From Nitrospinae bacterium RIFCSPLOWO2_12_FULL_45_22 (lineage in GTDB: Bacteria; 2-12-FULL-45-22): DNA of 33,076 nt. The translations under genes were made by a program, and so were the position numbers. Under the pieces are notes generated by a model. The model had not been told where the DNA came from. It did no database searches and saw nothing but the letters and a program-made list of their open reading frames with translations. Shown piece after piece: positions 1 to 33,076 of this stretch (the first letter of the stretch is position 1; each line of letters opens with the position of its first letter). The DNA lies in contig MHDQ01000189.1 in assembly GCA_001803565.1 (NCBI GenBank), positions 1-33,076 on the forward strand, in the 5' to 3' direction.

Positions 1-1310
1 AATTCATCGGCGTCGTCGAGCGATTCGTCCTTGAGCCACTTGAGGCTATCAATCTTGAACCCGCGCTCCTGCACCTCGCTCATGGGGAAGCAGCGCCAGC
101 GGTTTTCTTTGGAGTCATTTGGATCACGTCTGGCACGGCCGTTGGGATTGGAACCATAACATACTTCAAACTCCGCGAAATACTGCGGCGAAAGGGGGCG
201 ATCCTTTTTGGTGATCCGCGGGACATTGGTGCGGGCATCGTAGACCCAGACGTTCTCGGTGGGAAAGCCCTTGGTGAAAAAGATCACATTGGTCTTGGTG
301 CCCGGGCTGTAAGGGGTGAAGGTGCCGTTGGGGAGGCGGAGGACAGTGTGCAGGTCGCAATCTTCCGTGAGTATCTTAAACACCTCACCGGCCTGGTCGG
401 CAAAGAGGACATTATCGGGCACCACGATAGCCGCACGGCCCCCTAGCTTCAGAATACTCATCACGTGCTGGACAAAATTGAGCTGCTTATTGCTAGTGGC
501 GACGGTAAAATCATCGCGGGTGGGGGCCTGATTGGCCCCCTTGGTCCCGAAGGGAGGATTAGTCATCACACAGTCATAGCTACTTCCCCTTTTGGGTTCA
601 TAAATGGCGTCTCCTAAATGGATGTGGGCTTCGATGCCGTGGAGGTAGAGGTTCATCAAGGTCAGCCTCCTGGGCCGGGGGACAAGCTCGGTTCCAGAAT
701 AGGTAGCGGTTTGGATACGCTTGGATTCAGCACGTTCCAGGGCGCCTCTGGTTTTTTCCATCAGCCATTCATAGGAGCAGACTAAAAAACCGCCGGTTCC
801 GGCCGCTGGGTCATGGATAGTAAAATCTCCTGTCTTGCGGGGATCAGGCTGCATACATCGCACAAGGGATTGGATCAAGATACGGGGGGTGAAGTATTGC
901 CCGGCCCCTTTCTTTCCTTCCGAAGCCGATTTCTCCAGTAACCCCTCATAGGCAGCCGCTTTTACATCAATGTTGAGGTCGGTCCATTCAATCTCGTCAA
1001 TGAGATTGACCAGGCGTTTCAGGTTAACCGGGTTACTGAATCGCGACATGGCCCCTGCATAGATGTCCCCCAACATTCCTGGCTGGTTTCCCAGTCCCCG
1101 GAGGGTGGCCATGTAATGATCTGTCAGGTCACTGCCCGCCTTTTTCCTTAAAACAGACCAGGCATATTCTGGAGGTATTTCAACCCCTCGTTCTTCGATC
1201 ATCTTGAGAAACAGGAGATAGGTCAACTGCTCAATGTAATCGCCGTAGTCAATCCCATCATGCCGCAGGGTGTGGCAGAACCCCCAAAGTTTATTAACTA
1301 TATCGGTCAT
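1..1310 (-). CDS. hsdM: Type I restriction-modification system, N-6 adenine DNA methyltransferase (M) subunit, 3' part beyond window edge
   Basis: Not in the ORF track because it runs off the edge. Reverse-strand translation from ATG at 1310 gives MTDIVNKLWGFCHTLRHDGIDYGDYIEQLTYLLFLKMI..., GAGQYFTPR, DPAAGTGGF and the catalytic NPPFGTKG motif. Confidence 0.93.
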   Translation of the reverse strand, partial: MTDIVNKLWGFCHTLRHDGIDYGDYIEQLTYLLFLKMIEERGVEIPPEYAWSVLRKKAGSDLTDHYMATLRGLGNQPGMLGDIYAGAMSRFSNPVNLKRLVNLIDEIEWTDLNIDVKAAAYEGLLEKSASEGKKGAGQYFTPRILIQSLVRCMQPDPRKTGDFTIHDPAAGTGGFLVCSYEWLMEKTRGALERAESKRIQTATYSGTELVPRPRRLTLMNLYLHGIEAHIHLGDAIYEPKRGSSYDCVMTNPPFGTKGANQAPTRDDFTVATSNKQLNFVQHVMSILKLGGRAAIVVPDNVLFADQAGEVFKILTEDCDLHTVLRLPNGTFTPYSPGTKTNVIFFTKGFPTENVWVYDARTNVPRITKKDRPLSPQYFAEFEVCYGSNPNGRARRDPNDSKENRWRCFPMSEVQERGFKIDSLKWLKDESLDDADE

Positions 1311-1338
1311 GGATCTCCTTTCATCCTGCGCAATGAAG

Positions 1339-1713
1339 TTATTTTCTTTTTGGTTTGGGCAGGTCTTTTCTTTTGACCCTGTAAATGGGTCTACCTTCAG
1401 CCACAACGGCCTGTTTCCGATGTTCTTTGTGTTGAATTTTTACATGAACGGTTGCCCCAAGAACTTCAGCAACCCGGCGTAACATGTTTAAGGAATGGCC
1501 TTCATAAGAGGGTGACTCAAGACGGCTGATTTGTTGCTGAGATGTCCCCACCCGTTTCGCTAGCTCTTTCTGAGATAACCCAGACTCTTTGCGCAGAGAA
1601 GCCAATTGGACGGCCACATCCCAGGCTTCGCCAGCATTTTTGAATCGCTCCGCAAAATCCGCATCTTTCAATTGTTCTTCAAGGTATAGATCAAAATTTG
1701 TTTGTCTTCTCAT
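1339..1713 (-). CDS. higA: XRE-family HTH antitoxin (HigA-like); track start 1734, but ATG at 1713 overlaps the toxin stop as ATGA
   Basis: HTH motif LRKESGLSQKELAKRVGTSQQQISRLES; immediately downstream of a RelE/HigB-like ORF. Confidence 0.8.
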   Translation of the reverse strand: MRRQTNFDLYLEEQLKDADFAERFKNAGEAWDVAVQLASLRKESGLSQKELAKRVGTSQQQISRLESPSYEGHSLNMLRRVAEVLGATVHVKIQHKEHRKQAVVAEGRPIYRVKRKDLPKPKRK

Positions 1714-2063
1714 AATGGATTCCTCGACACCCAATCCTCTTTTCTTTCCAAAGCAACGCTACGATCTCGCTTAGAAATCTCTTTTGCCTTATTTCGGATT
1801 CCGTGCACCGCAATAATTCTTTGCCCTTTAGCAAAAAAGTAGAGCACTCTTGTATTGAGCTTGCCCACATGTCGGAGCTCGAAAAGATCATCCCGGATAG
1901 GTTTTGATAGAGGTAGCCTATGATACTGCCTGTTTCGCAACTTAGCGAGCCCCGCCATAACCGCTGCAAAATCGTCTGGATTATCTTCTTTGAGGGCGTC
2001 CAGAAATTCGCGTACCGGGCATCGCCCTGAACAGGTTTCATAAAATTCTATAATAAATTCCAT
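1710..2063 (-). CDS. higB: RelE/HigB-like toxin (phage-derived Gp49-like family)
   Basis: 117 aa with ...LRNRQYHRLPLSKPIRDDLFELRHVGKLNTRVLYFFAKGQRIIAVHGIRNKAKEI, typical of HigB/Gp49-like toxins; adjacent HTH partner. Confidence 0.82.
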   Translation of the reverse strand: MEFIIEFYETCSGRCPVREFLDALKEDNPDDFAAVMAGLAKLRNRQYHRLPLSKPIRDDLFELRHVGKLNTRVLYFFAKGQRIIAVHGIRNKAKEISKRDRSVALERKEDWVSRNPL

Positions 2064-2072
2064 GAATAATCA

Positions 2073-2094
2073 ACATCAAATATGATGTATTATA
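2073..2094 (-). promoter_or_regulatory. Candidate higBA promoter/operator: TATAAT (2094-2089, minus strand) abutting palindrome ACATCA-AATA-TGATGT (2073-2088)
   Basis: Perfect 6-bp arms and a -10-like hexamer just upstream of the toxin start at 2063; no strong -35 seen. Confidence 0.45.
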
Positions 2095-2107
2095 GCAAGC
2101 AGTTAAA

Positions 2108-2136
2108 TGAAATTGCTTCACTTCGCTCGCAATGGC
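2108..2136. repeat. Solo arm resembling the dispersed ATTGCTTC-CTTCGCTCGCAATG repeat type
   Basis: gaaattgcttcacttcgctcgcaatggca between higB and hsdR; recognised from a widespread intergenic repeat motif. Confidence 0.4.
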
Positions 2137-2192
2137 AGTTTATGGAATCTCAACTTATTTAGAATACCCACAATAATTCCCTATCTCTCTTT

Positions 2193-4880
2193 TCAGGCCG
2201 CAATGGCCTGGTTGATTTCGTGAATGATAGTTTCCAATTTGCCATCAAAGACCCTGTTTAGTTTCCCCCACGATGCCCCTTCCCGGGTAAAAATGGGCAG
2301 AGAATCGAAATCCTCCTTTTCCAGCAATAGGTTTTCGATAAGGTGCCTTCTGATCAGGACCAGCCAATTCTCCTGGTCTTCTGTAAAAGAGCGACCGGAT
2401 TTGATCTTCATCAGGGCTTTATCAACCCTTCGTTCTGCGGTGAGCAATTCTCCACCCTTGGCTGCATGGCGGATCATGGAAATGATATCTGCCAGTTCCT
2501 TGTTATAGGCCCGCCGGAGATTTTTTTCAGTAAATTTATCCACTAGAGAGTCCGGTTGTGTACTCAGCGTATCCCGCAAGGCCTTCAACTGCCTGGTATT
2601 AAACTCTTGGGGCCGATTCAGGAGTATTTCCAGGGCCTCAATATGCCGGGGATTTTCCCTTACGAATTTTTCAAATTCCTGCAAGTAGTCCTGAGGCCTG
2701 AGCTCCCTGCCATCCTTGGCCCGAAAAATAATTCTTGAGTTGACATAATCTTCAGCCGTATCAGTCCTGATAAACTTTCTTTCAGGGCGCGGGTAATTTT
2801 CACACAGATCGAGAAAGTCTTCACTCTGCATAGTCTTGATGGTCTGCTCCCACTCTTGCTCAAGCCTATGGTGCAAGGTTTGGGCAAATTCGGCTATATC
2901 GCTATCCAGTATATAATCGAATTGGAGCCTCCCTGCCTGAGTGACATTTTTGGATATCCGGTGGAGCCTCTTGGATAGGACCCGAATATTATATTCCCGA
3001 TCCTCGTTATCGGCGATGGCCTGGATGATTTCCCTAATAGATCTGGTTGACTTTACCGGGGCTTCAGCCGTAATACCGGTTGTCTTTCTGAAGTATTCCA
3101 GGAGGGTGCCGTTGAAGCAATCAAAGACCGTAAAATGGGTTTTGTGGATTTCGTCACAGCGCCGGGTGCCCCGTCCCATCATCTGTTCAAATAGGATTCT
3201 TGATTTCACAGGGCGCAAGAACACAATATTCTCTATTCTGGGCACATCTACACCCGTAGAGAGCATATCCACAGTAAGGACAATACCAGGATTTTGACGG
3301 TTTCTGAACTCACGGATCTTCTGCAAAGGTCTGTCCACTGACGGGCTGCCGGTTATTTTCTGGACAAAATCATCCCCTCGTGCGAATTCATCCCTCAAGA
3401 TTTCAATTAACTGATCGCAGTGGGATATATGGGGAAGATCGTTCTGGGCAAAGATCAAGGTCTTTGGAAAATGGCCCAGTTGTTCTTCCTGTTCTAAGAA
3501 GTACTTCTTGATTTCCTGGATAATCTTTCTGTTTCTGTCCGGCGCGGTCCAGTCAATCTCCGTGGTCGGGGCCGGGAGTTCCCTTTCATCTTCCAGGAAC
3601 TCAAAGACAAGCTGGCCGGTGTGGGTATTTACCAGACCGACCTCTTCCCCCTCTTTGAGAAAAACCCCTCGAAGAGTAATATCCGACTGAATGGCGATGG
3701 CATCATAGTCTACCAGATAGCCTTCCCGAACAGCCCGTTCATAATCATAGCGGTAGACAATTTGCTTGAAAAAGGCAGTGGTGTGGGCCGCAGGTGTGGC
3801 TGTCAGGCCGATTTTTATACTGTCAAAATGCATCAGAACCTCGCGCCATTTGCTTTCTTCCTGGGCAGTATATCCCCGGTGACACTCATCGGCAATGATG
3901 ACATCGAAGGCATGAATGGGGATATCCAGTTTTGAGGCATCAGAATCATCATCCTGATCTCCTGATGAGGGATAAAACATGCCCTCATAGCCAAACAGAT
4001 TAATCCGCATGCGCTGGATGGTCGAGATATAGACAAAACTATCCCTGCTGCTAGGATTGGTCAGGTACTCGGTTGGGAGAAGTTTAGGATCAAATTTCAT
4101 ATCTTCATCGAGGTCCTCTCTCCGGAACCTTTGGCTGTAAACTTCATAACATTGATCAAACTTCAGGCCCGGTTCGGCCTCAAAACTGGCCATTGCGGTA
4201 ACAGCCTGGGCGGCCAGGGCCCGTCGGTCTACCAAGAACAAGATGCGTCTGGCGTAGCCGGACTTCATCAGACGATAGATCAAATTGACCATGGTGAAGG
4301 TCTTGCCTGTTCCTGTAGCCATGGCTACCAGCATATGCCGCCTGCGATCCATGACGGCTTGTTCTATTGCTCTTATGGCTTCAATTTGAAAAGGCCACAA
4401 GTACTTATTTCCTATCTCATTTTCTCTGAGCCACTTCCGGGACGCTGCATCATTTTTATTCAACATTTCCATTAATGCCTGGGGGGTGTGAAATGCGGCA
4501 ACTTCTCTGGAAAGGTTGAGGGGGTCCCTTAGGTCTTGAAACCAGATTATTCTTCCATTGGTTGAATAGACAAAAGGAAGATGGTATTCGCCAAATGAGT
4601 AGGCGCCCCCCGGAAAACCCCGGGCGTATCGTTTTGCCTGCTGAAGAACATTTTGCGGGCCGATCTGTATTTTCTTACCCTCAACACAGGCCAATGCTAT
4701 CCCTTTATAAAACAGCACATAATCAGCCGGGCCTGTGGCTGTGGGGTATTCTTCAACCGAGCAGTGGTCATACGGGATGCCTGGTTGAAAGGGGATAATG
4801 GGACCCCACCTGGCCTGTTTAAGGGCCTTGTCTATAAACGCCTGCCTGGTTTTTGCCTCATTGATGTAAGTATCGTCCAT
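2193..4880 (-). CDS. hsdR: Type I restriction enzyme R subunit (EcoEI-like DEAD/DEAH helicase-nuclease)
   Basis: 895 aa; LVAMATGTGKTFTMVNLIYRL (Walker A), IIADECHRGY (DECH), GLTATPA, LSTGVDVPRIENIVFLRPVKSRILFEQMMGRGTR. Confidence 0.93.
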   Translation of the reverse strand: MDDTYINEAKTRQAFIDKALKQARWGPIIPFQPGIPYDHCSVEEYPTATGPADYVLFYKGIALACVEGKKIQIGPQNVLQQAKRYARGFPGGAYSFGEYHLPFVYSTNGRIIWFQDLRDPLNLSREVAAFHTPQALMEMLNKNDAASRKWLRENEIGNKYLWPFQIEAIRAIEQAVMDRRRHMLVAMATGTGKTFTMVNLIYRLMKSGYARRILFLVDRRALAAQAVTAMASFEAEPGLKFDQCYEVYSQRFRREDLDEDMKFDPKLLPTEYLTNPSSRDSFVYISTIQRMRINLFGYEGMFYPSSGDQDDDSDASKLDIPIHAFDVIIADECHRGYTAQEESKWREVLMHFDSIKIGLTATPAAHTTAFFKQIVYRYDYERAVREGYLVDYDAIAIQSDITLRGVFLKEGEEVGLVNTHTGQLVFEFLEDERELPAPTTEIDWTAPDRNRKIIQEIKKYFLEQEEQLGHFPKTLIFAQNDLPHISHCDQLIEILRDEFARGDDFVQKITGSPSVDRPLQKIREFRNRQNPGIVLTVDMLSTGVDVPRIENIVFLRPVKSRILFEQMMGRGTRRCDEIHKTHFTVFDCFNGTLLEYFRKTTGITAEAPVKSTRSIREIIQAIADNEDREYNIRVLSKRLHRISKNVTQAGRLQFDYILDSDIAEFAQTLHHRLEQEWEQTIKTMQSEDFLDLCENYPRPERKFIRTDTAEDYVNSRIIFRAKDGRELRPQDYLQEFEKFVRENPRHIEALEILLNRPQEFNTRQLKALRDTLSTQPDSLVDKFTEKNLRRAYNKELADIISMIRHAAKGGELLTAERRVDKALMKIKSGRSFTEDQENWLVLIRRHLIENLLLEKEDFDSLPIFTREGASWGKLNRVFDGKLETIIHEINQAIAA

Positions 4881-4903
4881 GACTAATGACCCGTATTGAG
4901 GGA

Positions 4904-5878
4904 TTACAATATCTTTTCCTCAACCATGCTCAATGCCTTGTCTTTGGATAAGATAATGTGGTCAAGAATTCGAAGGCCGAGCGTTTCGGCAGCCTTTTTA
5001 ATTTCTTTGGTTATTATTTTATCATCCTGGCTGGGCGTAGGGTCTCCACTGGTATGATTGTGCACTAGAATAAGTGCCGAGGCCGATTCTCGAATAGCCG
5101 GCTTTAAGACTTCACGAGGATGGGCCAGACTTTCATTTAAAAGTCCGACAGTAATCTGTTCTGGCTTTATGACATTGTGCTTTTCATCCAGCAGGACCAC
5201 ATGAAATTCCTCTTGCTTGGCTTCTCGTGCCAATCTCATAAAATGTTCTTGGCAGTAGCTAAGGGCATCAGCGGTGTTACGGATTTTATGCCTTAGCGCT
5301 GATTTAGCCTCCCGCTGATTTACCAATCTCTTACCCAATTCAAGGGCAGCCATGATTTGACAATAGGCCGTCTCTCCTATAGGCCGGCTGATCTGTTTAA
5401 GTTCCCCTCTTGCTTGTAGGGACAGCTTTTCCAGGTCGTTTCCAAAAAATGCCGCCAGTTTTTCACCGGCCTGCAGGGCAGATTCACCCTGAAGGCCAGA
5501 ACGGATCAGAATAGCTAAGAGCTCTGAAATCTTAAGCCCTGATGGGCCTAATCGGAGTAAGCGTTCTCTGGGGCGATCCATAGAAGGGGAACGCTTAACC
5601 GTGGCAGTGAAAACCCGTTGATCTATCCACCGTCCTGCTTTGAACCCGTCTCTTTTTGCTGACCAGGAATATTGGGGTTTCGTCTTTAGCCCTACGCTGG
5701 TTAAATAACCATCTTGCACCAATTCGCCGATTACCCGGCCTATAAAAACGGCCTTTTCAGCCTTCAAGGCTTCACAAATATCAGCCTTATAAAAGCAATC
5801 CTTCGCCAATAGAACGCTAATCACTGCTTGATATCTGGTAAAACGTTCTGCATCCGTTTGGGTCTTCAATTTTGGCAT
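4904..5878 (-). CDS. radC: RadC-family (UPF0758, JAB/MPN) protein with N-terminal extension of winged-helix-like appearance
   Basis: C-terminal ...LILVHNHTSGDPTPSQDDKIITKEIKKAAETLGLRILDHIILSKDKALSMVEE (HNHxSGDPxPSxxD); about 100 aa N-terminal extension. Confidence 0.85.
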   Translation of the reverse strand: MPKLKTQTDAERFTRYQAVISVLLAKDCFYKADICEALKAEKAVFIGRVIGELVQDGYLTSVGLKTKPQYSWSAKRDGFKAGRWIDQRVFTATVKRSPSMDRPRERLLRLGPSGLKISELLAILIRSGLQGESALQAGEKLAAFFGNDLEKLSLQARGELKQISRPIGETAYCQIMAALELGKRLVNQREAKSALRHKIRNTADALSYCQEHFMRLAREAKQEEFHVVLLDEKHNVIKPEQITVGLLNESLAHPREVLKPAIRESASALILVHNHTSGDPTPSQDDKIITKEIKKAAETLGLRILDHIILSKDKALSMVEEKIL

Positions 5879-5893
5879 TTTTGGGGGTTGCTT

Positions 5894-6769
5894 TCAGAGA
5901 AATATTATATTGATTGCGGTGCCGGTGCCTAACCCTAATTGTTGGTGGGCATTACCTTGATTGATATAGACCTCCAGGTAACCCCAACTATTAAATATCG
6001 CCCCTGCCTCTTTCTCCCTGGCCTCGCCGTAATAACGATTAATCCCTTTTATAACCTTTGGGCCGAGAGAGATTTGACAGCCTCTCCCTTTATTCTTATC
6101 CTGCAATGACTGAAAAAGGGGATGGTCTATATTGGACATGAGATTACCGAAGCTATCTATATATATTATCTTTCCTCTAAGATGGGTATCGCTTAGGATT
6201 TGGGCCTCTGGTAAGAGTAGGGAGTTATAGTCGTAGATGATGGGGCCAAAACATTCTGGCTTTTCCCCCCGCGCAAGCCATGCGGCTACCGGGGCAAAGA
6301 TATCCCGGCCATGAAAGGTACTGCTAACTCGCTTTTTTGCTGGGTCAGGAGACCCGGCGCTATCCCCGGGAGACCCGGCACTATCCTCCAGGGTCAGGAA
6401 AAATTCTCTTGCTGTTATCTCCCTTACGGCCTTTAGTTCTTTGTCCTGATAGACTAAAGATAAGACACCATTGTCCGGGGCAACAAAACAGTATTTTGCG
6501 GTCTCAGCCAAGATGGGCCGTCTGGGACCGCCTACCCCGGGATCAATTACCGCCAGATGGACAGTGCCTACAGGGAAAAAATGATGGGAGGCCTTGAGGG
6601 TCAAGGCTGCTTCTAAGATATGGTATGGTTCGATCTGGTGGGTTATATCTATCAGTATTGCATCGGGGCAAATGCTTAAGATAACCCCTTTCATAGTACC
6701 AACAAAGGGGTCTTTAGTGCCAAAGTCGGTCGTAAGAGTAATTATCTTTTTTACTGACCCGGTATCCAT
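5894..6769 (-). CDS. SAM hydroxide adenosyltransferase (DUF62 family)
   Basis: ITLTTDFGTKDPFVGTMKGVI, HLAVIDPGVGGPRRPI, APDNGVLSLV, STFHGRDIFAPVAAWLA. Confidence 0.9.
   Translation of the reverse strand: MDTGSVKKIITLTTDFGTKDPFVGTMKGVILSICPDAILIDITHQIEPYHILEAALTLKASHHFFPVGTVHLAVIDPGVGGPRRPILAETAKYCFVAPDNGVLSLVYQDKELKAVREITAREFFLTLEDSAGSPGDSAGSPDPAKKRVSSTFHGRDIFAPVAAWLARGEKPECFGPIIYDYNSLLLPEAQILSDTHLRGKIIYIDSFGNLMSNIDHPLFQSLQDKNKGRGCQISLGPKVIKGINRYYGEAREKEAGAIFNSWGYLEVYINQGNAHQQLGLGTGTAINIIFL
6344..6385. repeat. 21-bp tandem duplication in coding sequence (DSAGSPG/DSAGSPD)
   Basis: GTCAGGAGACCCGGCGCTATC (6344-6364) and CCCGGGAGACCCGGCACTATC (6365-6385), 17/21 identical. Confidence 0.8.
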
Positions 6770-6810
6770 TAGCTATATTAGCTATAAACCTTCTCTGCCC
6801 TAATGGCTAA

Positions 6811-6834
6811 GCAGAGCAAGCTCTGCCACTACAG
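6811..6834. repeat. Copy of the GCAGAGCAAGCTCTGCCACTACAG half-element
   Basis: 24 bp identical to 10712-10735; flanked by direct repeat AGCTATATTA at 6771-6780 and 6833-6842. Confidence 0.85.
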
Positions 6835-6839
6835 CTATA

Positions 6840-8177
6840 TTATGGTGCCCATTCTCCATAGACCTTGTCCGCCGTAATAGCAGTGATTTGGACTGGGCAA
6901 TAATTATTCATTGCAGCACCCAAAGGGTACCCGGCTCTATCACTACACTGTTTATCGGGGAGCAATACCTTAATATAGTTGTCTGTTATGCCTTTAAGGA
7001 GTCCGGTCTCTTTGTCCCGGGTGTTTTCTACCAATACTTCTACAGTCTTACCCAGGAAACCTTTTTTGAAGGCCAGGTTTTTTTGTCTCCCCAGTTGCCG
7101 GAGTTCCAGGCTCCGCTCCCTTTTTATCTCCGCAGGTACTTGCTGCGGGAAGGAGGCAGCAGGTGTCCCCTTTCTTTTCGAATAGCTGAAGACATGCAGA
7201 TAGGTTATTGGCAGCTCCTGGATGAACTGATAGGCATTCCTGAAATGCTGCTCTTCTTCTCCGGGAAACCCTACGATGACATCCGCACCAATAGCCAGGT
7301 CCGGCATCAGGGATTTTAATCTGGTAACTAGATCATAATAATAAGAAGGGTCATAGTCCCTATTCATTCGCCGCAGAATATCAGGGTCACCGCTCTGCAG
7401 AGGGATATGGAGATGGTGACATACCTTGGGGTTATCCGCTATCTCTTCGATCAGTTCCGGGGTGAATTCCCTCGGTTCGACAGAGCTAAGGCGTACCTTT
7501 CTGAGGTCTGAGATATCCCTCAACCTTTTCAGGAGCCCGGCCAGGCTAATTTCACGGCCAAGGTCCAGCCCATACGTACCTAAATGTATACCGGTCAAGA
7601 CAACCTCTTTATGGCCCGCTGCGACCAGTTGCGAAATCTGACTGATAATTATCTCTGGGTTCTCGCTCCGGTTAATACCCCTGGCCCCTCTCACGGCACA
7701 ATATGAGCATGAGGCATTACATCCATCCTGGATCTTGACAAAGGCCCGGGTATAACCTGGGAAGGCTTTTAGGGAATAAGTAGTGAAAGAAGTCTTAGAA
7801 GCTAGATCACTGGTCAATATGGCGGGTGAGGACAATTTTTTGGGTTCAATAAAATATTTACTGAAGAAAAATTTTTCATCATTGCCCAGGATCAGGTCAA
7901 CCCCTTTAATCCGGGCGATTTCTTGCGGGTTAAGTTGAGCATAGCAACCAGTAACAACAACAAAAGAAGCAGGATTTGTCCGGAGGGCTTTTCTGATAGC
8001 CTGGCGGGAGCGATAGTCACTCTTACCCGTCACGGTGCAGGTATTAACCACATAGATATCGGCCGGGCTGGGGAAGGGGACTATTTGATAGCCTCTCTCT
8101 TCAAAAAAACCTCTTATCCCCATGGTCTCAAATTGATTCAATTTACAACCTATAGTGCTAAAGGCTACTCTGAGCAT
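6840..8177 (-). CDS. mtaB: MtaB-like radical-SAM tRNA methylthiotransferase (MiaB family)
   Basis: TIGCKLNQFETMGI, VVNTCTVTGKSDYRSRQAIRKA, radical SAM CNASCSYCAV, SSVEPREF, HLHIPLQSGD, C-terminal TRAM-like region. Confidence 0.92.
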   Translation of the reverse strand: MLRVAFSTIGCKLNQFETMGIRGFFEERGYQIVPFPSPADIYVVNTCTVTGKSDYRSRQAIRKALRTNPASFVVVTGCYAQLNPQEIARIKGVDLILGNDEKFFFSKYFIEPKKLSSPAILTSDLASKTSFTTYSLKAFPGYTRAFVKIQDGCNASCSYCAVRGARGINRSENPEIIISQISQLVAAGHKEVVLTGIHLGTYGLDLGREISLAGLLKRLRDISDLRKVRLSSVEPREFTPELIEEIADNPKVCHHLHIPLQSGDPDILRRMNRDYDPSYYYDLVTRLKSLMPDLAIGADVIVGFPGEEEQHFRNAYQFIQELPITYLHVFSYSKRKGTPAASFPQQVPAEIKRERSLELRQLGRQKNLAFKKGFLGKTVEVLVENTRDKETGLLKGITDNYIKVLLPDKQCSDRAGYPLGAAMNNYCPVQITAITADKVYGEWAP

Positions 8178-8294
8178 ACGATTAAATATAACAGAGAAGA
8201 GGGAAAGAGAGCAAGGGAGAGTTACCTTTTTTGCTTCCGCTTAGGAAATTGACAGCCAATGTCAATATTTTGACAAATGGGAACCCGCTACATT

Positions 8295-8521
8295 TTTAGC
8301 CACAGAGGCCCAGAGAACACAGAGAATAAGACTTTGCCAGCATTCAGGCCCGGAAAGTGCAAGCAAAGCGGGTAATTATCTAGCCGCAGATTTACATAGA
8401 TGAGCACAGAAAGGTTTACAGACAATGAGATCAGAGATACACCGCTGGAATCGTAGAGGTAGCAGAGATGAATAAAGGGGAGAGACTGATTCGCTGTGTT
8501 CTCTGGGTATCTGTGGCTAAA
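8295..8521. repeat. Long inverted repeat (33-bp arms) in the divergent intergenic region
   Basis: 8295-8327 TTTAGCCACAGAGGCCCAGAGAACACAGAGAAT vs reverse complement of 8489-8521, about 30/33. Confidence 0.85.
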
Positions 8522-8531
8522 TATTACTATT

Positions 8532-8548
8532 TTGGCACATAAATTGCT
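8532..8548 (+). promoter_or_regulatory. Sigma-54 (-24/-12) promoter upstream of the TPR gene
   Basis: TTGGCAC-ATAAA-TTGCT; GG (8534-8535) N10 GC (8546-8547), 36 bp upstream of the GTG start. Confidence 0.85.
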
Positions 8549-8583
8549 CCTTCTCCGTCATGTTTAGATAAAGGAATAGGGCT

Positions 8584-10530
8584 GTGAAAAAAATCTTTAT
8601 TTTTACTTTCCCTCTACCTTTTATAATTGGGGGCATTATTGCTATGTTTTTATTACGGGATGGAGGAGAGCCGCAAAAGGCTATGCCAGCCCCATCCGAG
8701 GCCCTTTTTATTGATGGGGATAAATATTTCCGTCAGGGTAAATACCAGGATGCTATAAGGGCTTATCAGGATGCCCGCCACCACTATCCTAAATCTAGCA
8801 AGGCCCCTAAAGCCCTATTTCAAATAGGGAGGTCTTATGAGCACTTGATGCTCTATCTGGAGGCAGCCGCAGTATATCAAACTTTTTTAGAGTTTTATCC
8901 TCAAGACCCGTTGACCCCGCAGGTTAAACTAGCTAAAGCCACTATGGCCCTTGGGTTAGAAAAACTCCAGGAGGCCCAGGACCAACTTATATATATAATC
9001 AACCAGTATCCTGACCCGCTTATCTCTTCCCAGGCCAAATACCTACTAGCGGATTGTTATTACAAACTAAAAGATTATCAAAATGCCCAAAAATATTATG
9101 AGATGGTCTTTTCCCCTACTCTCGCCTATCTCAGCACACACCAGCAGGGGTTTCTTCAGATGGGAGAAGTATATCTGGCCAATAAAGAATTTTCTAAGGC
9201 CAAACAAGTCTTGCTGAGACTAATAAACATATATCCCCAGGGCAATTATATTGATAAAGCCCTAACTATGTTGGGAGATTCTTTTTATGCCGAGGGAGAC
9301 CTGGAGAAGGCCCTGTTTATTTATGCCTACGCAGCCGAGCGCTACCCCAAGAGAGAATGGGGTCAGCGGAGTCGGCTTCGGCTGGCTAATTTAGGCCTGG
9401 AGAGAGTCCAGGGCCGGGATACAGAGCCATCGTCTCATAGTCCAGACTATTTGAACCCTTTAAAGGCCTATAAAGAGCTAGCCAAAGGAAGTATCTATCC
9501 CGAAGTATCAGCGCTTGCTCTAATGAAGCTAGGAGCCTATTTAGATCAACAAGGCGATTATCAAGGCGCCTATTATATCTTCAAAGAGATCGAGAGTGAA
9601 CATGTTGAGAATAGGCTCTATAAGCAGGCCCAATTGTCTGCTCAAGGGGCTATCAAAAGGTTAATAGACTCTCTCTATTACCAGAATGACTTTCTCTCGA
9701 TGGTGAAATTTTATCGGGAGAATAGAACAGAAATAGAACAGAGTTCTGATGCTCGTCTCCTCTTCTACCTGGCCAGCAGTTGCCAGAACTTGGGATTATA
9801 TGCTTTAGCGGTAAATTTATACGAGCGGGCGGACAAATATTCATCCAAAGCTGACGGATTAAGCCAGGAGATTCTGCTAAATTTAGGGGAAGCATATAAT
9901 CGAGATGAGAGATATGGCTTAGCAGAAAAGGTTATTAGAGACTTTTTACAAAATTTACGGGACAGGAATGCCCCCCCTATCTATAGGCGGGGTTTTCCAA
10001 CCCCGCAAAAAAAATCTTCAGAAGAAACCAACCAATGTCGTGCCTATCCTATTCTAATTAATGCCCTTTATCATCAGGAGAAATTTCCTGAAGCTATCAA
10101 TGCCTATGTCAGTAGCGCAAAACTATGTCCTACAAATAAAGACAATTTTTATATTAATTACCAAATAGGCGCTTCGTACCAGAAGACTGGTAACCTATCG
10201 GAAGCAAAAGCCTGCTTTGAGCAAGCCCTCCAACTATTACCCAAAACCCCCAATGAAGCGGATAAGGCTCTCCCATTATCTGGCAGCTTCCCGGTTCAAT
10301 TAGGAAACTCCCTCTATCGGGCTAAAGATTACAAGGCTGCTGCAGAGGTCTACAACGAGGCATTAAAATTGCCGGGGACAAAAGATATGCTCCCGTGGAT
10401 AATCTACCAATTGGGGCGCTCTTATCAGAAACAAGGCTTAACAAAAGAGGCCCGAAAGACCTATAAGAAGTTGCTTTCTCAGACTAATGACCCGTTTTGG
10501 AAAGATCTGGCTCAGGTCTGGTTAGATTAA
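8584..10530 (+). CDS. Tetratricopeptide-repeat protein with N-terminal signal/TM segment, GTG start
   Basis: Repeated TPR motifs (ALFIDGDKYFRQGKYQDAIRAYQDARHHYP..., LGRSYQKQGLTKEARKTYKKLL); hydrophobic N-terminus. Confidence 0.85.
   Translation: MKKIFIFTFPLPFIIGGIIAMFLLRDGGEPQKAMPAPSEALFIDGDKYFRQGKYQDAIRAYQDARHHYPKSSKAPKALFQIGRSYEHLMLYLEAAAVYQTFLEFYPQDPLTPQVKLAKATMALGLEKLQEAQDQLIYIINQYPDPLISSQAKYLLADCYYKLKDYQNAQKYYEMVFSPTLAYLSTHQQGFLQMGEVYLANKEFSKAKQVLLRLINIYPQGNYIDKALTMLGDSFYAEGDLEKALFIYAYAAERYPKREWGQRSRLRLANLGLERVQGRDTEPSSHSPDYLNPLKAYKELAKGSIYPEVSALALMKLGAYLDQQGDYQGAYYIFKEIESEHVENRLYKQAQLSAQGAIKRLIDSLYYQNDFLSMVKFYRENRTEIEQSSDARLLFYLASSCQNLGLYALAVNLYERADKYSSKADGLSQEILLNLGEAYNRDERYGLAEKVIRDFLQNLRDRNAPPIYRRGFPTPQKKSSEETNQCRAYPILINALYHQEKFPEAINAYVSSAKLCPTNKDNFYINYQIGASYQKTGNLSEAKACFEQALQLLPKTPNEADKALPLSGSFPVQLGNSLYRAKDYKAAAEVYNEALKLPGTKDMLPWIIYQLGRSYQKQGLTKEARKTYKKLLSQTNDPFWKDLAQVWLD
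9958..10006. repeat. Two-hairpin palindromic element inside the TPR coding sequence
   Basis: CGGGACAGGAATGCCCCCCCTATC + TATAG + GCGGGGTT-TTCC-AACCCCGC; related element at 32187-32252. Confidence 0.75.
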
Positions 10531-10540
10531 GGAATAAGGT

Positions 10541-10877
10541 AACTGTTTAGCCACGGATGGACACGGATATACACAAATGTACAAAAATCCGTTTCAATGC
10601 AAAATGCAAAATTAGCAATTAGCATTTTCAAAATCAATTAAGTGTGGCTATTCTTTGTCATAACGCCTAAATAATACAATTTGTAGTGGTCGAGCTTGCT
10701 CGACATTCCTAGCAGAGCAAGCTCTGCCACTACAGGGTTAATTGAATTTTGACAGAAAATAGCCACACCCAAATCAATTCCTCATTGTTAATTTTGCCAT
10801 GAAGGCAGAAATTGATCAGTGTTCATCCGTGTGTATCCGTGGCAAATATTTATAAGACTTTATTTGGCTAAACTGTT
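10541..10877. repeat. Composite nested inverted-repeat island (four layers)
   Basis: Arms 10541-10552/10866-10877, 10550-10574/10821-10843, 10642-10660/10750-10768, 10682-10689/10727-10734 (all eye-aligned). Confidence 0.8.
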
Positions 10878-10888
10878 AAGGGATAAGA

Positions 10889-12175
10889 ATGAATAATACA
10901 ACATTAACAAAGACTAACGGCCAGGGCAAGATGGAGATGCTATTCCAGGCCTTTAATACCTTCAATGAAACGGCCTTAAAGCTGAATGAATATTACCAGG
11001 GTCTAGAACAACAAGTCAAAAGTCTCAATATTGAGCTAGAAAGGAAAAATAGAGAGCTAGAAAAAAATCTGGAAGAAAAGGAGCAGGTAAAAAATTATCT
11101 CCATAATATCCTGGAGAGCCTCTCTACTGGTGTATTGGTGCTTGATATTAAAGGCCGAGTTACTACTAGAAACCGTGCCTTCCAAAAGATTACCAACGGA
11201 AGGATCAAGGAGGTTAAAGACTTTATCTCCAGGCAAGTTGGGGAAACGAAATCTGGCTATTTAGAGCTAAAGGGTAAGGCGAGAAACGGTTGTGTACTGC
11301 GCCTTAAGAGATTCCCCTTAATAGCCGCTAATCAGGAAACCAAGGGCACGGTAATCACCCTGGAAGATATAACCCGCTTGAAGAGGCTGGAGGAACAGGT
11401 CAGCCGGAACAGTCGTCTCGAGGCCATGGGCGAAATGGCAGTAAATATTGCCCATGAAATAAGAAACCCCCTGGGTAGTATCGAACTATTTGCCTCTTTG
11501 CTGAAGCGAGATTTTAGCAAGGGCGACGAGCGGAGGAAGTTGGTAGAGCATATTATCTCTGGGGTCAAGAGTCTAAACCAGGTTATTTCCAATACTCTAC
11601 TCTTTACTCATACCCTCATCCCCAACTTTCAAAAAGTTAATCTTTCCTCTCTACTGGATGAAGCCCTGGTCTTTTCTAGCCATATTGTTAAGGAGAACAG
11701 GATTAAGGTTAGTAAAGAGTATAGCCCGAAAAATTTCCTCTTATTATATGCCGATAGCGCTTTATTGAAGCAATTATTCCTTAACCTCATTTTAAACGCA
11801 GTTCAGGCCATGCCGGATGGCGGTTATTTGAAAATAGCTACCGCTGTAATAAGGGAAACTATAGACAATGGCAATGGAAGGGTTCAGAGTGAAATGTTGG
11901 AGATAAAGATTGCTGATACAGGCATGGGTATGAATCGAGCAGTTCGTGAGAAGGTCTTCGACCCTTTCTTTACTACCCGGCAAGGTGGCACTGGTTTAGG
12001 GCTGACTATAGCCCACCGCATAATAGAAGCCCATGGGGGGACTATAGGGGTAGAGAGCCAGCCAAGAAAAGGAACAACTTTTACTCTCGGCTTACCCCTA
12101 CAAAGTGAAAAAAAAACCGCAGAGACACAGAGACACAGAGACATAGAGAATGGACCTAAACCAGATCACCGATAG
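10889..12175 (+). CDS. PAS-domain sensor histidine kinase, FlrB/FleS-like
   Basis: PAS-like segment; H-box MGEMAVNIAHEIRNPLGSIELFASLL; ATPase domain NLILNAVQAMPDGG, GTGLGLTIAHRIIEAHGG; adjacent sigma-54 activator and flagellar genes. Confidence 0.88.
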   Translation: MNNTTLTKTNGQGKMEMLFQAFNTFNETALKLNEYYQGLEQQVKSLNIELERKNRELEKNLEEKEQVKNYLHNILESLSTGVLVLDIKGRVTTRNRAFQKITNGRIKEVKDFISRQVGETKSGYLELKGKARNGCVLRLKRFPLIAANQETKGTVITLEDITRLKRLEEQVSRNSRLEAMGEMAVNIAHEIRNPLGSIELFASLLKRDFSKGDERRKLVEHIISGVKSLNQVISNTLLFTHTLIPNFQKVNLSSLLDEALVFSSHIVKENRIKVSKEYSPKNFLLLYADSALLKQLFLNLILNAVQAMPDGGYLKIATAVIRETIDNGNGRVQSEMLEIKIADTGMGMNRAVREKVFDPFFTTRQGGTGLGLTIAHRIIEAHGGTIGVESQPRKGTTFTLGLPLQSEKKTAETQRHRDIENGPKPDHR

Positions 12176-12205
12176 TCTTCTCTGCGTCTTCGCGCCTCTG
12201 CGGTG
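12117..12205. repeat. Inverted repeat (CCGCAGAG family) overlapping the 3' end of the kinase gene
   Basis: ACCGCAGAGACACAGAGACACAGAG... vs ...CTCTGCGTCTTCGCGCCTCTGCGGT. Confidence 0.75.
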
Positions 12206-12227
12206 AAGCCTTACATCTTATTTAGCT

Positions 12228-13556
12228 ATGATGACGAGTAAAGCTATATTGATAGTAGATGACGATAAGGATATGCGTTTGGCTTTACAAGAGACCCTTA
12301 CCCGCCGGGGCTATGGCACAACCCTGGCCTGTAATGGTATAGAGGCGCTAGAGAGAATGCGAGAAAAAGAATACCAGGCCATTATAGCCGACATAAAGAT
12401 GCCAGGGATGAGTGGGGTAGAAATGCTACAAGAAGTAAAAAAGAAGGGGCTTAACACACCTCTTATTTTAATCACTGCTTACGGAAAGATCGAAGATGCC
12501 GTTGAAGCTATGAAAGCTGGGGCGTTTGATTATATTCAGAAGCCTTTTTCTAGCGAGGCCGTAGAGGCTATAGTAGATAAGGCCCTGGAACAGAATAATA
12601 AAAAGGCCACTAAGAGGCGCCACATGCCTAAAGGTGAAATCATAACTAATGATCCTGCTATGCAAAAGATTATAGAGTTGGCTAGTATGGTGGCCCCTAC
12701 CCGGGCTCCTTTCTTGATCCAGGGAGAGAGTGGGACTGGCAAAGAAGTACTGGCTCGCTTTATTCACAATCACAGCCCGCGGAAAGAGTATCCCTTTATT
12801 GCCATAAACTGCGCAGCATTACCAGAGGGATTACTAGAGAGCGAGCTGTTTGGGCATGAAAAAGGTTCTTTTACTGGCGCTATAAGTCGCAAACTAGGCA
12901 AGTTTGAACTGGCTCAAGGCGGGACCTTGATGCTGGATGAAATTAGTGAGATGAACCTCCATCTGCAGGCAAAGTTATTACGGGTCTTGCAGGAATACGA
13001 GATAGATCGCCTGGGAGGGCGAGAGCCGATCTCTATTGATGTGAGGATAATAGCTACCACCAATAGAGACCTGGGGGAAGCCATAGCCGAGAAGAAGTTT
13101 CGGGAAGACCTTTTCTACCGGTTGAATGTAGTCTCTTTAGTCATTCCTCCGTTACGCGAAAGGCGGGAAGACATACCCTTATTAACCGACCATTTTATGC
13201 ACAAATACAGCCGAGACAACGGCAAAGGTAGCAAAGTAGTTTCCAAGAATGCCTTAAGCCTATTAATGGAATACCCCTGGCCCGGTAATGTCAGAGAGCT
13301 AGAAAATATCATTGAAAGAGCCGTCATCCTCAGCCGCGATAATACCCTTTCTCCTAAAGATATCTCTTTGCCATTCCCTCTTTCCGTTAAAGCAGAGGTA
13401 GGGGAAAATGGCAAACAGTGTTCCATGAAAGATATGGAGAAGGCATTAATCCTTAAGACATTAACTGAATATAACAACAATAGGACCCATACTGCTAAGA
13501 CCCTGGGTATCAGCATAAGAACTTTGAGAAACAAACTAAAAGAATATCGCTCTTAA
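12228..13556 (+). CDS. Sigma-54-dependent response regulator, FlrC/FleR-like
   Basis: Receiver (IIADIKMPG), AAA+ (GESGTGKEVLARFIH, GSFTGA, GGTLMLDEI, RLNVVSLVIPPLRERREDIP), Fis-type HTH (NNNRTHTAKTLGISIRTLRNKLKEY). Confidence 0.93.
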   Translation: MMTSKAILIVDDDKDMRLALQETLTRRGYGTTLACNGIEALERMREKEYQAIIADIKMPGMSGVEMLQEVKKKGLNTPLILITAYGKIEDAVEAMKAGAFDYIQKPFSSEAVEAIVDKALEQNNKKATKRRHMPKGEIITNDPAMQKIIELASMVAPTRAPFLIQGESGTGKEVLARFIHNHSPRKEYPFIAINCAALPEGLLESELFGHEKGSFTGAISRKLGKFELAQGGTLMLDEISEMNLHLQAKLLRVLQEYEIDRLGGREPISIDVRIIATTNRDLGEAIAEKKFREDLFYRLNVVSLVIPPLRERREDIPLLTDHFMHKYSRDNGKGSKVVSKNALSLLMEYPWPGNVRELENIIERAVILSRDNTLSPKDISLPFPLSVKAEVGENGKQCSMKDMEKALILKTLTEYNNNRTHTAKTLGISIRTLRNKLKEYRS

Positions 13557-13627
13557 GGAGTGAGGAGTAAGGGGTGAGGCGTGAGGGGGAAAATATTTTA
13601 CTTACCTACCCCTAACGTCTCACGATA
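13557..13627. repeat. Degenerate GTGAGGAGTAAGGGG-type array with inverted arm
   Basis: ggagtgaggagtaaggggtgaggcgtgagg ... acctacccctaacgtctcacg. Confidence 0.6.
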
Positions 13628-13666
13628 AGTTTATCTGAGTGCTAAAGGCTCACAAGAGGAGAACTT

Positions 13667-15298
13667 ATGGACAGTATTATTAATCTTGTTAAATCATATC
13701 TGCTTCAACTGGAGGCTATCTTTAAGGCCCTATCGCTGTCCAAAAAAATTATCCTATTAGTGTTACTCTCCCTGGTAGGGGCTATCCTGCTCTTGACGGC
13801 CCTCTACATACACAGACCTGATTATCAACTGCTATACTCCCACCTGACACCGGAAGATGCTGCCGCCATTGTAGAAAAACTGAAGGAGGATAAAGTTCCT
13901 TACCATCTGGCTGCAGACGGGACTTCTATCCTGGTTCCATCGGGCAAAAAATATGATGTGAGGCTGGGGTTGGCCGCAGAGGGATTACCCCGGGGTGGGG
14001 CTATAGGGTTTGAGATTTTTGACCGTACTAACTGGGGTATGACCAGTTTTACGGAGAGACTAAATTTCCAGCGAGCCTTACAAGGAGAGCTGGCCAGAAC
14101 TATCATTAATCTAGACGAAGTAGAGCAAGCACGGGTGCATATAGTACTGCCAGAAAAGGCGATATTTAAAGAGGATCAGAAAAAGGCTACTGCTTCAGTA
14201 ATAGTGAAGATTGCCTCTGGTAGGGATCTTGGCCGAGAACAAGTACCGGGGATTATACACCTGGTAGCCAGTAGTGTAGAAGGATTAGACCCCCAAGAAG
14301 TTACCATATTAGATACCCGAGGCCGGATATTGTCCGGGGATAAGAATGCCAGCCCCGGCTACCAGCTCACCAACTTCCAGATTGATATCAAGCAAAAGCT
14401 AGAAAAGGATATGGAACAACGTATCCAGAGTATGCTCGAACAGATTCTGGGCCGGAACAAGGCTATTGTGCGAGTATCAGCCGATCTAGACTTTCGCCAG
14501 GTAGAGAGCACAGAAGAAGGTTATGACCCCCAGAGGGTAGTAGTCCGGAGTGAACAAAGGAGCGAAGAGAAGTCTTTAGGGGGAGGGGCTATCGCTATGG
14601 GCGTACCGGGGGCCAGTACAAAAATACCTTCCCCTACCACTCCTGGCACTGCCCCCTCAGCGGCAGAGGCTCCACAAAAAACTTCTTCGCAATCTCAGAG
14701 ACAAACAGAGACCATAAATTATGAGATAAGCAAAATAACAAAACGGATAGTAAGCCCTTATAGTGAAGTAAAGAGGCTATCGGTAGCAGTGCTGGTAGAC
14801 GGTATTTATAAGAAAAAAAAGGATGGTATACATGAGTATATAGCCAGATCGGCTGGAGAGCTGGCGAAACTAGAAGATCTGGTCAAAGGAGCTATGGGGT
14901 TTGATGCCAAGAGGGGAGACCAGTTGCAAATGGTTAATGTTCCCGTTGATAACTCCATATTAGAAACAGAGGTAGAAACAATGGGTGAGGGCTATTGGCC
15001 GTATTGGCTGATTCCATTACTCCCGGTCCTAAAGAAGAGTTTATCCCTAATCATTATCCTCATTCTATTCTCTCTATTCATATTGAAACCCTTACTCAAT
15101 TGGTTATCCCGGAGTGAGCTGGAGTTAAGTCTCCCCAAAGAGCTACCTAAGAGCCTAAAAGAGTTAGAAATTGAGGCCGGCTCACCACTAAAAGAGATGT
15201 CAGGCTTGAGTTCACGAGAAAAAGCGATAGAGATTGCTAAGAGTGCCCCCAGCCGCGCTGCTCAACTAGCCAAAGAATGGCTTAGCGAAGGAGATTAA
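13667..15298 (+). CDS. fliF: Flagellar MS-ring protein FliF
   Basis: LYSHLTPEDAAAIVEKLKEDKVPYHLAADGTSILVP, RVHIVLPEKAIF, two TM segments, conserved C-terminus. Confidence 0.95.
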   Translation: MDSIINLVKSYLLQLEAIFKALSLSKKIILLVLLSLVGAILLLTALYIHRPDYQLLYSHLTPEDAAAIVEKLKEDKVPYHLAADGTSILVPSGKKYDVRLGLAAEGLPRGGAIGFEIFDRTNWGMTSFTERLNFQRALQGELARTIINLDEVEQARVHIVLPEKAIFKEDQKKATASVIVKIASGRDLGREQVPGIIHLVASSVEGLDPQEVTILDTRGRILSGDKNASPGYQLTNFQIDIKQKLEKDMEQRIQSMLEQILGRNKAIVRVSADLDFRQVESTEEGYDPQRVVVRSEQRSEEKSLGGGAIAMGVPGASTKIPSPTTPGTAPSAAEAPQKTSSQSQRQTETINYEISKITKRIVSPYSEVKRLSVAVLVDGIYKKKKDGIHEYIARSAGELAKLEDLVKGAMGFDAKRGDQLQMVNVPVDNSILETEVETMGEGYWPYWLIPLLPVLKKSLSLIIILILFSLFILKPLLNWLSRSELELSLPKELPKSLKELEIEAGSPLKEMSGLSSREKAIEIAKSAPSRAAQLAKEWLSEGD

Positions 15299-15303
15299 AC
15301 AAG

Positions 15304-16320
15304 ATGGAAAGAACCACCCCGACTGGACCGCAAAAAGCCGCTATCCTTTTCCTCTCCCTGGGAGAAGATATCGCCTCAGAGGTATTGAAAAACCTGGAAG
15401 ATGATGAGATCCAAAAAATAACTAGGTCTATGAGCCGACTGAAAAATATCTCCCAAGAAGATATTCAGAAGGTACTGGACGAATTTTATCACCGCACCAC
15501 CTCAGGTGTTATATCCCCTCAGGGGGGTGAAAATTATATAAAACGGGTGATTGCTAAAGCTTTAGGCGAGAGGCGGGCTGAAGAGATAGTCAGAAATATA
15601 GCTTCTGGCTATAAAGGGAATAAGGTCTCCTTCCAACAGTCTATCCGGAGCCTTGACCCTAAAGCCATAGCAGTTTTAGTAGCTAACGAACATCCCCAAG
15701 TTACCTCCGTGATATTGGCTCATTTGCCACCAGAACGTACTGCCCAGGTACTGGCACTACTGCCTGAGGAATTAAGGCTGGAAGTTATCCTTAGGTTTAG
15801 CCACACAGATAGCGTAACGGCAGAGGTATTAGAGGTGATAGACGAGGTTCTGCAGAAAAAGGTAGATAGATTAGGGAGCAAAGAGAGTCAAAAGCTCGGG
15901 GGGGTGCAGAAGGTAGCTGAGGTGCTGAATCAGATGGACAAAGTAAATCAGGAGGCCCTGCTGGAGCACCTGGGAGAAAGAGAACCCTCCTTAGCCGATG
16001 AGATTAGACAGTTGATGTTCGCTTTTGAGGACCTGATCCTCCTGGATAGCAGGGGTATCCAGACCCTCTTGAAAGAGACTAATAACCAAGAACTGGCCAA
16101 GGCCCTTAAAGCGGCCAGTGAGACGATAAAGAACCTCTTCTTCAAAAATATGTCTGAACGGGCAGTCAATATGCTTAAGGAAGATATGGAGGTTATGGGC
16201 CCGATTAGGTTAAGAGATGTAGAATCTGCCCAACAGAATATTGTCCGAACTGCCCGGAGAATGGAACAAGAAGGCAAAATAACTATCAGAGGGCGAGGAG
16301 AAGAAGATGCCCTGGTCTAA
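15304..16320 (+). CDS. fliG: Flagellar motor switch protein FliG
   Basis: ANEHPQVTSVILAHLPPERTAQVLALLP; FEDLILLDSRGIQTLLKE. Confidence 0.96.
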   Translation: MERTTPTGPQKAAILFLSLGEDIASEVLKNLEDDEIQKITRSMSRLKNISQEDIQKVLDEFYHRTTSGVISPQGGENYIKRVIAKALGERRAEEIVRNIASGYKGNKVSFQQSIRSLDPKAIAVLVANEHPQVTSVILAHLPPERTAQVLALLPEELRLEVILRFSHTDSVTAEVLEVIDEVLQKKVDRLGSKESQKLGGVQKVAEVLNQMDKVNQEALLEHLGEREPSLADEIRQLMFAFEDLILLDSRGIQTLLKETNNQELAKALKAASETIKNLFFKNMSERAVNMLKEDMEVMGPIRLRDVESAQQNIVRTARRMEQEGKITIRGRGEEDALV

Positions 16321-17023
16321 GGTAATAAAATCTCTTGAGATTGATAACCATGAAGTAAATAACTTTTCCCTGGGGACAATGAGGGTGGGGAAAATACAGG
16401 AATTTGTCCCTATGAAGAAAAAGGAAGAAATAAGGGAGCCGCAGGAAGAATATTCGCGCCTTATCCGGGAAGCAGAAATAGAGGCCAGGAAGATAAAAGA
16501 AGAAGCCTATAGAAAAGGGTTCTCAGAGGGTAAGGAAGAGGGCCTCAGAATGGCCCAAGAAAGGGCAGAGAGGTTGTTTAAAGAGATCCGAACATATATG
16601 GATAGATTAGAGGATCTGGAAGAAGACCTATGCAGAGAGAGTGAGCGGGAAGTAGTGGAATTAGCCCTGGCCATTGCCCGAAAGATTATCATCCGAGAAA
16701 TAACGACTGATCCTCTCACCATTGCTCATATCGCCCGCGCAGCCCTTGAAAAAATCCCTTTTTCCCTACAGATCAAGATTCGAGTAAACCCGGCAGATTG
16801 GGAATATATAACAAAAAAACCCTTTGATACTGGAAAATATAAGGATATTGCCTTTGAACCGGATAATACCATAAATCCAGGGGGATGTTATATAGAAACA
16901 GAGTTTGGGGACATTGATGCCCGCTGGGAGGAGCAACTACAAGAGATAGAGAGATTATTTAAGGGTCTAATACCTAAGCCGGGTAAGGCCGATAAGAAAG
17001 GGAGAAGGACCAAAAAAAACTAG
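16307..17023 (+). CDS. fliH: Flagellar assembly protein FliH
   Basis: Position between fliG and fliI; AYRKGFSEGKEEG, charged coiled coil, FliH-like C-terminus (GGCYIETEFGDIDARWEEQLQEI). Confidence 0.9.
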   Translation: MPWSKVIKSLEIDNHEVNNFSLGTMRVGKIQEFVPMKKKEEIREPQEEYSRLIREAEIEARKIKEEAYRKGFSEGKEEGLRMAQERAERLFKEIRTYMDRLEDLEEDLCRESEREVVELALAIARKIIIREITTDPLTIAHIARAALEKIPFSLQIKIRVNPADWEYITKKPFDTGKYKDIAFEPDNTINPGGCYIETEFGDIDARWEEQLQEIERLFKGLIPKPGKADKKGRRTKKN

Positions 17024-17041
17024 CACAGTTACTCACGTATA

Positions 17042-17254
17042 GAGTACCCGGCTCTGCCACTACAGTCCACAGAATAGCTTGTAGCTGGTAGTGGTTGAGT
17101 CTTCGGGCTGAGGCCCTCGAGGCCTAAGGCTTGCTCAACTCTTTCTAGACCATTTGCCGCTCCTTGATGACTTAGTGCCTTGGTGGCTGAAGGGTTACCA
17201 AGGCAAAATGCAAAATTAGCAATTAGCATTTCAAAATCAATTGTTAATTTTGCA
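17042..17254. repeat. Cluster of at least three repeat families filling the fliH-fliI gap
   Basis: 17042-17064 gagtacccggctctgccactaca; hairpin-rich 17090-17140; hairpin TGCAAAATTAGCAATT (17209-17224)/AATTGTTAATTTTGCA (17239-17254). Confidence 0.75.
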
Positions 17255-17301
17255 CTGAAGACAAAAATTGTTCCGTATTTATTCGGTGTAGGGAGTCAAA
17301 C

Positions 17302-18627
17302 GTGACGTTGTCTACTAAGTACCTAAAGGCATTAGATGAGTTAGAGCTGATCCGCACTTATGGTAAAGTGACTAAAGTGGTAGGGTTAGTCATAGAAGGA
17401 TATGGACCTGGATCGGCCATAGGCCAGATATGTTCTATCCAGCCCCAGGGGGAATGCAACGCTATCCTGGCAGAAGTAGTAGGGTTTCGGGAAAACAGAA
17501 ACTTGCTGATGCCCCTGGGTGAAGCGAAAGGGCTTAGCCCAGGTAGCCGGATAGTGAGTAACGGACATATGTCCCGGATAAAAGTGGGGGAGGGGCTCCT
17601 GGGCCAGGTAATTGATGCCCTGGGAAACCCAATAATACCAGATGATAAAAGCCCTTTAGTTTTAGAAGAAACTCAACCTCTCTACTTACCCCCTATAAGT
17701 CCATTAGCCAGGGAGAGGATAAAAGAGCCGCTACCTTTAGGGTTAAAGGCAATTGATGGCTTCCTTACCTGTGGTAAAGGGCAGCGGCTGGGTATCTTTT
17801 CTGGTAGTGGTGTAGGGAAGAGTACCTTACTGGGTATGATTGCCCGTAATACCGCCGCAGACATCAATATCATAGGCCTTATAGGCGAACGAGGTCGAGA
17901 AGTAAGGGAGTTTATAGAGAAAGACTTAGGAGATGAGGGGTTGAAACGCTCAGTGGTTGTAGTAGCTACATCTGACCAGCCCTCCTTAATAAGGGTACGG
18001 GCAGCCTTTGTCGCTACTGCTATAGCAGAATATTTTCGAGACCGAGGCGCCCAGGTACTACTTATGATGGATTCTTTAACCCGTTTTGCGATGGCCCAGA
18101 GAGAGATAGGATTGGCTATGGGAGAACCACCTGCTACCAAGGCCTATACACCATCGGTATTTGCCCTTCTACCTAAACTACTGGAAAGGGCTGGTCCAAC
18201 TATTAATAATGGGACTATAACCGGGCTATATACCGTACTGGTGGAAGGAGATGATATGAATGAACCCATTGCTGATGCAGCCCGGGCTGTATTGGATGGT
18301 CATATAGTACTTACCAGGGAGTTAGCTAACAAAAACCATTATCCGGCTGTAGATATCCTTAAAAGTATAAGCCGGCTTATGATAGACATTGTCTCTAAAG
18401 GGCATTGGAATAGTGCCCAGCGGTTGAAAAGTATATTGGCAACCTATAAAGAGGCTGAGGACTTGATAAATATAGGGGCTTATGTTTCAGGCAGTAACCC
18501 TAAGATTGATTATGCCATTAGTATGATAGACCAGATTAATAATTATCTGGTTCAAGATATCCAGGAGAAGGTAAATTTTGCCCATGTCTTGGAGGGGTTA
18601 TTCAGGCTCCTAGAACCAAAACCATAA
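17302..18627 (+). CDS. fliI: Flagellum-specific ATP synthase FliI (GTG start)
   Basis: GKGQRLGIFSGSGVGKSTLLGMIARNT, IGLIGERGREVREFIEKDLG, LLMMDSLTRFAMAQREIGLAMGEPPATKAYTPSVF. Confidence 0.97.
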   Translation: MTLSTKYLKALDELELIRTYGKVTKVVGLVIEGYGPGSAIGQICSIQPQGECNAILAEVVGFRENRNLLMPLGEAKGLSPGSRIVSNGHMSRIKVGEGLLGQVIDALGNPIIPDDKSPLVLEETQPLYLPPISPLARERIKEPLPLGLKAIDGFLTCGKGQRLGIFSGSGVGKSTLLGMIARNTAADINIIGLIGERGREVREFIEKDLGDEGLKRSVVVVATSDQPSLIRVRAAFVATAIAEYFRDRGAQVLLMMDSLTRFAMAQREIGLAMGEPPATKAYTPSVFALLPKLLERAGPTINNGTITGLYTVLVEGDDMNEPIADAARAVLDGHIVLTRELANKNHYPAVDILKSISRLMIDIVSKGHWNSAQRLKSILATYKEAEDLINIGAYVSGSNPKIDYAISMIDQINNYLVQDIQEKVNFAHVLEGLFRLLEPKP

Positions 18628-18635
18628 CCCGTTTT

Positions 18636-18665
18636 CGTCATTAGTTACTGGCCAACGACTAATTT
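18636..18665. repeat. Degenerate ATTAGT/ACTAAT hairpin related to 20344-20395
   Basis: cgtcattagttactggccaacgactaat. Confidence 0.45.
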
Positions 18666-18700
18666 AATCGTATAGGAATTTTCATTTAATAAAGAGTTTT

Positions 18701-19129
18701 ATGAAATTGGGAAAATTACTCCAATACCGTAAATGGAAAGAAGAGTGGTCGAAGAAGGAATTAGCTACAAAAAAACAGCTATTGGCTATAGAAGCCGATA
18801 AACTGCGGGCCTTAGAGAAAAGGAAGGCCGAGGGGCAGAATGACTTCCTCCAATGGCAGCAAGGGAATATTTCTCCTGTAATGCTAGAGCTCTATGGCAA
18901 TTTTATCACGGGCATCACATATAAGTGCCGAATGCAGGGCAGTGTGGTGGAGAAAGCGGAAGCACAAGCAGAAGAAAGACGGCTGGAATTATTAAAACGT
19001 TCGCAAGAGAAGAAAATTATAGAAAAGCTTAAGGAAAAGCAAGAAGAAGAGGCTAGAAAGACCCAGGATAAGATGGAGCAGCAATTTTTGGACGAGATCA
19101 GCCTCCAATCTCGGTTATTGGGTGATTAG
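18701..19129 (+). CDS. fliJ: Flagellar FliJ-like export chaperone
   Basis: 142 aa coiled-coil protein directly after fliI; FKLGKLLQYRKWKEEW-like FliJ N-terminus. Confidence 0.85.
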   Translation: MKLGKLLQYRKWKEEWSKKELATKKQLLAIEADKLRALEKRKAEGQNDFLQWQQGNISPVMLELYGNFITGITYKCRMQGSVVEKAEAQAEERRLELLKRSQEKKIIEKLKEKQEEEARKTQDKMEQQFLDEISLQSRLLGD

Positions 19130-19167
19130 GTTATTGGGTCACTCAATGACCAAATAACCCAATGACC
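19113..19167. repeat. Octanucleotide-type array (TTGGGTNA/TTAGGTTA) with inverted arm, overlapping the fliJ stop
   Basis: ggttattgggtgattaggttattgggtcactcaatgaccaaataacccaatgacc. Confidence 0.7.
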
Positions 19168-19232
19168 ATACGCGTCTCTGCGGTTATGAATAATGCTTGA
19201 TAAAAATTAAGCATACATAATGCGGGATAACT

Positions 19233-19799
19233 ATGATAACTATTATGAGAGAAGTCATGAGTAATTTTGTGTTATTTCTTATTTTTTGTTGGCTCACCCT
19301 TGGATCAGCTATATCAGCTCCAACCCAGGACGCAACTTCCTCCCAGGAAGAAGCGCTCCGAAGCGTAGGCCCCTCCGGGCCGGAGGCCGAGATACCTGAG
19401 GTATTGGCAGAGGGGAAAAAGGCCCTCTCTCGTAAAGAGGAGGTACTTAAGGCTAAAGAAGCCCAATTAAAAATTATGGAGCAAGATATTCTGGAAAAGG
19501 TCCAGGAATTAAAAAAGCTTAAAAAAGACCTGGCTAAAGCGGCCGATCTCCAGAAAATAGAAGACCCAAAAAGAGAAGAGGAATTAACCAGATTAGCCAG
19601 GGTTTATGAGGCTGCTCCTCCGGAGCAAGCAGCTCAGCTTTTAGGGAAGCTGGATATAAAGCTAGCTGCTCAGATCCTCATGCGTATAGATACAAGAAAG
19701 GCAGGTAAGATCTGGGGGTATGTAGAACCTATCCAAGGGGCAAAGATTAGCGCAGAAATAGGAAAGGGGGTTAGCTTGTATGAAGGAGGTAGAGAATAA
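19233..19799 (+). CDS. MotE-like periplasmic flagellar protein (MgtE-N-like domain)
   Basis: N-terminal hydrophobic segment, coiled coil, RVYEAAPPEQAAQLLGKLDIKLAAQILMRIDTRKAGKIW; position after fliJ. Confidence 0.78.
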   Translation: MITIMREVMSNFVLFLIFCWLTLGSAISAPTQDATSSQEEALRSVGPSGPEAEIPEVLAEGKKALSRKEEVLKAKEAQLKIMEQDILEKVQELKKLKKDLAKAADLQKIEDPKREEELTRLARVYEAAPPEQAAQLLGKLDIKLAAQILMRIDTRKAGKIWGYVEPIQGAKISAEIGKGVSLYEGGRE

Positions 19800-20286
19800 G
19801 GAGATTAAACCGCTAAAGCAATCTGTCAAAGGTGGTGGGAGGATTAGAGGGTTAATTGTTGCACTGGTAATCCTAATATTGGCGAGTACCGTTATTTTCG
19901 CGGGTTTCAAATTCCTTAAGGCAAGAGACCCCTCTGCCGCGGCTGAAGGAGAGAAAGGCTCCCAAAAAGCCAAGGCCGACAATGTTGGCCCTGTGCTTTC
20001 TCTTGATCCCTTCATTGCCAATCTTGCTGATAATAATGAGAATAAATATTTGAAGATCACCATTGAGATGGAGTTAGAGAAGGAGGAGGTCTTAAGAGAA
20101 CTAGAGAAAAGGTCAGGGCAAATCAGGGATACTATCCTGACCCTGCTGACCAGTAAGACCTTTGATGAAATCAAAGATGTCCCGGGGAAGTTTAAACTCC
20201 GGGAACAGATTGCTAAAAGGATAAATACTCTGCTTAATTCGGGCAAAATACGCCAGGTATATTTCACCGAATTTGTCATTCAATAA
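19780..20286 (+). CDS. fliL: Flagellar basal body-associated protein FliL
   Basis: TM segment, VLSLDPFIANLADNNENKYLKITIEMEL, RDTILTLLTSKTFDEI, YFTEFVIQ. Confidence 0.94.
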   Translation: MKEVENKEIKPLKQSVKGGGRIRGLIVALVILILASTVIFAGFKFLKARDPSAAAEGEKGSQKAKADNVGPVLSLDPFIANLADNNENKYLKITIEMELEKEEVLRELEKRSGQIRDTILTLLTSKTFDEIKDVPGKFKLREQIAKRINTLLNSGKIRQVYFTEFVIQ

Positions 20287-20302
20287 ACTAATTTCCTTAT
20301 TT

Positions 20303-20420
20303 GGACGCAGATGAACGCAGAAAATCAGGATTTAAGTTATCGCCATGGGTCACTGGTCATTAATCAATGACCAATTACTAATGGCCAATGACTTAATATT
20401 ATCTGCGTGAATCTGCGTCC
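20303..20420. repeat. Nested inverted repeats between fliL and fliM
   Basis: Outer ggacgcagatgaacgcaga (20303-20321)/tctgcgtgaatctgcgtcc (20402-20420); inner tggtcattaatcaatgacca hairpin. Confidence 0.8.
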
Positions 20421-20479
20421 TAAATATGATTTAAGAACTAACTACAGAGGACCCAGAGGAATAGCTAAGGAGTTTAAAT

Positions 20480-21475
20480 ATGGAGAATCTCCTTTCCCAA
20501 GAAGAAGTTGATGCCTTATTGAGGGGTATAACCGAAGGAGAGATAAAGACAGAAACAGTCAAAGAAGGGCCTATCTCTGGCGTCCGGTTTTACGACCTTA
20601 CGAGCCAGGACCGGATAATCAGGGGCCGTTTGCCTACTCTGGAAACCATCCATCACCGCTTCTGCTACTTGTTCCGCAGTACCTTATCTACTATACTGCG
20701 GCGGATAGTAGATGTAAGCGCGGCCTCTATCGAAATGATTAAATTTGCCGATTTCCTAAAGGCTATCCCAGTCCCTGCCAGCTTCCATATCTTCCGGTTA
20801 AAGCCCCTCCGAGGTGTAGCCATAATGGTTCTAGAGAGTAAACTTATCTTTTCTCTTATAGATTGCTTCTTTGGTGGGGAAGGCTATTCCAGCACAAAAG
20901 TTGAAGGCCGAGATTTTACTGAGATAGAACAAAGGATAATAGAAAAGGTGGCTAAAGGGGCGTTAAGGGACCTAGAGGTAGCCTGGAGACCCGTCCATTC
21001 CTTGACTATCCAATGGGATCGTTCTGAGATAAATCCCCAATTTATTAATATTGTCCCTCCCAGTGAGGCAGTTATAGTGGCATCATTTGAACTTGAAATA
21101 GAGGGATACCGGGGGTTGATGACCCTTTGTATACCTTACTCGACTATTGAACCCATCAGGAGAGAGCTTCAAACCGGTTTTCAGAGTGACCGTTTGGAAG
21201 TTGATCAGGCATGGATAGACCGACTAACAGGGTTATTAAAGGAGGTGAAACTGAATGTTGCAGTAGAGTTAGGCCAGGTAGAACTACGCCTTAGTGAGAT
21301 GGTCAATTTACGCCCGGGCGATATTATCCAGTTAGATAAGGACGCAGATGAAGAATTGGTCGTTAAAATTGATGGAGTACCTAAATTTAAGGGTTGTCCG
21401 GGGCTCTTGAAAGGTAATAAGGCCATTCAGATATCTTCAGTGATATATAAAGAAATGGAGAGTAGCCATGGTTAA
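20480..21475 (+). CDS. fliM: Flagellar motor switch protein FliM
   Basis: LLSQEEVDALLRGI; FHIFRLKPLRGVAIMVLESKLIFSLIDCFFGG; C-terminal SpoA domain. Confidence 0.96.
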   Translation: MENLLSQEEVDALLRGITEGEIKTETVKEGPISGVRFYDLTSQDRIIRGRLPTLETIHHRFCYLFRSTLSTILRRIVDVSAASIEMIKFADFLKAIPVPASFHIFRLKPLRGVAIMVLESKLIFSLIDCFFGGEGYSSTKVEGRDFTEIEQRIIEKVAKGALRDLEVAWRPVHSLTIQWDRSEINPQFINIVPPSEAVIVASFELEIEGYRGLMTLCIPYSTIEPIRRELQTGFQSDRLEVDQAWIDRLTGLLKEVKLNVAVELGQVELRLSEMVNLRPGDIIQLDKDADEELVVKIDGVPKFKGCPGLLKGNKAIQISSVIYKEMESSHG

Positions 21476-21923
21476 AAATGCTGTTGGTGAGGTAAATCAA
21501 ACAAAAGATTCGGATGAGATGCTTTCCTGGGAAGATGTGGAGCAAGACTTAGCCCGGCAGAAAGAGATGATCCAAGAAAGTGCTCAAAATAGGGTTAAAG
21601 ACCCATCTTTTGATAGCTTCAAAGACGAGGGGAAAATCCGTACCTCCCACAAGCTAGATTTTATCCTGGATATACCCCTCCAAATTACGGTAGAACTAGG
21701 ACGTACTAGTCTCCTGGTCAATGACCTTTTACAACTGGGACAAGGCTCTGTCATTGAGTTGAACAAGCTGGTAGGAGAACCTCTAGACGTCCTGATTAAT
21801 GGTAAAGAAGTGGCCAGGGGAGAAGTGGTAGTAATTAATGAAAAATTTGGCATTCGCTTGACCGACATAATAGACCCCCTGGAAAGGGTTAAGCAGCTTC
21901 GTTCATCATTCACTTCTCACTAG
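21468..21923 (+). CDS. fliN: Flagellar motor switch protein FliN
   Basis: LDIPLQITVELGRTSLLVNDLLQLGQGSVIELNKLVGEPLDVLINGKEVARGEVVVINEKFGIRLTDII. Confidence 0.96.
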   Translation: MVKNAVGEVNQTKDSDEMLSWEDVEQDLARQKEMIQESAQNRVKDPSFDSFKDEGKIRTSHKLDFILDIPLQITVELGRTSLLVNDLLQLGQGSVIELNKLVGEPLDVLINGKEVARGEVVVINEKFGIRLTDIIDPLERVKQLRSSFTSH

Positions 21924-21941
21924 AAGGGGGAGGAAATTGAT

Positions 21942-22322
21942 ATGCCCGATTCAAAGATGAAGATCCTAACGGTTGACGATTTTTCTACTATGAGGCGAAT
22001 AATAAAAAATCTCCTCAGGCAATTGGGTTACACCAATATTTTGGAGGCAGAAGATGGCATAAGCGCCTTGGCCCAACTAAAACAAGGAAAGGTAGACTTA
22101 GTTATTGCCGATTGGAATATGCCCAACATGGATGGATTAGAGCTCCTCAAGATTATGAGAAACAACCAGGAATTAAAAGATATACCGGTGTTAATGATTA
22201 CGGCAGAGGGGATAAAAGAAAAGGTGATTCATGCCGTCAAGGCCGGGGTGAATAATTATATCGTGAAACCTTTTACTGCCGAGACTTTGAAAGAAAAGAT
22301 TGATAAAATTTTTACTAAATAG
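21942..22322 (+). CDS. cheY: Chemotaxis response regulator CheY
   Basis: LTVDDFSTMRRIIKNLLRQLGYTNILEAEDGISAL, IADWNMPNMDG, VKPFTAETLKEKI. Confidence 0.95.
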   Translation: MPDSKMKILTVDDFSTMRRIIKNLLRQLGYTNILEAEDGISALAQLKQGKVDLVIADWNMPNMDGLELLKIMRNNQELKDIPVLMITAEGIKEKVIHAVKAGVNNYIVKPFTAETLKEKIDKIFTK

Positions 22323-22333
22323 GGGAGTGAAAG

Positions 22334-23014
22334 ATGGCAAGAGAAAAAGGAAGAAAAAAAACTTCTTCTGTACAAGACCTTATTGAATTAGCTAAATCCG
22401 TGGCCGAGGGAGATTTTTATCGGGAGGTAAGTATTGCTTTACGGGGAGAACTATCCCGACTGGCTGATTATATAAATAAAACCAGAAAGAACTTGCAACT
22501 CCTAGACCCACCCCTCAGGGAAAGCGCGGAAAAAATCCCGGTGGCATCTTGTCAATTAACGGATATTTTTGCCGCTACTGAAGAGGCTACCCATAAAATA
22601 TTATCTTTAACGGAGGAGATGCTGGATGATCAAAACCAAGTTGGTTCCCTTATAGATAAAATACAGACCCTCATCGGTAATGCGCCAAATAATGGAGAAC
22701 CCACATCACTCCTGGATCAAATAAATAATGTCAATCTCACTAATGAAACGAGATTAATAGATATAATGACTACTCTATCCTTTCAAGATATCACCGGACA
22801 GAAGATAAAAAAGATCGTAAAGTTAATAGATGAAATAGAGACAAGGCTACTGGAAATCATAGTTGCATTTGGCATCAAAGTGGACAAAGCGAAAGAGCCC
22901 GACGCCGGTCAAAGAGCTACGGAATGGTTAAATAAACTTAAAGATTCTTCGGGATCAAATGGTACGAAACAGGATTTAGTAGATCAAATATTGGCAGAGT
23001 TCAGCCCTGACTAA
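22334..23014 (+). CDS. cheZ: CheZ-like CheY-P phosphatase
   Basis: IMTTLSFQDITGQKIKKIVKLIDEIE resembles the CheZ DxxxxQDxTGQ catalytic helix; next to cheY. Confidence 0.85.
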   Translation: MAREKGRKKTSSVQDLIELAKSVAEGDFYREVSIALRGELSRLADYINKTRKNLQLLDPPLRESAEKIPVASCQLTDIFAATEEATHKILSLTEEMLDDQNQVGSLIDKIQTLIGNAPNNGEPTSLLDQINNVNLTNETRLIDIMTTLSFQDITGQKIKKIVKLIDEIETRLLEIIVAFGIKVDKAKEPDAGQRATEWLNKLKDSSGSNGTKQDLVDQILAEFSPD

Positions 23015-23025
23015 CTGCAAGGGAT

Positions 23026-23084
23026 CAGGTATCAGGGGTCAGGGTTCAGCATTCTGATTTCTTTACCCTGACCCCTGATACCTG
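23026..23084. repeat. Perfect 19-bp inverted repeat between cheZ and the HEAT gene; terminator-like (followed by TTTT)
   Basis: CAGGTATCAGGGGTCAGGG (23026-23044) / CCCTGACCCCTGATACCTG (23066-23084). Confidence 0.9.
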
Positions 23085-23104
23085 TTTTACTGAGGGATGG
23101 AGCG

Positions 23105-25006
23105 ATGAGAGAATATATCCTTATGCTACTAGACCCTAACGAAGCCGTTCGCAAAGAGGCGATAGAGCAATTGGGCATTCTGGGCACTCCCCAAGCGGTC
23201 GAACCCATAGTCCAGACATTACAGGATCAGAGTAAGGGTGTACAGCAGGCCGCTATGGATGCCTTAATTAACATAGGAGGGAAAGATACTATACTCTACC
23301 TCTTACCCCTCCTTAAGGCTGGAGACGCCGCTTTGAGAAATATGGCGATTGAGGTCTTAACTGAAATTGGCAACCAAGCCCTTGATCTGGTTATCCCTTT
23401 TCTTAAAGACCCGGACGAGGATGTCAGAAAATTTATAGCTGATATTCTAGGTATGCTGGGAGACAGTCGGGCAGTTAAACCATTGCTCGAAGCCATGGCG
23501 GATAATAATCCTAATGTACGCAGCTCTATAATCACCAGCCTCGGTTTATTAAAGGATAAACGGACACTGAAGGCATTGCTAAAGGCATTGGACGATGAAG
23601 AATGGGTAAAATTCTCTGCTGTAGAGGCATTAGCCCAAATGGGTGACCCAAGGGGGGTAAAGCCCTTATTAGGGCTTATGGAGGTCAAGGAAGACCCCAT
23701 CTGCTATGCCGTAGTTGATGCCCTGGGTAAATTAGGCGATAGGCGGGCTTTAAGGCCTTTGCTGGCAAGATTAAAGTCAGCCCCAAGGCCCCTTCAAAAT
23801 GTTATCATCAAAGCCATAGTGAATATTTCAGAGGAGATGGGCTGTTATCCATTCTCAGCGCCAGAGAAGGAGAATCTGGTGCGCTATCTTGTATCAGGCA
23901 TTAGAAGTGATGATCCAGAGATTCAGACTTATTGCCTTAAGGGATTGAGTGAGATAGGTAACCACAGTTGTGTAAAGTCTTTATTAAAATATGCCAATAC
24001 TTTAAACCCAGATGACGAGAGTTGGGAATTAGTAGCCACTGCCCTGAGAAATATTGGTTCTGTTCATCCCCTGATATGCCATTTGAAGACCACGGACGAA
24101 CCCTTAATATCCCTCATTATTAAGGTATTAGGAGACTTAGCCGATAAGCGAGCTACGCTACCCCTGGTTAGGATTTATGAGCGGCTGACGGATTCCAGCC
24201 AGCAGGCCCTGATAATGGCATTGGGAAAGATTCAAGACCCCCGGGCAGTGAAATTATTGCTCCAGGCCCTTAAGGACAAGGATGGACATGTAAGGGCTGA
24301 AGCGGCAAAGTCCCTTGGCGTAATTAAAAAACCCACTGCCATTCCGGCGTTAATCGCCCTTATTAAGCATGACCCTTACCCCGATGTACGCGAGGCAGCC
24401 CTACAATCTTTAACCCGTTTTCCCAAATATTTATCCCTACCCGGGATAAAGGAGCTGCTACAACAGCCTGAGCCCGGGATAAGAGAACTTGCTATTAAAG
24501 GACTTAGTTATTTAAAGACTGGTAAGAACTCTGGGGCCGCAGAATACTTAGAAGACCTTTTGCGGGCTTTAGCAGACCCAGAGAGCCGACTCCGAAAGAT
24601 CGGCATAGGTGCTTTAAAGGATTATCCGGCTGAGAAGGTCTTAAAGCCATTAACTACTGCCTTGGCGGACAAAGATGATCAAGTCAGGATTGCCGCGGTT
24701 ATATCTTTATCAGAACTAAAGGACAAAAGGACTATCAAGCTATTAATCTCTGCCCTAGAAGATAATAACCTATGGGTGCGCTATCAGGCAGCCGAGGGTT
24801 TAGGAAAGTTAAAGGCTAGAGAGGGCGTTAGGCCATTGCTTAACCTCTTACAAAGAGAGGGAGGCCCCCACCAAATAGCGGCTATTAGAGCCCTGAGTTC
24901 TATAGCCGATACCAGAGCTATAAAAGCCCTTGGCCAGATGCGCCAGCATGAAGACCCTGAAATCAGACAAGCAGCAATAAAAGCCCTTAAAAAACTTGAT
25001 AGGTAA
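23105..25006 (+). CDS. HEAT-repeat (PBS-lyase-type) scaffold protein in the chemotaxis cluster
   Basis: About 30-aa units such as LKALDDEEWVKFSAVEALAQMGDPRGVKPLLGLM, throughout 633 aa. Confidence 0.92.
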   Translation: MREYILMLLDPNEAVRKEAIEQLGILGTPQAVEPIVQTLQDQSKGVQQAAMDALINIGGKDTILYLLPLLKAGDAALRNMAIEVLTEIGNQALDLVIPFLKDPDEDVRKFIADILGMLGDSRAVKPLLEAMADNNPNVRSSIITSLGLLKDKRTLKALLKALDDEEWVKFSAVEALAQMGDPRGVKPLLGLMEVKEDPICYAVVDALGKLGDRRALRPLLARLKSAPRPLQNVIIKAIVNISEEMGCYPFSAPEKENLVRYLVSGIRSDDPEIQTYCLKGLSEIGNHSCVKSLLKYANTLNPDDESWELVATALRNIGSVHPLICHLKTTDEPLISLIIKVLGDLADKRATLPLVRIYERLTDSSQQALIMALGKIQDPRAVKLLLQALKDKDGHVRAEAAKSLGVIKKPTAIPALIALIKHDPYPDVREAALQSLTRFPKYLSLPGIKELLQQPEPGIRELAIKGLSYLKTGKNSGAAEYLEDLLRALADPESRLRKIGIGALKDYPAEKVLKPLTTALADKDDQVRIAAVISLSELKDKRTIKLLISALEDNNLWVRYQAAEGLGKLKAREGVRPLLNLLQREGGPHQIAAIRALSSIADTRAIKALGQMRQHEDPEIRQAAIKALKKLDR

Positions 25007-25150
25007 TTGGGTTATTAGGTAACCTGGGTTATTGGGTAACTGGGTCATTAGGTGATTAGGTAATTGGGTCATTAGGTGATTAAGTGATTAGGGTATTCGA
25101 TCTCTTTAGTTACCCAATAACCCAATAACCCAATAACCTAATAACCCAAT
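25001..25150. repeat. Octanucleotide arrays in opposite orientations (TTGGGTTA... / ...TAACCCAA), HEAT gene-cheR junction
   Basis: Left arm about 11 degenerate units; right arm ttacccaataacccaataacccaataacctaataacccaat. Confidence 0.9.
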
Positions 25151-25160
25151 GGAGAAGCAG

Positions 25161-25997
25161 ATGTCCCTTGGTAATGAGACCTTTCGCCTGCTCAGGGATA
25201 TGATTTATGAACAGAGTGGGATATTTTTTCCGGAGTCCAAAAAATACTTACTGGAAAACCGGCTGAGGCGACGGCTCGAGGAGAGGAATTGTCAGACCTT
25301 TGAGGACTACTATTACTTCCTTAAATATGACCCAGGCCGAGAGGGAGAATTTCTTTGCTTATTTGACGTAGTTACTACCAATGAGACCAGTTTCTTTCGG
25401 GACCCAGGCCAATTGATGGCCTTTGAAAATGGAGTACTACATACCCTGGTAAAAGAAAAAGAGACAAGAGGGGAAAAGAGGTTAAGGTTTTGGAGTGCTG
25501 GCTGTTCCACTGGTGAAGAGCCCTACACCCTTGCTATTATTATTAAAGAAAGACAGGAACAGCTAAAAAATTGGACAGTAGAAATTATGGCCAGTGACAT
25601 TAGTGAAGGGGTACTCCAGTCTGCTAAAAGGGCTATCTACAACCAGAATGCTATTAGGAATACCCCTCCTGCTATCCTTACCAGATACTTTCGGAATAGT
25701 GGCGGTAATTATGCAGTAAAGGAGGAGGTTAAGAATCTAGTACGGTTCTATCGGTTAAATCTATTTGATCAGGCCAGGGTTAGGGCCGTAAGAGGAATGG
25801 ATGTGGTGTTTTGCCGAAATGTCCTGATCTACTTTGAGGATAAAGCCAAGAAACACGTAGTGTCATGGTTCTATGACAGTTTGAATCCCGGTGGTTATTT
25901 GTTTTTAGGCCATGCAGAATCCCTCTATAATATCTCCCGGGCTTTTAAGCTGGTCAATTTTGATGGTAGGCCAGTCTATAAGAAAGAGGCGGTGTGA
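25161..25997 (+). CDS. cheR: Chemotaxis protein methyltransferase CheR (track start 25149 is probably repeat-derived)
   Basis: FRDPGQLMAFE, RFWSAGCSTGEEPYTLAIII, ASDISEGVLQSAKRAIY, DVVFCRNVLIYFEDKAKKHVV; ggagaag precedes ATG 25161. Confidence 0.95.
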   Translation: MSLGNETFRLLRDMIYEQSGIFFPESKKYLLENRLRRRLEERNCQTFEDYYYFLKYDPGREGEFLCLFDVVTTNETSFFRDPGQLMAFENGVLHTLVKEKETRGEKRLRFWSAGCSTGEEPYTLAIIIKERQEQLKNWTVEIMASDISEGVLQSAKRAIYNQNAIRNTPPAILTRYFRNSGGNYAVKEEVKNLVRFYRLNLFDQARVRAVRGMDVVFCRNVLIYFEDKAKKHVVSWFYDSLNPGGYLFLGHAESLYNISRAFKLVNFDGRPVYKKEAV

Positions 25998-26371
25998 ATA
26001 TGTCTAAGCATATATTGATAGTGGATGATTGTCGCACTACAAGAAAACTGCTTATCTATTCATTAAAAGATACACATTATCAGATAACTGTGGCCAGTAA
26101 TGGCATAGAAGCTTTAGAAAAAATGGCATCTTGCCCGGTAGACTTGGTCATTACTGATCTTAACATGCCCAAGATGGATGGTTTAGAACTGGTGCGGGCC
26201 CTCAGAGGGGAAACTCTCTATAATCATATCCCTATCATAATGTTGACTACCGAGGGGAAAGAAGAAGAGAAAAAGAAGGGATTAGCTTCTGGAGCTAATC
26301 GTTACTTAGTAAAGCCCGTATCCAGGGAGGTTTTGCATAACCAAATAAAAGAACTCCTTCGCGGAAAATGA
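25994..26371 (+). CDS. CheY-like single-domain response regulator
   Basis: ILIVDDCRTTRKLLIYSL, VITDLNMPKMDG, LVKPVSREVL. Confidence 0.93.
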   Translation: MNMSKHILIVDDCRTTRKLLIYSLKDTHYQITVASNGIEALEKMASCPVDLVITDLNMPKMDGLELVRALRGETLYNHIPIIMLTTEGKEEEKKKGLASGANRYLVKPVSREVLHNQIKELLRGK

Positions 26372-26374
26372 TTG

Positions 26375-26449
26375 TTACTGGGTCATTAGGTTATTGAGTT
26401 ATTGGGTTACAGGATTCCCCTAATAACCTAATAACCTAATAACCTATTT
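26375..26449. repeat. Octanucleotide arrays in opposite orientations between cheY-like and cheA
   Basis: ctgggtcattaggttattgagttattgggttac...cctaataacctaataacctaataacc. Confidence 0.88.
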
Positions 26450-26463
26450 TCAGGTGAATAATC

Positions 26464-28248
26464 ATGGATGAGATCAAAGAGATTATTGAAGAGTTTCTGT
26501 CTGAGGCCCAGGAGTTATTAGACGGGTTAGAGCAAAACCTGGTGGAGCTAGAGCGCCACCCCGAGAATATGGACCTATTGAATGATATCTTCCGCTCCAT
26601 CCACACTATCAAAGGAGCAGCGGGATTCTTGGGATTTAACCAATTAGTGGAACTGGCCCACCATACTGAAAATCTACTCAGTAAACTCAGACAAGGTGGG
26701 ATGCGGGTCGGTGCTACCATCATGGACATATTGCTACAGGCGGTGGATATGCTCAAAACTATGGTAGGCGATATTGCCCAGGAAAATCCCCAGCAATACC
26801 ATCTTGACTCCTTGTATCAGAAGATTGATTTAATATTGAACAAGAAAAAGGGCTCGGCTAAAAAAAATACTAAACCAGCCTACCGTTCCGTGGACGAGAC
26901 GGATGAGTCAGGCAAAGCAGAGATAAAGCCCCTCAGCCGTTATCTTGAGCAAAAACCAGAAGAAAAGCCCAGGCCCTCTAACATAGAGGCGGATAAAACT
27001 ATCCGGATAGATATTGAGCGGCTGGATAACATCATGAATCTAGTCGGGGAACTGGTCCTGGCCAGAAACCGTCTGATCAAGCTAAATACTGCCCTGGAAG
27101 AAAAATACGAGGATGAAAAGCTACTGGAACCCTTGCGGGAAACTACCAATAACCTCAGCCTCATTACCTCTGACCTGCAACTGGCTGTGATGCGGGCCAG
27201 GATGCTTCCTATCAAAAAAGTTTTTAGTAAATTCCCACGCCTGGTACGGGATTTAGCCCGAGAGCTCGGTAAAGAGATTGATCTAGAGGTTTCGGGTGAA
27301 GATACAGAGCTGGATAAATCGGTCATTGAAGAAATAGGTGATCCCCTGGTCCATATCCTCCGAAACTCCGTTGACCATGGGATCGAATTACCCGAGGAAA
27401 GAAAAGCTCAAGGTAAACCCCCACAAGGCCGGATAAAATTATCTGCCTATCATGAAGGAGATCATATTATTATCGAGATGGAGGATGATGGCAAAGGGAT
27501 TGATGTAGCGGCTGTCCAGGCTAAGGCCATTGCGAAAGGTCTGATAGATGAAAGCGAGGTTATGCATCTAGGTGAAAAAGAGTGCCTAAACCTGATCTTT
27601 CTACCCGGATTTAGTACTAACCAAGAAGCTACGGATATTTCCGGTCGGGGGGTAGGGTTAGATGTAGTGAAAACCCATATCATTAAACTGAATGGTCAGA
27701 TAGACCTGGCTACAGAGAAAGGGAAAGGGAGCAGATTTCGTCTCCGTCTCCCTCTGACCGTGGCTATCATACCGGCTCTTATGGTGGGGGTAAGTAGTGA
27801 GATATTTGCTATACCCCTGGTCTCAGTTATCGAAGCGGTAAGGATTTCTCCGGGGGAGATAAAGACTATCAAAGGCCATGAGGTGGTTAAACTAAGGGAT
27901 ACCGTACTTCCATTAATAAGATTAGGTGAAATCTTTGGTCTGCGCTTAACGGATGGCTTTGAGAGGAATAGTCTCTATATAGTGATAATTGGCCTGGCAG
28001 AAAAACGCATCGGCCTCGTAGTGGAGAAGCTCTATGGCCAGGAAGAAGTAGTAATTAAGGGACTGGGAGACTATTTTGCTGATAATAGAGAAATTAGCGG
28101 GGTTACTATAACGGGTGACGGGAGGATAGTGCTGATTCTGGATATAGGGAACTTAGTGGGACAGGTGGTAAGCCGCACTACCAATGATAAGAGCGCTAAT
28201 TCTTTCCTGGTGATAAACCAACTGACACCCGCTACGGTGGGTTACTAA
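26464..28248 (+). CDS. cheA: Chemotaxis histidine kinase CheA
   Basis: HPt RSIHTIKGAAGFLGF; LRNSVDHGIELPEER; DISGRGVGLDVVKTHI; C-terminal CheW-like domain. Confidence 0.97.
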   Translation: MDEIKEIIEEFLSEAQELLDGLEQNLVELERHPENMDLLNDIFRSIHTIKGAAGFLGFNQLVELAHHTENLLSKLRQGGMRVGATIMDILLQAVDMLKTMVGDIAQENPQQYHLDSLYQKIDLILNKKKGSAKKNTKPAYRSVDETDESGKAEIKPLSRYLEQKPEEKPRPSNIEADKTIRIDIERLDNIMNLVGELVLARNRLIKLNTALEEKYEDEKLLEPLRETTNNLSLITSDLQLAVMRARMLPIKKVFSKFPRLVRDLARELGKEIDLEVSGEDTELDKSVIEEIGDPLVHILRNSVDHGIELPEERKAQGKPPQGRIKLSAYHEGDHIIIEMEDDGKGIDVAAVQAKAIAKGLIDESEVMHLGEKECLNLIFLPGFSTNQEATDISGRGVGLDVVKTHIIKLNGQIDLATEKGKGSRFRLRLPLTVAIIPALMVGVSSEIFAIPLVSVIEAVRISPGEIKTIKGHEVVKLRDTVLPLIRLGEIFGLRLTDGFERNSLYIVIIGLAEKRIGLVVEKLYGQEEVVIKGLGDYFADNREISGVTITGDGRIVLILDIGNLVGQVVSRTTNDKSANSFLVINQLTPATVGY

Positions 28249-28251
28249 AGC

Positions 28252-28312
28252 TGTAGCCACAGGACCTTGCCCTGCCACAAGGGGCTAAGCAGCGTAAGAC
28301 GCTGCGACTACA
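28252..28312. repeat. Two-hairpin element, copy 1 of TGTAG...GCAGCGTAAGACGCTGC...CTACA
   Basis: Terminal TGTAG/CTACA, internal cctgCCACAAGG region and perfect hairpin GCAGCGT-AAG-ACGCTGC (28289-28305). Confidence 0.8.
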
Positions 28313-28331
28313 GATGCTATAGGAGGACGAT

Positions 28332-28658
28332 ATGAGTAAGGTGACTGTAGAGGCATTAGCCGATGAAATGATAGTAGCAAAAGATGTTTATGATTCCAGA
28401 GACCGCCTACTGCTAAAAAAGGGCGCTGTTCTATCACGGGCTATCAGGGAAAGACTACAGATATGGGGGATAAAGGAGGTTTATGTGGCCGACCCTGAAT
28501 CAGATGCTGACCTATGTAATGCCAGGATAGAAGCCCGGCGAGTCACAGAGACGATAGAGGAGTTGGAGAGAAAATTTTCTATTTTTACTGATAATAAGCT
28601 AATGGATAATCTCAAGGAGGTAATTAAAGAATACTTACACGAAAAATTAGCTGGATAA
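28332..28658 (+). CDS. Small protein resembling the N-terminal domain of HD-GYP phosphodiesterases, without the HD-GYP domain
   Basis: MIVAKDVYDSRDRLLLKKGAVLSRAIRERLQIWGIKEVYV is typical of that N-terminal module; only 108 aa. Confidence 0.6.
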   Translation: MSKVTVEALADEMIVAKDVYDSRDRLLLKKGAVLSRAIRERLQIWGIKEVYVADPESDADLCNARIEARRVTETIEELERKFSIFTDNKLMDNLKEVIKEYLHEKLAG

Positions 28659-28672
28659 AGGGGGACGTAGCC

Positions 28673-29548
28673 ATGGATAGGACGACATGCCAGGAGATGT
28701 TAAAAATAGTGTTAGAGGTGATCCAGGATATACCTACTCTGCCCAATGTGGTATATCACCTCACCCGCCTGATGGAAAACCCTGCAACCTCTGCCTTACA
28801 AGTGAGTGAGGTCATCTCCCGGGATCAAGCCCTTACAGCCAAAGTACTTAAGCTGGTTAATTCGGCTTATTATGGGTTTCCCCGGAAAATCAATACTGTC
28901 AGTCAAGCAGTAGTTATCCTGGGCTACAATAATATAAGGAATTTGGTGTTTACGACGTCGGTCTTTGATGTCGTAGTCAAGCCCAATGGCTCCGAACCTC
29001 TTTTCAATAAGGTAAAATTCTGGGAACATTCTTTGGGATGTGCCGCATCTGCCAAAATTATTACTAAAAAGATGGGCTTTAAGAAAACCGAAGAGACCTT
29101 TATTGCTGGACTCCTCCACGACCTGGGTAAAATCGTACTCTACCATTTTCTGGAAGGTGAATCGGCTGAGGTCCTAATGGTTGCGGCTGAACGGGATCTC
29201 CTCTTGATTGAGGCGGAGCAGGAAGTCCTGGGCATAAATCATACTTATGCCGGCAAGCTCCTGGCTGATAAGTGGAACCTACCAAGGGATATTACTGCGG
29301 CCATCTCCTTCCACCATAACCCTTTACCTGCGGGGGATAATTTTCGCCTTTGTTCAATCATACATCTGGCTGATATCCTCTCCCGCTGCCTAAATATTGG
29401 TTCGGGAGGGGATAATAAAATACCTCTGCTGAATGAAAGATCCTGGGAAGTATTGAATTTGAGCTGGGATAAGATGAAGCATATCCTCTCTGAGGTTGAA
29501 ACAGAGATGGAGAAGGCACAGGCCTTCATTAACCTTTTAGAAGCGTAG
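28673..29548 (+). CDS. HDOD-domain signalling protein
   Basis: IPTLPNVVYHLTRLMENPATSALQVSEVISRDQALTAKVLKLVNSAYYGFPRKI; AGLLHDLGKIVL. Confidence 0.92.
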   Translation: MDRTTCQEMLKIVLEVIQDIPTLPNVVYHLTRLMENPATSALQVSEVISRDQALTAKVLKLVNSAYYGFPRKINTVSQAVVILGYNNIRNLVFTTSVFDVVVKPNGSEPLFNKVKFWEHSLGCAASAKIITKKMGFKKTEETFIAGLLHDLGKIVLYHFLEGESAEVLMVAAERDLLLIEAEQEVLGINHTYAGKLLADKWNLPRDITAAISFHHNPLPAGDNFRLCSIIHLADILSRCLNIGSGGDNKIPLLNERSWEVLNLSWDKMKHILSEVETEMEKAQAFINLLEA

Positions 29549-29554
29549 AAAGGA

Positions 29555-29608
29555 GTAGCTGCGGGGCCTTGCCCTGCTTGGGCAGCGTAAGACGCTGCTG
29601 CTACTACA
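29555..29608. repeat. Two-hairpin element, copy 2 of the 28252-28312 family
   Basis: Shared CCTTGCCCTGC and identical GCAGCGTAAGACGCTGC (29582-29598). Confidence 0.8.
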
Positions 29609-29625
29609 CAGGAGGAGTAAGGGTT

Positions 29626-31272
29626 ATGGATACCACAGGTGAAAAAAACATAAGTGTCCTGGGTGATGATCCAGGATTACTAAAAGCCGCTATGATAAGT
29701 CAGCAGGATGAGATCAGCCAATTGACCTGGCTTTGTGATTCTATGGAGAAACTCCTCTCCCTCCATAATCAAGAGCAGATACAGGAAGGGTTTTTACTGC
29801 TGGTGGAGGAAATAACTAATTACCGCCACTGTGTCCTCTATTTATTTGGTGATGCCCCGCACCAATATTCCATTCAAGCCTGCCGGGGTATAACAGCCGA
29901 AGAGGTTCAAACTAAATACCAATTAGAAGCGGATATCCTTCGGTGGGTTATTAAGGAGAACCGCTGGACCGTTATCCCCGGTGAAGGTAACGGCAATGAG
30001 GATTTCTGGGTTAGTATCCTTCCTTTAGTCTCTGCTGGTAAAGAGATCGGCTTTCTATTACTTAATACCTGCCCTGACCAGAGGATATTTACCCAGGGAA
30101 ACCTCAGGCGATTGACTTATATAGCCAGCTACGTTGCCCTGGCCTTAGAAAATGGCAGGCTATACCAAAATATCGTGAATACCAAAAACTACTTAAAAGA
30201 TATCATCGAGAACATCAACGAGGGTATCCTTACCCTGGGCATAGATGGTAATATCTCCCTGCTGAACCGCAACGTTACCGCATTACTAGGTCTCGCATCA
30301 GCCGATATCGTGGGCCAGAGTTGTCAACACTGCCTTTCCCCGGAGTTAAAAAGGGCCTTTGACATTATTATAGGCCAGACCTTTAAACAGGGATATGTTA
30401 TGGATTATAGGCTGGATCATACCCCCCAGGAAGGTCAAAGCATCCCCCTGGCTATAAATTGTTCCTTGCTCAGAGATGAGAAAGGCGTTCCTAACGGTGT
30501 GATCATTACCCTGCGTGACCTCACCACCTCTCTGGAACTCCAGAGATTCAGGGAATTGGATGCCATGAAGGATGAGTTTATTTCTAATGTTTCTCATGAA
30601 CTGAGGACCCCATTAGGCATTATCACGTCCTATATAGAGGCATTGTTAGAGCGGGTAAAGCCCGAAGACCTTGCTACTCAGAGGAAATTTCTCTCCATTG
30701 CCAATCAGGCCTGTGACCGCATTACCGGACTGGTTAATAATCTTCTGGACCTCTCCCAGATAGAGTCTGGTCGTTTTTTCCTGGATTTAAAGCGGGTCAA
30801 TCTTAAAGATATAGCCGTTTCAGTAGTAAAAAGCCTGGAATTATGCCAGGGTGAGGTAGAAGTCCAGTTGGCTTTAGCTCAAGACCTGCCTTATATATTG
30901 GCTGATGAAGAAAAGATATACCAGGCCATATTGAATATAGCCAGCAATGCCCTCAAGTATTCCCCTGTGGGTAGGACAGTACTGATCAAGGTCTTTAAAG
31001 ATAATAATATGGTAAAGTTGATGGTTCACGACGAGGGGGTAGGCATTCCAGAAGATGAGTTGCCTTATGTCTTCGAAAAGTTTTATCGCTCCAGCTCTTC
31101 AGCCGCTGGGTTTCAGGGTAGTGGTTTGGGATTGCCTATTGCTAAGCATATTGTAGAAGCTCATCAAGGGACAATAGAGGTAGAAAGCACATTGGGGAAA
31201 GGTTCTATTTTTACCATTAGTCTGCCGTTTCCTGACGGTAATGAGAGAGGAGGGAGCTATGGAGGAGAATAG
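29626..31272 (+). CDS. GAF/PAS sensor histidine kinase (track start 29569 lies inside a repeat)
   Basis: H-box DEFISNVSHELRTPLGIITSYIEALL, NIASNALKYSPVG, GSGLGLPIAKHIVEAHQG; ggaggag precedes ATG 29626. Confidence 0.92.
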   Translation: MDTTGEKNISVLGDDPGLLKAAMISQQDEISQLTWLCDSMEKLLSLHNQEQIQEGFLLLVEEITNYRHCVLYLFGDAPHQYSIQACRGITAEEVQTKYQLEADILRWVIKENRWTVIPGEGNGNEDFWVSILPLVSAGKEIGFLLLNTCPDQRIFTQGNLRRLTYIASYVALALENGRLYQNIVNTKNYLKDIIENINEGILTLGIDGNISLLNRNVTALLGLASADIVGQSCQHCLSPELKRAFDIIIGQTFKQGYVMDYRLDHTPQEGQSIPLAINCSLLRDEKGVPNGVIITLRDLTTSLELQRFRELDAMKDEFISNVSHELRTPLGIITSYIEALLERVKPEDLATQRKFLSIANQACDRITGLVNNLLDLSQIESGRFFLDLKRVNLKDIAVSVVKSLELCQGEVEVQLALAQDLPYILADEEKIYQAILNIASNALKYSPVGRTVLIKVFKDNNMVKLMVHDEGVGIPEDELPYVFEKFYRSSSSAAGFQGSGLGLPIAKHIVEAHQGTIEVESTLGKGSIFTISLPFPDGNERGGSYGGE

Positions 31273-31693
31273 GAAAAAAATTTTAGTAGTAGAAGATGAG
31301 AAATTTGCCCGCGATATCCTTAATTTTACTTTGAGCAGTGAAGACTACGATATATCCCTGGCAGAAGACGGTTTAGAGGCCCTGAATAAAGCCAGCTCGA
31401 ACAATTATGACTTGATTATTATGGATGTCATGATGCCTAACATAGATGGTTACGAAGCTTGCCGAAGGCTTAAAGCCAACGAAATTACGAAATCTATACC
31501 TATCATTCTGCTCACGGGCCGTGCCCAGAAGGGTGATATCCTGAAGGGGGTACAGGCCGGTGCCGATGATTATCTGCTTAAACCCTATAAGTTACAAGAC
31601 CTGCTAAATAGGGTTAATAAATATATTGGCCCGGGCACCTCGGTGTCCCTGGCACAAGCCAGCAATAATAGTGAACCCGCTATTGCTGAGTAA
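31259..31693 (+). CDS. Response regulator receiver protein (track start 31241; ATG 31259 has the better RBS)
   Basis: ILVVEDEKFARDILNFTL, LIIMDVMMPNIDGYEACRRLK, LLKPYKLQDL. Confidence 0.92.
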   Translation: MEENRKKILVVEDEKFARDILNFTLSSEDYDISLAEDGLEALNKASSNNYDLIIMDVMMPNIDGYEACRRLKANEITKSIPIILLTGRAQKGDILKGVQAGADDYLLKPYKLQDLLNRVNKYIGPGTSVSLAQASNNSEPAIAE

Positions 31694-31764
31694 GCCCCCA
31701 GAAAAAGAGAAGAAACATCCATGAGCCTTTGGTTAACATCAGAAAAACACTGAGTTAGGGAGGC

Positions 31765-32853
31765 ATGACTAAAATTATTAGGGCACTCATTGTAGATGAC
31801 TCGGCCTTTATGCGCAAGGCCCTTACCAATATGCTCCAGACTGATAGAGAGATAGAGGTAGTGGCTACTGCCAGGAATGGTGATGAGGCGCTGGATAAAA
31901 TATTTAAGCTTAAGCCCGACTTAGTGACCCTGGATGTAGAGATGCCCGGGATGAATGGCCTGGAGGTACTGAAGATAATTATGGAACAGATGCCCCTACC
32001 GGTTCTTATAGTCAGCTCCCTTACCAGTGAAGGTGCCCAGACCACCTTGGAAGCCCTGGATTTAGGGGCGATAGACTTCATACCCAAAAGCCTGGCTGAT
32101 GTATCGCTGAATATCCTTAAGATCAAGGATGATCTTATTACTAAGATAAAGGCCATAGCCCATAAAAGGCCATCCTTTTTGAACAAGGCGGGACAGGAAT
32201 GTCCCGCCTATCGGACCCATAGACTCGATAGACGGGATTTTCTAACGCCGTCCTGGCAGAAGAAGAAAAACTTCATTCACCACAAAGTAGGTGTGGTGGC
32301 TATAGGAACCTCTACTGGTGGACCCAAGGCCCTACAAGAACTCTTATCTCCTCTGCCAGCGGATTTTCCTACCGGTATCGTCATAGTGCAGCATATGCCC
32401 GCGGCCTTTACCGGCCCCTTTGCTCAGAGGTTGGATCAGCTCTGTGCTATCAAGGTAAAGGAAGCAGAACCCGGCGATACTATCCAATCTGGTCTGGCCT
32501 TACTGGCCCCAGGGAACCTTCATATGAAGGTGGTAAGGAAAAAGGCTACCGAGGTAAATCTTGAGCTGACTCCCTATCCTGGTAACTTACCTTATTGCCC
32601 CTCGGTAGATATAATGATGGCCTCGGTGGCGGAGGTATATCCGGGTCGCTGTATAGGAGTGATCCTTACTGGTATGGGCCATGATGGCCGGGATGGGGTA
32701 TTAAAAATCAAGCAAAGCCAGGGTAAGACCCTGGCCCAGGATGAAGATTCTTGTGTAGTTTTTGGTATGCCTAAGGCAGCAATAGAAACCGGGGCAATAG
32801 ATAAAGTGGTATCTTTGTCCGAGATGCCAGGTGAATTAATCAATATGGTGTAA
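31765..32853 (+). CDS. cheB: Chemotaxis response regulator protein-glutamate methylesterase CheB
   Basis: ALIVDDSAFMRKALTNML, LDVEMPGMNGLEVL, AIGTSTGGPKALQELL, VQHMPAAFTGPFAQRLD, LTGMGHDGRDGV. Confidence 0.97.
   Translation: MTKIIRALIVDDSAFMRKALTNMLQTDREIEVVATARNGDEALDKIFKLKPDLVTLDVEMPGMNGLEVLKIIMEQMPLPVLIVSSLTSEGAQTTLEALDLGAIDFIPKSLADVSLNILKIKDDLITKIKAIAHKRPSFLNKAGQECPAYRTHRLDRRDFLTPSWQKKKNFIHHKVGVVAIGTSTGGPKALQELLSPLPADFPTGIVIVQHMPAAFTGPFAQRLDQLCAIKVKEAEPGDTIQSGLALLAPGNLHMKVVRKKATEVNLELTPYPGNLPYCPSVDIMMASVAEVYPGRCIGVILTGMGHDGRDGVLKIKQSQGKTLAQDEDSCVVFGMPKAAIETGAIDKVVSLSEMPGELINMV
32187..32252. repeat. Two-hairpin palindromic element in the cheB interdomain linker
   Basis: Perfect hairpin GGCGGGACA-GGAA-TGTCCCGCC (32187-32208) plus GACGG...CCGTC (32231-32252). 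Confidence 0.8.
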
Positions 32854-32859
32854 TTCCAT

Positions 32860-32930
32860 AAGGTACAAAGGGCAAGGTGCAATGTTTAAAAACTATGAAC
32901 CTTGAACATCGAACCTTGCACCCTGCACTT
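32860..32930. repeat. Degenerate inverted repeat (GCAAGGTGCAATGTT / GAACCTTGCACCCTGCAC type) upstream of cheW
   Basis: aaggtacaaagggcaaggtgcaatgtttaaaaactatgaaccttgaacatcgaaccttgcaccctgcactt. Confidence 0.7.
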
Positions 32931-32951
32931 AGAAAAGGGAGGGATATAGCT

Positions 32952-33076
32952 ATGCCGCAGGAACGTAAGGGAGGTTCAACAGACCTCTTGCAACTGGTCA
33001 GTTTTAATTTAGGCAATGAAGAGTTTGCGGTAGATATCCTAAAAGTCCAGGAGATAAACCGCATGGTAGAGATAAC
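32952..33076 (+). CDS. cheW: CheW-like coupling protein, 5' part only
   Basis: LLQLVSFNLGNEEFAVDILKVQEINRMVEI; RBS gggaggga upstream; runs off the window. Confidence 0.88.
   Translation, partial: MPQERKGGSTDLLQLVSFNLGNEEFAVDILKVQEINRMVEI

Follow-up and report, generated by a model that had tools for sequence, protein, structure and literature searches.

Why should a gene for a TPR-repeat protein and the chemotaxis gene cheB carry the same two-hairpin stretch of DNA, translated in different reading frames? Both genes lie in the 33,076-nt stretch of a Nitrospinae bacterium contig analysed here (the window). The original prediction placed the two segments correctly, and its second, reversed hairpin is present in both copies. 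Judged from sequence comparisons, each segment is very probably a non-autonomous pair of repetitive extragenic palindromes (REPs), which a REP-associated tyrosine transposase (RAYT) would have mobilised and which was inserted in frame at a tolerant site.

Anatomy of the tail-to-tail pair

The element consists of two inverted copies of a 25-nt unit, each composed of a GATAG tag, an 8-bp stem and a TTCY loop, arranged tag to tag. In the aligned copies, the first hairpin (H1) reads GCGGGACA-GGAA-TGTCCCGC followed by CTATC, and the second hairpin (H2), preceded by GATAG, reads GCGGGGTT-TTCT-AACCCCGC. Turned round, H1 becomes GATAG-GCGGGACA-TTCC-TGTCCCGC, to be set beside GATAG-GCGGGGTT-TTCT-AACCCCGC of the H2 unit; thus the two hairpins are one 25-nt unit, and the reversed hairpin is the first unit inverted and varied in its stem. 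Three stem pairs are exchanged between them (A-T/G-C, C-G/T-A and A-T/T-A), with the TTCY loop common to both. The tags touch in the TPR gene (0 nt), whereas 14 nt separate them in cheB. This anatomy is that of a tail-to-tail REP heterodimer. A 23-base core of the element matches the window only at 9959 and 32190, with 0 matches expected from 100 dinucleotide shuffles.

Table 1. Positions of the REP pairs, their parts and their host genes in the window
Feature	Position	Strand	Details
TPR-repeat protein gene (host gene)	8584..10530	+	ORF; Pfam TPR matches; insert encodes RDRNAPPIYRRGFPTPQ
Whole tail-to-tail REP pair in TPR gene	9949..10021	+	R1 match 9949-10019, E 1.4e-26; R2 match 9944-10024, E 8.8e-21
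Degenerate outer arms of TPR-gene pair	9949-9954 / 10014-10019		CAAAAT / ATCTTC
H1 hairpin, TPR gene	9957..9976	-	ACGGGACA-GGAA-TGCCCCCC, mutation in second stem arm
Abutting tags, TPR gene	9977..9986	.	CTATC / TATAG; consensus CTATC, GATAG, spacing 0
H2 hairpin, TPR gene	9987..10006	+	GCGGGGTT-TTCC-AACCCCGC
cheB gene	31765..32853	+	insert in linker that joins the receiver domain (8-112) to the methylesterase domain (178-358)
REP pair in cheB	32188..32251	+	R1 match 32180-32264, E 4.4e-20
Parts of cheB pair	H1 32188-32207; CTATC 32208-32212; GATAG 32227-32231; H2 32232-32251		14-nt spacer between tags; H2 = ACGGGATT-TTCT-AACGCCGT
Second REP class	6326..6386	-	loop TCCT, tag GATAG/GGTAG-like; within the SAM hydroxide adenosyltransferase gene (5894-6769), in frame

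In agreement with the original prediction, the two genes read the element in different frames: CGG GAC AGG in the TPR gene, and GCG GGA CAG in cheB, giving AGQECPAYR. The TPR-gene insert appears to sit between two TPR units, and no close orthologue of this gene, which might show an empty site, was found. Structure comparison showed that the inter-domain linker of CheB is longer here than in 1A2O and that the insert falls within it. As anticipated, the insert peptide is absent from all CheB orthologues compared; the boundary of the insertion is soft, because linker length varies among these orthologues.

Pairing of the stems depends on the tag. Across loci of other phyla, GATAG-N8-TTCY-N8 has at least 7 of 8 stem pairs in 91 of 120 occurrences, a count that leaves out the two commonest H1 forms. 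Control tags gave 0/23 (GATCG), 0/23 (GAAAG), 0/14 (GACAG) and 0/5 (GTTAG) at this threshold, and CATAG, one base off the tag, preceded well-paired stems in 4 of 12 cases. Among the paired GATAG sites the left stem takes 17 forms, and double changes occur at stem positions 1, 6, 7 and 8. The tag itself is GATAG in 215 of the 253 units scanned, a fraction inflated by fetching the loci with a pattern that contains part of the tag, and the host-genome copies show GATAG too. In RNA form the minimum-energy fold is one long nested hairpin (z = -4.4 for the TPR copy and -3.3 for the cheB copy), which makes it an alternative to the two-hairpin form.

Copies in the host genome and in other phyla

The rest of the genome holds further copies, as had been foreseen. 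A 71-position covariance model (R1) run over the whole genome found nine distinct places at E<=2e-11 (C45, C302 twice, C189 twice, C145, C11, C253 and C16), with weaker ones below, and whole-genome BLAST matched C45 (6e-16) and C302 (5e-14). The copies are located in different genes and in intergenic DNA. Besides those in the TPR gene and cheB, in-frame copies precede the ATPase domain of an ArsA ATPase and the GvpL/F domain of a gas-vesicle protein. A related REP pair lies in frame in uvrA (L038:774-849, G000 C214), a gene in which REP inserts have been reported in other bacteria (PMC3733652). In addition, the SAM hydroxide adenosyltransferase gene is lengthened by its REP of the second class, which encodes about 19 residues that solved homologues (2zbu) lack.

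The GATAG family is genuine, and its occurrence is scattered and patchy. A scan for exact copies of the H1-plus-tag core found at least 118 stretches in at least 31 genomes labelled as Nitrospirae, Methylomirabilota, Schekmanbacteria, Omnitrophota, Thermodesulfobacteriota or Deltaproteobacteria, Dadabacteria, Planctomycetota and Actinomycetota; these eight phyla are the depositors' own labels for what are mostly metagenome bins, many from groundwater, and some may be wrong. The pattern GATAGNCGGGNNNTTCYNNNCCCG was counted in 32 genomes selected because they carry the element: each has 1-62 copies, against 0 copies of the reversed control pattern in all of them. Among 386 domain-wide genomes, 6 are positive. 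Scored over 98 relatives, R1 gave mostly weak single matches, the exceptions being a Nitrospirae bin (G038) and G040. The G040 match was rejected, being a different, GTAG-like hairpin; this unrelated genome carries about 30 GGTAGG-tagged hairpins of similar anatomy (L057, L072, L074 and L076), for example GTGCGGTT-TCCT-AACCGCAC.

In other genomes, 33 pairs are oriented head to head and 21 tail to tail. Spacing 0 is the commonest single spacing of tail-to-tail pairs, found in 15 of 39 from a set that owes its enrichment to a model based mainly on pairs of this kind and in 4 of 21 from a second set free of that bias; it was not seen among the 33 head-head pairs. Pairs within genes occur in CheA, in an LPG-synthase C-terminal domain protein and in PilM, and the CheA of one such bacterium has about 60 residues where solved homologues have 7-16.

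RAYT genes bracketed by the hairpins

Searching the element-bearing loci with the RAYT proteins of the host genome revealed RAYT genes directly against the hairpins in Schekmanbacteria (L107), Omnitrophota (L147 and L143) and Deltaproteobacteria (L098 and L195). When 32 genomes were searched with a GATAG-RAYT profile built from four hairpin-adjoining RAYTs, eight loci matched strongly (E<=4e-55), all with a family hairpin within about 200 bp. Five of the eight are fully bracketed, with a GATAG-H2 type hairpin upstream, an H1-CTATC type downstream and the tags outward; they come from Schekmanbacteria (one), Omnitrophota (two), 'Nitrospira' and 'Deltaproteobacteria' (L245, L246, L248, L249 and L251). 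The remaining three have at least one family hairpin within that distance, some with degenerate tags. By comparison, of the other 22 of the 30 RAYT-like loci only L254, a truncated homologue, is so flanked, and the remaining 21 lack the bracket; this control is fair, because all loci come from the same genome set. The HUH motif is kept in the GATAG-flanked proteins. The GATAG group is no supported single clade in the RAYT tree: it appeared in 38% of bootstrap trees, long branches meet, and many of the other RAYTs dropped out.

The host genome has five Y1 transposase matches. All four intact ones are recognised by the NCBIfam model for REP-associated tyrosine transposases, and three of these score above the cut-off. 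In this 85%-complete assembly, none of the five was seen with GATAG REP flanks of the element's family, and the best match to the GATAG-RAYT profile reached only E 2.7e-17. Three host RAYTs were rejected as partners: C141 is bracketed by GGTAG/TCCT REPs instead, the class also present in the SAM hydroxide adenosyltransferase gene of the window, C49 has GTAGGG hairpins at its flanks, and C37 is flanked by another palindrome. Inside the C141 RAYT gene (L083:1420-1995, G000) lies a REP-like insert (AGSDRSPDLSS), of the same class as the REPs that bracket this gene. A cognate RAYT is common for REPs, not universal; with no matching RAYT in the assembly, the host-genome copies look like leftovers.

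Relation to known repeats and possible origin

Similar to REPs in general, the element is a short tagged hairpin (25 nt, within the range of 20-40 nt) repeated at nine places in its genome, and the same hairpins flank a RAYT gene in five complete brackets, all in other genomes. Classical REPs carry a GTAG tag and often exceed 100 copies per genome, compared to GATAG and few copies here. In REPINs the tags lie outside. The TPR and cheB copies are arranged oppositely, tail to tail with tags inside, whereas the head-head pairs of other genomes fit the REPIN arrangement; common to both are two inverted REPs spread as a unit and the link to RAYTs (Bertels and Rainey 2011, PMC3116915). GTAG REPs and REPtrons (Di Nocera 2013, PMC3733652; Nunvar 2010, PMC2817692) share short tagged hairpins, single or in head-head and tail-tail homo- or heterodimers, a hairpin-flanked RAYT gene, and intragenic copies, uvrA included. 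However, in place of the expected GTAG the element reads ATAG, a form not covered by the degeneracy listed for that superfamily (GYAG, GYRG, GTRG, GTMG and GTGG; PMC3733652), and neither 'GATAG' nor 'Nitrospira' occurs in the main text of that paper. The TnpA-REP group 3 REPtrons with perfect-palindrome REPs (Corneloup 2021, PMC8266576) likewise have a short perfect stem, a constrained loop, a tag 5' of the hairpin and an HUH Y1 enzyme; by contrast, the left and right hairpins of the element differ at three stem pairs and recur as a two-hairpin set in several phyla, and we do not assign it to group 2 or 3. Altogether, the comparison supports a GATAG-tagged REP variant, filed in neither the GTAG nor the CGTC superfamily because it lacks the tag that defines each. 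A literature search with stretches of the sequence found no description of the element in open papers, the single match being unrelated and of primer length, which is no proof of absence.

The pair was most likely mobilised by the RAYT subfamily, a single-strand HUH/Y1 transposase, that has GATAG-H2 upstream and H1-CTATC downstream of its gene. For other REPs, in vitro work has shown RAYTs to act as HUH enzymes, which cut single-strand hairpins that bear a tag and then join the ends (PMC8266576). Having recognised the tag and the hairpin folded in the single strand, the enzyme would cut and join, and hairpins would thereby spread without the gene; the conserved features, namely tag, loop and stem, are those that the enzyme would read. 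Some copies would have ended up in intergenic DNA and others in frame at sites that tolerate them, namely the TPR gene, the CheB linker, ArsA and GvpL/F, and those of the host may survive from a time when a GATAG RAYT was present or supplied. We infer that the units owe their movement to the RAYT, that it acts on single-stranded DNA and that the inserts are nearly neutral.

As to DNA, RNA or peptide, the original prediction favoured either nucleic acid over the peptide, and its DNA half stands, given the different frames, different genes and intergenic copies. The other half, a transcribed RNA element such as an RNase-resistant hairpin, an attenuator or an sRNA-binding site duplicated for a regulatory role, is very improbable: the folds are stable and the stems covary, but a DNA hairpin recognised single-stranded would covary equally, the window has no Rfam match, and the copies lie inside coding sequences of unrelated genes and are patchy across phyla, alongside a transposase gene. 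The likeness to Rickettsia palindromic elements (RPEs) holds as an analogy, with palindromes in frame in TPR, CheB, ArsA and GvpL/F genes here and in CheA, PilM and LPG-synthase genes elsewhere. It fails as an identity, since RPE-4 and RPE-6 are CGTC-tagged REPs without an associated transposase (PMC3733652), whereas GATAG hairpins bracket a RAYT in other genomes. The ArsA, CheA, LPG-synthase and PilM copies of different genomes do encode a shared peptide, roughly ENxRDKNVPPIDRRGFLTPxxxFSGE, as a selected in-frame peptide module would. Such a true RPE is nevertheless very improbable; cheB is translated in a different frame, many copies lie outside coding sequence, and the peptide reading is set aside because the recurring frame is the only open forward frame of spacing-0 copies, enough alone to explain the shared peptide.

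Highly improbable, too, is a classical MITE derived from a DDE-transposase insertion sequence with outer arms GAAAAT/ATTTTC as terminal inverted repeats. These arms recur in the host genome and in Nitrospirae and Schekmanbacteria bins, but they are far from universal, and the hairpins bracket a Y1 transposase instead. As general ends of the mobile unit, suggested by alignment A4, the arms were rejected, both being present in only 4 of 39 pairs. In one Nitrospirae bin (nzgw273), tail-to-tail pairs in three genes (L116, L174 and L340) have the common outer flanks GA(T)GAAAAT...ATTTTC and also share the peptide ENERDKNVPPIV...RGFLTPPEGFSDE; therefore the mobile unit there seems longer than two hairpins.

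Within the RAYT-based explanation, a tentative and rather doubtful extension is that the tail-to-tail pair represents the junction formed when the right and left ends of a RAYT transposon are joined. The gene-bearing unit is ordered GATAG-H2, RAYT, H1-CTATC, compared to H1-CTATC joined to GATAG-H2 in the TPR-type pair, and the exact abutment at spacing 0, as expected from the junction of a single-strand circle of IS200/IS605 type, fits this reading. If so, RAYT units would excise as circles and the junctions themselves would reinsert; published work sees no evidence for movement of RAYT genes themselves (PMC8266576). That a single hairpin pair recurs together with a single RAYT subfamily in bins from several phyla bears on how REPs spread. 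With distinguishable left and right hairpins, the GATAG family offers a defined enzyme/substrate pair for a cutting-and-joining test outside the enterobacterial and Pseudomonas systems, and it ties in-frame palindromic gene inserts, familiar from Rickettsia as REPs without transposase, to a named transposase.

The window also holds other intergenic repeats. Single GTAG-tagged hairpins of a third REP class, AGCAGAGCAAGCTCTGCCACTACAG (reverse, GTAGTGGCAGAGCTTGCTCTGC), occur at 6810-6834, 10711-10735 and 17041-17065. Arrays of an 8-base unit (TTGGGTAA / TTAGGTGA) lie at 19110-19167, 24999-25154 and 26366-26447, and are faced by inverted arrays (CCCAATAA) to form large inverted repeats between chemotaxis/flagellar genes.
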